Source: Pseudoxanthomonas winnipegensis
GTDB taxonomy: Bacteria > Pseudomonadota > Gammaproteobacteria > Xanthomonadales > Xanthomonadaceae
Reading direction: 5' to 3'
DNA: 64,000 bases
Assembly (NCBI RefSeq): GCF_004283755.1
Contig: NZ_SHMH01000010.1
Coordinates: 62,001-126,000 of the forward strand
Positions 1 through 64,000 of the stretch are shown here, in pieces. Each line of letters begins with the position of its first letter. Positions within the stretch are counted from its first letter, which is position 1. The position numbers were made by a program, and so were the translations under genes. The notes under the pieces were generated by a model that did not search any database, was not told the DNA's origin, and worked only from the letters and a program-made list of their open reading frames with translations.

Positions 1-1347
1 GCCGCGTTCGGCCTGGGCGGTCAGGGTGTCGTGCAGCTGCGCCTGCGCCTGCCGGGCGTGGTCCAGCAGCGCGGCGGCGTGGGTCTGGAACGCGGCCCCG
101 GCCTGCTCCAGCGCCTGCGCGTGCTGCGCGGCCTGGGCCGCGTGCAGCTCGCGCTGCTGGGCCAGGGCCTGGGTCCACTGCGTGTCGAGCTGCTGCGCGG
201 TGCCGTCCAGGCGCGCGCCGATGGCCTCGACCGTGCGCGTGGCGTGCGTGGACAGCGCCTGGCCGGCGCCGTCCAGCGCCTGCTGCAGGGCATCGACCTG
301 CGCGGCGTGGGCCTGGCGCTGCGCATCGAGCGCGGCAGTCCAGCTGTCGCGGGCCGCGCTGGTGGCGCCGGCGAAGCCCTTGTCCAGCGCGTCGAGCTGC
401 TGCTGCACCGCCTCGCGCACGCTGGCCTGCAGCGTCTGCGCGTCGCGCGCCAGGCCGGTGAGGGTGCGTTCGACCACCGGCTGCAGCGCGGCGTTCACGG
501 CCTGCGCGCTGTCGGCGACGCTGGCGGCCAGCGCGCGGGCCAGCACCTCGCTCAGCTGCACGTGCGCGGCCTCGGTCCGGGCATGCAGGACCTCGTGGCG
601 TTCGACCAGCTGCGCGTGGGTGGTGCTGCTGTGGGTCTGGATGGTCTGCATCAGCGCGCCGAGCTGCTCGATCAGCTGCGGCATCAGCGCGGTCTGCGCC
701 TGCTGCAGGCGGAAGGCCTCCTCCTGCCGATGCGCGCGCGAGTGCGGATGCAGCGTGGTGGCGATGGCCGCATCCAGCCGCTGCACGGCCTCCAGGCGCT
801 CGCGCCGGCACAGCGCCGAGAGCAGGCCCAGCATCGCCGAGGTCGCCACGCCGGCGATCGAGGTGCCGAAGGCGAAGCCCAGGCCCTTCACCGGCGCGGC
901 CAGCGAGCCGCGCATGGCCTGCAGGTCGATCGCGCTCTCCAGCGCCAGGCCGGTGCCGCGCAGCGTGGCCATCATGCCCAGCAGCGTGCCGAGCATGCCC
1001 AGCAGCACCAGCAGGCCGGTCAGGTACGGCGTCAGCGTCGGCGCCGGCAGGGCCACGCGCGCGCCTTCGATGCGCAGGCGCACCGGTTGGCGCAGGCTGG
1101 GGGCGAGCCGTTCCAGCCAGGCCGCCACGCCCGAGGCCGCGGCGGGGTCCTCGGCCAGGGCCAGCTCCAGCGTGCGCGTGGCCTGGCGGTAGCGGTGGAG
1201 CTCGATCGCGCCGGCGATGTAACAGGCGGCGATCACCAGCGACACCGCCACGCCCAGCGCGTTGTTGCCGAGGTAGCCGGCGCCGACCCAGGCCACGGCG
1301 AGCAGGCCCAGGAGGAAGACGATCAGGTTCAGGACGGTTCTTGGCAT
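1..1347 (-). CDS. DUF802 domain protein, C-terminus cut by window edge
   Basis: The reading frame is open from an ATG at 1347 through the first base of the window, so about 449 N-terminal residues are visible and the end is missing. The N-terminus (MPRTVLNLIVFLLGLLAVAW) and the following residues form two hydrophobic segments. A third membrane region lies near residues 90-110 (LTGLLVLLGMLGTLLGMM) and a Gly/Ala-rich stretch follows, an organisation reminiscent of MotA/TolQ-like proton-channel proteins. From about residue 150 the protein is a long Ala/Gln-rich coiled coil full of QA, LD and HAAQ heptads. This matches the DUF802 family, which I recall next to DUF3348 genes in Xanthomonas-type genomes. 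It overlaps the upstream DUF3348 gene by 19 bp, so the two are probably co-transcribed. Function is unknown; a role as an envelope motor-like complex is only inference. Confidence 0.8.
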   Translation of the reverse strand, partial: MPRTVLNLIVFLLGLLAVAWVGAGYLGNNALGVAVSLVIAACYIAGAIELHRYRQATRTLELALAEDPAAASGVAAWLERLAPSLRQPVRLRIEGARVALPAPTLTPYLTGLLVLLGMLGTLLGMMATLRGTGLALESAIDLQAMRGSLAAPVKGLGFAFGTSIAGVATSAMLGLLSALCRRERLEAVQRLDAAIATTLHPHSRAHRQEEAFRLQQAQTALMPQLIEQLGALMQTIQTHSSTTHAQLVERHEVLHARTEAAHVQLSEVLARALAASVADSAQAVNAALQPVVERTLTGLARDAQTLQASVREAVQQQLDALDKGFAGATSAARDSWTAALDAQRQAHAAQVDALQQALDGAGQALSTHATRTVEAIGARLDGTAQQLDTQWTQALAQQRELHAAQAAQHAQALEQAGAAFQTHAAALLDHARQAQAQLHDTLTAQAERG

Positions 1348-2090
1348 GAAGGCATCAACGAAGGCGTGAGCGCCGCGAGCAGCGCATCGATCGGTTGGAA
1401 GCGCAGGTCCAGCTCGGCCAGCAGCGCACGCTGCATGTCCTGGGCGAAGGTCTGCAGCCAGGCAGGCATCTGCGCGGCGTCGGTTGGGGGGGCGCTGGCC
1501 GGGACGGCGTCGGCCTCGGCCGGGCGCAGACGCAGGAAGTGCTGTTCCAGCAGCGCCGGGGCCGCGGCCAGCGCGGTCTGCTCGCGCGGGCTCAGGGTCG
1601 ATTCCATCACCGCGTCGACCTCGGCCAGCCGCGCCAGCGCCGCCGGGCCGTGGCCGAGCATGTCGCGCAGGCGGCCGCGCAGCAGGCCGGTGGTGGCCAG
1701 CATGGCGCGCTGGTGGGCCAGGTAGCGTTGGCGGAACACGGCGAAGTCCACGGCCAGGTCCAGGCTTGTGCCTTCGCCGGCAGCCTTGTCCAGGCGCCGC
1801 TGGATGGCCGCGGCCAGCTCGCGGTCCTCGCGGATCGCCGCGGCCAGGGCGGCGCGCTGGGCATGGCAGGCGTCGGCCTCGGCGGCGTCGAAGCGCGGGC
1901 CGTCGGCGGCCGGCGGCGGCCCGCCGTCCAGCGCCCGCGACAGGGCGACCGCGCGGTTCCAGTTCACCCACTGCGCCAGCCGCTCGGGCAGCGCCGGCGG
2001 CGGGGCCGGCACGGCGACCTGGCCCAGCCGCGCGAGCAGGCGCACGAAGGCCGGGCCGGGGACAGGCCCGTGTTGTCGGGGTTTGGCCAT
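1329..2090 (-). CDS. DUF3348 family protein
   Basis: A 253-residue protein begins MAKPRQHGPVPGPAFVRLLA. The ATG at 2090 is chosen because the frame further upstream loses protein-like composition. There is no signal peptide and no membrane segment. The chain is Ala/Leu/Arg-rich and probably all-helical, with a central segment (FRQRYLAHQRAMLATTGLLR) followed by LRDMLG and the C-terminal helix pair LQTFAQDMQRALLAELDLRF. This pattern and the position directly before a DUF802 gene fit the DUF3348 family of Xanthomonadaceae and Burkholderiales. Its stop codon lies inside the start of the DUF802 gene (19-bp overlap), which implies translational coupling. No biochemical function is known to me. Confidence 0.8.
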   Translation of the reverse strand: MAKPRQHGPVPGPAFVRLLARLGQVAVPAPPPALPERLAQWVNWNRAVALSRALDGGPPPAADGPRFDAAEADACHAQRAALAAAIREDRELAAAIQRRLDKAAGEGTSLDLAVDFAVFRQRYLAHQRAMLATTGLLRGRLRDMLGHGPAALARLAEVDAVMESTLSPREQTALAAAPALLEQHFLRLRPAEADAVPASAPPTDAAQMPAWLQTFAQDMQRALLAELDLRFQPIDALLAALTPSLMPSCQEPS

Positions 2091-2396
2091 GGAGGGGCGC
2101 GGTGGGCGCACTGAAAAAGACGGCGATTTTACACGGCCGGCCCGGCGGGCCCGGACGGGCCCGCCCGGGAGGTGCCGGCGCACCGGGGAGGCGCGCCGAC
2201 GAGGGCTCATGGCCGCCGCGGCCCGTCCACGCCCCGCCGGACGCGTCCGGTCGGGCGTCTGGGCCGCACCGGAACGGGTCGACGCCGGACCCGAGCCGTC
2301 CCGCGCATGGCTGCACTCCATCGCAATGACAGCTGTCACTGGAGGGCGTGCCGGCGCACGCGCACGATGGCGCCGCCCCTTTCGGAGAACACGCCC
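2091..2396. other. Intergenic region between divergent DUF3348 and methyltransferase genes
   Basis: A gap of 306 bp separates two divergent start codons, so it should hold both promoters. I see no convincing sigma-70 hexamers, strong hairpin or dispersed repeat. Open frames across it have no protein-like composition. Confidence 0.4.
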
Positions 2397-3125
2397 ATGT
2401 CCGCATCGCTTCGCGCCGGTCGCTACGGCATCGACGCGCCCTATGCCCCGCTCGGCATGCTCGCAGGCGCCGTGGCCTGTGCGGCCGTCGCGGTGTTCGT
2501 GGCGCCGCAGTGGTGGGTGAGCGCCATCATCCTGGTGCTGATGGCCGGGCTGTACCTGCACACCACGCGGCGCGGGAAGTTCCTGGTCTGGCAGCGCCTG
2601 CTGGCCGCGCAGCCGTGGCGCGGCGACGAGCGGGTGCTGGACCTGGGCTGCGGCCGCGGCATGGTGCTGCTGGAGGTCGCGCGCCACCTGCCGCGCGGTC
2701 GCGCGGTCGGCGTGGACATCTGGAGCAGCAAGGACCAGTCGGGCAACGCCATGGCGGCCGCGCTGGCCAATGCCGAGGCCGAGGGCGTGGCCGCGCGCGT
2801 GGAGTTGCACACCGCCGACATGCGCCACCTGCCCTTCGCCGATGCCAGCTTCGATGCGGTGGTCTCCAATGTGGCCATCCACAACATCGCCACGCGCGAG
2901 GGCCGCGCGCAGGCCATCGACGAGGCCTGGCGCGTGCTGCGCCCCGGCGGCGTGCTGCTGCTGGCCGACATCAACAAGACCGACGAATACTTGGCCAGGC
3001 TCGCCACCCACGGCGTGACCGCCAAGCGCCGCAGCCTGGGCTGGCGCATGTGGTGGGGCGGCCCGTGGGTGCCGACCCGCGTGGTCGAGGTGCGCAAGCC
3101 CGCTGCGGTGCGCGTGCCTGGCTGA
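2397..3125 (+). CDS. Membrane-anchored class I SAM-dependent methyltransferase
   Basis: The product is 242 residues (MSASLRAGRYGIDAPYAPLG...). Two hydrophobic segments near residues 20-36 and 41-58 probably anchor it in the inner membrane. A Rossmann methyltransferase core follows: motif I VLDLGCGRGMVLLEVA (about residues 80-95), an acidic post-I residue in VGVDIWS, motif II around TADMRHLPFADASFDAVVSN, and VLRPGGVLLLADI as motif III. This is the Methyltransf_11 (UbiE-like) type, and the substrate cannot be read from the sequence. The ATG at 2397 was chosen because it starts right before the conserved N-terminal region; earlier in-frame ATGs give Arg/Pro-rich, shadow-like sequence. A GTAG palindrome lies downstream and may end the transcript. 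Confidence 0.85.
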   Translation: MSASLRAGRYGIDAPYAPLGMLAGAVACAAVAVFVAPQWWVSAIILVLMAGLYLHTTRRGKFLVWQRLLAAQPWRGDERVLDLGCGRGMVLLEVARHLPRGRAVGVDIWSSKDQSGNAMAAALANAEAEGVAARVELHTADMRHLPFADASFDAVVSNVAIHNIATREGRAQAIDEAWRVLRPGGVLLLADINKTDEYLARLATHGVTAKRRSLGWRMWWGGPWVPTRVVEVRKPAAVRVPG

Positions 3126-3261
3126 GTGCGATCGGCGTGGCATCGGCGCTTCCTGTGCCGCATGCGGCCGACAAGGCGGCCCTGGCCGCCTGCATGCGCG
3201 TGCCGCTCCTCCGCCTGAATGCGATGGTCCGCCATCGGACTGACGGGATACCGCAGCCGCG

Positions 3262-3340
3262 CCTGTAGAGCGGAGCTTGCTCCGCTGTGGCTTTCCTGCG
3301 AATTGAACGGAAGGCAGCGGAGCAAGCTCCGCTCTACAGG
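3262..3340. repeat. GTAG-type palindromic repeat (REP/SMAG-like), copy 1
   Basis: Two inverted arms, CCTGTAGAGCGGAGCTTGCT at 3262 and its complement ending at 3340, flank a short spacer. Each arm is itself a hairpin (GCGGAGC TTGCTCCGC). The same unit recurs at 31952-32032 and 43690-43765, with a variant at 12393-12500. The GTAG signature resembles the SMAG/REP elements described in Stenotrophomonas, which are mobilised by RAYT transposases; no RAYT gene is in this window. Confidence 0.85.
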
Positions 3341-3404
3341 GAGGGCGCGGCGTGATCGGAAGAGACGTGGGCTCTCACCAAGGTGACGGACTTGGCCAGC
3401 TTGA

Positions 3405-3986
3405 TCACGTTTTGTCGGTGCGCAGTGCGGTGGTATCCGCGAGGTGGCGATGCGGCTCCAGCCGGGTCACGAAGACCTGCTCGACGCACCATTCGCCCTT
3501 GTATTCGTCTTCGCGCCGGTGCGAGGGCGTCATGCCCGCCCGCTGCAGCAGCGCCAGGCACGGCAGGTTGCGCAGGTCGCTGGCGGCATGGATCTCCACC
3601 AGCGAGGGCAGGCAGGCCAGCCTTTCCAGCAGCCCGCGGACGCAGGCCGTGCCATGGCCCTGTCCCTGCGCGTCCGGCGTGATGCTCAGCCCGAACTCGG
3701 CCTGCGTGGCATCGGCCGACAGCCACACCCCGACATCGCCGATCAGCGCGTCGTCCTGCGCGCGCGCCAGCGCAAGCTGCCGCCAGCCATCGGGCACCAA
3801 GGCATCGTGTCCGGCCTGCTCGCGCAGGAAGGCCTCGCAGGCCGGGCGGTCCATCGGCGGCCAGCCCTGGAAGCGGGCCACCGCCGGATCGCGGCGATAG
3901 GCGTGGAAGGCGTCCAGATCGTCCAGGCGCAGCGCGCGCAGGCGCAGCCCGGCGAAGCTGTAGGGAAACAGGTCGAAAGTGTGCAT
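3405..3986 (-). CDS. GNAT family N-acetyltransferase (RimJ/RimL-like)
   Basis: This 193-residue protein starts MHTFDLFPYSFAGLRLRALR, the common opening of acetyltransferases that act on small molecules or protein N-termini. The acetyl-CoA binding motif A is recognisable as FGLSITPDAQGQGHGTACVR (Q/R-x-x-G-x-G/A pattern). It is followed by LLQRAGMTPSHRREDEYKGE, the usual beta6-beta7 segment in which a GMT turn leads to a Tyr/Glu-rich strand. Length and layout fit the Acetyltransf_3 subfamily. The acceptor is unknown. The gene starts 19 bp after the stop of the glutamine cyclotransferase-like gene on the same strand, so both are probably one transcript. A short Thr/Asp-rich tail after residue 180 looks unstructured. 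Confidence 0.85.
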   Translation of the reverse strand: MHTFDLFPYSFAGLRLRALRLDDLDAFHAYRRDPAVARFQGWPPMDRPACEAFLREQAGHDALVPDGWRQLALARAQDDALIGDVGVWLSADATQAEFGLSITPDAQGQGHGTACVRGLLERLACLPSLVEIHAASDLRNLPCLALLQRAGMTPSHRREDEYKGEWCVEQVFVTRLEPHRHLADTTALRTDKT

Positions 3987-4005
3987 GGTCTGTGGGCGCG
4001 GGCGC

Positions 4006-4779
4006 TCAGCGCGGCCCGGTCAGCTTGATCTCGAACAGCTTGGGCCAGCGCTTGCCGGTGACGAAGATGCGGTCGCCCTGCGCGTCGTAGGCGATGCCGT
4101 TGGGCACGTCGTCGTTCGGGTCGGGCAGCTTGCGGTAATCGAACAGGCCCTTGAGGTCGACCCAGCCCACCACCGCGCCGGTGGCCGGATCGATGCGCGC
4201 GATGCGATCGGTCATCCACACGTTGGCCCACAGCTGGCCCTTGATCCATTCCAGCTCGTTGACGCGCTGCAGCGGCTTGCCCTCCACGGTGACGGTGATG
4301 CTGCCGGTCTGCTGCAAGGTGTCCGGATCGAGCACGCGGATGACCGGCGTGCCGTCGCTCATGTACAGATGCGTCTCATCGCGGGTCAGCGCCCAGCCTT
4401 CGCCCGGATAGCGGAAGCTGCCGACGATGTCCAAGGTCGCCAGGTCGCGGATTGCGCCCACGCCGCTGCGCCAGGTCAGCTGCAGCAGCTTGCCGTCGTG
4501 CGCGACGATGCCCTCGCCGAAGTACTGCGGCGGCAGCGCCGCTTCCTGCAGCACCTTGCCGGTGGCCAGTTCCACCTTGCGCACCACCGACTCGCCCAGC
4601 TCGCCGGTGCTCTCGTACAGCACGCCATCCAGATAGAACAGCCCCTCGGTGAAGGCCTGCGTGTCGTGCGGATACGTCTTGACCGCCTTGACGCCATACA
4701 CCGGCACCCGCGCGCAGGCGGGCAGGGCGAACAGCGCCAGCAGCAGCGCGAAAGCCGGGCGCAGGGGGGAGACGGACAT
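4006..4779 (-). CDS. Glutaminyl-peptide cyclotransferase-like, secreted
   Basis: The product (about 257 residues) resembles the glutamine cyclotransferase family (PF05096). That family forms a five-bladed beta-propeller and converts N-terminal glutamine to pyroglutamate, as in plant QC and bacterial homologues. An N-terminal signal peptide is visible (RPAFALLLALFALPACARVP). Its LPAC could be a lipobox, so a lipoprotein is possible. Family-like signatures are QAFTEGLFYLDGVLYESTG near the N-terminus, the following ESVVRKVELATGK, LTWRSG, NELEWIKGQLWANVW and PNGIAYD near the C-terminus. Several ATGs lie close together (4788, 4779); 4779 puts the signal peptide right at the start, but 4788 is equally possible. 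The GNAT gene follows after 19 bp. Export suggests it acts on periplasmic proteins or peptides; this is inferred from the family. Confidence 0.85.
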   Translation of the reverse strand: MSVSPLRPAFALLLALFALPACARVPVYGVKAVKTYPHDTQAFTEGLFYLDGVLYESTGELGESVVRKVELATGKVLQEAALPPQYFGEGIVAHDGKLLQLTWRSGVGAIRDLATLDIVGSFRYPGEGWALTRDETHLYMSDGTPVIRVLDPDTLQQTGSITVTVEGKPLQRVNELEWIKGQLWANVWMTDRIARIDPATGAVVGWVDLKGLFDYRKLPDPNDDVPNGIAYDAQGDRIFVTGKRWPKLFEIKLTGPR

Positions 4780-4877
4780 GCACTGCATCGGATCGACGGT
4801 CGAGGAGCGAGGCGGCAGCTTAGCCCAGCGCAGGCGGTTGCCGGGCGCTTTCAACGCGCCCGCGGCGTGGGCGACTG

Positions 4878-6092
4878 CTATCGCGACGCCCCGGATTCGC
4901 TCAGCGCCTTGGCGCGGGCGAAGAGCAGCTTGAGGATGGCCTCGTACGCCTTGTCGGTCTCCGGTCCAGCCGTGTTGGCGAAGAGCACGATCCCCGTGCG
5001 CAGGTCAGGCGTGGCCAGCATCTCGGTCTTCAGACCGGGGTCGCTTCCGCCATGACCCACGTATCGGGTGCTGTACTTGGTCTGCCAGAACAGCCCGGAG
5101 TTCTTCTCGGCGATGTTGACGTTGGAAGGCTTGTTCTGGGGCGTGAACTGCAGGCGCAGCATATCGTCGACCGACTGCTTCTTTAGGATGCGCACGCCGT
5201 TGGCCTGGCCGCCGCCCAGCAGGGCGATGAAGAACTTGGACAGGTCGTCGACCGAGGTGCGCAGTCCGCCGTCGGGCCAGGTGGTGATGCTGTAGGGCTG
5301 CAGCGCGACGGCGATGCCGTCCTGCGACAGGTACAGCGTGGCGCCCTCGCGCAGATCGCGCGGCTGGAGACGCCAGTGGGTGCTGTCCATGCCGAGCGGG
5401 CGGAAGATGCGGTCCTCGGTGTAGCGATCCAGCGGCTGGCCGGTGGTGCGCTCGATGATGTAACCGGCCAGCCCGGCGCCGATGTTGGAGTAGTCGCGTT
5501 CGGTGCCGGGCGCGGGGGCGTTGTAGTTCTCCGGACTGTAGTCGGCGCCGCCCGGCACGAAGTAGCCGCGCAGGAAGTCGCCCAGCGGCTGCGGCGCATT
5601 GCGGCCGAAGTGGTAGCTCGCGGCATACACGTCCCAGCGATCGGTGATGCTGGAGGTGTGCGTGGCGATCTGGCGCAGCGTGATCGGGATGTCGGGATGA
5701 CGCGGGTTGCGCACCTGGAACGGCAGGTAGCCATCGATGTCCGCGTCGACGCTGAGCTTGCCTTCCTCCTGCGCGCGCATCATCGCCGCGCCCACGACGG
5801 TCTTGCTGATGGACGCGACGTTCATGACGGTCGCGGTGGTGAACGGACGCCCGCTCTCGCGGTCGGCCAGCCCGTAGGCGCCGCGCCAGGCCACCTTGCC
5901 GTCCACGATGACCGCGGCCCCCACGCCGACCAGCCCGCCCTCGCGCATCTGCTGCCTGATCGCCGCATCGATCGAGGTCGCCTGGGCGGCAGGTTCGGCG
6001 CTGCGCTCGGCGGCGCGCGCGTCGGCCAGACATAGCGGGCCGCCAGCAAGCGACACGGTCAGCAGCGCGAGCAGCGTCTTGCGGAAGTACAT
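4878..6092 (-). CDS. Exported beta-lactamase-fold serine hydrolase
   Basis: This is a 404-residue protein of the beta-lactamase class C / esterase / penicillin-binding-like family (PF00144). An N-terminal signal peptide (LLALLTVSLAGGPLCLADARA) directs export. The catalytic SxxK motif is S94-I-S-K97, the Tyr motif is Y-S-N in ERDYSNIGAGLAGY, and the third motif appears as HGG in YVGHGGSDPG. FDEL-type residues are replaced by family-typical variants, so a true beta-lactamase is less likely than an esterase or D-amino-peptidase. The gene is monocistronic as far as can be seen: a 98-bp gap precedes the next gene on the same strand. The 144-bp gap at its 5' end separates it from the regulator gene stop at 6237. 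Substrate unknown. Confidence 0.85.
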   Translation of the reverse strand: MYFRKTLLALLTVSLAGGPLCLADARAAERSAEPAAQATSIDAAIRQQMREGGLVGVGAAVIVDGKVAWRGAYGLADRESGRPFTTATVMNVASISKTVVGAAMMRAQEEGKLSVDADIDGYLPFQVRNPRHPDIPITLRQIATHTSSITDRWDVYAASYHFGRNAPQPLGDFLRGYFVPGGADYSPENYNAPAPGTERDYSNIGAGLAGYIIERTTGQPLDRYTEDRIFRPLGMDSTHWRLQPRDLREGATLYLSQDGIAVALQPYSITTWPDGGLRTSVDDLSKFFIALLGGGQANGVRILKKQSVDDMLRLQFTPQNKPSNVNIAEKNSGLFWQTKYSTRYVGHGGSDPGLKTEMLATPDLRTGIVLFANTAGPETDKAYEAILKLLFARAKALSESGASR

Positions 6093-6236
6093 GCGAAACC
6101 CCCTGTTGGAGCCGCGAGCGTCTCAGCCACGGCATCGCCGCCGCGTCTGCCGGAAGTCACTTCCTCGGGCCTACTGGCCGATCCGTCAGCAGATGCGCTG
6201 CCCGTGCCCCGCGGCGCACGCTCGGGCGGCCACTCT

Positions 6237-7613
6237 TCAGCGCGCCACCGCACCCAGCTGCGGCAGCGCGGGGAAGGCGCGCTGCAGGCAGTCGCTCCAT
6301 TCGCAGGTGCGGCAGCCCGGGCCGATGGGCACGGCCGATTCGGGGCGGATGTCGATGCCGCGGGCGTAGACCAGGCGCTCGGCGTGGCGCAGGTCGCAGC
6401 CCACCGTGACGGCGAAGGTCTTGCGCGGCTGGCCGTAGCCGACCGGGCCGGTGCTGACCTGTCGGGCCAGCCAGAAGTGGCGTCGGCCGTCGGGCAGGCG
6501 GGTGACCTGGGTCAGCACGCGTCCGGGCTGGTTGAAGGCCTCGTACACGATCCACAGCGGGCAGGAGCCGCCGACCTGGGAGAAGTGGAAGTCGGTGGAC
6601 GAATGGCGCTTGGACACGTTGCCGGCGCGGTCCACGCGCATGAAGAAGATCGGCAGGCCCGGCGCGCCCTCGCGCTGCAGCGTGGACAGGCGATGGCACA
6701 CCGCCTCGAAGCCCACGCCGAAGCGGTGCGCCAGCCATTCGATGTCGTAGCGGCTCTGCTCGGCGCTGCGCAGGAACTCGCCGTAGGGCATCACCAGCGC
6801 GCCGGCGAAGTAGTTGGACAGGCCGATGCGCGCCAGCGCCACGCGCTCGGCGTCATCGAAACCGGCGCGCGCGGTCAGCGCGGCGATCAGGCCCGGATGT
6901 TCCAGGAGCACCAGTTCGGCGGCCATCTGGAAGGCCTGCTGGCCCGGACGCAGGTAGTCGGGCAGGTGCAGCACGCGCGCGGCCGTGTCCAGGCGGCGCT
7001 TGATCTGGCCGCCGCCGTGGACCTCGACCAGCACCCCGTGGCGGTCGGCCAGGCGCTGGCGCAGGCGCGGCGCGGTGTGGCCGGGCACCAGGCCCAGTTC
7101 GTCGAACAGGCCCTCGGCCAGCGTGTCCAGCTCGGGGATGTGGTTGCGCAGGCGGTTGAAGTAGTCGCGCACCTGGTCGCCGGGCGGCAGCAGGGCCGGC
7201 GCGCCGGAGGTCGCATCGCCGATCTGCAGTTCCAGCGCCGCGGCGCGCTCGCGCAGGGCGCGATGCTCGCGGTGCAGGTCCAGCAGCGCATGGGCGACCT
7301 GGGGCAGGTTGCCGGCCAGGGCGCGCAGCTCGGCCGTGGTCACGCCGGGCCGGTCCAGCGCGACCAGGGTCTCGTGCAGCGGGTCGATCAGCGCGGCCGG
7401 GTCGTCGGCGTCGAACAGGCCGGCGGTGTCCTGCAGGACCTGGCGCAGGCGCTGCTGCACGGCCGGGGTCAGCGGGCGCTTGTTGCGCTCGATCTGGTTC
7501 AGATAGCTGGGCGACAGGCCCAGCGCCTGGGCCAGCTGGGCCTGGGACAGGCCGTGGCGCTGGCGCAGGCGCTGCAGGCGCAGGCCGAGTTCGAGGCGGC
7601 GGTGGGGGCTCAT
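6237..7613 (-). CDS. XRE-type regulator with IrrE/DUF2083 domains (short-chain acyl-CoA/ScfR-PrpR-like)
   Basis: The protein has 458 residues from the ATG at 7613 (MSPHRRLELGLRLQRLRQRH). An XRE helix-turn-helix sits at residues 8-55 (LSQAQLAQALGLSPSYLNQI). The middle contains an ImmA/IrrE-like region (AAELVLLEHPGL; the metal-binding HExxH of IrrE is absent). The C-terminal half matches DUF2083, with a Cys cluster (CRTCEWSDC) near the end. This architecture is shared by RamB/PrpR of mycobacteria and ScfR of Sinorhizobium, which bind short-chain acyl-CoAs and control propionate, glyoxylate or branched-chain metabolism. It is divergent from the valine-degradation operon, so it very likely regulates that operon. 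Directly repeated TGCGAA boxes lie on both sides of the 124-bp intergenic region, and one pair overlaps its own start region, suggesting autoregulation. The ligand assignment is inference. Confidence 0.85.
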   Translation of the reverse strand: MSPHRRLELGLRLQRLRQRHGLSQAQLAQALGLSPSYLNQIERNKRPLTPAVQQRLRQVLQDTAGLFDADDPAALIDPLHETLVALDRPGVTTAELRALAGNLPQVAHALLDLHREHRALRERAAALELQIGDATSGAPALLPPGDQVRDYFNRLRNHIPELDTLAEGLFDELGLVPGHTAPRLRQRLADRHGVLVEVHGGGQIKRRLDTAARVLHLPDYLRPGQQAFQMAAELVLLEHPGLIAALTARAGFDDAERVALARIGLSNYFAGALVMPYGEFLRSAEQSRYDIEWLAHRFGVGFEAVCHRLSTLQREGAPGLPIFFMRVDRAGNVSKRHSSTDFHFSQVGGSCPLWIVYEAFNQPGRVLTQVTRLPDGRRHFWLARQVSTGPVGYGQPRKTFAVTVGCDLRHAERLVYARGIDIRPESAVPIGPGCRTCEWSDCLQRAFPALPQLGAVAR

Positions 7614-7614
7614 C

Positions 7615-7629
7615 TTCGCAATCTTCGCA
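7615..7629 (-). promoter_or_regulatory. Putative operator A: direct repeat TGCGAA-N3-TGCGAA
   Basis: On the minus strand the sequence reads TGCGAAGATTGCGAA, two identical hexamers with a 9-bp period. It ends immediately before the regulator start codon (ATG at 7613), so a bound protein would block its own translation start region or transcription. A mirror-image copy lies at 7690-7704. The boxes resemble the TTTGCAAA-type direct repeats bound by RamB/PrpR regulators. Confidence 0.6.
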
Positions 7630-7689
7630 GAAATCCGCCCGGTCATTGGCCGGATTAAGCAGAATTTGGGCTGAAATCGGCCCCGATCT

Positions 7690-7704
7690 TGCGAAAGATG
7701 CGAA
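7690..7704 (+). promoter_or_regulatory. Putative operator B: direct repeat TGCGAA-N3-TGCGAA
   Basis: The plus strand reads TGCGAAAGATGCGAA, again two TGCGAA hexamers with a 9-bp period. It lies 33 bp before the mmsA start codon (7738) and faces the opposite way to operator A. It probably controls the valine-degradation operon through the divergent XRE regulator. Confidence 0.6.
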
Positions 7705-7737
7705 TCCTGTCATTCGCCATCGCCCCAAGGGCCGCCC

Positions 7738-9243
7738 ATGAACGCTGAACTGCCGCGCGTGTCTCTGCTGATCGACGGTGCCTTCGTCGAATCGCGCACC
7801 TCCACCTGGAAGGACATCGTCAACCCGGCCACGCAGGAAGTGCTGGGGCAGGTGCCCTTCGCCACCGTGGACGAGGTGGACCGCGCCGTGGCCGCCGCCA
7901 GGGAGGCCTTCAAGACCTGGCGCAAGACGCCCATCGGCACCCGCGCGCGCATCTTCCTCAAGTACCAGCAGCTGATCCGCGAGCACATGGGCGAGCTGGC
8001 GGCGATCCTCACCGCCGAGCAGGGCAAGACCCTGCCCGATGCCGAGGGCGACGTGTTCCGCGGGCTGGAGGTGGTCGAACACGCCGCGGCGATCGGCAAC
8101 CTGCAGCTGGGCGAGCTGGCCAACAACGTGGCCAACGGCGTGGACACCTACACGCTCATGCAGCCGCTGGGCGTGTGCGCCGGCATCACCCCGTTCAACT
8201 TCCCGGCGATGATCCCGCTGTGGATGTTCCCGATGGCCATCGCCACCGGCAACACCTTCATCCTCAAGCCCTCCGAACAGGACCCGATGGTGACCATGCG
8301 CCTGGTCGAACTGGCGCTGGAGGCCGGCATCCCCAAGGGCGTGCTCAACGTCGTCCACGGCGGCGAGGAGGTGGTCAACGCCATCTGCGATCACCCCGAC
8401 ATCAAGGCGGTGTCCTTCGTCGGCTCGACCAAGGTCGGCACGCATGTCTACAACCGCGCCTCGCTGGCCGGCAAGCGCGTGCAGTGCATGATGGGCGCCA
8501 AGAACCACGCCGTCGTCCTGCCCGATGCCAACAAGGAGCAGACGCTCAATGCGATGGCCGGCGCGGCGTTCGGCGCGGCCGGCCAGCGCTGCATGGCCGC
8601 CTCGACGATGGTGGTGGTGGGCGCGGCGCGCGACTGGATCCCCGATCTGGTCGCAAAGGCCAAGACGTTGAAAGTGGGCCCGGGCAACGCCAGCGGCGTG
8701 GACGTCGGCCCGCTGATCTCCACTGCCGCGTGCTCGCGCGTGGAATCGCTGATCGAATCGGGCATCGCCCAGGGCGCGAAGCTCGAACTGGACGGCCGCA
8801 AGCCGCAGGTCGAGGGCCACGCGCAGGGCAACTTCGTCGGCCCGACCATTTTCTCGGGCGTCAAGCCGGGCATGCGCATCTACGACGAGGAGATCTTCGG
8901 GCCGGTACTGGTGATCGTGGAGGTCGACACGCTCGATGAGGCCATCGCCTTCGTCAACGCCAACCCCAACGGCAACGGCACCGCGGTGTTCACCCAGTCC
9001 GGCGCGGCCGCGCGCCGCTTCCAGGAAGACATCGACGTGGGCCAGGTCGGCATCAACGTGCCGATCCCGGTGCCGGTGCCGCTGTTCTCCTTCACCGGCT
9101 CGCGCGCTTCCAAGCTGGGCGACCTCGGTCCGTACGGCAAGCAGGTGGTGCTGTTCTACACCCAGACCAAGACGGTGACCGCGCGCTGGTTCGACGACGA
9201 CACGCTCAGCCACGGCGTCAACACCACGATCAGTCTCAAGTGA
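7738..9243 (+). CDS. mmsA: CoA-acylating methylmalonate-semialdehyde dehydrogenase
   Basis: The 501-residue enzyme belongs to the aldehyde dehydrogenase superfamily. It converts methylmalonate semialdehyde to propionyl-CoA with NAD+ and CoA, the last step of valine breakdown. Diagnostic features are the [13 protein letters not shown] stretch typical of MMSDH, the NAD-binding FVGSTKVG, and the catalytic Cys285 in [11 protein letters not shown] (equivalent to Cys287 of IolA). The MMSDH hallmark GAKNHAVV replaces the usual ELGGKNP motif, so the general-base Glu is absent, as expected for the CoA-dependent family. EEIFGPVL is near the C-terminus. The ATG follows the divergent operator region. Four further valine-pathway genes follow on the same strand with gaps or overlaps of -4 to 152 bp. 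Confidence 0.97.
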
Positions 9244-9265
9244 GCCTTCGCACAAGGGCGATGCC

Positions 9266-10447
9266 ATGAATGCAGTGATGAAACTCCCGCACGACGCGGC
9301 CGAACTCACCGAGGAGCAGCAGGCCTTCCGCGAGGCCGCGCGCGACTTCGCCGACAAGGAATTCGCCCCGCACGCCGCGCACTGGGATGCCGAATGCATC
9401 TTCCCGCGCGAGGCCATCGCCAAGGCCGGCGAGCTGGGCTTCTGCGGGCTGTACTCGCCCGAGGCCGTCGGCGGGCTGGGGCTGTCGCGGCTGGATGCGG
9501 CGGTGGTGTTCGAGGAGCTGGCCAGCGTCGATCCCTCGACCTCCGCCTTCATCACCATCCACAACATGGCCACCTGGCTGATCGCCAGCAATGCCACGCC
9601 GGCCGTGCGCGATGCCTGGTGCCCGGGGCTGGTCGCCGGCGAGAAGCTGGCCTCCTACTGCCTGACCGAACCGGGCGCGGGCTCGGATGCGGCCTCGCTC
9701 AAGACCCGCGCCGTGCGCGAGGGCGACCACTACGTGCTCGACGGCGCCAAGGCCTTCATCTCCGGCGCCGGCGCCACCGACGTGCTGGTGGTGATGGCAC
9801 GCACCGGCGAGCCCGGCGCGCGCGGCATCAGCGCCTTCGTCGTGCCGGCCGATGCGGAGGGCATCAGCTACGGCCGCAAGGAAGAGAAGATGGGCTGGAA
9901 CAGCCAGCCCACGCGCGGCATCACCTTCCAGGGCGTGCGCGTGCCGGCCGCCAACCTGCTGGGCCAGGAGGGCGACGGCTTCCGCCTGGCGATGAAGGCG
10001 CTGGACGGTGGGCGCATCAACATCGCCGCGTGCTCGCTGGGCGCGGCCCAGGGCGCGCTGGATGCGGCGCGCCGCTATCTGGGCGAGCGCAGCCAGTTCG
10101 GCAAGAAGCTGGGCGAGTTCCAGGCGCTGCAGTTCAAGCTGGCCGACATGGCCACCGAGCTGGTCGCCGCGCGCCAGATGGTCCACACCGCCGCGCGCAA
10201 GCTCGACGCCGACGCGCCGGACAAGACCGTGTGGTGCGCGATGGCCAAGCGCTTCGCCACCGATGCGGGCTTCTCGGTCTGCAACGATGCGCTGCAGCTG
10301 CACGGCGGCTACGGCTACATCCGCGAGTACCCGGTCGAGCGCCTGCTGCGCGATTGCCGCGTACACCAGATCCTGGAGGGCACCAACGAGATCATGCGCG
10401 TGATCATCTCGCGCCATCTGCTGAGCAGCGACGAGGCGCTGCGATGA
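9266..10447 (+). CDS. Acyl-CoA dehydrogenase, probable isobutyryl-CoA dehydrogenase
   Basis: A 393-residue FAD enzyme with all acyl-CoA dehydrogenase domains: N-terminal helices (LTEEQQAFREAARDFADKEF), the middle beta domain with YCLTEPGAGSDAASL and the FISGAGATDVLVVMARTG segment, and the C-terminal helical domain ending LQLHGGYGYIREYPVERLLRD. The catalytic base is Glu371 in QILEGTNEIM, the short/branched-chain position. Placement between mmsA and an enoyl-CoA hydratase in a valine cluster indicates isobutyryl-CoA to methacrylyl-CoA conversion. It starts 22 bp after mmsA, and its TGA overlaps the ATG of the hydratase gene (ATGA). Chain-length specificity is inferred from context. Confidence 0.93.
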   Translation: MNAVMKLPHDAAELTEEQQAFREAARDFADKEFAPHAAHWDAECIFPREAIAKAGELGFCGLYSPEAVGGLGLSRLDAAVVFEELASVDPSTSAFITIHNMATWLIASNATPAVRDAWCPGLVAGEKLASYCLTEPGAGSDAASLKTRAVREGDHYVLDGAKAFISGAGATDVLVVMARTGEPGARGISAFVVPADAEGISYGRKEEKMGWNSQPTRGITFQGVRVPAANLLGQEGDGFRLAMKALDGGRINIAACSLGAAQGALDAARRYLGERSQFGKKLGEFQALQFKLADMATELVAARQMVHTAARKLDADAPDKTVWCAMAKRFATDAGFSVCNDALQLHGGYGYIREYPVERLLRDCRVHQILEGTNEIMRVIISRHLLSSDEALR

Positions 10448-11238
10448 GCTGGCGCGACACCGAGCACACCGGGCTCAAGGTCGAGGCCGAGGGCCATGTC
10501 GCCCTCGTCACCCTGTCCAACCCGCCGGCCAATACCTGGACCGTGCACAGCCTGGCCACGCTGCGCGACCTGGTCGCCGCGCTCAATGCCGACCGCGACA
10601 TCTACGCGCTGGTGATCACCGGCGAGGGCGAGAAGTTCTTCTCGGCCGGCGCGGACCTGAAGCAGTTCGCCTCCGGCGACAAGGCGGCCGCGCGGGAGGC
10701 GGCGCGCCGCTTCGGCGAGGCCTTCGAGGCGCTGGCCGCGTTCCGGGGCGTGTCCATCGCCGCGATCAACGGCTATGCCATGGGCGGCGGGCTGGAATGC
10801 GCGCTGGCCTGCGACCTGCGCATCGCCGAGGAGCACGCGCAGCTCGCCCTCCCCGAAGCGGCCGTCGGCCTGCTGCCGTGTGCGGGAGGCACACAGGCGC
10901 TGCCGCGGCTGGTCGGGGAGGGCTGGGCCAAGCGCATGATCCTGCTCGGCGAGCGCGTCGACGCGGCCACCGCGCTGCGCATCGGCCTGGTCGAAGAGGT
11001 GGTGCCGCGGGGAGAGGGCCGCGCACGTGCTCTGGACTGGGCGCGCAGCGCGGGCCGCCAGAGCCCGACCAGCGTGGCCGCGTGCAAGGCGCTGGTGCAG
11101 GCCACGCGCAGCGGCAGCTTCGCCGCGGCGCTGGTGGCCGAACGCGAGGCCTTCGTCGACCTGTTCGATACCGCCGACCAGGCCGAGGGCGTCAACGCGT
11201 TCCTTGAAAAGCGCGCGCCGCAATGGACCAACGCATGA
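10444..11238 (+). CDS. Enoyl-CoA hydratase (methacrylyl-CoA hydration)
   Basis: The product has 264 residues of the crotonase fold. It begins MSWRDTEHTGLKVEAEGHVA and contains the oxyanion-hole segments FFSAGADLKQF and AAINGYAMGGGLECALACDL. The catalytic Glu pair region is present as LPEAAVGLLPCAGGTQ. In the valine pathway it hydrates methacrylyl-CoA to 3-hydroxyisobutyryl-CoA. The start overlaps the dehydrogenase stop (ATGA at 10444-10447). Its own stop overlaps the start of the hydrolase gene (ATGA at 11235-11238), so the three genes are translationally coupled. A general short-chain enoyl-CoA hydratase activity cannot be excluded. Confidence 0.92.
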   Translation: MSWRDTEHTGLKVEAEGHVALVTLSNPPANTWTVHSLATLRDLVAALNADRDIYALVITGEGEKFFSAGADLKQFASGDKAAAREAARRFGEAFEALAAFRGVSIAAINGYAMGGGLECALACDLRIAEEHAQLALPEAAVGLLPCAGGTQALPRLVGEGWAKRMILLGERVDAATALRIGLVEEVVPRGEGRARALDWARSAGRQSPTSVAACKALVQATRSGSFAAALVAEREAFVDLFDTADQAEGVNAFLEKRAPQWTNA

Positions 11239-12386
11239 ATCCGCACGACTCGGTGGTCGAGGCGCCGGTGCTGTTCGAGACCCGCGAGGGTGCAGGCGGC
11301 AAGCGCATCGGCATCGCCACGCTCAACGCGCCCAAGACGCTCAACGGCCTGTCGCTGGAGATGACGCGCCTGCTGGACGCGCAGCTGCGCGCCTGGGCCG
11401 AGGACGCCGCCATCGCCTGCGTGGTGCTGCAGGGCGCGGGCGAGAAGGCCTTCTGCGCCGGCGGCGACCTGCACGGCCTGTACCGCAGCATGCGCGAGTA
11501 CCGCGATGGCGGCGGCGAGGACATCACCTCCAACGCGTACGCGGCGGCGTTCTTCGAAGAGGAATACCGCCTGGACTATTTCATCCACACCTATCCCAAG
11601 CCGCTGCTGTGCTGGGGCCATGGCATCGTGATGGGCGGCGGCATCGGCCTGATGTCGGGCGCCAGCCACCGCGTGGTCACCGAGCGCTCGCGGCTGGCCA
11701 TGCCGGAGATCGGCATCGGCCTGTTCCCCGATGTCGGCGGCAGCTGGCTGCTGGCGCGCGTGCCGCGCGGCGCGGGCCTGTTCCTGGCGCTGACCGGCGC
11801 GCCGCTCAACGCCGGCGATGCGATCTACGCAGGCCTGGCCGATGTGTGCATCGACAGCGGGCGGCACGCCGCGCTGCTTGACGCGTTGGTCGCGCAGCCC
11901 TGGGAGGAGGCGCCTGCGGCCAACCGCGCCGCGCTGTCCAAGCTGCTGGCCGGCATGTCCACGCCGGCACCGCCCGGGCCGCTGCAGTCGCATGCCGAGC
12001 AGGTCGAGGCGCTGGTCGGCGCCGGTTCGCTGGAGCGGGTGGTAGCCGCCATCGGCGCCGCCTCCAGCGACGACGACCCGTGGCTGCAGACCGCGCAGGC
12101 CACGCTGGCCGCCGGTGCGCCGGGTTCGGCGCGCCTGGCCTGGGAACTGCAGCGCCGCGCCGCCGACCTGAGCCTGGCCGACACCTTCCGCCTGGAATGC
12201 ATCGCCGCCCTGCACGTGGCTGCGCATGGCGACTTCGCCGAAGGCATCCGCGCGCTGCTGATCGACAAGGACCGCAAGCCGCGCTGGAACCCCGCCACCC
12301 TGGCCCAGGCCGACGCGCAATGGGCGCAGGGCTTCCTCATCTCGCCCTGGCCCGCCGAAGCGCATCCGCTGGCCGACCTCGCATGA
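11235..12386 (+). CDS. 3-hydroxyisobutyryl-CoA hydrolase (crotonase family)
   Basis: This is a 383-residue member of the longer HIBYL-CoA hydrolase branch of the crotonase family (ECH_2). Signatures are FCAGGDLHGLYRSMREY near residue 75, the oxyanion segment GHGIVMGGGIGLMSGASHRV, and MPEIGIGLFPDVGGSWLLAR, in which the Glu and Asp are the catalytic pair. It cleaves 3-hydroxyisobutyryl-CoA to free 3-hydroxyisobutyrate, the substrate of MmsB encoded next. I placed the start at 11235, where ATGA overlaps the upstream stop; an in-frame ATG at 11223 would add four residues. A 152-bp gap filled by a GTAG palindrome separates it from mmsB. Confidence 0.93.
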   Translation: MNPHDSVVEAPVLFETREGAGGKRIGIATLNAPKTLNGLSLEMTRLLDAQLRAWAEDAAIACVVLQGAGEKAFCAGGDLHGLYRSMREYRDGGGEDITSNAYAAAFFEEEYRLDYFIHTYPKPLLCWGHGIVMGGGIGLMSGASHRVVTERSRLAMPEIGIGLFPDVGGSWLLARVPRGAGLFLALTGAPLNAGDAIYAGLADVCIDSGRHAALLDALVAQPWEEAPAANRAALSKLLAGMSTPAPPGPLQSHAEQVEALVGAGSLERVVAAIGAASSDDDPWLQTAQATLAAGAPGSARLAWELQRRAADLSLADTFRLECIAALHVAAHGDFAEGIRALLIDKDRKPRWNPATLAQADAQWAQGFLISPWPAEAHPLADLA

Positions 12387-12392
12387 ATACCC

Positions 12393-12500
12393 TGTAGAGC
12401 CGAGCTCGCTCGGCTGGGGCTCTACCGGGAAAGCTCCAGCCAAGCTTGCCCGGCTCCGGCTCTGCCGGGAAAGCCCCAGCCGAGCGAGCTCGGCTCTACA
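12393..12500. repeat. GTAG-type palindromic repeat, variant copy 2
   Basis: The outer arms TGTAGAGCCGAGCTCGCTCG (12393) and their complement ending at 12500 enclose two further imperfect hairpins built from GGCTCYRCCGGGAAAGCYCC-like units. It is a compound version of the GTAG palindrome. It sits inside the valine operon between the hydrolase gene and mmsB, so it may shape mRNA stability or reduce read-through. Confidence 0.8.
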
Positions 12501-12538
12501 ACGCATCGATATCACTATGCCCCGGGAGGGCCTCACCA

Positions 12539-13435
12539 ATGTCACATATCGCCTTCATCGGTCTGGGCAACATGGGCGGGCCGATGGCCGCCAACCTGGT
12601 CAAGGCCGGGCACACGCTGTCGGTGTTCGACCTGGCGCCCGCCGCGCTGGAGGCGGCCAAGGCCGCCGGCGCCCACGCCGCCGCCTCGGCCCTCGACACG
12701 CTGGACGGCGCCGAGGTGGTGATCTCGATGCTGCCGGCCAGCCGGCATGTCGAAGGCCTGTACCTGGGCGACGGCGGCCTGCTCGACCAGATCCCCGCCG
12801 GCGCGCTGGTGATCGACTGCAGCACCATCGCCCCGGCCAGCGCGCGCAAGGTCGCCCAGGCCGCGGCCGCGCGCGGCCTGGCGATGCTCGACGCGCCGGT
12901 GTCCGGCGGCACCGCCGGCGCCCAGGCCGGCACGCTGACCTTCATCGTCGGCGGCGAGGCGCAGGTGCTCGAACGCGCCCGCCCCGTGCTGCAGGCGATG
13001 GGCAAGAACATTTTCCACGTCGGCACCAGCGGCGCCGGCCAGGTCGCCAAGCTGTGCAACAACATGGCCCTGGGCGTGATCATGGCGGTGACCGGCGAGG
13101 CCATCGGCCTGGGTGTGGCGCACGGACTGGACCCGAAGGTGCTCTCGCAGATGATGGCGGTCAGCACCGGGCGCAGCTGGGCCACCGAGGTCTGCAACCC
13201 GTGGCCGGGCGTGCTGGAGAACGCACCGGCCTCGCGCGGCTACAGCGGCGGCTTCGGCAACGACCTGATGCTCAAGGACCTTGGCCTGGCGGTGGAGGCG
13301 GCCATGGGCGTGGGCGCGACCATCCCGCTGGGCGAACTGGCGCGCAACCTCTACGCCATGAACAAACAGGCCGGCCGCGGCGGCCTGGACTTCTCCAGCG
13401 TGGTGCAGCTGATAAGCGACAAGGCGCAGGGCTGA
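12539..13435 (+). CDS. mmsB: 3-hydroxyisobutyrate dehydrogenase
   Basis: A 298-residue beta-hydroxyacid dehydrogenase that oxidises 3-hydroxyisobutyrate to methylmalonate semialdehyde with NAD+. The N-terminal Rossmann motif is IAFIGLGNMGGPMAANL. The substrate-binding signature DAPVSGGTAGAQAGTLTFIV follows near residue 120, and the catalytic Lys lies in GAGQVAKLCNNM near residue 170. The start at 12539 is supported by a purine-rich GGGAGG ribosome site about 10 bp upstream. It is the last gene of the valine module (mmsA, acyl-CoA dehydrogenase, hydratase, hydrolase, mmsB), although a palindromic repeat precedes it. Confidence 0.95.
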   Translation: MSHIAFIGLGNMGGPMAANLVKAGHTLSVFDLAPAALEAAKAAGAHAAASALDTLDGAEVVISMLPASRHVEGLYLGDGGLLDQIPAGALVIDCSTIAPASARKVAQAAAARGLAMLDAPVSGGTAGAQAGTLTFIVGGEAQVLERARPVLQAMGKNIFHVGTSGAGQVAKLCNNMALGVIMAVTGEAIGLGVAHGLDPKVLSQMMAVSTGRSWATEVCNPWPGVLENAPASRGYSGGFGNDLMLKDLGLAVEAAMGVGATIPLGELARNLYAMNKQAGRGGLDFSSVVQLISDKAQG

Positions 13436-13505
13436 AGCGTTCCTAAAGGCATCGGGCCGTGCCTTGAAGCGCGGTCCAATCTAAAAGCCTTCGCCAACCA
13501 TCTAC

Positions 13506-13619
13506 CGTCATTCCCGCGAAGGCGAGAATCCATGGACGTCGGCACTGCGCATGAAAGCCGCTGGGTGATCAGGCATGCGCCTGCCGAAACGCACTTCCCG
13601 CTTTCGCGGAAATGACGGG
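13506..13619. repeat. CGTCATTCCCGCG-type inverted repeat, copy 1
   Basis: The left arm CGTCATTCCCGCGAAGGCGA (13506) and a right arm ending with CTTTCGCGGAAATGACG (13619) are inverted with respect to each other. A 60-70 bp unrelated spacer lies between them. A second copy is at 34292-34379. Such elements are common intergenic repeats in high-G+C proteobacteria; this one sits between convergent genes and may act as a bidirectional terminator. Confidence 0.75.
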
Positions 13620-13674
13620 TCTTCTTCGCTATTTCGATCCGCGCTTGTCCGCTCTTACTCGCCCGCCGCGCGCC

Positions 13675-14784
13675 TCATTTGCAATGCGCATCGGTGACGA
13701 TGCGCTGCACGCGGTCGTAGTCGGCCTTCCTGTCGGCCTGGTTCTCGGGCTTGGCGTAGCGCCAGGCCATCTCGGCCTCGCCCAGGCGCTTGTTCCATGC
13801 CGCGCACAGGCGCTGGTCGGGCACGCGGGCGCAGACGTCGTGGATCACCTCGCAGGCGCGGCCCGCGCCGCCGGCCGGGTTGCCGTCCAGGCCGACGGTG
13901 TTCAGCGGCGCGCAGCGCGACTGCGGGTTGGCTTCCTCGGTCAGGTAGGTGCCGCTGTCGTAGGTGGTGCACTGGAACAGGATCGGTGGCGCCGAGCCGG
14001 TGACCAGCCCGGCCGCGGCCTGGCTGGCCTGCGCGGGCTTGCGACCGGCCAGCGCGTCGGCGGCCGCGTCGTCCTTGTGCAGGGTCGGGTCCTGGATCAG
14101 CGTCATGCCGGGAATCGTCTGCAGTACCTGCGTGTCGTCGGCCGCCGGAACGATGGCCGAATCGCGCGCGCGCTCGGCGCCCTGGCGCCCCGCCGCCGGC
14201 GCAGCGAATGGAGCGGTCTGCGCCGCGGTTGGCGCCCCCGCCTGTGCCGCCGGCACCGCGGTCGCCGGCGGCGCTGCGGCGGCGGGCTTGTTGCCTGGCA
14301 GCGGCATGCTCGCCACGCCCTGCACGGCGCGCTTGTCGGTCTTGCTGCCGGCCGGGCAGGGGCTGTTCTGGACGGTCAGCGCGCCGGTGGCATCGGTGCA
14401 GCGGTAGATCGTCGTCGCCGGCCCGGTCGGCGCGGGCGGCATCACGGTCGGATCCGGGGTGGCGCTCAGGTGCAGTGGCGCGGGCGGTGGCCCGGAAGGA
14501 GCAGGCAACGCGACCGGCGCCGCCTCGACGCTGCGCGCGGGCGGCGCCGTCGATGCGGCCGCAGGCGCGGGCGCGTTGCGCAGCGAAGATGGCAGCGGCC
14601 GGCTCGCCACCTCGCCGACCTGGCGCTTGTCTTCCCTGGTCCCGGCCGGGCACGGCGCGTTCTGCACCGTCATCTCGCCCTTGGCATCGGTGCAGCGGTA
14701 GATCGTGGTCTGCGCCAGCAGCGGCCACGCCAGGCCCAGCGCCGTCGCCGCTAGGGCGACGCGCGCCCAGTTCCTCACTCCCAT
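13675..14784 (-). CDS. Exported protein with two DUF4124-like repeats
   Basis: The 369-residue protein has a signal peptide (ARVALAATALGLAWPLLAQ) followed by a DUF4124-type module: TIYRCTDAKGEMTVQNAPCP and an EDKRQVGEV tail. After a Pro/Ala-rich linker a second module appears (TIYRCTDATGALTVQNSPCP...TDKRAVQGV), so the gene carries an internal duplication. A second Ala/Pro linker leads to a C-terminal Cys-containing domain (FQCTTYDSGTYLTEEANPQS and CEVIHDVCARVPDQRLC). Its ATG at 14784 overlaps the stop of the upstream gene by one base (TGATG). This indicates coupling with the related DUF4124 protein. DUF4124 is an exported Cys-pair domain of unknown function. Confidence 0.85.
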   Translation of the reverse strand: MGVRNWARVALAATALGLAWPLLAQTTIYRCTDAKGEMTVQNAPCPAGTREDKRQVGEVASRPLPSSLRNAPAPAAASTAPPARSVEAAPVALPAPSGPPPAPLHLSATPDPTVMPPAPTGPATTIYRCTDATGALTVQNSPCPAGSKTDKRAVQGVASMPLPGNKPAAAAPPATAVPAAQAGAPTAAQTAPFAAPAAGRQGAERARDSAIVPAADDTQVLQTIPGMTLIQDPTLHKDDAAADALAGRKPAQASQAAAGLVTGSAPPILFQCTTYDSGTYLTEEANPQSRCAPLNTVGLDGNPAGGAGRACEVIHDVCARVPDQRLCAAWNKRLGEAEMAWRYAKPENQADRKADYDRVQRIVTDAHCK

Positions 14785-15410
14785 CAACCTGCTCCGCAAT
14801 CGTTGTCCAGGCGCGCGTCGAGACCGCGCTGCTCGATGTCCAGCGCATGCCGCTCGCTCTGCAGCGCGCTGTGGTACTGGCGCTGGATCTCGTAGCGCCG
14901 GTCGCGCAGCCTGTCGCAGACCTCGGCCTGCGGCAGCTGGTGACAGGCGTCGCGCACCCAGGTGTTGCCGACCACCACCGGTCCGCCGGGTCGATGATGG
15001 CCGGGCGGGCCCCAGCCGCCGCCGGGATAACCCAGCGACCACAGCGGCACCAGGCGCGGATTCCCGTCGCCATTGTCGCTGGTGTAGCTGCGCCCGTCGT
15101 CGCTGGTGCACAGGTACATCGGCCGCGGCGGGGTGCGATAGATCACCACCTGCGCCGGTGCCGGTGGGGCGGCGGGGCGGGCTGGTGAAGCCGGGGCCGC
15201 GGGCGAGGCCGGCACCGGCGGCGGATCCTGCGGGCGCAGCATCTCGCGCACTTCCTGGCGCTGGCCCGGCGGGCACTTGGCGTCGCTCAGCGTCACCGTG
15301 CCGTCGCGGCCCACGCAGCGGTAGATCGTGACCGGATCGGCCGCGCCCGCCTCACTCGCCGCCAGGGCGGCGAGCACAAGCAACAGCGGCGGCAGCGGTG
15401 GGCGCGACAT
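14784..15410 (-). CDS. Exported DUF4124 domain protein
   Basis: This 208-residue protein has a cleavable signal peptide (LLLVLAALAASEAGA) and a single DUF4124 module: VTIYRCVGRDGTVTLSDAKCP followed by GQRQEVREML. A Pro/Ala-rich linker then leads to a second domain with MYLCTSDDGRSYTSDNGD and a region rich in Trp, Gly and His. Two further Cys pairs (RDACHQLPQAEVC) and a helical tail end it. It is the first gene of a two-gene unit with the duplicated DUF4124 protein. The shared layout of both proteins (signal peptide, Cys module, disordered linker, Cys-rich C-terminal domain) suggests they arose by duplication. Periplasmic location is inferred from the signal peptide. Confidence 0.85.
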   Translation of the reverse strand: MSRPPLPPLLLVLAALAASEAGAADPVTIYRCVGRDGTVTLSDAKCPPGQRQEVREMLRPQDPPPVPASPAAPASPARPAAPPAPAQVVIYRTPPRPMYLCTSDDGRSYTSDNGDGNPRLVPLWSLGYPGGGWGPPGHHRPGGPVVVGNTWVRDACHQLPQAEVCDRLRDRRYEIQRQYHSALQSERHALDIEQRGLDARLDNDCGAG

Positions 15411-15464
15411 GCGCGCATCTTGCGCGCTGGCCTGCGGGCCGGGAAGTCTCGTCGGGGTGACGGT

Positions 15465-16031
15465 TCAGTCCCGCAGCACCTGGCCGGTGCGCGCGTCGCG
15501 GATCACGCTGGGGCGATCCAGGCCGCCGGTGCGGCCTTCCAGCACGCCGTCCACGCGCGCCAGCAGGCGCAGGTCGAGATCCTCGAACCGGCGCACCGAC
15601 GGCTCGCCAGCCAGGTTGGCGCTGGTGGACACCAGCGGCCCGCCGAAGGCGTTGCACAGCGCGATCACCTGCGGACGGGCGGTGACGCGCACGGCGATGC
15701 CGCTGTGCACGCCGGTGACCCAGCGCGGCGCCTGCGGCGAGGCCGGCACGATCCAGGTGTTGGCGCCAGGCCAGCTGTCGAGCACCGCGGCCTGGCGCGC
15801 GGCCGGCAGCGCGTCCCAGTCCAGCAGCGGGGCGAGCTGGTCGCGCTCGGCGGCGATCAGGATCAGGCCCTTGTCGACGCTGCGCTGCTTGATCGCCAGC
15901 AGGCGCATCACGGCCGGCTGCGACAGCGGGTCGCAGCCCAGGCCCCACACGCCTTCGGTGGGATAGGCCAGCACACCACCCTCGCGCAGCAGCGCGACGG
16001 CGGCGTCCAGGGACAGGGTCGAGACCGGCAT
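15465..16031 (-). CDS. tsaC: Threonylcarbamoyl-AMP synthase (TsaC/YrdC)
   Basis: At 188 residues it matches the short TsaC form lacking the Sua5 C-terminal domain. It makes threonylcarbamoyl-adenylate from Thr, bicarbonate and ATP for the t6A37 tRNA modification. The conserved YPTEGVWGLGCDP opening, the KQR segment (LAIKQRSVDKGLILI), the SxN motif in GPLVSTSANLAGEP and a basic substrate pocket (AVRVTARP) are present. It begins 4 bp after the topA stop, as in many gammaproteobacteria where tsaC lies near topA and dprA. A C-terminal LDRPSVIRDARTGQVLR also fits TsaC. Confidence 0.95.
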   Translation of the reverse strand: MPVSTLSLDAAVALLREGGVLAYPTEGVWGLGCDPLSQPAVMRLLAIKQRSVDKGLILIAAERDQLAPLLDWDALPAARQAAVLDSWPGANTWIVPASPQAPRWVTGVHSGIAVRVTARPQVIALCNAFGGPLVSTSANLAGEPSVRRFEDLDLRLLARVDGVLEGRTGGLDRPSVIRDARTGQVLRD

Positions 16032-16035
16032 GGCG

Positions 16036-18579
<2,544 letters not shown>

Positions 18580-18744
18580 TGGCTGGGGAGGTTCGATGCG
18601 GGCCGTGCGGGGCGGCGAGTGTGGGGCAGATCGGGGGAGGACAGAAGGCGACGCCCGGTCCTTTCGGCCCCGGGCGTTCAGCTTGTGGCTTTTTATAGTG
18701 GAATCACGGCCATGGTCCGGCTGTCAAGCCGGCCCGGTCGCGGC

Positions 18745-19707
18745 TCACCGGTGGCTCATGGCCGCACCGATGCCCGCGAACACCATGATGGCCACGTAGC
18801 CGAGCAGCACCAGACCGGCCAGGACCAGCATGGTGATGGTCACCGCGCCCAGCTCGCGGCGCTGGCGTTCGGGGTGGGCGGTGAAGGCCCAGCGGTCCAC
18901 CACCAGGGTGTCGCTCATCATGTCGTGCAGGCCCTGCTTGCGCGCGGTGATGCCGCTCATGATGGCCGAGGCGAGCAGGGTCAGGTTGCAGGTCACCGCG
19001 CCCAGCAGCACCAGCCCGGCGAACCGGCCGAAGCTGCGCAACACCGAGATCCGCTCGCCGTTGGAGCGCACCACCTTGATGCCCACCGCCAGCTTGCCCA
19101 GCGTGGCCTGGCTGCCGGAGGCGTGCATCAGGGTGAAATAAGCCGCCTGCACAAGGAAGGGCACCAGGTAGAACAGCAGGACGAAGGTCACGCCCAGCAT
19201 CGGCGCGCGCCCGGCCTCCATGTCCGAGAACAGATGGCCGCCGATGCCCATGACCGCCACCACGATCGCCAGCACCGCCAGCATCACCGCGCCGACGATC
19301 AGGCCGTCCAGCATCGAGGCGGCGAAGCGCTTGAGGAAGCCGGCGTAGACGATCTCGCCGCCGTCGACCACGTCCTGCTCGCGGGCGATGGTGGCGCGCG
19401 GGGCGGCGTAGGGCGAGGCCGGTTCGACCGTGGCCCCTGGTACGGCCGAGCGCCAGTCGGCGTTGGCGGGCGGGGTGGGTTCGGCGGCGAATGGCGCCGG
19501 CTCCGCCGGCGGCGGCGCGACCGGCGCGTCGCCCAGCAGGCCCAGCTCGGCCGCGTGCCGGCCCAGCGGCTGCCAGTCGGGCAGCCCTTCGCGCCAGACC
19601 AGCGCGTCCTGGCCGATGCGGCCGGCGTTGAAGGCCTGGGCCAGCGCGGCCGCGTCCATCGGGCCGTGACGCTGGCGGTCACGGTCTGCGTAGTACCAGT
19701 TCGACAT
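18745..19707 (-). CDS. GYF_2-RDD family membrane protein
   Basis: The 320-residue protein starts with a GYF_2 domain (MSNWYYADRDRQRHGPMDAAAL...DALVWREGLPDWQPLG, residues 1-50). A Pro/Ala-rich linker follows, then an RDD membrane domain: GFLKRFAASMLDGLIVGAVM with the Arg and Asp of the family name, a second helix pair, and ATLGKLAVGIKVVR followed by LRSFGRF. Two more hydrophobic helices close the protein (VTITMLVLAGLVLLGYVAIM). RDD proteins are often small-ion transporters or envelope proteins of unknown role. The GYF_2 N-terminus is expected to be cytoplasmic. The next gene on the same strand has the same N-terminal domain, so the two probably come from duplication and domain shuffling. Confidence 0.88.
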   Translation of the reverse strand: MSNWYYADRDRQRHGPMDAAALAQAFNAGRIGQDALVWREGLPDWQPLGRHAAELGLLGDAPVAPPPAEPAPFAAEPTPPANADWRSAVPGATVEPASPYAAPRATIAREQDVVDGGEIVYAGFLKRFAASMLDGLIVGAVMLAVLAIVVAVMGIGGHLFSDMEAGRAPMLGVTFVLLFYLVPFLVQAAYFTLMHASGSQATLGKLAVGIKVVRSNGERISVLRSFGRFAGLVLLGAVTCNLTLLASAIMSGITARKQGLHDMMSDTLVVDRWAFTAHPERQRRELGAVTITMLVLAGLVLLGYVAIMVFAGIGAAMSHR

Positions 19708-19791
19708 GCGATCCCCGTGTTGCTTCCAATTCCCCGGGCGCCACGTTAACCCAGGCGGGTGGGCGAACCCAGGCCCTGCCCGGGAGGGGCG

Positions 19792-20475
19792 CTAGCGCCC
19801 GCCGGCGCGGCACTGGGCCGGCAGCTGGCGGCGCGGCAGTTCCGAGCGGCAGCGCCAGCCGCCCGCGCCATCGGCTTCCAGCCAGATCCGTTTGCCGTCC
19901 AGGCGCGCCTGTCCGGGCCTGCGCAGGACGATCTCCAGCCCGCAGGCGCCGCTGGCCGGGAACTTGCCGATTGTGATCGCCGAGACCGCGCGCCCTGCGT
20001 AATCGCCAGGTGCGCGGAAAGGCGGCTGGCCATTGGCCGGACAGGATCCCGACGGTGCCTGGGCGATGGCCTGCTGGACCTGCGCCTGCACCGGTGCCGC
20101 CTCGCTCAGGGCCTGGGCGATCACTGATCGGGTGAGGTAGTCCTGGTAAGCGGGGAACGCGATGGCGGCCAGGACGGCGATCGGCGCAAGGCAGGCCAGC
20201 GCGACGATCGCGGCGATCGCCCAGCCGGACAGGCCGCGCCGGGCGGGCGTGCGCTGGGCTGAGGACGCGGCCGCCAGCGGCGGAGGGGCGGGCGGAAGCG
20301 CAGGACCCAGGCCCAGCTCGGGCCGCAGGGTCGACAGCGGGTGCCATTGGGCCAGACCTTCGCGCCATAGCAGCGATTGCTGGCCGAGCGTCCCGTCGCG
20401 CAGCAGACGCAGGATGTCTTCGGTCGGCACCGGACCCTCGGTCCGGGCCTCGTGCCGGTAATACCACTGACTCAT
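19792..20475 (-). CDS. GYF_2 domain fused to type IV pilin-like domain
   Basis: The 227-residue product begins with a GYF_2 domain (MSQWYYRHEARTEGPVPTED...SLLWREGLAQWHPLS, residues 1-50), nearly the same as in the neighbouring RDD protein. After a Pro/Ala-rich linker comes one transmembrane helix (WAIAAIVALACLAPIAVLAA) that continues into AFPAYQDYLTRS. That is a hallmark of the alpha1 helix of type IVa pilins. The remainder (about residues 110-227) has the pilin C-terminal features: helix, Gly-rich strand region, and two Cys residues (SCPAN... and GGWRCRS). The usual prepilin cleavage site (G/F-TLIE) is absent because the GYF domain replaces the leader, so this should not be processed by PilD. 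Function unknown. Confidence 0.82.
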   Translation of the reverse strand: MSQWYYRHEARTEGPVPTEDILRLLRDGTLGQQSLLWREGLAQWHPLSTLRPELGLGPALPPAPPPLAAASSAQRTPARRGLSGWAIAAIVALACLAPIAVLAAIAFPAYQDYLTRSVIAQALSEAAPVQAQVQQAIAQAPSGSCPANGQPPFRAPGDYAGRAVSAITIGKFPASGACGLEIVLRRPGQARLDGKRIWLEADGAGGWRCRSELPRRQLPAQCRAGGR

Positions 20476-20530
20476 CGATTCTCCCCGCGTCCCTGCGCGG
20501 CCTGCGCCTGGGCGCAGGCCGGTTGATCGG

Positions 20531-21004
20531 TCAGTGCACCGGCTCCGGCTCGTCGGCGAACATCTGGGTTTCCATCCAGGCGTAGGCCGCTTCCGACCCC
20601 GGCTGGTTGAACAGCACCATCAGCACGACCCACTTGAGGTCGTCCAGATCCAGTTCGTCCTGGTCCAGCGCCATGGCGCGGTCCAGCACCAGCTCGCGCT
20701 GGTCGGCGTCCAGGATGCCGTGCTGCTCGAGGAACATCAGGAAGCCGCGGCCTTCCACGTCCAGCTTCTCAAGCTCCAGGCCGTGGAAGATGCGGATCGG
20801 GCCGTCCACGCGCGGCTCGCCGGCACTGGGCCGCTGCTCGGCCAGCGCATCGAGCCAGTCGAAGGCTTTATTGATTTCGGTGGGGCTGAAACCGGCCTGG
20901 ATCAGGCCGTTCTGGAGGGAGTCGCGGTCGCGGACCGGATCGGCGTCTTCGGTGAAGTAATGTTCGAACAGGTATAGCAGGACGTCCAGGATGCTCTCTT
21001 TCAT
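20531..21004 (-). CDS. smg: Smg family protein (DUF494)
   Basis: The 157-residue protein begins [20 protein letters not shown], the typical opening of Smg/DUF494. It continues with the conserved [20 protein letters not shown] helical segment, and the C-terminal half contains [20 protein letters not shown]. It is soluble and acidic. In gammaproteobacteria smg sits next to dprA, as here, and the cluster continues with lysM, def and fmt. Its biochemical role is not established. The gene begins 42 bp after the dprA stop and is likely part of the same transcript. Confidence 0.93.
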
Positions 21005-21046
21005 TGCCCTCGGCCTGTGCTCAAAAGCACTGTGGAGGTGGGAAAA

Positions 21047-22165
21047 CTACGATCTGCGTGCGTAACGGCCATGTTGGACCGCCACCTGCCCATCCAGTTC
21101 CATGACCAGCAGCATGGAGGACACTTCAGCGGTCGTCAATCGGGTCCGCGCGACGAGTTGATCCATACCGGTTGGGTCGTGGCCAAGCGCTTCCCACAAG
21201 CGCTGGTAGTCGGGGTCCAGGTGCGTCCTGGCGGGATCGTCCCCTGGATGGGGGCGGCCGCCGGGTGCCGCAAGGCCCCTGGCCAGGTCGCCGGCGGCCT
21301 GGGCCAGGCCTTCGAGGATTTCCCGGGGGTGCTCGATCAGGGTCGCCCCGTCGCGGATCAGGCGATGGCAGCCGCGCGCCATCGGGTTGTGGATCGAACC
21401 GGGCAGGGCGAAGACCTCGCGTCCGGCCTCGGCCGCCAGGCGGGCGGTGATCAGCGCGCCTGAACGCTCGGCCGCCTCGATCACCACGGTGCCCAGCGCC
21501 AGCCCGGCCAGGACCCGGTTGCGGCTGGGGAAGTGCGGCGCCCGCGCCCGCGTGCCGGGCGGGAACTCGCTGACCACCGCGCCGCGCTCGGCCAGGCGCG
21601 CGCGCAGGCGGGCGTGGCCGGCCGGATAGGCCAGGTCCGGCCCGGTGCCGACCACCGCCACCGTGCGCCCATCGGCTACCGCCAGCGCGGCCTCGTGCGC
21701 GGCGGCGTCGATGCCGGCGGCCATGCCGCTGAGCACCGCCCAGCCGGCCGAGGCCAGCGCATGGGCGAAGTCGGCGGCGTTGTCGCGGCCTCCGGCGGTG
21801 GGCGCGCGGCTGCCGACCACCGCCACGCCGGGGTGCCAGAGCAGGTCGGCGTCGCCTTCGACGAACAGCGCCAGCGGCGGCGAGACCGTCTGTGCCAGCA
21901 GCGGTGGGTAGTCGGCATGCCCCCAATGGAGCAGGCGCCGCCGCGGCCCGGCCAGCCAGGCCAGGCAGCGCGCCAGGGCCGCGGCGCAGGGGGCGGCCAG
22001 GCGCGCACAGCGCTTGGCCTCCAGCCCGGCCTGGCTCCAGGCCGAGGGCCCGGCGGCCAGCGCGGCGGCGGCGCTGCCATGGGTCTCGACCAGCTGCCGG
22101 CGTGGCGCGGTGGCGCCGCCCGCGAGCACCAGGGCCAGCCAGGCGCGGGTGTCTTCATCGTCCAT
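21047..22165 (-). CDS. dprA: DNA-processing protein DprA
   Basis: A 372-residue protein of the DprA/Smf family, which loads RecA onto single-stranded DNA taken up during natural transformation. The Rossmann-like core shows VAVVGSRAPTAGGRDNAADF, AVLSGMAAGIDAAAHEAAL and YPAGHARLRARLAE. VSEFPPGTRARAPHFPSRNR and ERSGALITARLAAEAGREVF follow. A C-terminal winged-helix (DPTGMDQLVARTRLTTAEVS) closes it, as in many proteobacterial homologues. The start at 22165 was chosen because the upstream frame is Arg/Gly/Ala-rich shadow sequence. It reads in the same direction as lysM but a strong hairpin separates them, and smg follows downstream. Confidence 0.95.
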   Translation of the reverse strand: MDDEDTRAWLALVLAGGATAPRRQLVETHGSAAAALAAGPSAWSQAGLEAKRCARLAAPCAAALARCLAWLAGPRRRLLHWGHADYPPLLAQTVSPPLALFVEGDADLLWHPGVAVVGSRAPTAGGRDNAADFAHALASAGWAVLSGMAAGIDAAAHEAALAVADGRTVAVVGTGPDLAYPAGHARLRARLAERGAVVSEFPPGTRARAPHFPSRNRVLAGLALGTVVIEAAERSGALITARLAAEAGREVFALPGSIHNPMARGCHRLIRDGATLIEHPREILEGLAQAAGDLARGLAAPGGRPHPGDDPARTHLDPDYQRLWEALGHDPTGMDQLVARTRLTTAEVSSMLLVMELDGQVAVQHGRYARRS

Positions 22166-22190
22166 GGCCGCCAGCGTGGCCCAGGAAACG

Positions 22191-22216
22191 ACGACGGCGC
22201 CCTCGGGCGCCGTCGT
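22191..22216 (-). terminator. Rho-independent terminator after lysM
   Basis: A perfect 11-bp stem (ACGACGGCGCC / GGCGCCGTCGT) with a 4-nt loop lies between the lysM stop (22240) and the dprA start (22165). On the minus strand it is followed by GTTTCC, so it terminates lysM transcription before dprA. The U-run is short. Confidence 0.65.
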
Positions 22217-22239
22217 GGTGTTGCGTAGGAAAAGTCGGA

Positions 22240-23397
22240 TCAGTCGACGCTGGCGGTGGCCGTGTTCGGCATGCCGGCGTCCGGGTCGCGCAGGAAGTAG
22301 CCCACGCGCGAGGGCGCTGAGCCTTCCATGATCAGGCCGTAGCTGACCTTCTCGTAGGTCTTGAAGATCATCACGTGCGCGGTGTACTGGTCGGGCAGCT
22401 TGTTGCGGCCCTGGCCCGGCTTCTTGGTCTCGGCGATGCGCGAGGTCGAGCCCTTGAACGGGTCGAGCTTGTAGCTGCCCGGGCGCCACACCGACAGCAC
22501 CGTGCCGTTGTCCAGGCCTTCGCGGCTACCGCCGGACAGGGCGACCACGTCGTGCGCGCCGCCGTAGGACAGCGTGTCGGAGATCGACATGATGCGCACC
22601 TTGCCGTCCACCAGCGGGGTGCGCGGCGGATGCGGGAAGAACTGCAGGTCGAAGGGCTGGGCCTCGACCGGGATCAGGCGATCGCCGGCGCGGACCTCGC
22701 GACCATTGCCTTCCAGATGCAGCGTGGTGGCGTTGCCCTCCGGATCGACCGCGGTGACGGTGCCGATGGCCATCTGCTCCAGCTCGTAGCCGAGGAAGTC
22801 GTCGTTGTCGTTCGGGGCCTGGAACTCCTTCCACAGGTTGCCCTCGCCGAGCGTGCGCTCGCCGCGGTAATCCAGGTCGGTGCTGGGCTTGGGCTCGTCG
22901 TAGTACTTGGTCGGCCGCACCACGGCGTAGCGCTGGCCGACCTGCGGGGCTTCCAGGTCGACGGCATAGACGTCCTGGCCGCCGAAGGCGCGCAGGCGGT
23001 CGTCCTGCAGGCCGGCGATGTAGGGCAGATCGTCGATGCTGTCGACCACGCGCAGGTGGCGCAGGAAGGGCTCGATGTCCGACAGCGGCACGCCGGTGAT
23101 CGGCGCGTCCTGACGCGGGCCCGGCTTGACCTGGGCCTGGGCCACGCGGTCCAGATAGGCCAGGCTGATCACATCGCCGGGGTAGATAAGGTGCGGGTTG
23201 GCGATCTGCGGGTTGGCCTGCCAGATCTCCGGCCACAGCCAGGGCTTCTTGAGGAAGCGCGCCGAGATATCCCACAGCGTGTCGCCCTTGCGCACCACGT
23301 AGGTGTCGGGGTGGTTGCCGGCGAATTCTTGGGCCGTGGCGAAGGCGGCAAGGGTCAGGAACGCGACAGCCACAGCTGTGCGGCATTGTTTGAACAT
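22240..23397 (-). CDS. Exported LysM domain protein
   Basis: A 385-residue protein begins with a signal peptide (AVAVAFLTLAAFATA, cleavage before QEFAGN). A single LysM domain follows at residues 32-80 (TYVVRKGDTLWDISARFLKK...WQANPQIANPHLIYPGDVI) and should bind peptidoglycan glycan chains. The rest (residues 100-385) has no catalytic motif I can name. It contains conserved acidic loops such as IPVEAQPFDLQFFPHP and ends with IMEGSAPSRVGYFLRDPD. This gene is normally divergent from def in Xanthomonadaceae and Pseudomonas relatives, and that arrangement is kept here. A likely -10 TATAGT lies on the minus strand at about 23435. A role in envelope maintenance is inferred. Confidence 0.92.
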   Translation of the reverse strand: MFKQCRTAVAVAFLTLAAFATAQEFAGNHPDTYVVRKGDTLWDISARFLKKPWLWPEIWQANPQIANPHLIYPGDVISLAYLDRVAQAQVKPGPRQDAPITGVPLSDIEPFLRHLRVVDSIDDLPYIAGLQDDRLRAFGGQDVYAVDLEAPQVGQRYAVVRPTKYYDEPKPSTDLDYRGERTLGEGNLWKEFQAPNDNDDFLGYELEQMAIGTVTAVDPEGNATTLHLEGNGREVRAGDRLIPVEAQPFDLQFFPHPPRTPLVDGKVRIMSISDTLSYGGAHDVVALSGGSREGLDNGTVLSVWRPGSYKLDPFKGSTSRIAETKKPGQGRNKLPDQYTAHVMIFKTYEKVSYGLIMEGSAPSRVGYFLRDPDAGMPNTATASVD

Positions 23398-23811
23398 GGC
23401 GGTATGTACCTGATTCCCCTACAGGTGGTCGCCACTATAGTCCAGAAAAAGCCCGCCGACGCAAGCGATGGTGGGGGGGCGCTGCGCGGGGGCTTGTCCT
23501 CTGGCGGCGGGTGGGTCTCGCCGCCCTCGGGCGCGCCCGGGACAAGGAAGCGCGAGGAAGTGGACTTGGGTCCACGACCGAGCAATGACGCCGTCACAGG
23601 CCTGCTCCCGGGGGTGGCCCTTCGGGTTGAGTCGGCAGGACGGCCACGGTCGAGAGGCGCGCTGTGAAATGCGCTACGGTCCGTCCCGCGTCATGCGCTG
23701 CGCTCGACTGCCCTGCCGGCCCGACGCGGCCTACCCGGTGCTGGAGGACAAGCCCTACAATGTGCGGTCCGTCGCCGGACCGCATCCCGGCCTCCCCACC
23801 AGGTGCTCGCC
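23398..23811. other. Intergenic region between lysM and def
   Basis: This 414-bp region separates divergent lysM and def and must hold both promoters. Its middle part (23519-23638) is a degenerate copy of the structured repeat found at 29876-29983. The remainder shows no protein-like open frame and no tRNA-like fold. Confidence 0.5.
23519..23638 (-). repeat. Degenerate copy of the structured MITE-like repeat
   Basis: The minus strand here carries GCGTCATTGCTCGGTCGTGG, followed by a (TGGAC)(GTCCA) dyad, CGCTTCCTTG and a CCCGGGC block. The same ordered blocks occur in plus orientation at 29876-29983. The flanking terminal inverted repeats of the other copy are not recognisable, so this looks like an old, partial copy. 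Confidence 0.65.
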
Positions 23812-24324
23812 ATGGCCCAGTTGCCCATCCTCGAATTCCCCGATCCGCGCCTGCGCACCAAGGCGGTGCCCGTGCGCGCGGAGCAGATCGCCGAACCGGC
23901 GTTCCAGACCCTGCTCGACGACATGTTCGAGACCATGTACGAGGCACCGGGCATTGGCCTGGCCGCCAGTCAGGTGGACGTGCACCAGCGCTTCATGGTC
24001 ATCGACGTGAGCGAGGAGAGGAACGCCCCGCAGGTGTTCATCAACCCGGAGATCCTGGACAAGGCCGGCGAGCAGGTCTACCAGGAGGGCTGCCTGTCGG
24101 TGCCCGGGATCTTCGCCGACGTGACCCGCGCCGATGCGATCACGGTGAAGTTCCTCGACCGCACCGGCGAGGCGCAGCAGCTGCGCGTGGACGGCCTGCT
24201 GGCGGTGTGCATCCAGCACGAGATGGACCACCTGGACGGCAAGCTGTTCGTCGATTACCTGTCCCCGCTCAAGCGCGAGATGGTCAAGAAGAAGCTGGCC
24301 AAGGCGCGACGGAATGCGGCATGA
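23812..24324 (+). CDS. def: Peptide deformylase
   Basis: A 170-residue metalloenzyme that removes formyl from the N-terminal Met of nascent proteins. All three motifs are present: GIGLAASQV (residues 47-55), EGCLSVPG (92-99) and QHEMDHLDG (135-143). The metal ligands are Cys94, His136 and His140, with Glu137 as catalytic residue. The start at 23812 gives the canonical [15 protein letters not shown]-terminus; an upstream ATG in frame at 23803 adds only three residues. It precedes fmt by 117 bp, the usual gammaproteobacterial def-fmt-rsmB operon. Confidence 0.98.
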
Positions 24325-24441
24325 GATGACGCCGGGGCGCGGGTCTTCGGACCTGGGAACCGGCCGGTCGGTCCTGCCGACGCATCAGCCACGCACGCGT
24401 CCCCCGTCTTTCGCTCCGAACCCAGAGTTGCGCCTCTCCGC

Positions 24442-25362
24442 ATGAAGATCGTTTTTGCCGGCACGCCGGATTTCGCCGTGCCGTCGCTGCGCGCGGCCGT
24501 GCGCCACAATGAAGTGGTCGCCGTCTACACCCAGCCCGACCGTCCCGCCGGGCGCGGGCGCGGGCTCACCGCCTCGCCGGTCAAGCTCGAGGCGATCAAG
24601 CGCGGCATCCCCGTGCTGCAGCCCGAGACGCTGCGCAACCCCGAGACCCAGGCCGCGCTGCGGCTGATGGCGCCGGATGTGATGGTGGTGGTCGCCTACG
24701 GCCTGATCCTGCCCAAGGCCGTGCTGGAGATCCCGCGCTACGGCTGCTGGAACGTGCACGCCTCGCTGCTGCCGCGCTGGCGCGGCGCCGCGCCGATCCA
24801 GCGCGCCATCGAGGCCGGCGACACCGAGAGCGGCGTGTGCCTGATGCAGATGGAGGCCGGCCTGGACACCGGGCCGGTGCTGCTGTCGCTGTCCACGCCG
24901 ATCTCCGAGACCGACACCGGCGGCCAGCTGCACGACCGCCTGGCCGAGCTGGGCGGGCAGGTGCTGGCCGACGGCCTGGGCCTGCTGCGCGCCGACATGC
25001 GTCCGGTGCCGCGGCCGCAGCCCGCGGAAGGGGTGACCTACGCGCACAAGCTGGACAAGGCCGAGGCGCGGCTGGACTGGACCCAGCCGGCGCAGGTGCT
25101 GGCGCGCAAGGTGCGCGCCTTCGTGCCATGGCCGATCGCGGAAGGCCAGGTGGCCGGCGAACGCCTGCGCATCCACGGCGCCATCGCCATCGACCTGGCC
25201 CATAACGCCGCGCCCGGCACGCTGCTGGCCGCCACCCGCCAGGGCCTGGACATCGCCTGTGGTCAGGGTGCGCTGCGCCTGCGCGTGGTCCAGCGCGAGG
25301 GCGGCAAGGCGATCACCGCCGCCGACTACCTCAACGCGCGCCGCGATCTGTCCGGCGCATGA
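24442..25362 (+). CDS. fmt: Methionyl-tRNA formyltransferase
   Basis: The 306-residue enzyme formylates initiator Met-tRNA with 10-formyl-THF. It opens [20 protein letters not shown]. The formyl-transfer core contains [19 protein letters not shown], the catalytic Asn-His segment [20 protein letters not shown] and [13 protein letters not shown]. The C-terminal OB-like domain ([20 protein letters not shown]-type end) is complete. Its TGA overlaps the ATG of rsmB (ATGA at 25359-25362), showing translational coupling in the def-fmt-rsmB operon. Confidence 0.98.
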
Positions 25363-26657
25363 GCAGCCAGGCCGGCGTGGTGGTGCGGGTCACGGCTGCC
25401 CGCGTGCTGGACGCGGTGCTGCATCGCGGCCGCTCGCTCAAGGCCGAGCTGGCCACCGCGCTGCCGCAGCTGGCCGATCCGCGCGATCGCGCGCTGCTCG
25501 AGGCGATCTGCTTCGCCGCGCTGCGCCGGCGCACGGCCTACAACGCGGCGCTGAGCGGCTGGATGCCGCGCCCGCTGCAGGCCAGGGACAACGAACTGCG
25601 CGCGCTGCTGCTGGCCGGCCTGGCCCAGCTCGACGCGCTGCAGCTGCCGGCGCACGCGGCGCTGTCGGCCACGGTCGAGGCGGCGCGCACGCTGGGCCGG
25701 CCGCACCAGGCCGGCATGGTCAACGCGCTGCTGCGCCGCGCCCAGCGCGAAGGCGTGCCGGCGGCCGATGCGTCGGCGGCCTGGCCGCAGTGGCTGCAGC
25801 AGCGCATCCGCACCGATTGGCCAGCGCAGGCCGATGCGCTCTTCGCCGCCAGCGCGCAGGCCGCGCCGCTGTGGCTGCGGGTCAACCGGCGCATGAGCGG
25901 CCGCGACGCCTATCGCACGCAGCTGGCCGAGGCCGGGATCCAGGCCGAGACCGTCGCCGCCTTGCCCGACGGCCTGCGGCTGGCCGAATCGACCGCCGTC
26001 GGCGGCCTGCCGGGCTTCGACTCGGGCGTGGTGTCGGTCCAGGACGGCTCGGCCCAGCAGGTCGCCGATCTGTTCGCCCTGGCCGACCAGGCGCGGGTGC
26101 TGGACGCCTGCGCCGCGCCCGGCGGCAAGGCCGCGCATCTGCTCGAACGCCAGCCGGGCCTGCGGCTGACGGCGCTCGATGTGGATGCGCGCCGCCTGCG
26201 CCGGGTCGAACAGACCCTGCAGCGCGTCGGCGCGACGGCCACGCTCAAGGCGGCCGACGCCAGCAATCCGAGCGTCTGGTGGGACGGGGTGCCGTTCGAT
26301 GCCGTGCTGCTGGACGCGCCGTGCTCGGCCACCGGCATCGTGCGCCGCCAGCCCGACGTGCTGCTGCATCGCCGGCCCGAGGACATCGCCGCGCTGACCG
26401 CGCTGCAGGCGCGCCTGCTGGACGCGGCCTGGGCGGTGCTCGCGCCGGGCGGCACGCTGGTGTATGCGACCTGCTCGCTGCTGGCCGCGGAGAACGCCGA
26501 GCAGATCGAGGCCTTCCTCGCGCGTCACGACGCCGCGCAGCTGCACGATCCGGGTGAAGCCTTCGGCCACCCCAGCGGCGGCGGGCGCCAGCGCCTGACC
26601 GGCGAGGACGGCATGGATGGCTTCTTCTATGCCCGTCTGCGCAAGGCCGCCGCCTGA
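25359..26657 (+). CDS. rsmB: 16S rRNA (cytosine-967-C5)-methyltransferase
   Basis: A 432-residue enzyme with an N-terminal NusB-like RNA-binding domain (residues 10-150, containing [18 protein letters not shown]) and a C-terminal SAM-dependent methyltransferase domain. Motif I region is [16 protein letters not shown], the catalytic motif IV is [17 protein letters not shown], and motif VI carries the second Cys in [12 protein letters not shown]. It ends with [11 protein letters not shown], the usual RsmB/Sun terminus. The start overlaps the fmt stop by four bases. Confidence 0.97.
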
Positions 26658-26718
26658 GCCGACGGCGCGCCTCGCCTCACCACGGCGTTCCGACATCGCC
26701 TCGCTATCATCCCGCGCC

Positions 26719-28452
26719 ATGCGTCCCATGACTTACGCCAAGACCCGCTCGCTCGATACCTGGTTGCTGTTCATCACCGCCTTGCTGGTCATCGGTGCGG
26801 GCATCGGCCTGCGCGATCCGTGGCCGGCCGACGAGCCGCGCTTCACACTGGTCGCCAAGCACATGGTGGAGAGCGGCGACTGGCTGTTCCCGCATCGCGG
26901 CGTGGAGCTGTACTCGGACAAGCCGCCGATGCTGATGTGGCTGGAGGGGCTGTTCTTCCTGCTCACCGGCAACTGGCGCGTGGCCTTCCTGATGCCCTCG
27001 CTGCTGGCCACGCTGGGCGCGATCTGGTGCGTCAAGGATCTGGGCCAGCGGCTGTGGACGCGCAAGGTCGGGCTGTACGCGGGCTGGGCGCTGCTGTTCG
27101 CCTTCCAGTTCACTTATCAGGCCAAGCGCGCGCAGATCGACGCGCTGGTGCTGGGCATGATCACACTGGCCAACTACGGCCTGCTGCGGCATCTGCTCAA
27201 GGGGCCGGACTGGAAGATGTGGGTGCTGGGCTGGTTCTTCGCCGGCCTGGGCACGATCACCAAGGGCGTGGGCTTCCTGGCGCTGCTGAGCATCGTGCCG
27301 GCGGCGGTGATCTCGGTGCGCGGCTGGCCTGGGGTCAAGGTGTGGGCCGGCGACCGGCGCTTCTGGCTGGGGCCGCTGGCCTTCCTGGTGGCGGTGTCGA
27401 TCTGGCTGGTGCCGATGGTGACCACGGTGCTGCTGTCGGGCGATCCGGAACACCGCGCCTACCTCAACGACATCCTGCTGCGGCAGACCGCCAAGCGCTA
27501 TGCGCGCTCCTGGGACCACCCGCAGCCGTGGTGGTATTTCCTGCAGGTGCTGCTGATGTGGGCGCCGACCATCCTGGCGCTGCCCTGGGCGATCGCGCCG
27601 TGGGCGCGGCGCCTGCGCCTGCGCCGCGATCCGCGCTATCTGGTGCCGCTTGCGTGGTGGCTGATCGTGATGGTGTTCTTCTCCATCCCGCACGGCAAAC
27701 GCGACGTCTACATCATGCCGGCGCTGCCGATGCTGTGCCTGGCGCTGGCGCCGCTGCTGCCGGGCCTGCTGCGGCGGCGCGACGTGCGCGGGGTGCTGCA
27801 TGCGTTCACCGCGGTGCTGGTGCTGGCCACGCTGGGGATGGGCATCGCGATGCTGACCGGCGAGCCCTCTTTCGAACGCGGCCTGCATCGCGACCGCGAC
27901 CTGGACCAGGCCGCGACCCATGCGCTGGCCTGGATCCTGGTGGCGATCGGCACCTGGGGCCTGGGCAGCCTGCTGGCGTTCTGGCGACGGCCGGCGGTGG
28001 CGATGTGCTCGACCCTGGGCGCGACCTGGGTCCTGTACGGGATGGTGGTGTGCCCGTTGCTCAACGATTCAAGCTCCGCGCGTGGGGTGATGCGCGAGGT
28101 GGCCCAGGCCATCGGTCCGCAGGCCGAGCTGGGCCTGGTGGCCTGGAAGGAGCAGAACCTGCTCATGAGCCAGTCCAACACCACCACCTTCGGCTTCCGC
28201 AAGCTGTGGAAGGACCAGCTGCGCGAGGGCCTGGCCTGGCAGGCGCAGGCGCCGCAGCGGCGCTGGCTGCTGGTTCAGGACATCGCCCTGCCGGCCTGCA
28301 TCGACCGCGGCGTGGCCCGGCACGCGGGGCAGGCCGGTCGCCGCGGCTGGTGGCTGGTGCCGATGGCCGCGCGCACGGGCTGTCCGGCCTCGCCGGAGAT
28401 TCCGTTCGACGATTCGGCGCGCAAGGCGCAGGTCGAGGCCCAGGGTGAGTAA
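26719..28452 (+). CDS. GT39/ArnT-like polytopic glycosyltransferase
   Basis: The product is 577 residues with about 10-12 predicted transmembrane helices. The first periplasmic loop carries WPADEPRFTLVAKHMVESGD, the D-E-x-R type signature of GT39/ArnT-like transferases that use polyprenyl-phosphate sugar donors. LYSDKPPMLMWLEGLFFLL follows, where the K-P-P motif is also typical. A membrane-enzyme role in modifying lipid A, other lipids or protein is inferred. Its 3' neighbour, an O-antigen ligase-like gene, starts 35 bp downstream and suggests a shared surface-polysaccharide function. Two in-frame ATGs (26719 and 26728) are possible starts. Confidence 0.85.
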   Translation: MRPMTYAKTRSLDTWLLFITALLVIGAGIGLRDPWPADEPRFTLVAKHMVESGDWLFPHRGVELYSDKPPMLMWLEGLFFLLTGNWRVAFLMPSLLATLGAIWCVKDLGQRLWTRKVGLYAGWALLFAFQFTYQAKRAQIDALVLGMITLANYGLLRHLLKGPDWKMWVLGWFFAGLGTITKGVGFLALLSIVPAAVISVRGWPGVKVWAGDRRFWLGPLAFLVAVSIWLVPMVTTVLLSGDPEHRAYLNDILLRQTAKRYARSWDHPQPWWYFLQVLLMWAPTILALPWAIAPWARRLRLRRDPRYLVPLAWWLIVMVFFSIPHGKRDVYIMPALPMLCLALAPLLPGLLRRRDVRGVLHAFTAVLVLATLGMGIAMLTGEPSFERGLHRDRDLDQAATHALAWILVAIGTWGLGSLLAFWRRPAVAMCSTLGATWVLYGMVVCPLLNDSSSARGVMREVAQAIGPQAELGLVAWKEQNLLMSQSNTTTFGFRKLWKDQLREGLAWQAQAPQRRWLLVQDIALPACIDRGVARHAGQAGRRGWWLVPMAARTGCPASPEIPFDDSARKAQVEAQGE

Positions 28453-28487
28453 CGCGATGTTGTGGATGACTGGCGTACACGGGCCCG

Positions 28488-29747
28488 ATGCCGAACGCGC
28501 CTGAGCGGACATCGCTGCGGTTCCAGCCCTTTCCCGCCTCGCCGCGGCTGCGCGCCGCGCGCGCGCTGTACACGCTGGCCCTGGTGCTGCTGCCGTTCTG
28601 CCTGATCGCCACGCCCCTCGGCCTGTTGCCGGCGGCGGTGTGCACGCTGCTGGCGGTGCTGCTGGCGCCGGACCGGATCTGGGCGGCGCGCTTGGATGCC
28701 GGCCGGCCGCTGCTGTGGATGCTCCTGGCCGTGGCGCTGGTCGCCGTGGTGGTGAGCACCTCGACGCTGATCCACCACGACCGCTGGAGCGAGGCTGGCA
28801 ACCGCGGACGCGTGCTGGTGATGCCACTGGCCATGCTGCTGGTGATCGGCCTGGCGCCGCCGCGGGCGGCGCTGTGGAGCGGCGCGGTGCTGGGCCTGTT
28901 CGGCGCCTGCGCGGTGGCGCTGGTCCAGCTGTGGCAGGGCGTGGCCCGCTCCGATGGCTGGATCAATGCCATCACCTTCGGCGACCTGACGGTGCTGCTG
29001 ATGGGGCTGGTGGTGTTTCTGCGGCCGTCCGGGCGGCTGCTGCTGACCATCGCGGCCACCTGCGCCGGCCTGGTGACGGTGGTGCTGAGCGGCACGCGCG
29101 GGGCCTGGCCGGCGGCGCTGCTGGTGCTGGTCATCGCGCTGATCTCGCGCGCCAACGGCGGCAAGGCGCGACGCTGGGAATTCCTGGCGCTGGCGGGGCT
29201 GGCGGTCGTGGCCCTGGCCGCGCTGCTGCCGCATGTCAGCCAGCGGGTGGAGGAACTGCGCGGCGACATCCAGCGCTATGCGGTGGGCGATGCGGATTCG
29301 TCCTCCGGGGCGCGCATCGAGCTGATCGGCATGGCCGTGGACGAGCTCCAGCGCCAGCCGTGGACCGGCGTGGGCGTGGGGCATTTCGAACGCGTGGTGC
29401 TGGCCTCGCCCGAGTGCCAGCCGCCCGAGCCGCTGAGCTGGTGCGACCTGGACCACGCGCACAGCGACTTCCCCGAATGGGGCGCGACCATGGGCATTCC
29501 CGGCATCGTCGCGCTGCTGGCGCTGTACGGGGTGCCGGCTTGGCTGTTCGTACGCCAGCTGCGGATGCGGCCGTTCCCGCGCCGCTCGCGCAGCGCCGCG
29601 CTGGCCGGGCTGATGACGGTGGTGTCCTTCGTGCTGTGCGGGCTGAGCCAGTCGATGTGGGCCCACCAGCTCAGCGGCGGCGCCTATCTGACGCTGGTCG
29701 GCATCCTGCTGGGCTTCAGCCTGCGCGAGGATCCGCGGAAGGGCTAG
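28488..29747 (+). CDS. O-antigen ligase/polymerase-like membrane protein
   Basis: This 419-residue protein is polytopic with roughly ten hydrophobic helices and an O-antigen ligase (Wzy_C) type core. The large loop after the SGTRGAWPAALLVLVIALIS helix contains RIELIGMAVDELQRQPWTGV and GVGHFERVVLASPE...LDHAHSDFPEWGATMGIPG. The H-S-D/E pattern and the R-x-x-x-W-P-A segment fit WaaL/RfaL-like ligases that attach polysaccharide to lipid A-core. The start at 28488 lies 35 bp after the GT39 gene. Notably, its TAG stop lies inside the left terminal inverted repeat of the downstream MITE-like element, so the C-terminus may have been altered by that insertion. Confidence 0.83.
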   Translation: MPNAPERTSLRFQPFPASPRLRAARALYTLALVLLPFCLIATPLGLLPAAVCTLLAVLLAPDRIWAARLDAGRPLLWMLLAVALVAVVVSTSTLIHHDRWSEAGNRGRVLVMPLAMLLVIGLAPPRAALWSGAVLGLFGACAVALVQLWQGVARSDGWINAITFGDLTVLLMGLVVFLRPSGRLLLTIAATCAGLVTVVLSGTRGAWPAALLVLVIALISRANGGKARRWEFLALAGLAVVALAALLPHVSQRVEELRGDIQRYAVGDADSSSGARIELIGMAVDELQRQPWTGVGVGHFERVVLASPECQPPEPLSWCDLDHAHSDFPEWGATMGIPGIVALLALYGVPAWLFVRQLRMRPFPRRSRSAALAGLMTVVSFVLCGLSQSMWAHQLSGGAYLTLVGILLGFSLREDPRKG

Positions 29748-30015
29748 GGCCTGTCATCAACTCCTGGGTGGGTCGCGTTGGCGCTGCAAGGCCGTCAGGT
29801 TTGCGCCGCGTGGCGCAGGCCTGACTGGCCGTCAGGTCAAGCCGCGCGGCGCGAAGATGGCGGCCTTGCAGCGCCAACCCGAAGGGCCGCCCTTGCGCGC
29901 ACCCGGGACTGCGTCATTGCTCGGTCGTGGACGGACGTCCACTCCCTCCCGCTTCCTTGCCCCGGGCACGCGCAAGGGCGGCGCGCCCCACCCAGGAATT
30001 GATGACAGGCCCTAG
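29744..30015. mobile_element. MITE-like element with 29-bp terminal inverted repeats
   Basis: Left end 29744-29772 (CTAGGGCCTGTCATCAACTC...) and right end 29987-30015 are inverted copies differing at one position. Inside, a perfect 18-bp inverted repeat (GTTGGCGCTGCAAGGCCG at 29777-29794 and its complement at 29861-29878) forms a second long stem. The 29876-29983 part recurs, degenerate, at 23519-23638. The 272-bp length, lack of any open frame and repeated occurrence fit a non-autonomous transposable element. No direct target duplication longer than the palindromic CTAG ends is evident. Confidence 0.7.
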
Positions 30016-30069
30016 GGGCGAGGCGTGCGTGGAGCGGAGGAAGCATGTGCTCTCCTCACTGCTCTGCGC

Positions 30070-30870
30070 TCACTTCTGCTTCCCCACCGGCTGCCCGTGC
30101 TGCAGCAGCCACAGCATGATCGCCTTCTGCCGCACGTAGTTGGCGCGCACGTAGGCGTAGACCAAGCCGCGCCAGCCGTCCAGGAAGCCGAGCCGGAACA
30201 CATAGCCGCGCCAGAAGCGCCACGCCGGCGACACCACCAGCTTGGCCAGCGAGGCACGCTTGCCGCGGGCGAACTCGTGCTCGGCCATCATCTGCGCATA
30301 GCGCTGGGTCTTGGCCAGTTGCTGCTCCAGCGAGCGGTACGGGTAGTGGATCAGGTCGCCGGCCAGCGTGCGGACCGGGCCCTCGACGCTGGCGGCCTCG
30401 TGGATCTCGCGCTGGCCGCGCCAGCCGCCGCGCCGGCGGTCGAACAGCCGCAGCACCCGGTCCGGATAGGCGTTGCCGTGACGCAGGAAGCGGCCGAAGT
30501 AATCGGACAGCCGGTTGAAGCGATAGCCCGCCGCGCCGGCGAAGCCGCCCTCGCGCGCGGCCTCGATCGCCGCGCGCAGCTTCGCGTCCACGCGCTCGTC
30601 CGCATCCAGGCACAGCACCCAGTCGTGCGCGGCGCTGCGCACCGCGAAGTCCTTCTGGCTGCGATAGCCCTCGAAGTCGCGCAGCAGCGCGCGCGCGCCG
30701 CGGGCCTGGGCGATGGCGACCGTGGCATCGGTCGAATGCGAGTCCACCACCACGCACTCGTCGCAGAAGGTCAGCGAGTCCAGGCAGTCGCCGATGCGAT
30801 CGGCTTCGTTGAACGTGATAATGCAGGCCGAAATGCGCGGCCGCGGGTCGTGTGGCGACGTCAAGGACAT
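30070..30870 (-). CDS. Family 2 glycosyltransferase (WaaE/KdtX-like)
   Basis: The 266-residue protein has the GT2 core: ISACIITFNEADRIGDCLDS, the nucleotide-sugar motif VVVDSHSTDATVAIAQ, and the DxD motif in WVLCLDADERVDAKLR. EIHEAASVEGPVRTLAGDL and an IHYPYRS segment follow. This organisation matches WaaE/KdtX-type beta-1,4-glucosyltransferases of the LPS core. The C-terminal third is more hydrophobic (FWRGYVFRLGFLDGWRGLVY) and may associate with the membrane. The ATG at 30870 lies only 9 bp from the divergent start codon of the next gene, so each gene's promoter must lie inside the other's coding sequence. Confidence 0.85.
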   Translation of the reverse strand: MSLTSPHDPRPRISACIITFNEADRIGDCLDSLTFCDECVVVDSHSTDATVAIAQARGARALLRDFEGYRSQKDFAVRSAAHDWVLCLDADERVDAKLRAAIEAAREGGFAGAAGYRFNRLSDYFGRFLRHGNAYPDRVLRLFDRRRGGWRGQREIHEAASVEGPVRTLAGDLIHYPYRSLEQQLAKTQRYAQMMAEHEFARGKRASLAKLVVSPAWRFWRGYVFRLGFLDGWRGLVYAYVRANYVRQKAIMLWLLQHGQPVGKQK

Positions 30871-30879
30871 AACACGCTC

Positions 30880-31947
30880 ATGGCCGACTACCTGCTGTTT
30901 GCGACCGAACGGTACGCCCTGCCTATTCTGGCGCCTCTGGCCCAGGCGCTGCACGCGTCCGGACAGCAGGTCCACGCGTGGTTCGAAGGCAACGCGCGTG
31001 GGCTGGAGACGCAGGTGGCGCCGTGCGTGCGCCCGGTCGATCTGAAGGGCGCCGTGGCGCTGCGCCCGCGCGCGGTGTTCAGTGCGGCCAACTGGGTGCC
31101 GCCCTTCGTGGCCGGCGCCAAGGTGCAGCTGTTCCATGGCTTCAACGTGGAGAAGCGCGCCGACGGGCGCGGCCATTTCCGCGTGCGCGGGCTGTTCGAC
31201 CTGTACTGCACGCAGGGGCCGGCCACCACCGCGCCGTTCCGCGCGCTGGCCGAGCGCGAAGGGCACTTCGCCGTGGCCCAGACCGGCTGGCCCAAGCTCG
31301 ATCCGCTGTTCCGCGACGATGGCGGCGCCAGCGCCGCGCTGCGCGCGCCGGCGGGCGAGCGGCCGGTGATCCTGTTCGGTTCGACCTTCACCGAACGCCT
31401 GAGTGCCGCGCCGGTGCTGGTCGACCAGATCGCCGCCGACATCGCGCGCGGCCAGCGCTACTGGCTGCTGACCCTGCATCCCAAGTGTCCGCCGGCGCTG
31501 TTCGATCGCTACCGCGCGCTGGCCGGTGCCAACGCTGCGTTCGTCGAGCCCGAGCAGGTGATGGCCGCCCAGCGCGCGGCCGATGTGCTGGTGTCGGATA
31601 CCTCCTCGATCGTCTCGGAGTTCGTCGTCCAGCACAAACCGGTGGTGACCCTGCGCAACCGCGCGCCCAAGCCGCACATGCTGGATTTCGACGACCCGGC
31701 GCAGCTGCCGGCGCAGCTGGAGCGCGCGCTGCAGCCAGCGCCGGCGCTGATGGAGGCGATCGTGCGCTATGCCGATTCGATCCATCCCGATCGTGATGGC
31801 TTCAGCGCCGAGCGGGTGATCGCCGCGACCGAGGACTTCATCGCCGGCGAGCTGGGCGTGCTCGGGCCCAAGCCCTTCGCCGCACGCCTGCGCGCCCTGC
31901 AGATCCGCAAGGATCTGGGCTACTGGGGACCCGGCGCCCGGCCCTGA
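30880..31947 (+). CDS. CDP-glycerol glycerophosphotransferase-like protein
   Basis: A 355-residue protein with similarity to the Glyphos_transf/TagF fold (GT-B): MADYLLFATERYALPILAPL, VQLFHGFNVEKRADGRGHFR, a central GQTGWPKLDPLF-like region, VILFGSTFTERLS, and the C-terminal signature VLVSDTSSIVSEFVVQHKPV. This domain transfers glycerol-phosphate or related residues onto polymers in teichoic-acid and some LPS/capsule pathways. In a Gram-negative genome next to an LPS-type GT2 it probably modifies surface polysaccharide. An AAGGA ribosome site lies at 30863-30867, inside the start of the divergent GT2 gene. Donor and acceptor are unknown. Confidence 0.8.
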   Translation: MADYLLFATERYALPILAPLAQALHASGQQVHAWFEGNARGLETQVAPCVRPVDLKGAVALRPRAVFSAANWVPPFVAGAKVQLFHGFNVEKRADGRGHFRVRGLFDLYCTQGPATTAPFRALAEREGHFAVAQTGWPKLDPLFRDDGGASAALRAPAGERPVILFGSTFTERLSAAPVLVDQIAADIARGQRYWLLTLHPKCPPALFDRYRALAGANAAFVEPEQVMAAQRAADVLVSDTSSIVSEFVVQHKPVVTLRNRAPKPHMLDFDDPAQLPAQLERALQPAPALMEAIVRYADSIHPDRDGFSAERVIAATEDFIAGELGVLGPKPFAARLRALQIRKDLGYWGPGARP

Positions 31948-31951
31948 CCCA

Positions 31952-32032
31952 CCTGTAGAGCGGAGCTTGCTCCGCTGGAGCCTTCCTCCGCGAGCCGAAC
32001 GAAGAGCAGCGGAGCAAGCTCCGCTCTACAGG
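31952..32032. repeat. GTAG-type palindromic repeat, copy 3
   Basis: The arms CCTGTAGAGCGGAGCTTGCT (31952) and the complementary arm ending at 32032 are almost the same as at 3262-3340. The spacer differs (CTTCCTCCGCGAGCCGAACG). It lies just after the glycerophosphotransferase-like gene and before convergent PH-domain genes. Confidence 0.85.
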
Positions 32033-32077
32033 CAGGCCGCTGCGAGATTTGAGGAGACAGTTGCTTCCACCCTGCCA
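32033..32077. repeat. Conserved flank of GTAG repeat, copy A
   Basis: Starting next to the palindrome is GCTGCGAGATTTGAGGAGAC followed by AGTTGCTTCCAC. The same sequence in inverted orientation lies beside the palindrome at 43690 (43644-43689), with only a few mismatches. The repeat unit is therefore longer than the palindrome alone at these two sites. Confidence 0.7.
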
Positions 32078-32090
32078 AGCGATGGCTTCC

Positions 32091-33605
32091 TCACCAGCGC
32101 AGCCGGCGCCGTGCCAGGGTGGCGGTGAGCTGATCGTGCAGGGCGCGGGCCTGGTCCAGCGGCATCAGGCGCAGCTCCAGGCGCGGTCCCTGGTGGGCGG
32201 CGCCGGCCGAATCGAGCAGCAGCGTGGCCGTGCCGCAGCGGCGGTCCAGCGGCGAGCGGCTCAGGCGCAGCGCCTGCAGCTTGTCCACTTCGGCGAAGCG
32301 CCACCAGCGCGTCCACCAGCCGCCGCGCACGGCCACCAGGCGTGTGTCCACGCTCCAGGCCATGTGCTGCATCTGCCGCCGCGCCTTGAACGCCGACCAA
32401 GGCCACCACGCCAGCACGACCAGCGCCAGCACATCCAGCAGCGGCCACAGCGCCGCGGCCAGGACGATCAGCCAGAACGCCGGCCACAGGCACAGCCGCC
32501 ACCATTGCCCGACCGGCATCGCATGCCACTGCGCCGGTGGCCACTGCGCGTCGGGCAGCAGGTGCTGCAGCAGCGCATCGCAACGTTCTGGCGTGGCCAG
32601 CGGCACCAGTTCGCGGATCGCGCGGTCCTGTTCGTTGGAGCTGCCGACCACGGCGGTGTCGATGTCCAGGCTGCGCCGCCCGAAGCAGCGATGCAGCACG
32701 CCCTCGCGCAGCGTCCAGGATTGGATCCGGCGCCGCGCCGCGCTGGAGCGCACGCGCGCCAGCAGGCCGCGTTCGACGGTCAGGCGCTGCTGCGCTTCGC
32801 TCAGGCGGAAGCCGTGGTACTGCAGCGCCGCCAGCGCGATCGACAGCGCCCGCAGCAGCGCCAGCGCCAGCAGCAGCACGCTGGTCGCGGTCAGCAGCCA
32901 GGTCAGCCAGCCCAGGTGCAGATGGCTGGCGAAGCCGAACGCCTGCCGGCCGTAGCGTTCGATCGCATCGGCGACCACGCGCTGCGGGAACAGCTGGTAC
33001 AGCGCGCCGGCCGTGGCCGCCATCGCGATCATGCCGCGGTTGGAGATCAGGCCCAGGCGCACGATCTCGCCGGCGCCCAGGGCCAGCAGGGTGGTGCCTT
33101 CCTGCGCCTCGGGCACGGCCTCGGCACCGGCCTGGCCGCGATGGCGCACCAGCGACTCCAGCGCCAGCGCCTGGTCCAGCCGTAGTACGCGCATCTGCGC
33201 TTCCGGCTTGCTACCGCCGGCCGACTCCAGGCGCAGCTCGGCCACGCCGAACAGCCGGTGCAGCAGGCTCTGATGCACCGCCACGTTGTGGATGCGGGCG
33301 AAGGGAATCTCGCGCCGGCTGCGGTTGAGCAGGCCGCTGCGGATGCTCAGGCCATCGGCGCCGATGCGGTAGCGGTAGGTCAGATAGCGCAGCAGCGAGG
33401 TGCCGACCAGGATCGCCATCACCACCAGCGTGGCGACACGGTTGTAGCGGTCCGAGTCGCCATCGCGCCCGCCCCCGAACACCACCAGCACGAGCAGCGG
33501 CAGCAGGAACTGCTTGAGCTGCTGGAGCAGCACGAACAGCCACGACCACGGATGCAGGCGCTGGTCGCGCGGACCGCGCTGCATGGCGTCAGGCGGCGCG
33601 CTCAC
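32091..33605 (-). CDS. Bacterial PH-domain membrane protein (YdbT-like)
   Basis: A 504-residue protein with three membrane/PH repeat units. The first unit has the helix pair (FVLLQQLKQFLLPLLVLVVF) then the PH strand set (YRYRIGADGLSIRSGLLNRS...IPFARIHNVAVHQSLLHRLF). The second starts at QYHGFRLSEAQQRLTVERGL, and the third near WSVDTRLVAVRGGWWTRWWR. This is the usual YdbT organisation of bPH_2 domains. GTG at 33605 overlaps the stop of the preceding gene (GTGA), and I prefer it over the ATG at 33584 for that reason. Together the two PH genes form a YdbS-YdbT-like pair. Its molecular role is unknown. Confidence 0.85.
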   Translation of the reverse strand: MSAPPDAMQRGPRDQRLHPWSWLFVLLQQLKQFLLPLLVLVVFGGGRDGDSDRYNRVATLVVMAILVGTSLLRYLTYRYRIGADGLSIRSGLLNRSRREIPFARIHNVAVHQSLLHRLFGVAELRLESAGGSKPEAQMRVLRLDQALALESLVRHRGQAGAEAVPEAQEGTTLLALGAGEIVRLGLISNRGMIAMAATAGALYQLFPQRVVADAIERYGRQAFGFASHLHLGWLTWLLTATSVLLLALALLRALSIALAALQYHGFRLSEAQQRLTVERGLLARVRSSAARRRIQSWTLREGVLHRCFGRRSLDIDTAVVGSSNEQDRAIRELVPLATPERCDALLQHLLPDAQWPPAQWHAMPVGQWWRLCLWPAFWLIVLAAALWPLLDVLALVVLAWWPWSAFKARRQMQHMAWSVDTRLVAVRGGWWTRWWRFAEVDKLQALRLSRSPLDRRCGTATLLLDSAGAAHQGPRLELRLMPLDQARALHDQLTATLARRRLRW

Positions 33606-34135
33606 AGCGCGTCGTCGTCGCGGTCGAGCTGGTGCGCCAGGCGCTCGCGCAGGCGCTCGGCATCGCGCTGGTCCAGCCCGGAGACCGACACCGCGTTCAG
33701 CCGCGTGCCGGCGGTATGCACCACCAGCGTGGCCAGCCGCGCGGCGCGATCCAGCGGACCGCGGCGCACGTCCAGATGCTGCACGCGCGAAATCGGCACA
33801 TGGGTCTCGCTGCGCCACAGCCGGCCCTGCATCAGCGCGAAGCCCTGCGCGTCCAGCCGCCAGCGGATGAAGCGATGGCGGCGATAGGCGATCACCGCCG
33901 CGCCCAGCGCGATCACCGCGACCGCGATCGCGCCCTCGTCCAGCCAGGGCGTCAGGCCCGGCGCGGACAGCCAGGCCACGCCCAGGGCGAAGGCGCCGGC
34001 CACCAGCGTGCCGATGAAGGCGCCGAGCGCGGCCAGCCCGGCGCCGCGCGGCGGCAGCGCCTGCCAGCCATCGGGCAGCGCGGTGGCGGGTGCGGGTGGC
34101 GGAGCAGTTTCGGGAAGCGGAGGCGAGGACGACAC
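33602..34135 (-). CDS. Bacterial PH-domain membrane protein (YdbS-like)
   Basis: The 177-residue product has a Pro-rich N-terminus, two transmembrane helices (LAALGAFIGTLVAGAFALGV and AIAVAVIALGAAVIAYRRHR), and a single bPH_2 domain (IRWRLDAQGFALMQGRLWRS...VPISRVQHLDVRRGPLDRAA). Its stop overlaps the GTG start of the larger PH-domain gene. YdbS/YdbT pairs are typically adjacent and encode membrane proteins of the bacterial PH family. Function unknown. Confidence 0.85.
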   Translation of the reverse strand: MSSSPPLPETAPPPAPATALPDGWQALPPRGAGLAALGAFIGTLVAGAFALGVAWLSAPGLTPWLDEGAIAVAVIALGAAVIAYRRHRFIRWRLDAQGFALMQGRLWRSETHVPISRVQHLDVRRGPLDRAARLATLVVHTAGTRLNAVSVSGLDQRDAERLRERLAHQLDRDDDAL

Positions 34136-34291
34136 GCGGAGCCTGGACGGGGAGGGCGGGAGCTAAGCGCCGCCGAGTCTAGAGCGTGCGGTGGCCCCGG
34201 AGGTGAGCGCGAGGCCGTCTCAGGACACCTCGACCCGGTGTCGCGCCCTCGGCCCAGGCGTCTTCGCCGCTTGCGCGACCCGCGCACTCCC

Positions 34292-34379
34292 TACCGTCGT
34301 TCCCGCGAAAGCGGGAACCCATGGACCTTACGCACAACTTCCCAAAGCACTGGATCCCCGCTTTTCGCGGAAATGACGA
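34292..34379. repeat. CGTCATTCCCGCG-type inverted repeat, copy 2
   Basis: Left arm CGTCGTTCCCGCGAAAGCGG at 34295 and right arm CCCGCTTTTCGCGGAAATGA near 34357 are inverted. The element fills much of the gap between the PH-domain gene and the ribA 3' end and parallels the copy at 13506-13619. Confidence 0.75.
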
Positions 34380-34398
34380 TCGTGAAAGCCGCCAGCAA

Positions 34399-35514
34399 TC
34401 AGGACAGCGAAGACAGCAGCGCGTCCACATCCAGCGCGTGCCCGGCACGGGCGGCCTTGGTGCGCAGGTACTGCTCGTTGTCGGTGGTGATGCGGCCGGT
34501 GACCGGCAGGCGTTCGACCACCTCCACGCCGACCGCGCGCAGGCGCTCGACCTTGGACGGGTTGTTGCTCAGCAGCCGCACCTGATGCACGCCCAGGCCG
34601 CGCAGCATGGCCGCGGCGGTGCCGTAGCGGCGCTCGTCCGGGCCGAAGCCCAGCAGCGCGTCGGCATCGATGGTGTCCAGGCCCAGGTGCTGGTAGCCGT
34701 AGGCGCGCATCTTGGCGGCGATGCCGGTGCCGCGGCCTTCCTGGTCCAGGTACAGCAGCACGCCGCCGCCCAGCTCGGCCAGCTTGGCCAGGCCGTTGCG
34801 CAGCTGGTCGCCGCAGTCGCACTTGAGCGAGCCGAACAGGTCGCCGGTCAGGCACGAGGAATGCACCCGCACCGGCACCGGCCGGCTGAAGTCCGGGGTG
34901 CCGACGATGATCGCCACCTGATCGCGCTGGGCCACGCCGCCGCGGAACACCACGAAGCGTGCATCGCCCAGCCCGCGCAGCGGCACGCGCGTGCTGGCGA
35001 CTTCCTCCCAGTCCTGCCCGGCGTCGGCCTGGCCGGCCTCGACCTGGTCCAGGGTGATGGCCAGACAGGCGTCGAACGGACCGGCCTGCGCGTCCAGGTC
35101 GTGCACCACCAGCGCCGGCAGCAGCAGCCCCAGGCGCGCCAGCTGCAGCCCGGCGGCATCGCGCGCGTTGGCCGGGTGCCAGGCGTCGCCGTGCGGCTGG
35201 GCCGGCAGATAGCTCAGGTCGGCGAGCTGATCGAAGCGCCCGTCCAGCGCCAGGCGCGCCCCCTGCGGCGCGTCCAGGCCGAGCACGCCGGCGCGGATCG
35301 GCCCGATCGACAGCGTCGCCCGCCTGCCGCTGGCCTCCAGGAAGCCGTGGAAGCTGTCCGGGGACGCGGTGTCCACCGCCAGCACGGCGGTCTGCCTGCC
35401 CTGCGCATCGACCACGCGCAGCGGCCGGCCCGCGCGCAGCTCGGCGGCCGCCCGCTCGCACGCCACGGCGGCGGGATGGCCGAACAGGGCGAGGTGGAGG
35501 TGGGAAGCGGTCAT
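34399..35514 (-). CDS. ribA: GTP cyclohydrolase II with long N-terminal extension
   Basis: The 371-residue protein carries a complete GTP cyclohydrolase II domain in its C-terminal ~190 residues. The Zn-binding Cys triad is [20 protein letters not shown] (Cys221, Cys232, Cys234), followed by [20 protein letters not shown]. The [20 protein letters not shown] segment and the final TK-containing residues complete the active site. The enzyme opens GTP to the pyrimidine precursor of riboflavin. The N-terminal ~190 residues have no DHBP synthase (RibB) motifs, so this is neither a RibBA fusion nor the short E. coli RibA. The start at 35514 is the first ATG with coherent sequence. Its neighbours are unrelated, and no FMN riboswitch is apparent upstream. 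Confidence 0.9.
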
Positions 35515-35647
35515 GGCGGTCGGAATCAGCGGCGGGGCGAGAAACGGGAGGCGGCGTGCGATGGGGCCAATGCGGCCTGGACAGGCATTTTCGCCGATCC
35601 GCCGTGCGGCGGCGGCCACGCCAGCGGAACGATGCGGGTCTGGGCCG

Positions 35648-36568
35648 TCAGTGCGGGTGCCTGGCGGTCCAGTAGGGGTCGGTCTGGCCACTGCCTGGCG
35701 GGCGCAGCGTGTAGCGCTTGTAGGTCCACTGGTACTGGGCCGGATCGCGCCGGGCCACGCGCTCGATCTGCGCGTTGAGCAGCGCCGTGCCCGCCACCGG
35801 GTCCGCATCGCCGATGCCCGGCGGGGTCGGCTCGACGTGCAGGGCGAAGTCCAGCCCGCTGCCTACGCGCTCGCACCAGCCCAGCAGCACGATCGCGCCG
35901 GTGCGCTCGGCCAGGCGGTTGACCAGGGTCATGGTCAGCGCCGGCACGCCGAAGAACGGCACGAACACGCCGTCGCCGGCCTTGGGCTGCTGGTCGGGCA
36001 GGATGCCGACCGCGCCGCCTTCCTTGAGCACCTTGAACAGCTGGCGCACGGCCGGGCCCTCGGCACGCACCTGACGGATGTTCTCCGCCCCGCGCACGCG
36101 CTGCAGGAAGGCGTCGCCGGCGGCCGAGGCCGGCGGCTTGTAGACGATGGCGATGTCCCCGCGCGAGGCCAGCCACTGGTTCAGCAGCTCCCAGTTGCCG
36201 AAATGCGGCGCGGCCACGATCACCCCGCGCCCGGACTTAAGCGCCGCGTCGTACAGGTCCTGGCCGTGGCGCTGGCGCAGGTGCTCGTCCAGGTTCCGCG
36301 CGTGCGGTCGGGTCCAGAAGCGCAGCGTCTCCAGCGCCTGGCGCGCGGTGCCGCGCAGGATGCGCCGGTGCAGATCGGCGCGCTGGCTGGGCAGCAGCTC
36401 GGGATAGGCCAGCTCCAGGTTGCGGCGGGCCACCCGGCTCTCGCGCGCGTCCAGCCGGCCCCAGGTCCAGGCCAGGGCATCGGCGAGGCGGCGCAGCAGC
36501 GGCCAGGGCAGGGAGGTGAGGGCGGCGGCGGCGCGGTAGGCGCCAGCGGCCAGCAGGTGCGGCTTCAT
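35648..36568 (-). CDS. Lipid A biosynthesis acyltransferase (LpxL/HtrB family)
   Basis: This 306-residue protein is a late acyltransferase of lipid A assembly. The catalytic HX4E/D motif is His122-...-Glu127 in [18 protein letters not shown]. Further family motifs are [13 protein letters not shown] and [20 protein letters not shown], and the C-terminus has [19 protein letters not shown]. The N-terminal helix ([20 protein letters not shown]) is the membrane-associating segment. Whether it adds laurate, myristate or another chain cannot be told. It is divergent from dtd (103-bp gap) and is followed by ribA in the same direction after 133 bp. Confidence 0.92.
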
Positions 36569-36670
36569 CGTGCCAGTCTATCGGCGGTGTCAACCGGGCG
36601 GGGATTGCAAAGCCCGGCCCCCGTCCGCACCTTGGGCGGCCGAGACCGGTGCCCGAGGAGTTTCAAGCCG

Positions 36671-37108
36671 ATGTTGTCGCTGATCCAGCGGGTGACCCGC
36701 GCCAGCGTGACGGTGGACGGCCAGACCGTCGGCGCGATCGGCCCCGGGCTGCTGGCCCTGGTCGGGCTGGAGCCGGGCGACGGCGAGGCGCAGATCCAGC
36801 GCATGGCCCAGCGCCTGCTGGGCTACCGGGTCTTCGCCGACGACGCCGGGCGGATGAACCGCTCGCTGACCGACACCGGCGGCGGCCTGCTGCTGGTCAG
36901 CCAGTTCACCCTGGCGGCCGACACGGCCTCGGGCATGCGGCCCAGCTTCACCACCGCCGCCCCGCCGGAAGAGGCTGAACGCGGCTTCAACCGGCTGGTG
37001 GAGGTCTGCCGGGCGCGGCACGGGGGGGTGGAAACCGGGCGTTTCGGCGCCCATATGGTGGTGGACCTGGTCAACGACGGCCCGGTGACTTTCCTGCTGC
37101 GGCCCTGA
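36671..37108 (+). CDS. dtd: D-aminoacyl-tRNA deacylase
   Basis: A 145-residue enzyme that hydrolyses D-aminoacyl-tRNAs and recycles them. It begins [20 protein letters not shown] and contains the catalytic SQFTLAAD motif and the C-terminal [20 protein letters not shown], close to the canonical GxFGADM-NDGPVT. The frame starts at 36671 with ATG; upstream in-frame sequence is not protein-like. It lies 157 bp before rpoD in the same direction. Confidence 0.95.
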
Positions 37109-37217
37109 GCTGCTGCAAATGTGTCAAGACGCGAAAGCGTCAAATCTCGCGGCCCAGGGATATGGGCGCGCGGCGGCGCGGTGACCTGGCTGGTGAACTA
37201 TTTGCAGCCAGGCGCGG

Positions 37218-37223
37218 TATAAT
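37218..37223 (+). promoter_or_regulatory. Probable -10 element (TATAAT) of rpoD
   Basis: A perfect TATAAT lies 43 bp before the rpoD ATG (37266) in an otherwise G+C-rich stretch. The region upstream shows no good -35 at 17 bp (GAACTA), and TTGCAG at 37202 is too close (10 bp), so the promoter assignment is tentative. Confidence 0.4.
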
Positions 37224-37265
37224 ACGTGGTTCTCCAGACCTTTCTTTTAGGCGGCGCAAGCACTC

Positions 37266-39131
<1,866 letters not shown>

Positions 39132-39176
39132 TCCAGGCCAGGCGCGGGACCGTCCAGGCCCCGCGACGCGATCCAC

Positions 39177-39203
39177 GACAGGCCCGCCATCGGCGGGCCT
39201 GTC
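39177..39203 (+). terminator. Terminator after rpoD
   Basis: A perfect 12-bp stem (GACAGGCCCGCC / GGCGGGCCTGTC) with a three-base loop lies 46 bp after the rpoD stop. The downstream tract is weak in T (GCGTTCT), but the position and stability fit a terminator. Confidence 0.7.
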
Positions 39204-39542
39204 GCGTTCTGCGGCGGCGGCGCGCGCGCCGTCCGGCAAAACCCTAACGTTCCATCGTCTAGCATCGGCGTTCTTGTCCCCCCAACAAGGAGTCTGCGTG
39301 CGTGCCAACGCCGCCGACTGCGGTGTCTCCATCGCGGTCTTCCCGCAACGCCCCCCGTCCGCGCCGCGGCCTGAATCGCTTTTGCCGGCGGATCGGATTC
39401 GCCAAGCGCGCCGGCGCCTGTATTCTTCTGCGCATGTCCCCGCGTCCGACCCTGTCGTGTTCCTTCCGCTGCGCCTGCACGCCAGCGTGGCGATCGCGCG
39501 CGTGATTCCTCTCCCGCAGCCAGGCCCCGCGCGTCGTACCGA
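39204..39542. other. Intergenic region upstream of opgH
   Basis: This 339-bp stretch lies between the rpoD terminator and the opgH start. It includes only short Arg/Pro-rich open frames that look like chance. No clear promoter hexamers, RNA structure or repeat was identified; it must contain the opgH promoter. Confidence 0.4.
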
Positions 39543-41495
39543 ATGAAGATCGCCGAACCCATCCGCGTGCCCTATCCCGAGCACGTCATCGACGAGCAGG
39601 CCTTCGCCTACGAACTGCTGCCGCCGCCGGCGCCGCTGGAGATGCCGCAGCAGTCGCTGCGCACCGGCAAGCTGCGCAGCCCGCCCATGCCCTCGGCACC
39701 GCCGAACATGGCGCTGCGCCGGCTCTACATCTTCGGCGGGACGCTGGCGATCACCCTGGCCGGCCTGTACCAGATGTTCCGGGTAATGGCGACCGATGGC
39801 ATCAACCTGCTCGAGGGGCTGTTCCTGACCCTGTTCGCGCTGCTGTTCGCCTGGGTGTCGCTGTCCTTCTGCAGCGCGCTGGCCGGCTTCCTGCTGATCG
39901 TCACGCGCCGCCGCCGCCGGCTGGGGCTGCGGCCGGAAGATCCGCTGCCCACGCCGACCGTGCGCACCGCGCTGCTGATGCCCACCTACAACGAGGAGCC
40001 GCAGCGGCTGATGGCCGGCCTGCAGGCGATCTACGAGTCGGTGCGCGAGACCGGGCATATCGACCGCTTCGATTTCTTCATCCTTTCCGACACCACGCGC
40101 GGGCCGATCCGCATGGACGAGGTGGAGGAGTTCCATCGCCTGCGCGAGCGCCTGGGCGGCGCGCCCAACCTCTACTACCGCCACCGCGCCGACAACGCCG
40201 AGCGCAAGGCCGGCAACATCGCCGAGTGGGTGCGGCGCTTCGGCGCGGCCTATCCGCAGATGCTGATCCTGGACGCCGACAGCCTGATGACCGGCGACAC
40301 CATCGTGCGCCTGGCCTGGGGCATGGAGACCCACCCGGACGTGGGGCTGATCCAGTCGCTGCCGCTGATCGTCAACGGCAGCACGCTGTTCGCGCGCATG
40401 CAGCAGTTCGCCGGGCGCGTCTACGGCCCGGTGATCGCGCACGGCGTGGCCTGGTGGCATGGCACCGAGAGCAACTACTGGGGCCACAACGCGGTCATCC
40501 GCACCCAGGCCTTCGCCGACCATGCCGGCCTGCCCAAGCTCGGCGGCGTGCGCCCGTTCAAGGGCCATGTGCTCAGCCACGACTTCGTCGAGGCGGCGCT
40601 GATCCGCCGCGGCGGCTGGGCCTGCCACATGACGCCGGCGCTGGGCGGCAGCTTTGAGGAGGGCCCGCCCTCGTTGACCGACCTGCTGGTGCGCGACCGG
40701 CGCTGGTGCCAGGGCAACCTGCAGCACGTGGGCATCCTGCCCACGCGCGGGCTGCACTGGATCAGCCGCACCCATTTCATGATCGGCATCGGCCATTACC
40801 TGACCGCGCCGATGTGGGCGATGATGATGCTGATCGGCATCGCCATCCCGCTGGAGCAGGCCGGCACGCTGCTGAGCCTGTCGGACCTGGCGCATTTTTC
40901 GCCGGTGAGCTACTGGCGCTCGCTCGACCCGGACCGGATCCTGTACGTGTTCGAGGCGACGATGTTCGCGCTGTTCGCGCCCAAGGTGATGGGATACCTG
41001 GCGGTGCTGGCCGACCGCAAGGTGCGGCGCGGCTGCGGCGGTTGGTTCCGCATGATCGTGAGCATCGTGATCGAGAGCGTGCTGGCCGCGCTGATGGCGC
41101 CGATCGTGATGTACGTGCAGTCGCGCGGCGTGGCCGAGGTGCTGGCCGGCAAGGACTCGGGCTGGGACGCGCAGCGCCGCGACGATGGCTCGATGCCGTG
41201 GGGCCTGCTGGTGCGCCGCTACGGCGGGCTGTCGGTGTTCGGCGTGCTGATGGGCGCGGCCGCGTACTTCGTCTCGCCTTCGTTGGCGCTGTGGATGTCG
41301 CCGGTGATCGCCGGCCTGGTGCTGTCGATCCCGATCGTGGCACTGACCTCGGCACGTGGACCGGGGCAGGCGCTGCGCCGGCTCAAGCTGCTCAGCATCC
41401 CCGAAGAAACGCGCCCGCCCGCCATTCTGGTCCGCGCCGGCCGCCTGCGCCAGCGCATCGAGGCCGAAGCCGAGGCCGCTGCGGAAGCGAACTGA
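39543..41495 (+). CDS. opgH: Glucan biosynthesis glucosyltransferase H
   Basis: A 650-residue inner-membrane GT2 enzyme that polymerises osmoregulated periplasmic glucans (OPG) from UDP-glucose. An N-terminal cytoplasmic segment ([20 protein letters not shown]) precedes two helices ([20 protein letters not shown] and [20 protein letters not shown]). The catalytic domain shows [27 protein letters not shown], the DxD motif in [13 protein letters not shown], and the Q-x-x-R-W equivalent in [15 protein letters not shown]. Four to six C-terminal helices complete it. OpgH also couples cell size to nutrient status in E. coli; that is not tested here. There is no opgG next to it in this window, and a hairpin overlaps the end of the gene. 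Confidence 0.96.
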
Positions 41496-41512
41496 TCGCT
41501 TCGGCAGCGATC
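41494..41512 (+). terminator. Hairpin terminator at the opgH end
   Basis: GATCGCT / AGCGATC with a five-base loop, followed by GGTTT, begins one base into the opgH TGA codon. The stem is short (7 bp), so termination strength is uncertain. Confidence 0.5.
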
Positions 41513-41978
41513 GGTTTAGCGGCTCGCTGGCGGAATTCCGATCGCGTCTGAGACACGGCAGGGCCATCTCGTCGCTCGCCCATCGCCGGAAGCGGCGTGC
41601 GGGAGTGCGTGCAGCGCAAGGTGAGGCACGCGAGCATCGCGCCCTCGTGAACCGTGGCCACCGTCGCCGGTGATTTGCCGCGTCTTTGAACAACAGCCCG
41701 GCCGGCCGCCAACGATGCGCTCCGGCACGGAGCTGCGATGCCTTTAATGCAAGAGCCTCCACCTGTTCTTGACGAAGCGGCGACGCCATCCGAACACGGC
41801 GGTTGTATCTAATGGGCCAGTCGATGAGGGGTCCTCAAGCAGTGGCGGATCCCGAGGCAGTGCATGCCGACGAACGATCCACCGGACAGCGGTCCCCCTT
41901 TCCGTGACGCGCCCTGCCATGCGCGTGCGCGATAGCCGCCGGTCCCATCACATCCACCATCAGCGAGGAGTCAAGCGT
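41513..41978. other. Intergenic region between opgH and the chloroperoxidase-like gene
   Basis: A 466-bp stretch with no protein-like frame. It contains the hydrolase ribosome site (GAGGAG at about 41965) and presumably its promoter. No dispersed repeat was recognised; a few weak inverted repeats are present. Confidence 0.4.
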
Positions 41979-42812
41979 ATGCCGACAGTCACGACCAAAG
42001 ACAGCGTGGAGATCTTCTACAAGGACTGGGGCCCGCGCGACGGGCAGGTCATCTTCTTCCACCACGGCTGGCCGCTGTCCTCGGACGACTGGGACGCGCA
42101 GATGATGTTCTTCCTCGCCAAGGGTTTCCGCGTGGTCGCCCACGACCGGCGCGGCCACGGGCGCTCGGCGCAGGTCTGGGACGGGCACGACATGGACCAC
42201 TACGCCGACGATGTCGCGGCGGTGGTCGAGCATCTGGGCATCAGCAAGGCGACGCACGTAGGCCATTCCACGGGCGGTGGCGAGGTGGTGCGTTACATCG
42301 CGCGCCACGGCCAGGACAAGGTCGCCCATGCGGTGCTGATCAGCGCGGTGCCGCCGCTGATGGTCAAGACCGCGAGCAATCCGGGCGGCACCCCCAAGGA
42401 GGTCTTCGACGACTTCCAGAAGCAGGTCGCCACCAACCGCCCGCAGTTCTATCACGACGTGCCGGCCGGCCCGTTCTATGGCTACAACCGGCCGGGCGCC
42501 AAGCCCGTGGACGCGGTGATCCACAACTGGTGGCGCCAGGGCATGATGGGCGGCGCCAAGGCGCATTACGACGGCGTGGTCGCGTTCTCGCAGACCGATT
42601 TCACCGAGGATCTCAAGGCCATCACCGTGCCGGTGCTGGTGATCCACGGCGACGACGACCAGGTGGTGCCGTACGCGGATTCGGGCGTGCTGTCGGCCAA
42701 GCTGGTGCGCAACGGCACGCTGAAGACCTACAAGGGCGCCCCGCACGGCGTGCCGACCACGCATGCCGATCAGGTCAACGCCGACCTGCTGGAGTTCATC
42801 CAGAAGGGCTGA
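41979..42812 (+). CDS. Alpha/beta hydrolase, non-heme chloroperoxidase-like
   Basis: The 277-residue protein has the alpha/beta-hydrolase fold. Signature residues are [11 protein letters not shown] (oxyanion-hole region), [11 protein letters not shown], the nucleophile elbow GHSTGGGE (Ser-Thr-Gly type), the acid in [10 protein letters not shown], and the catalytic His in PHGVPTTHAD. These are typical of cofactor-free haloperoxidases/perhydrolases that are better seen as esterases. ATG at 41979 follows a GAGGAG ribosome site. A paralogue with a Tat signal lies on the opposite strand at 43917-44900, and an unrelated alpha/beta hydrolase gene lies between them. Natural substrate unknown. Confidence 0.9.
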   Translation: MPTVTTKDSVEIFYKDWGPRDGQVIFFHHGWPLSSDDWDAQMMFFLAKGFRVVAHDRRGHGRSAQVWDGHDMDHYADDVAAVVEHLGISKATHVGHSTGGGEVVRYIARHGQDKVAHAVLISAVPPLMVKTASNPGGTPKEVFDDFQKQVATNRPQFYHDVPAGPFYGYNRPGAKPVDAVIHNWWRQGMMGGAKAHYDGVVAFSQTDFTEDLKAITVPVLVIHGDDDQVVPYADSGVLSAKLVRNGTLKTYKGAPHGVPTTHADQVNADLLEFIQKG

Positions 42813-42878
42813 AAGCGACGCGTGCTCGCCTATCTCACCGGCCTGCTCCGGCAGGCCGGTGGCACTCGACCAGAACGC

Positions 42879-43586
42879 CTAGGCGTCCTGACTGGAAACG
42901 GCGGCCACCGCCTGCGCGATGACCTCGGCCACTGCGTCCGGCATGGACAGCAGCGACATGTGACTGGCAGGCAGCTCGGTGGTGCGGGCCTGCAGGCGCG
43001 TGGCCAACGCGCGCTGAAGTTCGACGCTGACTGCGCGGTCCTGACTGGACACGACGTACCAGTTCGGCCGGTCGCGCCAGGCTGGATGGCCGATCCTGTC
43101 GTTGAAGGTCGTCAGCGCCAGCGGCGTCTGCACGACGGCGAGCGTGCGCGCCTCTTCCTCGGGCAGGTCCTGGGCGACGTTGGCGATCCAGCTTGCCTCG
43201 CCCATCTTGAGGAACCCGTCGCCGAACGGCACGACCCCGCCCAGCCCGGGCGGCGGCGGGTGCTGGCCCACCTGATCGCCGGTCGACTCGCCGGCATCGG
43301 GCGCGAAGGCCGCCACGTAGACCAGCGCGCGCACCTTTGGGTCGTTGCCGGCCTCGGTGATGACCGTGCCGCCCCAGCTGTTCCCGACCAGGACGACCGG
43401 GCCATCGATGGCCTGGAGGGTGTGGCGGGTGGCGGCGACGTCGTCGGCCAGCGACGTGGTCGGGTTCTGCACGGCGACCACTTGCAGCTGCGCGCGCAGC
43501 AGCCGCGCGATGACGGCCCGCCAGCTGGAGGCGTCGGCCCAGGCGCCGTGCACCAGGACGACGGTGGGATTGGGAGCCTGTGCCAT
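42879..43586 (-). CDS. Alpha/beta hydrolase (salicylate esterase/EstC-like)
   Basis: The 235-residue protein has the short alpha/beta-hydrolase layout: TVVLVHGAWADASSWRAVIA (oxyanion hole in HGAWADA) and the nucleophile elbow VVLVGNSWGGTVITEA (G-N-S-W-G-G). A central RPNWYVVSSQDRAVS strand follows, with the catalytic His in ELPASHMSLLSMPD. This resembles the methylesterase/hydroxynitrile-lyase-like group of small bacterial esterases. There is no signal peptide, so it should be cytoplasmic. It shares only the fold with the two flanking chloroperoxidase-like paralogues. The downstream 330 bp hold a GTAG repeat. Confidence 0.85.
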   Translation of the reverse strand: MAQAPNPTVVLVHGAWADASSWRAVIARLLRAQLQVVAVQNPTTSLADDVAATRHTLQAIDGPVVLVGNSWGGTVITEAGNDPKVRALVYVAAFAPDAGESTGDQVGQHPPPPGLGGVVPFGDGFLKMGEASWIANVAQDLPEEEARTLAVVQTPLALTTFNDRIGHPAWRDRPNWYVVSSQDRAVSVELQRALATRLQARTTELPASHMSLLSMPDAVAEVIAQAVAAVSSQDA

Positions 43587-43643
43587 CGACGATTTCTCCT
43601 GATGAAGCGACGTGTCGCGTCGCGCGCTTGTGCGGGTGTGGGA

Positions 43644-43689
43644 AAGAGCGTGGAGGCAACTGTTTCCTCAAATCTCGCAGCGGCGTGGC
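43644..43689. repeat. Conserved flank of GTAG repeat, copy B
   Basis: This sequence (GTGGAGGCAACTGTTTCCTC then AAATCTCGCAGCGGC) is the inverted counterpart of 32033-32077 and abuts the palindrome at 43690. The shared flank shows that the two copies derive from the same longer repeat unit. Confidence 0.7.
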
Positions 43690-43765
43690 TGTAGAGCGGA
43701 GCTTGCTCCGCTGCTCTTCGTTCGGTTCGCGGTGAAGGCCCCAGCGGAGCGAGCTCCGCTCTACA
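43690..43765. repeat. GTAG-type palindromic repeat, copy 4
   Basis: The arms TGTAGAGCGGAGCTTGCTCC (43690) and the complement ending GCTCCGCTCTACA (43765) resemble copies 1 and 3. The spacer reads CTCTTCGTTCGGTTCGCGG, the inverse of the spacer of copy 3. It lies in the gap between two convergent or nearby hydrolase genes. Confidence 0.85.
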
Positions 43766-43916
43766 GGTGGGAGCCGCCAGGGAGGCGAGGGGCTTTATCG
43801 GGAAAGCCTCATCGCCGGCATGCCGGCTCACACCTCGACTCGCTCCGACTTCCGGCCCCACTCCCTCAGTTCCACTCTCCCACCTTCGTTTCTGCGCCGA
43901 CGCTGCGCGCGTTGGC

Positions 43917-44900
43917 TCAGCTCTTGACGAAGGCGAGCAGGTCCGGGTTGATGACGTCGGCGTGCGTGGTCAGCATGCCGTGCGGGTAGCCCTTGTAGAC
44001 CTTGAGCGTGCCGTTCTTGAGCAGCTTGATCGACTTCAGCGCCGAGGCCTGGATCGGCACCACCTGGTCGTCGTCGCCGTGCAGGACCAGGGTCGGCACG
44101 GTGATGGCCTTGAGGTCCTCGGTCTGGTCGGTCTCGGAGAAGGCCTTGACGCCATCGACGTGGGCCTTGGCGCTGCCCATCATCCCCTGGCGCCACCAGT
44201 TCTGGACCACGCCGGGATAGACCTTCGCATCGGGCCGGTTGAAGCCGTAGAACGGGCCTGCGGCCACATCGAGGAAGAACTGGGCGCGGTTGCCGGCGGT
44301 GCTGTTGCGGAAGCCGTCGAACACCTCCAGCGGCAGGCCTTCCGGACTGGTCGGGGTCTTGAGCATCAGCGGCGGCACGGCGCTCACCAGCACGGCCTTG
44401 GCCACGCGGCCCTGCGGCTGGCCGAACTTGGCCACGTAGCGCGCCACCTCGCCACCGCCGGTGGAGTGGCCGATATGCACGGCGTTGCGCAGGTCCAGGT
44501 GCTCGGCCACGGCCGAGGCGTCGGCGGCGTAGTGGTCCATGTCGTGACCTTCGCTGACCTGGGCCGAACGGCCGTGACCGCGCCGGTCATGGGCGACCAC
44601 GCGGTAGCCGTGCTGGACGAAGAACATCATCTGCGCGTCCCAGTCGTCCGAGGACAGCGGCCAGCCGTGGTGGAACACGATGGGCTGGGCATTCTTCGGG
44701 CCCCAGTCCTTGTAGAAGATCTGGACGCCGTCTTTGGTCTGGACGTAGCTGCTGGTCATGGGCGGATTTCCTTGTGCGGTCGAGGGGGCCGGTCGTGGCA
44801 GGGCCACGGCCGGCAGGACGGCGGTGGCGATCAGGGCGGCACCGGCCTGGAGGGTCTGGCGACGCGTGAACGTCAGGGGATCGTGCGGGTCGTGCGACAT
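43917..44900 (-). CDS. Tat-exported alpha/beta hydrolase, chloroperoxidase-like paralogue
   Basis: The 327-residue form starts [20 protein letters not shown], a twin-arginine signal (R-R-Q-T-L) with a hydrophobic core ([18 protein letters not shown]). The mature part is closely related to the 41979-42812 protein: [22 protein letters not shown], the nucleophile elbow [18 protein letters not shown] and [11 protein letters not shown] second in-frame ATG at 44759 ([20 protein letters not shown]) has its own AAGGAA ribosome site and gives a leaderless cytoplasmic version almost colinear with the paralogue. Which form is made is not decided by the sequence. A role in peroxidative or ester hydrolysis is inferred. 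Confidence 0.88.
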
Positions 44901-44989
44901 GCGAAGGGCTCCTTCGGCGGGAATGCCGCCCGGTCAGGCGCGGTGGGGCGAAGGCCATCGTGTCGCCAGCGACACCGGGCCGCCTACCC

Positions 44990-45355
44990 TCATTGGTGGC
45001 GGCCGTCGCTCCCTCTTTCGGGGGACGCGGCGTCGTGGTGGACGACGCGGCGGCCGAAGCGCCGTGCGTCCAGCGAGTACGCGCCGGGGCCCAGCAAGGC
45101 CAGGCCGGCGATGAGCAGCAGGGTCGGCGCCTGATCGACGGCCAGGTGCGCCAGCGCGTGCGCGCAGGCGAGCAGCAGCGCCAGCGGCGTGAGCCAGCCG
45201 CAGATCAGCAGCAGGCCGCCCGCCAGTGCCACACCGGTCCACGCCGGGCTGCCCGCCGTGCGCGACTGCCACAGCGCCACCGCCAGCGCCACGCGCAGCA
45301 GCAGCAGGCCCATGCCGGGCCCCCGGTCGGGAAACATCGAGAACAGTCGCTGCAT
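44990..45355 (-). CDS. Small DoxX-like membrane protein
   Basis: The 121-residue protein has four hydrophobic segments (GMGLLLLRVALAVALWQSRT, GVALAGGLLLICGWLTPLAL, LLLACAHALAHL, PTLLLIAGLALLGPGAYSLD) and a short basic tail (ARRFGRRVVHH). This is the usual size and layout of DoxX-like inner-membrane proteins, and the typical PGAYSLDA end is present. GGAGGT lies 8 bp before the ATG at 45355, which I therefore prefer over ATG 45382. It is divergent from the sensor kinase gene at 45452. Confidence 0.75.
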   Translation of the reverse strand: MQRLFSMFPDRGPGMGLLLLRVALAVALWQSRTAGSPAWTGVALAGGLLLICGWLTPLALLLACAHALAHLAVDQAPTLLLIAGLALLGPGAYSLDARRFGRRVVHHDAASPERGSDGRHQ

Positions 45356-45451
45356 GGCCACCTCCGCCGGCGATGGGCGCATGGTCCCGGCGCGCTGCGC
45401 ATCCCCCGAAAGAGGCGTCAGCGCGCCCCCCTGTCCTGACACAATCGATCC

Positions 45452-48400
45452 ATGAGGGGCGCCGGCGTGCAGGGACACCGAGGGAGCTGGATCATCCGCG
45501 CGTGCTCGGCGTGGCTGGTCCTGGCCTGGCTGTGGCCGTGCGTCGTGCATGCTGAAGACGCGCGCCCGGACGCGGCGCTGTCCGGGTTCGACCACAGCAG
45601 CTGGACGCTCGAACGCGGCGCCCCGGCCGATATCTGGGACATGTTCCAGGGCCGCGATCGCGCCCTGTGGCTGGGCACGGGCAGCGGGCTCTACCGCTTC
45701 GATGGGCAGCGCTTCATGCGCACCGCGCCGCCGCCGGGGCAAGCCTTCCCCTCCAACAACCTCACCGTGCTCAAGGACGACGGCGCCGATGGCGTCTGGG
45801 CCGGCACCTACGATGCCGGCGTCTTCCATCTGCACGGCCAGACGCTGCAGCGCTACGGCCCCGAGCAAGGCCTGCCGCCGGGGATCGCGTTCTCGATGGC
45901 GCGCGACGGGCAGGGGCGCTGGTGGGTGGCCAACGGCGACAGCCTGCGCTGGTTCGACGGGCAGCGCTGGCGCGCGCCGCAGGCCGGGCAGGGCTTCGCC
46001 GCGGGCGAGGCGTACTGGGTGCTGTGCGACGCGGGCGGTACCCTGTGGGTGGCCACGGCCGATCGCCTGCTGTATCTGCCGCGCGCAGGGCAAAAGTTCC
46101 TGGATGCCGGCGTGCCGCTGACCCGCTACGCGACCCTGGCGCAGGCGCCGGACGGCACGGTGTGGGTGGCCGATCGCAGGCGCGGCCTGTGGCCGGTGGC
46201 CGACCGCGCCGGGCTGCTGCCGGAAGACGCGCGGCAGCGGCGCGCCCTGCCGCAGCTGCGCCTGCAGCGCTTCGCCTTCCAGCGCGATGGCAGCCTGTGG
46301 GGCAGCGTGCTGGGCGGCGGCGGGATCGTGCGGCTGCGCTGGGAGCGCGCCGGCGTCCTGCCGCGCATCGAACGCTTCGATGTCGGCCAGGGCCTGCCTT
46401 CCACCTATGCCTCGCCGGTGCTGGAAGACCTGGAGGACGATGTCTGGATCGGCACCAATCTGGGCCTGTCGCGATTCCGCCGACACCTGATCCATCGCCT
46501 GGCCTGGCCGGGGCGCGATGCGCCGGACACGCTGATGACGCTGCCGTGGCAGCAGGTGCGCGCCTATGGCGAGGCCGGCACCGTCTGGCCGCTGGACCGC
46601 GCCCGCCTGGCGACGCTGGGCCAGGGGCAACGCCCGATGCCGGCGCAGGACGCCGCAGCGGTCTGGCGCTGGCAAGGCGGTCGGATCGTGCGTTCGCCGC
46701 ATCCGGCCGCGATGGCCGCAGCGCCGTCCGACGCAGGGCCGGGCGAGGTCTCGGCCCTGATCCAGTCCGCGCAGGCCGTGTGGATGTGCGCGACCGCGGG
46801 CGGCGTGCTGCGCAACGCCGGCAGCGGCTGGGTACGCGAGACGCGCCTGCCCGACCGGCGCTGCTCGACCCTGCAGGTGGATGCGCGCGGCGCGCTGTTG
46901 GTCGGCTACCCGGACGGCGGCGTCGCCGTGTTGGAAGACAACGCGCAGGGCCCGGTGCCGGTGTCGCAGGCCGGCGTCGGGCCGATCACCGGGCTGTACC
47001 GCGACCAGGCGCTGACCCTGGTCGCGGGCGAGGAAGGCCTGGCGCTGGCCGACGCGGCGGGCGGCTATGCCCGGGTGCGCGGATTGCGCGAGGACCTGCT
47101 GCTCGGCATCAGCGGGATCGTGCGCCAGGGCGAAGGCGACCTGTGGCTCTACGGCATCCGGGGGCTGGTGCGCGTCTCGCCCGACGACCTTCGGCGCAGT
47201 GCCGCCACCGGCCTGCCGCTGGACCGGGCCCGCGCCTTCGACGCCATCGACGGTTTGCCCGGTGTCGCGCTGCAGGCCAACGCGGTGCCCACGCTGGCGC
47301 TGGGCCAGGACGGGCTGCTGTGGATGGCGAGCAACCAGGGCCTGGCCTGGCTGGACGTGAACGCCATCGCGCGCAACCGCGTCGCGCCGCAGGTCCGCCT
47401 GGGCGAGGTGGTGTCGGGCCAGGGCCGGCAGCCGCTGATCGACGGGCTCGTCCTGCCCAAGCGCACGCGCGAGCTGGAGCTGGACTATTCCGCCGCCAGC
47501 CTCGCGCGCCCGGACCGGGTGCGCTACCGGGTCCGCCTGGAGGGCGTGGATGCGCACTGGCGCGAGATGGGTGAGCTGGCGCAGGTGCGCTACGCCAACC
47601 TGCAGCCGGGGCGCTATCGCTTCGAGGTCATGGCCGCCAACGAGGACGGCGTGTGGAGCGTGCCGGTCCAGGCCGGCTTCGCCATCCGCCCCGCGTGGAC
47701 CCAGACCGGGCTGTTCCGCGTGGCGATGCTGGTGCTGCTGGCGCTGGTGATCGCCGCGGTCATCGTCCTGCGCAGCCGTGCGCTGGCCGCGCGCTGGCGC
47801 GCGCGCCTGGAGGAACGCCACGGCGAGCGCGAACGCATCGCCCGCGACCTGCACGACACCTTGCTGCAGGGCATGCAGGGCCTGGTGCTGCGGCTGCATG
47901 CGGCCAACCAGCGGCTGCCGCCGACCGAGCCGGTGCGGCACGAGGTCGAGCACGCCCTGGAGCTGGCCGAGTCCACCCTGCGCGAGGGGCGCGAGCGGGT
48001 GGTCGGCCTGCGCGGCGAGGACACCCGCATCGAGCTGGGCGCGCGCCTGGCGGCGGTCGGCAAGCGCCTGGCCGACGGCCCGGCGCCCAGCCTGCGCCTG
48101 CTGATCGAAGGCCAGCCGCGCGCGCTGCCGACCTGCGTGGCCGAGGAGGCGTTCCTGATCGGGCGCGAGGCGCTGACCAACGCGCTGCGCCACGCCCAGG
48201 CCAAGGCCATCGAAGTGGAGATCGGCTACGGCCGCGAGGCGCTGCACCTGCGCGTGCGCGACGACGGCCTGGGCATGCCGGCCGACGCGCAGGCCAGGAG
48301 TGCGCACTTCGGCCTGCGTGGCATGCGCGAGCGCGCCGCCCGCATCGGCGGCACGCTGCAGGTGTGGTCGGCGCAGCGGATGGGCACGGAGATCGCCCTT

Positions 48401-48484
48401 TCGGTCCCGGCCGCACGCGCCTACGCTGTGGCACGGACGCGCTGGTGGCAGCGCCTGCGCCGGGCTTCGCAGGAGGACGCGTGA
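45452..48484 (+). CDS. Propeller-type sensor histidine kinase
   Basis: A 1010-residue protein with a signal peptide (residues 1-35, ending CVVHA), then a periplasmic region of about 600 residues built from Reg_prop beta-propeller blades with repeated ALWLGTGSGLYRFDG, GVWAGTYDAGVF and DVWIGTNLGLSRF units. A Y_Y_Y domain is near residues 660-730 (RYRVRLEGVDAHWREMG). A single transmembrane helix (VAMLVLLALVIAAVIVL) leads to a HisKA_3 dimerisation domain, with the phospho-acceptor His801 in ERIARDLHDTLLQGMQ. The HATPase domain has its N box at Asn910 and DDGLGMPADA. This is the BaeS-unlike, NarX-type kinase class whose ligands are usually sugars or glycans. The response regulator gene overlaps its stop codon. 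Confidence 0.93.
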   Translation: MRGAGVQGHRGSWIIRACSAWLVLAWLWPCVVHAEDARPDAALSGFDHSSWTLERGAPADIWDMFQGRDRALWLGTGSGLYRFDGQRFMRTAPPPGQAFPSNNLTVLKDDGADGVWAGTYDAGVFHLHGQTLQRYGPEQGLPPGIAFSMARDGQGRWWVANGDSLRWFDGQRWRAPQAGQGFAAGEAYWVLCDAGGTLWVATADRLLYLPRAGQKFLDAGVPLTRYATLAQAPDGTVWVADRRRGLWPVADRAGLLPEDARQRRALPQLRLQRFAFQRDGSLWGSVLGGGGIVRLRWERAGVLPRIERFDVGQGLPSTYASPVLEDLEDDVWIGTNLGLSRFRRHLIHRLAWPGRDAPDTLMTLPWQQVRAYGEAGTVWPLDRARLATLGQGQRPMPAQDAAAVWRWQGGRIVRSPHPAAMAAAPSDAGPGEVSALIQSAQAVWMCATAGGVLRNAGSGWVRETRLPDRRCSTLQVDARGALLVGYPDGGVAVLEDNAQGPVPVSQAGVGPITGLYRDQALTLVAGEEGLALADAAGGYARVRGLREDLLLGISGIVRQGEGDLWLYGIRGLVRVSPDDLRRSAATGLPLDRARAFDAIDGLPGVALQANAVPTLALGQDGLLWMASNQGLAWLDVNAIARNRVAPQVRLGEVVSGQGRQPLIDGLVLPKRTRELELDYSAASLARPDRVRYRVRLEGVDAHWREMGELAQVRYANLQPGRYRFEVMAANEDGVWSVPVQAGFAIRPAWTQTGLFRVAMLVLLALVIAAVIVLRSRALAARWRARLEERHGERERIARDLHDTLLQGMQGLVLRLHAANQRLPPTEPVRHEVEHALELAESTLREGRERVVGLRGEDTRIELGARLAAVGKRLADGPAPSLRLLIEGQPRALPTCVAEEAFLIGREALTNALRHAQAKAIEVEIGYGREALHLRVRDDGLGMPADAQARSAHFGLRGMRERAARIGGTLQVWSAQRMGTEIALSVPAARAYAVARTRWWQRLRRASQEDA

Positions 48485-49125
48485 TGCAATCGCAGATCGG
48501 CGTGCTGGTGGTGGACGATCACCCGCTGTTGCGCGACGGCCTGCGCGCCATGCTCGAGGCGCAGCCGGACATGCGCCTGCTGGGCGAGGCCGGCGACGGC
48601 CACCAGGCCCTGGAGCGTTACGCGCAGCTGGCGCCCGATGTGGTGCTGATGGATCTGCAGATGCCCGGCATGGACGGCGTGGAAGCCATCGAGCGGCTGC
48701 GCCGGCACGATCCGCGTGCGCGCATCCTGGTGCTGACCACCTACAGCGGCGATGCGCGAGCGGTGCGCGCGCTGCAGGCCGGCGCGGCCGGCTATCTGCT
48801 CAAGGACATGCTGCGCCACGACCTGCTGGACACCATCCGCGCGGTCTTCGCCGGCCAGCGCCCGCGCATGCCGATGCACATCGCCGAGGGCATCGCCTGC
48901 CACGTGGCCGACGACGGGCTGTCCCAGCGCGAGACCGTGGTCCTGTCGGCCGCCGCCAGCGGGCTGACCAACAAGGCCATCGGCCAGCGCCTGTCGATCT
49001 CCGAACAGACCGTCAAGGCGCACATGAAGAGTCTGATGGCCAAGCTCGGCGCGCGCGATCGCACGCATGCGGTCACCATCGCCCTGCAGCGCGGGATCAT
49101 CTCGCTGGAGCGGATCGCGCTGTAG
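48484..49125 (+). CDS. NarL/FixJ-type response regulator
   Basis: The 213-residue regulator has a receiver domain (VLVVDDHPLLRDGLRAML) with phospho-acceptor Asp57 in DVVLMDLQMPGMDG. Thr85 of the switch lies in VLTTYSG and Lys107 in GYLLKD. A LuxR-type HTH is at the C-terminus (LSQRETVVLSAAASGLTNKA and ISEQTVKAHMKSLMAKLGAR). The start ATG at 48484 overlaps the kinase TGA (TGATG); a GTG at 48481 is an alternative. The pair is a complete two-component system. Its targets are not apparent from nearby sequence. Confidence 0.95.
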   Translation: MQSQIGVLVVDDHPLLRDGLRAMLEAQPDMRLLGEAGDGHQALERYAQLAPDVVLMDLQMPGMDGVEAIERLRRHDPRARILVLTTYSGDARAVRALQAGAAGYLLKDMLRHDLLDTIRAVFAGQRPRMPMHIAEGIACHVADDGLSQRETVVLSAAASGLTNKAIGQRLSISEQTVKAHMKSLMAKLGARDRTHAVTIALQRGIISLERIAL

Positions 49126-49160
49126 GCGCGCGGCGAGGATTCGTGTGCGCGTGATGGCGG

Positions 49161-49197
49161 GCCCGGCGCGTCGCTCATGCGTTCCGACGCGCCGGGC
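49161..49197. terminator. Bidirectional terminator between response regulator and EF-hand gene
   Basis: A perfect 13-bp stem (GCCCGGCGCGTCG / CGACGCGCCGGGC) with an 11-nt loop lies between two convergent genes (stops at 49125 and 49219). No long U-run follows on either side, so it may work with Rho or as a stability element. Confidence 0.6.
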
Positions 49198-49218
49198 TTG
49201 CCTTGAACTGCGCTGAGG

Positions 49219-49497
49219 TCAGCGCAGCATCTTCAGGCCGGCGTCGTACTCGGCCGGGCTGAGCTTGCCGTTGCGGTCCATGTCGATCATGCCGAAATGC
49301 GGCGCCAGCGGATGGTCCTTGGGCAGCTCGGCCTTGTCGATGAAGCCGTCGTGGTTCCTGTCCAGCGCGGCGAACTCGCCCTGGGCCGGCGCGGCCGCGG
49401 CATGGTCGCCGTGCTGGTGCGCCTGCGGACCGGCCCAGGCGGTGCCGGAGAGCAGGCCGGCGCATACGAGGGAGACAGCGAAGAACGGATGTTTCAT
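49219..49497 (-). CDS. Exported EF-hand protein of the copper cluster
   Basis: A 92-residue protein with a signal peptide (PFFAVSLVCAGLLSGTAWA) followed by a His-rich stretch (GPQAHQHGDH) and two EF-hand loops: DRNHDGFIDKAELP and DMDRNGKLSPAEYD. Such calcium-binding periplasmic proteins occur next to cop genes. The His-rich segment may also bind copper. It lies 37 bp downstream of copB in the same direction, so it is probably co-transcribed with the copLAB operon. Function is inferred from context. Confidence 0.85.
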   Translation of the reverse strand: MKHPFFAVSLVCAGLLSGTAWAGPQAHQHGDHAAAAPAQGEFAALDRNHDGFIDKAELPKDHPLAPHFGMIDMDRNGKLSPAEYDAGLKMLR

Positions 49498-49533
49498 GGA
49501 GAGCCTCTTGGGGTGGGAGAAGAAAGGGAACCT

Positions 49534-50571
49534 TTAGAACCACACGCGCACACCGGCCACCAGCGCGGTCTCGCGCGGGTGGTCGGCCGCGTCGGCGCTG
49601 CCGCCGAAGGAGCGGGTGTGGTTCACGCCGATGTAGGGCGCGAAGCGGCGGGTGACCTCGTAGCGCAGGCGCAGGCCGGCCTCGACGCTATTGAGCCCGC
49701 TGCCCTGGCCGGTGCGCGGATCGTCCTTGGCCGACAGGTCGGCCTCGATGCGCGGCTGCAGGATCAGGCGGTTGGTGAGCAGCAGTTCGTACTCGGCCTC
49801 CAGGCGCGCGCCGAGCTGGCCCGCGCTGCCCAGGTACGCCGTGGCGGCGACCTCGAACTTGTACGGCGCCAGGCCCTGCATGCCGAGCGCGGCCCAGGTG
49901 CGCCCGTCGCGCGGGCGGAAGTCCTGGCGCACGCCGGCGACCAAATCCCACCAGGGCGTGATGCTGCGGCCGTAGAGCACTTCCAGATCGGCCGATTCGG
50001 TGCGTCCCGCGCTGCGCTCGCCTTCGCTGCGCAGCCACAGGCGATTCACGTCGCCGCCGATCCAGCTGCTGGCTTCCCAGGCCTGGCCGTGCGCATCGCT
50101 GGCGTTCCATGCCTCCAGGCGATCCAGCTGCACCAGCCAGTTGAGCGTCGGGCCATGCGCCATGGAGGCGTGCGAGAGCTGCGGGAAGGCGGCCGCGCGG
50201 TCTGCGTCGGTCAGGACGGGAATGGGCTCGCGCGGTTCCTGCGATGCGCCGTGGTCCATCGTCGAATGATCCATCGAGGAGTGCTCCATCGTGGAGTGAT
50301 CCATCGTGGAGTGGTCCATCGTGGAGTGGTCCATCGTGGAGTGGTCCATCGTGGAGTGGTCCATCGCAGCGCCTCCCATGGACGAGGCGTGCTGCTTCGG
50401 CCTGTGCGGGCATGGCGAGGACGAAGACTGTCCATTGGTTTGCGCTTGCGCTGTCTTCTTGCAGGTGGCCTGCGGCGTCTCCGCGGCGGTCTGGCCGGCC
50501 AGCGCCGGCGACGAAACGAGCAGGCCCAGGGCGATGGCCGCTGCGGTGCGGGGGAAGGTCTGCATGCTCAT
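49534..50571 (-). CDS. copB: Copper resistance outer-membrane protein CopB
   Basis: The 345-residue protein has a signal peptide (AAAIALGLLVSSPALA). A low-complexity stretch with about eight tandem MDHST/MDHS units lies near residues 70-110 (AAMDHSTMDHSTMDHSTMDH). The Met/His pairs can bind Cu(I)/Cu(II). The rest is the CopB beta-barrel: LNWLVQLDRLEAWNASDAHG, DLEVLYGRSITPWWDLVAGV, ARLEAEYELLLTNRLILQPR, and a C-terminal aromatic strand ending VAGVRVWF. The start at 50571 overlaps the copA stop (ATGA) and is preceded by GGTGGAGGA. It acts in the outer membrane to lower copper entry; the direct mechanism is inferred from the family. Confidence 0.95.
   Translation of the reverse strand: MSMQTFPRTAAAIALGLLVSSPALAGQTAAETPQATCKKTAQAQTNGQSSSSPCPHRPKQHASSMGGAAMDHSTMDHSTMDHSTMDHSTMDHSTMEHSSMDHSTMDHGASQEPREPIPVLTDADRAAAFPQLSHASMAHGPTLNWLVQLDRLEAWNASDAHGQAWEASSWIGGDVNRLWLRSEGERSAGRTESADLEVLYGRSITPWWDLVAGVRQDFRPRDGRTWAALGMQGLAPYKFEVAATAYLGSAGQLGARLEAEYELLLTNRLILQPRIEADLSAKDDPRTGQGSGLNSVEAGLRLRYEVTRRFAPYIGVNHTRSFGGSADAADHPRETALVAGVRVWF
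50250..50370. repeat. 15-bp tandem repeats within copB
   Basis: About eight nearly identical 15-bp units of the type CCATCGTGGAGTGGT encode tandem Met-Asp-His-Ser-Thr. The copies at the 3' edge (CCATCGAGGAGTGCT, CCATCGTCGAATGAT) are diverged. The array may change in unit number through slippage, altering the length of the Met/His copper-binding stretch. Confidence 0.85.
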
Positions 50572-52376
50572 TCCTCCACCCGCACTTCGTGCATCATGCC
50601 GCTGTCCATGTGGTAGAGCAGGTGGCAGTGGTAGGCCCAGCGGCCCAGCGCGTCGGCGCGCACGCGATAGCTGCGGCGCGTTCCCGGCGGCATGTCCACG
50701 GTGTGCTTGCGCACCTGGAAGCGGCCCTGCGCATCCTCCACATCGCTCCACATGCCATGCAGATGGATGGGGTGCTGCATCATGGTGTCGTTGACCAGCA
50801 CGATGCGCACGCGCTCGCCGTAGTTGAGCCGCAGCGGCTCGGCGCTGGCGAACGGGATGCCGTTGAACGACCAGGCGAACTTCTCCATGTTGCCGGTCAG
50901 GTGCAGCTCGATCTCGCGGCCGGGCTCGCGCCCGTCGGGATCGTCGAACACGCTGCGCAGGTCGGCATAGGTCAGCACCTTGCGGCCGTTGTCGCGCAGG
51001 CCGATGCCGGGGTCGTCCAGCTTGGGCGCGGTGGCCATCGACTGCATGTCCACCAGCGGGTTGCGGGTCTCGCTGGCCGGATGCGCGGGCATGCCACCGG
51101 CGCCATGGCCCATTGCGCCGTGATCCATGCCGGCCATGTCGCCGTGCCCCATCGCCGCATGGTCCATGCCCGCCATGTCGTGTCTGGCCGCGCCATGGTC
51201 CATGCCGCCCATCGCGCCCATGTCGTGGCCCATGTCGCCCATGCTCAGCAGCGGGCGCGGATCGAGCGCGGGAATCGGCGCCTCCAGCCCGAGGCGGGTG
51301 GTCAGCGTGCCGCGCGCATAGCCGGTGCGGCCCATGTCCTGGGCGAAGACGGTGTAGGCGTCCTGGCCGCGCGGCTCGACGATCACGTCCACCGTCTCGG
51401 CCACGGCCATGCGGAACTCGTCCACGCTGACCGGATGGACGTACTGCCCGTCCACCGCGACCACGGTCATCTTCAGGCCCGGGATGCGGATGTCGAAATA
51501 GGTCATGTTGGCGGCGTTGATGAAGCGCAGCAGCACCTTCTCGCCCGGGCGGAACTCGCCGCTCCAGTTGGCCGCCGGCGTCGTGCCGTTCATCAGATAG
51601 GTGTAGGTGTGGCCGTTGACGTCGGACAGGTCGCTGGGCGTCATCCGCATCCGGCCCCACATGCCGCGGTCGGCCAGCGTGGCCGAGAGCCCGTCGCGCC
51701 GCGCATCGCGCACGAAGTCGCCCACCGTGCGCTGGTAGTAGTTGTCGTAGGACGGCATCTTCTTCAGCCGCCGGAACAGTGCGGCCGGATCCAGGTCGGT
51801 CCAGTCCGACAGCAGCACCACGTGCTCGCGGTCGTAGTGGTACGGCGGCGGCGCGGCCGGCTCGATGACGATTGGCCCGTACAGCCCGGCCTGTTCCTGA
51901 TGCAGCGAATGGCTGTGGTACCAGTAGGTGCCCGACTGGCGCAGCTTGAAGCGGTACAGATAGGCCTCGCCAGGATAGATGCCGTCGAAGCTCAGGCCCG
52001 GCACGCCATCCATGTTGGCCGGCAGCAGCAGGCCATGCCAGTGCACCGAGGTCTGCGTGCCGGCGGCCAGGCGATTGCTGACGCGGATGGTGACCGTGTC
52101 GCCTTCGCGCCAGCGCAGCAGCGGGGCGGGCAGGCGGCCGTTGACGGTGATCGCCGGCCGCTCGCGGCCGGTGAAGTTGACGCGGCTCGCGCCGATGGCC
52201 AGGTCGAATGCGGTGCCGCGCAGTTCGTTGGCGGCCGCACGGCGGTCCTGGGCGAAGGCGGGTACCCGCGCCAGCCCGAGGCCGAGCGTGGCGCCGCCCA
52301 GCGCCAGGCCGGTGACGAAGGTACGGCGGGAAGGGTCCGGGACCCGATCGGGTCCGGAGAAAAAGCGTGATGGCAT
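50568..52376 (-). CDS. copA: Copper resistance multicopper oxidase CopA
   Basis: A 602-residue periplasmic multicopper oxidase with a twin-arginine signal (SRRTFVTGLALGGATLGLGL). The copper-site motifs are in order: HWHGLLLP (first T3 pair), WYHSHSLHQEQAG, HPIHLHGMW and, at the C-terminus, HCHLLYHMDSGMM (T1 site and third T3 pair). A Met/His-rich region near residues 390-450 (MGDMGHDMGAMGGMDHGAAR...) contributes extra Cu binding, as in CopA/PcoA. It oxidises Cu(I) to Cu(II) in the periplasm. Its ATG at 52376 follows copL after 114 bp, and copB overlaps its stop. The cluster is the standard CopL-CopA-CopB of Xanthomonas. Confidence 0.97.
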   Translation of the reverse strand: MPSRFFSGPDRVPDPSRRTFVTGLALGGATLGLGLARVPAFAQDRRAAANELRGTAFDLAIGASRVNFTGRERPAITVNGRLPAPLLRWREGDTVTIRVSNRLAAGTQTSVHWHGLLLPANMDGVPGLSFDGIYPGEAYLYRFKLRQSGTYWYHSHSLHQEQAGLYGPIVIEPAAPPPYHYDREHVVLLSDWTDLDPAALFRRLKKMPSYDNYYQRTVGDFVRDARRDGLSATLADRGMWGRMRMTPSDLSDVNGHTYTYLMNGTTPAANWSGEFRPGEKVLLRFINAANMTYFDIRIPGLKMTVVAVDGQYVHPVSVDEFRMAVAETVDVIVEPRGQDAYTVFAQDMGRTGYARGTLTTRLGLEAPIPALDPRPLLSMGDMGHDMGAMGGMDHGAARHDMAGMDHAAMGHGDMAGMDHGAMGHGAGGMPAHPASETRNPLVDMQSMATAPKLDDPGIGLRDNGRKVLTYADLRSVFDDPDGREPGREIELHLTGNMEKFAWSFNGIPFASAEPLRLNYGERVRIVLVNDTMMQHPIHLHGMWSDVEDAQGRFQVRKHTVDMPPGTRRSYRVRADALGRWAYHCHLLYHMDSGMMHEVRVEE

Positions 52377-52490
52377 AGACGCCTCGATCGAAAGCCGTGC
52401 CGATGCGGCACGAAATGCAGGCGCAGTGCGCCAGGCCAGGGCCGGGCTGCGACTGCGATCCAGGCCGCGACAGACGCGGCCGAGCGGGCG

Positions 52491-52925
52491 CTAACGGATC
52501 GGGGGACGGATCAGCGGCGGCACGGCGGGCGCGCCGCGCGTGCGCGCGTCGAACGCCAGCGTGCGGCTGGCGGGTGCGTGCGGGTGCACCAGGGTCGGCA
52601 GCGCCGGCACGATGACCTGCGAGGCCGCGGCGCAGTGGCATTCGGACGAGGCGCAGCAGTGCTCGCCATGCTTCTGATGCGCGCCCTCCATCGCCTGCCC
52701 GCAGGCCGGCGCGGCGCGCGGGTGCATCTGGCAATCGGCCTGCGCGTGGCCGGGACGATGCTGCATCGACGCGTGCGCCTCATGGCCGCGCGATGCCGAC
52801 GATGCGGCCGACCCGTGCGCATTCGCCGCCGCCTGCGCCCAGGCGCGCGCCGCGGCATCGCCTGCGCCATTCAGCAGCAGGATCGTGCACAGCAGCAGGC
52901 GCAGGAGGGCGGACGGCAGCGACAA
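52491..52925 (-). CDS. copL: CopL-family copper-binding regulator/leader protein
   Basis: The first gene of the copLAB cluster encodes an exported Cys/His-rich protein of about 144 residues. From the suggested TTG start at 52925 it begins SLPSALLRLLLCTILLLNGA, the typical signal-like CopL opening. It continues with HGSAASSASRGHEAHASMQH, CQMHPRAAPACGQAMEGAHQ and KHGEHCCASSECHCAAAS, all potential copper ligands. An ATG at 53111 in the same frame would add 62 residues that include an inverted repeat and are not family-like, so I regard it as too early. CopL is needed for copper induction of copAB in Xanthomonas, but its mechanism is unclear. It is divergent from the MerR regulator gene. Confidence 0.78.
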   Translation of the reverse strand: MSLPSALLRLLLCTILLLNGAGDAAARAWAQAAANAHGSAASSASRGHEAHASMQHRPGHAQADCQMHPRAAPACGQAMEGAHQKHGEHCCASSECHCAAASQVIVPALPTLVHPHAPASRTLAFDARTRGAPAVPPLIRPPIR

Positions 52926-53058
52926 GGCGGATGCGGAAGCAGCGAGGAATGGCCGCAGGATAACCAAGAGATCCGCACGGGCAAGCCAACCGCCGCGCGT
53001 GGCCCCAGATAGGACAGAACCCTGAAGCCCACTCCACAAGGCTCTGCACGACGCATAG

Positions 53059-53077
53059 TCGTTCGTGGAATGAACGA
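53059..53077. promoter_or_regulatory. Inverted repeat TCGTTC-N7-GAACGA upstream of copL
   Basis: A perfect 6-bp dyad (TCGTTC/GAACGA) with a 7-bp spacer lies between copL and the divergent MerR regulator. It lies inside the frame that extends copL upstream, which supports the shorter copL start. It could be a regulator site for the copLAB promoter; the binding protein is not known. Confidence 0.45.
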
Positions 53078-53112
53078 ATGATGAATGTCCATCTCGCAAT
53101 GCAACAATCACG

Positions 53113-53144
53113 TTGACTCTGGACTTAGGTCCAAGTCTTAGGGT
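53113..53144 (+). promoter_or_regulatory. MerR-type promoter of the metal-efflux operon
   Basis: TTGACT (53113-53118) and TAGGGT (53139-53144) are spaced by 20 bp, longer than the sigma-70 optimum, and an imperfect dyad (GACT-TGGAC ... GTCCAAGTC) fills the spacer. This is the classic geometry of MerR-family activated promoters. The -10 lies only 8 bp before the start codon of the regulator, so the transcript may be leaderless. Confidence 0.65.
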
Positions 53145-53151
53145 TCACCTC

Positions 53152-53661
53152 ATGAACTCCACACCGCCACGTTCCCACTTCACGATCGGCGTGCTGGCCC
53201 AGCAGTCCGGGGTGGCGATCGACACGATCCGCTACTACGAGCGCGAGGGGCTGCTCTCGCCCGCCTATCGCCGCGCCTCGGGCTATCGCGAATACGACAC
53301 GCAGTCGGTCGAGCGCATGCGCTTCATCCTGCGCGCCAAGGAGCTGGGCTTCAGCCTGGAGGAGATCCGCGAGCTGCTGGCGCTGGAATCCGATCGGGTC
53401 AACGGCGTGGAAGGCGTCAAGCAGCGCGCCAGCCGGCGCCTGCAGGAGTTGAACGTGCGCATCGCCCAGCTCACCGAGATGCGCGACGCCCTGGCGCGGC
53501 TGATCGACGCCTGCCCCGGCTGCGGCGAGCCGGAAGGCTGCCCGATCCTCTCCAGCATCCACGGCGCGCCGCCCGAGGCGAACGACGCGGCGGCCGCGCC
53601 TTCGCCCGCGCCGGCCTCGTGCTGCGGCGCGGATCTCAAAGACAGGAACCACGATTCATGA
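53152..53661 (+). CDS. MerR-family metal-responsive regulator (CueR-like)
   Basis: The 169-residue regulator opens with a MerR winged-helix (FTIGVLAQQSGVAIDTIRYY) followed by SGYREYDTQSVERMRFILRA and a dimerisation helix. The metal-binding loop near the C-terminus is CPGCGEPEGCPIL with Cys121, Cys124 and Cys130; a CPG...CPI layout like this is also seen in CueR. There is no Cys at the position of ZntR Cys79, so a monovalent metal such as Cu(I) is the more likely inducer. A further CC (ASCCGADLKD) and His-containing tail is present. It probably activates its own promoter and the downstream ATPase gene. Its TGA overlaps the ATPase ATG (53658-53661). Confidence 0.88.
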   Translation: MNSTPPRSHFTIGVLAQQSGVAIDTIRYYEREGLLSPAYRRASGYREYDTQSVERMRFILRAKELGFSLEEIRELLALESDRVNGVEGVKQRASRRLQELNVRIAQLTEMRDALARLIDACPGCGEPEGCPILSSIHGAPPEANDAAAAPSPAPASCCGADLKDRNHDS

Positions 53662-56090
53662 CTCAGGCGGCAGCCACCACGTTGAACTTCCCGGTCCGCG
53701 GCATGACCTGCGCGGCGTGCGCGACCACGATCGAGAAGCTGCTCAACAAGCATCCGGGCGTCAAGGCGACGGTCAACTTCGCCAGCGAACGCGTGCAGCT
53801 GCAGTACGACCGCACCCAGGTCCAGCCGCAGGCCCTGGTGGAGACGCTGGACAAGGCCGGCTTCTCGGTGCCGCCGGAGACCGTGGCGCTGGAGATCACC
53901 GGCATGAGCTGCGCCGCCTGCGCGGCCGGCATCGAAGGCGTGCTGGCCAAGACGCCCGGCGTGATCGCCGGCAACGTCAACTTCGCCTCGGCCAAGGCGC
54001 GGGTGGAATACACCCCGGGCGTGGTCGACGTGGCGCAGATCGTCGAGCGCATCGGCAAGGCCGGCTTCGGCGCGAGCGAGGTGCGCGAGATCGGCGAGGC
54101 CGAGATGGCTGCGCGCGAGGCCGGCGAACGCGCGGCCTGGCGCCGCCAGGTCTGGATGTTCGTGGCCTCGGTGGTGCTGACCCTGCCGCTGTTCGCGCAG
54201 ATGTTCACCATGTTCGACTTCGCCGACCTGGGCCACGCGCTGGGCGGCCACCACACCGAACTGCTGCCGCGCTGGCTGCAGCTGGTGCTGGCCACGCCGG
54301 TGCAGTTCTGGATCGGCGCGCGCTTCTACAAGGCGGCCTTCAAGTCGCTGCGCAGCGGCACGGCCAACATGGACGTGCTCGTGGCGCTGGGCACCTCCAT
54401 GGCCTATCTGTACAGCGTGGTGGTGACGGTGCTGGATCTGCCGGGCCAGCATGTGTACTTCGAGGCCAGCGCCTCGATCATCACCCTGATCCTGCTCGGA
54501 CGCCTGCTGGAGGCGCGCGCCAAGCGCAAGACCTCCTCGGCGATCCGCGCGCTGCTCAACCTCAAGCCCAAGACCGCCAAGGTCGAACGCGACGGCAAGC
54601 TGGTCGAGGTCGATGCCGGCAGCCTGGTGGTGGGCGATGTGTTCGTGGTCGCCGCGGGCGAAAGCGTGCCGGTGGACGGCGAAGTGCTCAGCGGCACCTC
54701 CAGCGTGGACGAGGCGATGCTCTCGGGCGAGTCGATGCCGGTGAACAAGGAACCCGGCAGCCGGCTGTTCGCCGCCACGGTCAACCAGTACGGCATGCTG
54801 CGCGCGCGCGCCACCGGCATCGGCGCCGACACCATGCTGGCCCAGATCATCCGCATGGTCGACGAGGCGCAGGGCTCCAAGGCGCCGATCCAGCACCTGG
54901 TCGACCGGATCGCCGGCATCTTCGTGCCCGTCGTCGTGGCCATCGCCGCGCTGACCCTGGCCATCACCTGGATGGTGACCGGCAGCTTCTCCGTCGCGCT
55001 GGTGCACGCGGTCGCGGTGCTGGTGATCGCCTGTCCGTGCTCGCTGGGCCTGGCCACGCCGACGGCGATCATGGTCGGCACCGGCATGGGCGCGCGCGCC
55101 GGCATCCTGATCCGCAACGCCGAGGTGCTCGAACGCGCCCGCGCGCTCAAGACCCTGGTGGTCGACAAGACCGGCACCCTGACCGAAGGCAAGCCGCAGG
55201 TGACCGACCTGCTGCCCAGCGCGGAGACCGAACGCGACGCGCTGCTGCGGCTGGCGGCCAGCCTGGAGGCCGGCTCGGAGCATCCGCTGGCCAGGGCGAT
55301 CATGCAGGCCGCCGAGGCGGCCGGCGTGCAGGCGGCGGGCGTGACCGACTTCGAGACGATCCCGGGCAAGGGCGTGCGCGGCGTGATCGACGGGCGCCAG
55401 GCGATCCTGGGCTCGCCGGCCTGGCTGGCGGCCGAGCAGGCCCGCACCAGCACCGCGCTGGAAGCCCGCGCCCAGGCCGTGCAGGCCCAGGGCAAGACCG
55501 TGGTCGGCGTCGCGGTGGACGGCGTGACCGCCGGCTTCATCGCCATCGCCGACCAGCTGCGCGACACCTCGCGCGAGGCCGTGCGCCGGCTGCAGGCCAT
55601 GGGCGTGGACGTGGTGATGATGACCGGCGACAACCGCCACACCGCCGAGGCGATCGCGCGCCAGGCCGGGATCACGCGCTACTTCGCCGAAGTCCTGCCG
55701 CAGCACAAGGCCGATGAGGTCAAGCGCCTGCAGCAGGCGCAGGGCGGGCACGTGGGCATGGTCGGCGACGGCATCAACGACGCGCCGGCGCTGGCCGCGG
55801 CCGATGTGAGCCTGGCCATCGGCGCCGGCTCGGACATCGCCATCGAGGCGGCCGACGTGGTGCTGGTCAAGGGCGACCTGCGCCATGTGGCCACCGCCAT
55901 CGACCTGTCCAGCGCCACGCTGCGCAAGATCCGCCAGAACCTGTTCTTCGCCTTCTTCTACAACGTGCTCGGCATCCCGCTGGCCGCGTTCGGCCTGCTC
56001 AATCCGGTCATCGCCGGCGCGGCGATGGCGATGAGCTCGATCTCGGTGGTGAGCAACTCGGTGCTGCTCAACCGCTGGCGTCCGAAGTGA
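53658..56090 (+). CDS. Cu(+)-translocating P1B-type ATPase
   Basis: An 810-residue copper exporter. It has two N-terminal heavy-metal-associated domains, GMTCAACATTIEK (Cys18/Cys21) and GMSCAACAAGIEG. Membrane helices follow, then a TGES-like actuator motif (MLSGESMP), the transmembrane Cys-Pro-Cys (Cys459-Pro-Cys461) in CPCSLGLATP, and phosphorylation site Asp503 in VDKTGTLTEG. SEHPLARAI (the HP motif), MTGDNRHTAE and VGDGINDAPALAAADV complete it. The CPC motif and paired HMA domains fit a Cu(I) exporter of the CopA/CopF group. It follows the MerR regulator with a 4-bp overlap and precedes a CopZ-like protein by 61 bp, a compact copper-efflux operon. No symbol is given, to avoid confusion with the multicopper oxidase. 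Confidence 0.96.
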   Translation: MTQAAATTLNFPVRGMTCAACATTIEKLLNKHPGVKATVNFASERVQLQYDRTQVQPQALVETLDKAGFSVPPETVALEITGMSCAACAAGIEGVLAKTPGVIAGNVNFASAKARVEYTPGVVDVAQIVERIGKAGFGASEVREIGEAEMAAREAGERAAWRRQVWMFVASVVLTLPLFAQMFTMFDFADLGHALGGHHTELLPRWLQLVLATPVQFWIGARFYKAAFKSLRSGTANMDVLVALGTSMAYLYSVVVTVLDLPGQHVYFEASASIITLILLGRLLEARAKRKTSSAIRALLNLKPKTAKVERDGKLVEVDAGSLVVGDVFVVAAGESVPVDGEVLSGTSSVDEAMLSGESMPVNKEPGSRLFAATVNQYGMLRARATGIGADTMLAQIIRMVDEAQGSKAPIQHLVDRIAGIFVPVVVAIAALTLAITWMVTGSFSVALVHAVAVLVIACPCSLGLATPTAIMVGTGMGARAGILIRNAEVLERARALKTLVVDKTGTLTEGKPQVTDLLPSAETERDALLRLAASLEAGSEHPLARAIMQAAEAAGVQAAGVTDFETIPGKGVRGVIDGRQAILGSPAWLAAEQARTSTALEARAQAVQAQGKTVVGVAVDGVTAGFIAIADQLRDTSREAVRRLQAMGVDVVMMTGDNRHTAEAIARQAGITRYFAEVLPQHKADEVKRLQQAQGGHVGMVGDGINDAPALAAADVSLAIGAGSDIAIEAADVVLVKGDLRHVATAIDLSSATLRKIRQNLFFAFFYNVLGIPLAAFGLLNPVIAGAAMAMSSISVVSNSVLLNRWRPK

Positions 56091-56151
56091 TCGGATCGCC
56101 CGGGCCGGCCCGCTTCGAAGTCCCACTTCCCACACCCAAGGAAAGCCCAAG

Positions 56152-56361
56152 ATGCATATCGAACTGACCGTAGACGGCATGAAGTGCGGAGGCTGCTCCG
56201 GCCGCCTCAAGCGCGTGCTGGAAGGCACCGACGGCGTGCAGGCCACGCAGATCGTGCTGGAGACCAAGCAGGTCGCCGTCGATTTCGACGAGGCCGGCAT
56301 CGACGTGGAGGCGATCAAGCATGTGATCACCGACGCCGGCTTCACCGTGCTGGCCGCCTGA
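56152..56361 (+). CDS. CopZ-like heavy-metal-associated protein
   Basis: A 69-residue single HMA domain: MHIELTVDGMKCGGCSGRLK (metal-binding Cys12 and Cys15), then FDEAGIDVEAIKHVITDAGF near the end. It lies 61 bp downstream of the Cu(I) ATPase, so it most likely delivers Cu(I) to that pump or to the regulator. Length is normal for a stand-alone metallochaperone. Confidence 0.92.
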   Translation: MHIELTVDGMKCGGCSGRLKRVLEGTDGVQATQIVLETKQVAVDFDEAGIDVEAIKHVITDAGFTVLAA

Positions 56362-56655
56362 GGCATGACCGGCCTGCGCCTGGCGGAATGACGGCGCGCC
56401 TACGGCCCGCGTTCGACGCGTGCCGCAGGCGCCCGGCCAACCGCCAGCACGCACAGGCCACCGACGCTGCAGCGGGGGGACGCCGCAGCGGAGGATGAAG
56501 GACAGGGACCGGACCGGCGGAGGGGCCGTCCGAGGAGAAGGGGAACGCTTTCGCAGACGCCCGTTGTGCTGGCCGCCGTCCAGGCGGCCCGTGGCGCGGC
56601 GCGCTGCCACCTGGGGCCATCGCGCTCTGCCCGCCGCCGTTGCCACGGAGCCTCG

Positions 56656-57678
56656 ATGAACGACACCGACCACGACGAAAGGCACCTGCCGAAGGTCCCG
56701 GCGCGTCAGCTCTGGCGCCTGCTGGGCGGCTACTGGCGCTCGGACGACCGGCTCATGGCCTGGCTCCTGCTGCTGTCCATCCCCGCGCTGCACGGGGTGA
56801 TGGTCTACCAGGGCCTGCTGCAGAACCGCATCTACGGGGTGATGTTCGATGCGCTGGGCGATCGCCAGGCCAGCGTGTTCTGGCGGCAGCTGATCCTCAC
56901 CGGCGCCGTCATGGCCACCTGGGTGCTGGCCCATACCGTGGTGGAGTGGCTGATGCAGCTGCTCTACATGCGCTGGCGCACCTGGCTCAACGCGTACTTC
57001 TCCGACCGCTGGCTGGCGCGCAAGGCCTATTACCGGATGGACCGCGCCGGCAGCATCGACAACCCGGACCAGCGCCTGTCCGAGGACCTGCAGATCCTGA
57101 CCGAGAAGGGCGTGACCAAGGGCTTCGAGTTCCTGCACCAGATGGGCGTGGTGGTGGTCTTCACCGGCGTGCTGTGGAACCTCTCGCGCGATATCGCCTT
57201 CACCGTCGCCGGGCAGCAGGTGGCCATTCCCGGGCTGGTGGTCTTCGTGTTCCTGGGCTTCTGCCTGCTCAGCACCGGCCTGGTGGAATGGCTGGGGCGG
57301 CCGCTGCTGCGCGCCCGCTATCGCCAGCAGGCGCGCGAGGGCGACTACCGCTTCGCCCTGGTGCGCGTGCGCGAGAACGCCGAGCCCATCGCGCTCTACG
57401 CGGGCGAGGCGTCCGAGCGTCGCCGCCTGGGCGGTGCCTTCGGCCGCATCCGCCAGAACTGGCGCAAGGTGGTGCGCCATACCTTCAGCGTCAATCTGGC
57501 CACCGATACCGGCAACCAGGGCGTGCAGCTGCTGCCGTGGGTGCTCGGCGCCGGCGCGTACTTCGCCGGCGGCCTCTCGCTCGGCCAGCTGACGCGGCTG
57601 CACCACCGAGCAACAGCAGTGGCAAGATTGGATGACAAGAGGGTAGCAAGCCAGATTTCAGAGCCTTCTTTGGGGTAG
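56656..57678 (+). pseudogene. SbmA/BacA-like ABC transporter, truncated at an island junction
   Basis: The frame starts at 56656 (MNDTDHDERHLPKVPARQLW). It encodes the transmembrane domain of a fused permease-ATPase of the SbmA/BacA (YddA) family, with AWLLLLSIPALHGVMVYQGL, YMRWRTWLNAYFSDRWLARK, YYRMDRAGSIDNPDQRLSED and YRFALVRVRENAEPIALYAG. The family-like sequence ends at about residue 315 (SLGQLT, near 57598). The last ~25 residues (RLHHRATAVARLDDKRVASQ) are fusion sequence read from the antisense strand of the adjacent gene. The ATP-binding domain is missing, so the gene is very likely non-functional. The break coincides with the G+C drop at about 57.6 kb. Confidence 0.8.
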
Positions 57679-57929
57679 ACCTGGCTTCGGCCAGCTGTCG
57701 GAATGACTCCCAAAGGCACGATGTAGGGAACCAAGCGACTTGAGCGAAGCATGTAGCTGAAGCCGGGCCTGAAGTACATTGACTCAGACATTACGTACTT
57801 TGACGCGGAGTGGCCATTTCCAACGTGATAGGCCTTTATCTCGGCTCCATCATCAGACCAGTTTACATATAGGTGTATTGAGGAGAGGACTGGTGACGCT
57901 GATTCAGTTTTCGAATACCACGCCCACAT
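57605..57929 (-). pseudogene. Out-of-frame C-terminal remnant of the adenine methyltransferase
   Basis: A reading frame just beyond the stop of the methyltransferase gene, shifted by one base, encodes MWAWYSKTESASPVLSSIHL and YVNWSDDGAEIKAYHV, and then SMYFRPGFSYMLRSSRLVPY and VYPKEGSEIWLATLL. This resembles the conserved tail of PglX/Eco57I-type methylases (xVNWxxDGxEIKxY ... YFRPGxSxxxRS). Restoring one A in the AAAA run at 57935-57938 joins it to the upstream frame as ELRKRKMWAWY. The homology ends close to 57605, where the host SbmA-like gene begins on the other strand. Confidence 0.75.
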
Positions 57930-60190
57930 CTTCCTTTTCTCAACTCAATGGACTGCTTTCGAAGTTCTTCTACATCATGCTTTTTAGTAGGAATAATGAC
58001 TTGGCCATCACTCACCTCCCACCAAAGCCTCAGGAATCTGAAATCATCTCCAGTCTGTAACCCAACCCGAATAGAGCATTCCAACGGCTCAACTACGGGG
58101 CGCGCCGCGATTTTTCTTGCTATCGAGTCATTGATCCAATACACGTACGGCATGTCATCAAATACAGAAAACTGTTCGACTCGCCTCCTGAAAAAATTGC
58201 CTCCGTCGCGCCCGCTCTTCAGCAAGTGAATTGATTCGAGTAAACCGCTGTTCTTGTCGATCCTATTGAGCTCCCGGAAAAAGATGGCTTCATCTGCCTT
58301 CCCGTGACTCCTCTCCCAAGTAACAGCCGCCGTTTCGACCATCGCATCAAGAACCCCTTGTCCAAGATCAACAAAGGTCTCCATTGCAAGATCCTCAGCC
58401 AGTACCGACTTGCGAAATGCTGAGAAGCTTTGCAGGTAAAAACATGTGCGACTGACGATCGCTCCAACACGCCCACCCAAGCGAACCAATTGGGTTGCTC
58501 GCTCGATAAACTGCGTGAGGATATTTCCTTTGGATCGTGGCAACGTCTCTTCGAGGTAGGATTTTGTCGAGCGTGCAGGCTCGCCAAACGGTGGATTCAT
58601 TACCAAGACATCGAATCGCTCGCGCGCGAGATCAATCAGGCGGAGTCCATCCAAAGCATCCTGGGCAAACAGCCGCGCTTGATATGTCGATTTCGCTGCA
58701 TGAGAGAAATCAAGAAGTGCCTCCCGCAATCTAGTTTCAGCTTGCTGCCAAGTCTCTTGTTCTTGTTCGGCAAATAGCCCGGTGCCTTTCCCTACATAAA
58801 TCTCTCTCGTTAACCTCGGGAGGTCTTTCTCTGCTTGAAGAAGAACGCCCAACTCCGGGAGCCCCTTGAGCAGTTGCAGGGTCTTCTCGAACAGCTCGGC
58901 ATCGCGCTTATCGAGGTTGGCCGCAAACTGCTGGCGCAACTCGCGTTCGGCAGGCGGCGCAATGGCGGCGACCACATGACCGCGACCAATCAGGGGGCGG
59001 TCTTTGGCTTTCACCCCCGCGTCGTGCCAAGCGCGCTGCGCCCGCAGCCACAGCGCCAGCGAGGCGATCTGCGCGGCACGCGGGTCGATGTCCACACCGT
59101 AGATGTTGTGCTCGATGATCAGGCGCGGAACGTCGCGCAGAAATGCCGCCTCGCCCTCGTAGGTCTGGCTCAGTGGTTTCAGAGCGGCTTGGGGCTGAGT
59201 CGAGACATCCAACGAGCCGGGGCCGTGCTGTTGTTCCCAAGCCCATGCCTCACGGTATATCTCGGTGAAAAGATCGAAGGCGTATAGGCCAAAGTGCATG
59301 GAGCCGCAGGCCGGATCCAGCAGCTTGAGGGTGCGCGGGTCACGCAGCTTGGTGGCGGCTTGTGGCGTTTCGTCCGGTTTCACCAGCAAGTATTGGCAGC
59401 GATCGCGCAGGCCGGTGGCCCCGCCCGTGGCGTTGAACCAGAGACGCCCGAGGGTGTTGTCCACCAGAAACTCGACCACATAGCGCGGCGTGAAGAACTG
59501 GTTGCGTACCGCCAGTTCTCGGCTGTTGCGCGGTGCCTGACTGGCATCGCGCATCGCCTTGCGCTCTTCCTTCGAGTTGAAATACTGGTAGATCCAGCCG
59601 ATGGTTTCGTCCTCGCTCCACAGCGGGGCGATGTCGGCATCGTTGATCAGGGTCAGTACTTGCAGCAGTGCAGCCTCGCGCGGGAACAGGCGGCCCTGCG
59701 GTGAGTAGCGGTCGAACAGGCCGGGCAAGTCTTGCGCGAGTTCATCGAACACGCTGAACAAATACACGCGGTAGGCATCGCCGGTTTCGCCCAGGCCGGT
59801 GCCGGCCAGGCGCGCGTAGAGCTGAAAGCCCTTGGCCTGGAAGCCGTTGCCAACTGATTCGACCAACAGGCCACGCGCTTCCGCCATACGCAGCGCCGCC
59901 AGTCGGTTGAGCACGGTGAAGGCCTGCTCACGCACGATGCGATCCAGACCCTGCATGGCGTTCATATCACCACTAGCGGTGTAGTGCGCCAGGGTATCGC
60001 GCAGGATGCGGGCGGTTTCGCGCTGGGCGTCGTTGATATGGCGCAGACTGGCAAGCTCGGCGACAGATCCCGCATTCGGGTCCATGCCGTAGTCGTTCTG
60101 CAGCTGGCGGGTGAACTCCTCTTCCAGCACACGGCGCGCGTCGTTGACGAAGCGCTGCAGGCGGTTTCTTGTTGTTTGGTCGAAAGCCAT
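57863..60190 (-). CDS. N6-adenine DNA methyltransferase (PglX/Eco57I-like), frameshifted
   Basis: The 775-residue frame contains a Class I DNA methyltransferase: a helical N-terminal region (LQRFVNDARRVLEEEFTRQL), the FTPRYVVEFLVDNTLGRLWF segment, motif I with LDPACGSMHFGLYAFDLF (Asp292), IYGVDIDPRAAQIASLALWL and the catalytic N-P-P-F at Asn532 in VLVMNPPFGEPA. FKSxLxEDLAMETFVDL-like sequence follows. These fit adenine-N6 methylases of PglX/type IIG-like systems. The last ~35 residues (after QSIELRKGR) are out of frame; the original tail continues in another frame (57605-57929) and is then lost at the junction. The 3' third is less G+C-rich than the 5' part, so it may be mosaic. The frame is probably non-functional as written, unless -1 frameshifting restores the tail. 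Confidence 0.83.
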   Translation of the reverse strand: MAFDQTTRNRLQRFVNDARRVLEEEFTRQLQNDYGMDPNAGSVAELASLRHINDAQRETARILRDTLAHYTASGDMNAMQGLDRIVREQAFTVLNRLAALRMAEARGLLVESVGNGFQAKGFQLYARLAGTGLGETGDAYRVYLFSVFDELAQDLPGLFDRYSPQGRLFPREAALLQVLTLINDADIAPLWSEDETIGWIYQYFNSKEERKAMRDASQAPRNSRELAVRNQFFTPRYVVEFLVDNTLGRLWFNATGGATGLRDRCQYLLVKPDETPQAATKLRDPRTLKLLDPACGSMHFGLYAFDLFTEIYREAWAWEQQHGPGSLDVSTQPQAALKPLSQTYEGEAAFLRDVPRLIIEHNIYGVDIDPRAAQIASLALWLRAQRAWHDAGVKAKDRPLIGRGHVVAAIAPPAERELRQQFAANLDKRDAELFEKTLQLLKGLPELGVLLQAEKDLPRLTREIYVGKGTGLFAEQEQETWQQAETRLREALLDFSHAAKSTYQARLFAQDALDGLRLIDLARERFDVLVMNPPFGEPARSTKSYLEETLPRSKGNILTQFIERATQLVRLGGRVGAIVSRTCFYLQSFSAFRKSVLAEDLAMETFVDLGQGVLDAMVETAAVTWERSHGKADEAIFFRELNRIDKNSGLLESIHLLKSGRDGGNFFRRRVEQFSVFDDMPYVYWINDSIARKIAARPVVEPLECSIRVGLQTGDDFRFLRLWWEVSDGQVIIPTKKHDVEELRKQSIELRKGRCGRGIRKLNQRHQSSPQYTYM

Positions 60191-60203
60191 GTTTGCCTAT
60201 CTC

Positions 60204-61643
60204 TTAGAAGTCAGCAGAGAGCTGCTGGTCTTCTTGTTCAATGAATTTCACGGCACGCCAGCCGGTCTTGCCTTGCTTGTTGGTGCGCCGGATGGCCTGG
60301 CAGGTGACGTCGTATTGCGTTCCAGGAGTGAAGGCCTCGGCCATCTCTGGCGCGACGAAGATGTCATCTCGACTGGTACGGATGAATGCAAATGTCTTAC
60401 CCTCCTGCCTATCCAAGGTGCCGCTAAATATTTCGCACAGGCCAGGAATGGTTTGAACTTCTGACATTCGCCAATCCAGAGGGTGGCCATCAGACTCGGC
60501 GCGGCCAATCTCCACCACGGTACCGGGCAACAAGCCTGCCACCGTGGGAAATTTTTTATGCAATAGCCCGATGCCGGTAGTGGCGCCGGTCGCTATATAG
60601 CTGAGTCCCTTTTCTGAATTGATGTGGTCAATGACGCCGCGAGTGTAGGTAAGGTTTTGTCGCTCCAGTTGTTGAAGCAATGCACGTGCACTGGACTCAG
60701 CTTTCGGCAGCGGCTGTAGAGAGTTATTGGCGAGTGCGTCTTGATACCAGTCACTGGCAAGCAGTTGATGTAGTTCCTGCGGCACTTTGTAGGCGTGCTG
60801 CTCCCTGTACTGCAGTGCCAGGTTCGCCTGGTGTGCTGCCTCGTTGAAACGGCCCACAAGGGCGAGGCGCTGTGCCAAATGGATACGCACCTTTGCGACT
60901 TCCTGCTCCTCCCGAGCCAGCTGAGTTGCATGGGTATAACAGGTCAACGCATCCTGTGGATGCTCAATTTCCAGGATTTCACCTAGTAGCACCCATGGCC
61001 AAGCCGCGCGCGACTGGCGGCGCAACACTGGCGTCAATCGCTTGATCGCAAAGTCTGGTTCGCCGTTGGCCAGGTGCAGTTTGCTCTGGTAGTAGTTGAG
61101 CCATTGGTCGTTTGGCTCGTCCCTTAGCGCTTGCTCCAAAACGCCAAGGCCCCACTCGTTTAGCGCCTGATCCGACTGTGGATCGACGGCTTTAGCCGCT
61201 GTCTCACGACAGACGGCACGTATGAAGCGTTTATGCAAACTATCTACAGTCTTTCCTGCCTCATTGACGAAAGGCTTCTTGTCCTCCTCTGAAAAACTCT
61301 CGTTTCCCACCCAGCGGGCAAAAAGAAGAAACTCAGACCAATCCTTGGATGCCTTCCCCGCAAGGCGAAGAAATTGTGAAAAAGCACTATCGCCACGCAG
61401 TGCGTCAGCCATGTGCGAGAACTCGCGCATGTACGGTGACAGTTGGCCAGATAACGCCGCAGGAGACAGCTGCTTTGTCTCGTAACGATCGACGATTTCT
61501 TTTACATGGTCATACAGCGCCCATGCGTAGGCTCGAAGAAACCATACGTCAGCATTGTTTTGGGGGTACTCCGACCTGGCCAAATCCAGGGCTTCTGCAT
61601 GCCGTTTTTGCTTGCGAAGTGCAAAGATTTCACCGGAGCTCAC
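60204..61643 (-). CDS. TPR protein with two C-terminal cold-shock-like OB domains
   Basis: The 479-residue protein starts with GTG at 61643 (MSSGEIFALRKQKRHAEALD), overlapping the helicase stop by four bases (GTGA). Residues 1-320 are helical, with TPR-like pairs (GLGVLEQALRDEPNDQWLNY; RAAWPWVLLGEILEIEHPQD; QLAREEQEVAKVRIHLAQRL). The last ~150 residues look like two small OB/cold-shock modules: GVIDHINSEKGLSYIATGAT...LHKKFPTVAGLLPGTVVEIG, and GKTFAFIRTSRDDIFVAPEM...GTQYDVTCQAIRRTNKQGKT. The second closely parallels the CSD pattern with G-F-I and D-I-F-V. Such a TPR-OB protein would bind nucleic acid and partner proteins. The family name is unknown to me; the domain calls are inferences from pattern. 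Confidence 0.7.
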   Translation of the reverse strand: MSSGEIFALRKQKRHAEALDLARSEYPQNNADVWFLRAYAWALYDHVKEIVDRYETKQLSPAALSGQLSPYMREFSHMADALRGDSAFSQFLRLAGKASKDWSEFLLFARWVGNESFSEEDKKPFVNEAGKTVDSLHKRFIRAVCRETAAKAVDPQSDQALNEWGLGVLEQALRDEPNDQWLNYYQSKLHLANGEPDFAIKRLTPVLRRQSRAAWPWVLLGEILEIEHPQDALTCYTHATQLAREEQEVAKVRIHLAQRLALVGRFNEAAHQANLALQYREQHAYKVPQELHQLLASDWYQDALANNSLQPLPKAESSARALLQQLERQNLTYTRGVIDHINSEKGLSYIATGATTGIGLLHKKFPTVAGLLPGTVVEIGRAESDGHPLDWRMSEVQTIPGLCEIFSGTLDRQEGKTFAFIRTSRDDIFVAPEMAEAFTPGTQYDVTCQAIRRTNKQGKTGWRAVKFIEQEDQQLSADF

Positions 61644-63742
61644 TGGATTTCCTCTTTTTGCGCCGTCATCAAGCGCTGTACTTCCTCATAGAGGCCGTGG
61701 CTACTGCCTGGGCCGCCGACTTCCTGAGCAGCCGTCCAAGTAAAGGCGCCGTCGTAAGTGAAATCAATCTCACCTTTGCGACAAGCATCAGCAAAGCTCA
61801 ATCGCAGCCGATACGGCATCGACTTTTGACCGATACGTTGAATTCCCGATTCGGCAATAGCTTTATCCAGACCATCCAGAAACTCTTGTATGAACTGGCT
61901 TGGCTGCTCCGTGCTGGATTTGGCAGCCAGCACACCAAGCGATGTGAGCGCATCCTCTGCCAATTGACTATCTGATAAGGCGCCAGGAACAGATCCAGAG
62001 CGACCGACCTGTAATTTGCCATTGTAGTAATACTGAACTACGGCGCGTTTGCCATTGCGCGAAAGGGTGTAGCGCTCGCAATACTGCAAGTGCTGCAACT
62101 GTTCAATTTCGATGCCTTGAGCCCCCCACACCAGGCGTAACTGCTGATGGGTTTTCATCAAGGGGGCAATAGCGGGTGTGAACGAAAGCCTCTGCCAGTC
62201 TGGATCAGTCATGAGCTCCTGAAGTCCAGCCTTTTCAGGTTTTTCAGACGCGCCTGATGAGCCAGTCCAGGCGATGTCACCGGTGGGTGTGAAGTCAGGG
62301 GGATTCACGATGATCAGTTTCTTGGCTGCTCGCGTGATGGCCGTATAAGCCCAACGGAAGAACGATGCATTGCGAGAGCCCCTCCCGGACCCGAAGTCAA
62401 CAAGGACAGTATTCCATTCCCCGCCCTGCGCCTTGTGACAGGTCATGGCATAGCCGTACTTGACCTGGAGCGCGTTGAAGTACGGGTCGTCACGGATAAC
62501 TTTCCGGAATTCAGCCGACTTTGGATGCAGGTCAGGGTGGCGCTTTCGAAAATCTACCAAAAGCGCCCGCTGCTCCAACGGGGTCAATTCACGGTTAGGC
62601 GAATCTAGCAAGTTCTCTAGTACTAGGCAGTTTGTCTGGATGACGCTGCCATCCGCATCACGAAAAGCAACGGTGATATTGCGGAACCACAACTCAACAT
62701 GGTGGCCTCCCTTGAGATTTACTGGCACACGTTGTGCGTCTGCTCCCACCTCCATGACCTTGACTAGATCGCCATTGCTGAGTTCGTGCGTTGTTGAGTT
62801 TTTGTTTATTAACAGCGTTTCGCCCACCTGGATAGGCAGACTGGCATCGCCCCAACGACGATCTCTGATGTTACGGTTGTAGTCCAGCGCATTGGCGTTA
62901 GAGTGCACGACTGCGACGTTAGAAGTTTTTGTCTGCAACCCTTGAACGACCAGATCGACGGCTCTTTGGGCATCTACCTGTTCAATATCCTGTCCATTGG
63001 GCTGCAGTGAAAATTTATTGAACCGCTCGGCCAGCATCGCGTCGCGCAACTCCGTCGCACGGTCGAGAATGGCACTGCCCTGCGCCTGACGCATGACATT
63101 TTTCAAATCGAACGAATCCACCTTCAACTTGAATTGCTCACTCAGATACGCATCTGACAAGGCCGGTGACGCATTTTCTCCAACCGGAGGTAGCTGCGCA
63201 GGATCGCCGACGAAAAGCAGCTTGGTAAGGTGATCCTTTGTGCGACCTGATCTGTTCATTCGAGCAAAGGTCACGATATCCAGTAGCAATCTGCCGGAAC
63301 CGAACTGCATGAAATCACCGTGATTCTCCTTATCTCCGACCATTGACGATTCGTCGATCACGAACAAGGAAACAACCGACTCATCCTCCTTCAATGGAAA
63401 GATCATCCGCATTCCGGGGTCGTTGGCCGTCTCGGCCCCTTCATTCACCTCCAAATGGGTCAGCGTGTAGATCGCCCGATGGATAGTCAACCCTTCGTAT
63501 CCAGAGTTTCCTGTGATTTGTTTGATCTTATTGCCCAGAATTCGGGCAGCCCTACCTGTCGGCGCCAGGAGACTGCAGGAGAGGTTCATCTCCTCTAGCG
63601 TTTTGACCAGTTTGGCAACAAGTGTGGTCTTACCAGTACCTGCACTGCCACGCAGGACAAAAGCATCTCGAGAGTCATCAAGTAGAAAGGTTTTAATGGC
63701 ATCCAGCGCGGCGGACTGCTCTTCGGTCAGTTGTATTTCCAT
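61640..63742 (-). CDS. RecD/Pif1-like SF1B DNA helicase
   Basis: The 700-residue helicase starts MEIQLTEEQSAALDAIKTFL. Walker A is GSAGTGKTT (residues 32-40), Walker B is FVIDESSMVG, and motif III is FVGDPAQLPPVGE. A UvrD_C_2 motif near the end has YGYAMTCHKAQGGEWNTVLV followed by YTAITRAAKKLIIVNPP. This is the RecD2/Pif1 layout of 5'-3' SF1B helicases. The last ~200 residues (QRLSFTPAIAPLMKTHQQLR onward) match no domain I can name. It is coupled to the TPR gene by a four-base overlap and starts 5 bp after the stop of the gene cut by the window edge. Confidence 0.9.
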   Translation of the reverse strand: MEIQLTEEQSAALDAIKTFLLDDSRDAFVLRGSAGTGKTTLVAKLVKTLEEMNLSCSLLAPTGRAARILGNKIKQITGNSGYEGLTIHRAIYTLTHLEVNEGAETANDPGMRMIFPLKEDESVVSLFVIDESSMVGDKENHGDFMQFGSGRLLLDIVTFARMNRSGRTKDHLTKLLFVGDPAQLPPVGENASPALSDAYLSEQFKLKVDSFDLKNVMRQAQGSAILDRATELRDAMLAERFNKFSLQPNGQDIEQVDAQRAVDLVVQGLQTKTSNVAVVHSNANALDYNRNIRDRRWGDASLPIQVGETLLINKNSTTHELSNGDLVKVMEVGADAQRVPVNLKGGHHVELWFRNITVAFRDADGSVIQTNCLVLENLLDSPNRELTPLEQRALLVDFRKRHPDLHPKSAEFRKVIRDDPYFNALQVKYGYAMTCHKAQGGEWNTVLVDFGSGRGSRNASFFRWAYTAITRAAKKLIIVNPPDFTPTGDIAWTGSSGASEKPEKAGLQELMTDPDWQRLSFTPAIAPLMKTHQQLRLVWGAQGIEIEQLQHLQYCERYTLSRNGKRAVVQYYYNGKLQVGRSGSVPGALSDSQLAEDALTSLGVLAAKSSTEQPSQFIQEFLDGLDKAIAESGIQRIGQKSMPYRLRLSFADACRKGEIDFTYDGAFTWTAAQEVGGPGSSHGLYEEVQRLMTAQKEEIQ

Positions 63743-63747
63743 GCAGC

Positions 63748-64000
63748 TCAGGCGCCCCCAGAATTCATCACAAACTTGATTTCCGCCTCTGTATAGAGGC
63801 CAAGCTGCACCTTGATTTCCTGTAGCTGTAGGATCAACGCCTCAATGTCTGCAGCCGACGTCATCTTCACTGGAATCGCGATCGACTTGATCAGCTTGGC
63901 TGGGCCTTCTTCTCCGTTCTTGGAGCGCTCTTCCTCCATGCGCTGGCGAAGCCGCTCCTGGCCTTGGCGCTGGATGGAGCGCTTTAGGTCTTCGAGGGTG
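63748..64000 (-). CDS. C-terminal part of an unidentified protein (window-edge partial)
   Basis: The frame is open at the window edge (position 64000), so the 5' end of the gene is missing. The visible ~83 residues read TLEDLKRSIQRQGQERLRQR, then EEERSKNGEEGPAKLIKSIA and IPVKMTSAADIEALILQLQE, and end YTEAEIKFVMNSGGA. The tail contains an amphipathic helix (basic, Gln/Arg-rich) and a short alpha/beta segment; I do not recognise a family. It is the first visible gene of the minus-strand operon with helicase, TPR and methyltransferase. It may be an ATPase or effector of the system, but no motif shows this. Confidence 0.55.
   Translation of the reverse strand, partial: TLEDLKRSIQRQGQERLRQRMEEERSKNGEEGPAKLIKSIAIPVKMTSAADIEALILQLQEIKVQLGLYTEAEIKFVMNSGGA

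Follow-up and report, generated by a model that had tools for sequence, protein, structure and literature searches.

The 64,000-nucleotide stretch of Pseudoxanthomonas winnipegensis DNA analysed here (the window) ends in a run of closely packed genes that includes a helicase and a methylase, and it raises the question whether these genes form an undescribed defence system or belong to systems already named. Four minus-strand frames follow one another, at 63748-64000 (running off the edge of the window), 61640-63742, 60204-61643 and 57863-60190, with a 5-bp gap, a 4-bp overlap and a 13-bp gap along the operon from the 5' gene to the methylase, and near 57600 the G+C content changes from ~70% to 53-60%, all as the original prediction of a compact, closely coupled minus-strand operon in a low-G+C tail had described. 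It was also proposed that this candidate defence operon, whose combination of helicase and methylase was called typical of BREX, DISARM and type IIG-like systems, matches no system that can be named. The BREX and PglX part of that proposal stood, but BREX and TOTE together account for all of the genes, as profiles assign BrxC and PglX to BREX and the other two to TOTE or PDC-M16. According to the available portion of PMC12458937, TOTE stands for the TPR, OB, TBP, Effector conflict systems. We consider it highly probable that a type-1-like BREX operon, carried on a genomic island, has its 3' end here and that an exchangeable two-gene TOTE module occupies its brxC/pglX junction.

Results

When the sequence was followed beyond 64 kb, as had been advised, profile searches found there the rest of brxC together with brxB, brxA, brxE and a gene for a WYL regulator. 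The 5' gene that had been called missing is indeed left open at the window edge, but it can be named: 63748-64000 (minus strand) holds the last 83 codons of brxC (PADLOC BrxC, E 4.1e-20 for the piece), and the whole gene (1209 aa, L002:7748-11377) matched PADLOC BrxC with 2189 bits. The 57863-60190 frame (minus strand, 775 aa) codes for the N-terminal part of PglX with its methylase domain, matching PADLOC PglX with 1039 bits, Pfam Eco57I, and the NCBIfam model BREX_1_MTaseX with 517.8 bits (cut-off 500). The BREX type 1 gene set brxA, brxB, brxC and pglX is therefore found in one operon. In the original BREX scheme a BrxE-family protein is assigned to type 6, a type characterised by brxD and brxHI. 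The BrxE-family protein of this operon scored above its family cut-off, but type 6 was dropped as a firm label, since the type-6 BrxE model scored 35.8, under its cut-off of 80, and the BREX-1 model is the one that PglX fits. A type IIG restriction-modification enzyme was rejected on scores of 1039 bits for PglX against 227 bits for type IIG and on the brxC context. DISARM, whose markers are drmA and drmB (DISARM helicase and DUF1998 proteins), was likewise rejected, as neither the helicase nor the TPR-OB protein had a Drm match and PglX reached 126 bits with DrmMI, far less than its 1039 bits with the PglX profile.

The locus is nevertheless a BREX remnant and not a working BREX, as pglX has lost its end and both pglZ and brxL are absent. 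Neither pglZ nor brxL, which are present in the relatives L006, L136, L140 and L141 and which a complete BREX type 1 calls for, had a match anywhere in the window's own genome (99.99% complete), and the BREX of the window should therefore be dead. The methylase was rightly predicted to be damaged. Its frame changes between ~57998 and 57932, and the further pglX sequence in the other frame (57606-57932, minus strand; profile positions 763-875 of 1332), which shares 35% identity with the L133 PglX over residues 735-816 of the latter, stops at ~57605. This is the junction (57600-57610) at which the pglX remnant ends and an ABC_membrane_2/SbmA-type transporter frame begins; the latter, starting at ~57605, is apparently cut too, and in 20 relatives no comparable copy of the piece was found at the DNA level, with matches of only ~60 bases or fewer. 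The break and the frame change might both be errors of the draft assembly, the strain really carrying a whole BREX, and it is true that the draft consists of 19 contigs and that both faults fall within one gene. We regard this as very unlikely, given the unmatched pglZ and brxL, the lack of any further pglX match elsewhere in the genome, and the DNA to the right of the island, which matches 7 of 20 relatives and thus indicates that the island is no stray contig. The other island border was not found, because no second copy of the tRNA-Met 3' end was present in the 76 kb searched. Between the window and L006, dS is 0.75 for pglX and only 0.07-0.18 for brxA, brxB, brxC, the helicase and the TPR-OB gene, which shows that pglX was exchanged separately.

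The two remaining genes were said not to be canonical BREX genes, and the profiles agree, assigning both to TOTE and PDC-M16. The helicase (61640-63742, minus strand, 700 aa), a short-form TOTE helicase of the RecD/Pif1-like kind with a TBP-like domain, matched Pfam AAA_30, UvrD_C_2 and TBP-TOTE (E 1.7e-36), and its Walker motifs are kept in 9 aligned homologues. The second protein (60204-61643, minus strand, 479 aa) matched DUF7017 (E 1.4e-26) and S1CSD-TOTE-2 (E 2.4e-18), and its AlphaFold model (pLDDT 85) has a helical solenoid (TPR) and two barrels. The predicted TPR protein with tandem cold-shock-like OB domains was thus upheld as to two OB-like barrels, of which the second is matched by S1CSD-TOTE-2 and the first is visible only in the model. 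Taken together, Pfam and the model find the TPR, OB/S1-CSD and TBP-like domains of TOTE, although the structure model of the helicase (pLDDT 63.3) was too poor for placing the TBP-like domain. The PADLOC check that had been proposed gave BREX for BrxC and PglX, and for the pair a candidate system, the helicase matching PDC-M16A with 1102 bits and the TPR-OB protein PDC-M16B with 821 bits, both nearly full length. A search of a viral fold library returned nothing at E 0.001 or better. Compared with L006, dN/dS is 0.16 for the helicase and 0.15 for the TPR-OB protein. No effector domain was found on either protein by Pfam. A DUF4145 or NERD domain is present at the N-terminus of seven long-form helicases; the window's short form is without either, and both were absent from 4 of 4 short forms scanned with Pfam. 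Both genes of the window's pair are intact, and the pair may be a relic or may work by itself.

The original prediction also raised the possibility that helicase, TPR-OB protein and methylase make up one system, conserved as a trio. In the window, and again in L006, they lie side by side at short spacings, and the L006 operon runs WYL regulator, brxE, brxA, brxB, brxC, helicase, TPR-OB, a split pglX, a DUF262-type gene, pglZ and brxL. However, of 20 other loci opened, 19 have helicase and TPR-OB protein next to each other, in most cases with no BREX (the exception, L014, has a TPR-OB fragment only and no adjacent helicase), whereas the two occurred together with PglX in only 3 of the 20 (L006, L007 and L127, the last at another junction), and 16 of the 19 adjacent pairs have no methylase with them. 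Moreover, in L133, L136, L140 and L141 brxC is followed by pglX and the pair is missing, the operon of L141 ending brxC-pglX-pglZ-brxL. There is no conserved trio, and a single three-gene system is exceedingly improbable.

It is the junction itself that varies. Among the seven loci compared from this lineage of BREX, 3 carry the pair there, 1 carries only a UvrD-like gene and 3 carry nothing. Pair and UvrD-like gene were also seen together, and in the empty state the stop of brxC adjoins the start of pglX. Two other pair carriers of the lineage were found through the pair itself and four further loci through BrxC, and none of these four has the pair. When filled and empty alleles are compared, identity declines within the final ~180 bases of brxC and is back to 95-97% at the first pglX bases, a pattern to be expected from cassette exchange through recombination in the core genes on either side. 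The variable junction, together with the pair at the other junction of L127, a distant BREX, therefore makes TOTE look like an exchangeable BREX cassette. Repeated capture is not proved by the trees, because label changes were as few in 127 of 500 shuffles of the helicase tree and in 160 of 500 of the BrxC tree. In the helicase tree L128 and L061 sit on very long branches, and seven long-form rows had first been trimmed of their N-terminal 205-262 residues.

Further carriers were sought with three profiles. S1CSD-TOTE-2 matched 149 of 398 genomes of the phylum, 22 over cut-off, and only four strong matches (own, G119, G162 and G243; at least 64 bits) were retained; the rest, at 30 bits or less, were dropped, their frame lengths pointing to probable Rho and RNase R/II proteins. 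DUF7017 matched 57 of 369 genomes of the class, 13 over cut-off, with only the window's own genome and G706 strong and taken further; the remaining matches (33 bits or less, slightly more when joined) were dropped as general TPR proteins. PDC-M16B matched 76 of 398 genomes of the order, and the 3 strong ones (own, G807, G955) were all followed. Short forms lie in BREX in 4 of 12 cases and long forms in 0 of 7, counts too small as proof and drawn from limited contexts (6305 bases in L132, 10,066 in L009). Among the few neighbours scanned next to the pairs of L009 and L134, none were seen to make up a complete known system.

Discussion

A serious contender, somewhat short of an even chance, is that the two TOTE genes form a self-contained defence system that has ended up in a BREX operon and shares only promoter and regulator with it, with no functional link. 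Most loci opened have the pair without BREX, it is apparently alone on E. coli plasmids, and in the window it is intact though BREX is broken. Lone long forms, however, have an N-terminal DUF4145 or NERD domain where the form in BREX has none, and filled alleles have a different brxC tail from empty ones, which may be adaptation to the guest or only a recombination tract.

The pair might bind a nucleic-acid structure of an invader, be it a duplex, a DNA-RNA hybrid or a single strand, unwind it 5'->3' and hand it over to an effector. As the short-form helicase carries none, this effector would be supplied by a neighbour, in an intact BREX presumably PglZ. The whole mechanism, including the borrowed effector, is a proposal from sequence and domain content, and that the short-form pair borrows its neighbour's effector is put forward tentatively. 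It is also possible, if on the doubtful side, that short-form TOTE is a portable sensor-helicase which has no effector itself, plugs into whole defence operons and uses the effector found there, and that BREX keeps a recombination-fed brxC/pglX cargo slot in which cassettes (TOTE, a UvrD-like protein, BrxU-type nucleases) replace one another, each bringing a matching BrxC tail.

How defence systems combine is an open question, and here one BREX lineage shows a junction that is empty, filled by TOTE, filled by another helicase-like gene, or by both. Such alleles are natural pairs for measuring the effect of a guest module on BREX, and a BrxC tail that changes with the guest is a testable contact point. 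TOTE, so far mainly a prediction, is tied in this way to a laboratory-tractable system. The article text of the main BREX survey (PMC12839542) makes no mention of TOTE, TPR or TBP, and TOTE inside BREX was not found in print in a search covering literature other than the 2022 paper that named TOTE.

Among known systems, TOTE is resembled in the TBP-TOTE, DUF7017 and S1CSD-TOTE-2 domains, but, as far as the available text on TOTE goes, the window pair differs in having no effector domain of its own found and in being placed inside BREX. TALON has TPR-CSD and TBP parts in common with TOTE, but in the same portion of PMC12458937 its basis is a NERD nuclease together with a YprA-like helicase, and the window operon was seen to have neither. 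Like PDC-M16, the locus has M16A and M16B side by side and both proteins match, but the PADLOC entry is a candidate, whose short profile was here matched inside BREX, and no paper naming it was found in the literature searched. BREX type 1 is matched by WYL regulator, BrxE, BrxA, BrxB, BrxC and PglX in order, and in relatives by PglZ and BrxL; the window departs from it in the TOTE pair between brxC and pglX, the cut pglX and the loss of pglZ and brxL. Plasmid pEFER, in the part of PMC8565348 available, likewise has an extra defence gene at the brxC/pglX junction, brxU, which complements BREX and which, unlike the helicase/TPR-OB pair, codes for a DUF262/DUF1524 type IV restriction enzyme.

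Results and Discussion

Re-reading of the frames left the four minus-strand genes at 57605..64000 and their spacings as the original prediction had given them. The G+C content of this stretch is 53-60%, versus approximately 70% for the chromosome. The window (G000:C2:62001-126000) ends inside the first of these four genes, while contig C2 (183,767 bases) continues past it; PADLOC and extension along the contig identified this gene, previously taken for an unknown protein, as the tail of BrxC (1209 aa, PADLOC 2189 bits). BrxC lies upstream of the helicase and TPR-OB genes on the same strand, as do BrxB (384 aa), BrxA (448 aa), a BrxE-family protein (NCBIfam 174 bits, cut-off 40) and, beyond it, a WYL regulator, past which stand an IS5-family transposase on the opposite strand, a tyrosine integrase and tRNA-Met. 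The methylase is PglX (PADLOC 1039 bits; NCBIfam BREX-1 model 517.8, cut-off 500).

The 700-aa helicase (61640-63742, minus strand) carries the Pfam domains AAA_30, UvrD_C_2 and TBP-TOTE, and the 479-aa TPR-OB protein (60204-61643, minus strand) DUF7017 and S1CSD-TOTE-2; PADLOC names them PDC-M16A and PDC-M16B. A model of the latter (8 sequences, pLDDT 85.1) shows a solenoid of helices up to roughly residue 330 together with a pair of small barrels, the closest solved folds being TPR proteins. The helicase model was poor (pLDDT 63.3), its closest folds nonetheless being DSH9, T4 Dda and RecD2. The Walker motifs were kept across nine aligned homologues, with a single T to S change in L012.

The methylase was rightly suspected of being damaged. 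PglX (57863-60190) tracks its profile to position 761 of 1332, picks up in another frame at 763 and stops at 875, and comparison with the PglX of a homologous locus (L133) confirmed the frame change. The remnant abuts an ABC_membrane_2/SbmA-type transporter frame (56566-57605), which seems to be truncated at the island junction as well: its match to the SbmA_BacA profile ends at position 277 of 315, and it is not followed by an ATPase domain. Ahead of the transporter, one frame resembling a P-type ATPase and one with a heavy-metal domain were recognised by eye (53619-56090, 56152-56361). Profiles of PglZ and BrxL had no match anywhere in the whole genome. To the right of the island, from about L002:18084-18178 onward (window position minus 56000), the DNA has 76-89% identity to 7 of 20 relatives; the right border is not fixed, because the matching tRNA-Met of those seven sits elsewhere. 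In four related loci (L006, L007, L136, L140) PglX occurs as two genes, a 630-aa methylase part and a 633-642-aa part, cut at about residue 628; it is a single chain in L133 and L141, and the window copy is in one frame beyond that residue.

Seven loci, including the window, share one BrxC lineage (86-99% identical). L006 and L007 came from the TPR-OB scan, so that presence of the pair was guaranteed by selection; the other four came from BrxC profile searches (L133 from 350 genomes, L136 from 31, L140 and L141 from 398), and none of these four holds the pair. Between brxC and pglX, the window and L006 carry the pair (3557 bp in both), L007 the pair and a 917-aa UvrD-like gene (6250 bp), and L133 a UvrD-like gene alone (2726 bp), while in L136, L140 and L141 the pglX ATG directly follows the brxC stop. 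L141 is a bare operon of WYL regulator, brxE, A, B, C, pglX, pglZ and brxL. An additional BrxC match, L142, is a divergent BREX without the pair. The UvrD-like protein (903-917 aa; L133:8757-11468, L007:11383-14136; 74% mutual identity, weak PADLOC matches) is an alternative guest at this junction. In 60-base bins, the brxC end of the window is 82-95% identical to L140 and L141 before the last three bins, which fall to 68, 78 and 57% against L140 and 77, 75 and 55% against L141; over the same region L140 and L141 stay at 80-90% to each other, and window and L006 at 87-100%. The first 60 bases of pglX in the window are back at 95-97% with the three empty alleles. On this overall pattern, the guest appears to arrive with its own brxC tail. 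Between window and L006, dS was 0.75 for pglX and 0.07-0.18 for the other five genes; therefore pglX was exchanged separately. The pglX/pglZ junction is also variable, holding DUF262-type genes (L006, L007, L136), PDC-M45-type genes (L133, L140) or nothing (L141).

Nine TPR-OB loci were confirmed in the species genomes, eight with an adjacent helicase; L014 holds a TPR-OB fragment without one, and L013 has its TPR-OB frame in two pieces. The helicase was also adjacent in all six strong genome-panel matches followed (L127-L132), three of three plasmids opened (L061-L063), a viral contig (L134) and L064 (MT835724.1), a database record labelled as an unverified phage of human faecal origin; overall, the two were neighbours in 19 of 20 other loci. 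TPR-OB matches were found in 52 of 72,556 plasmid records, and helicase matches at E 1e-40 in 72. In E. coli the long-form pair matched in 53 of 5426 genomes, 42 over at least 80%, all at 99% or more. Neighbours were scanned in a chosen selection and form a list, not a rate: L013 has an AAA_5 (McrB-like) gene with McrC, 30 bp ahead of the helicase, as well as ZorD; L011 has a type I methylase together with an ATPase that gave PDC-M55A/AriA-type matches; L010 has Cas1 and Cmr1, L012 an SNF2 protein along with MzaC, and L008 a DEDDh exonuclease; CRISPR-Cas genes stand at a Rhodothermus locus. Of ten neighbours scanned later, six gave no hit. Genes beside two different pairs (L131:9121-10341, L134:1230-2999) matched the PADLOC candidates PDC-M72A and PDC-M72B.

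In L127 the pair sits within another BREX, between a 1131-aa PglX and PglZ-BrxL. Its BrxC is 22.6% identical to that of the window over the matched part, its helicase 46.6% and its TPR-OB protein 37.4%, which suggests a second entry of the pair into BREX. The helicase tree needed three label changes, a number equalled or undercut by 127 of 500 shuffles. A 127-aa aspartyl-protease-like gene (L127:8213-8596; PDC-M08B, Asp_protease_2) immediately precedes this pair.

Seven homologous helicases (865-983 aa) have an N-terminal domain: NERD in L128 and DUF4145 in six (L062, L063, L129-L132), counting L130, whose 22.5 bits lie slightly below the cut-off of 23.1. The stretch R-x2-GN-x-AAH, presumably a DUF4145 motif, was found in all six. 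DUF4145 has been placed in the HEPN superfamily (PMC3710099). Twelve short forms (678-717 aa, with a later start used for L010) comprise the window, L006-L013, L061, L127 and L134; Pfam found no effector domain in the four scanned (window, L061, L127, L134).

The gene identities, the slot polymorphism and the loss of pglZ and brxL are established. Helicases of this SF1B type translocate in the 5'->3' direction. We propose that the pair might recognise a replication or transcription intermediate of the invader and open it, whereupon an effector, within BREX PglZ, would act. The TBP-like domain of RNase HIII is described as binding DNA-RNA hybrids (PMC3710099), and nuclease activity of PglZ is reported for type 1 BREX (PMC12839542). 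It is at least as likely that the pair forms a self-contained system carried along in the BREX operon.

A 2026 BREX survey describes many auxiliary nucleases, and its main text holds no occurrence of TOTE, TPR, TBP or RecD (PMC12839542), although TOTE within BREX may be mentioned elsewhere. PDC-M16 by name was not found in the literature searched; the TOTE acronym is expanded in PMC12458937, citing a 2022 paper. A guest between brxC and pglX has an earlier example in brxU on pEFER (PMC8565348). Rather than the single undescribed system first supposed, the operon is very probably a known system, BREX, now broken, that holds the known but little-studied TOTE module as an exchangeable cassette.
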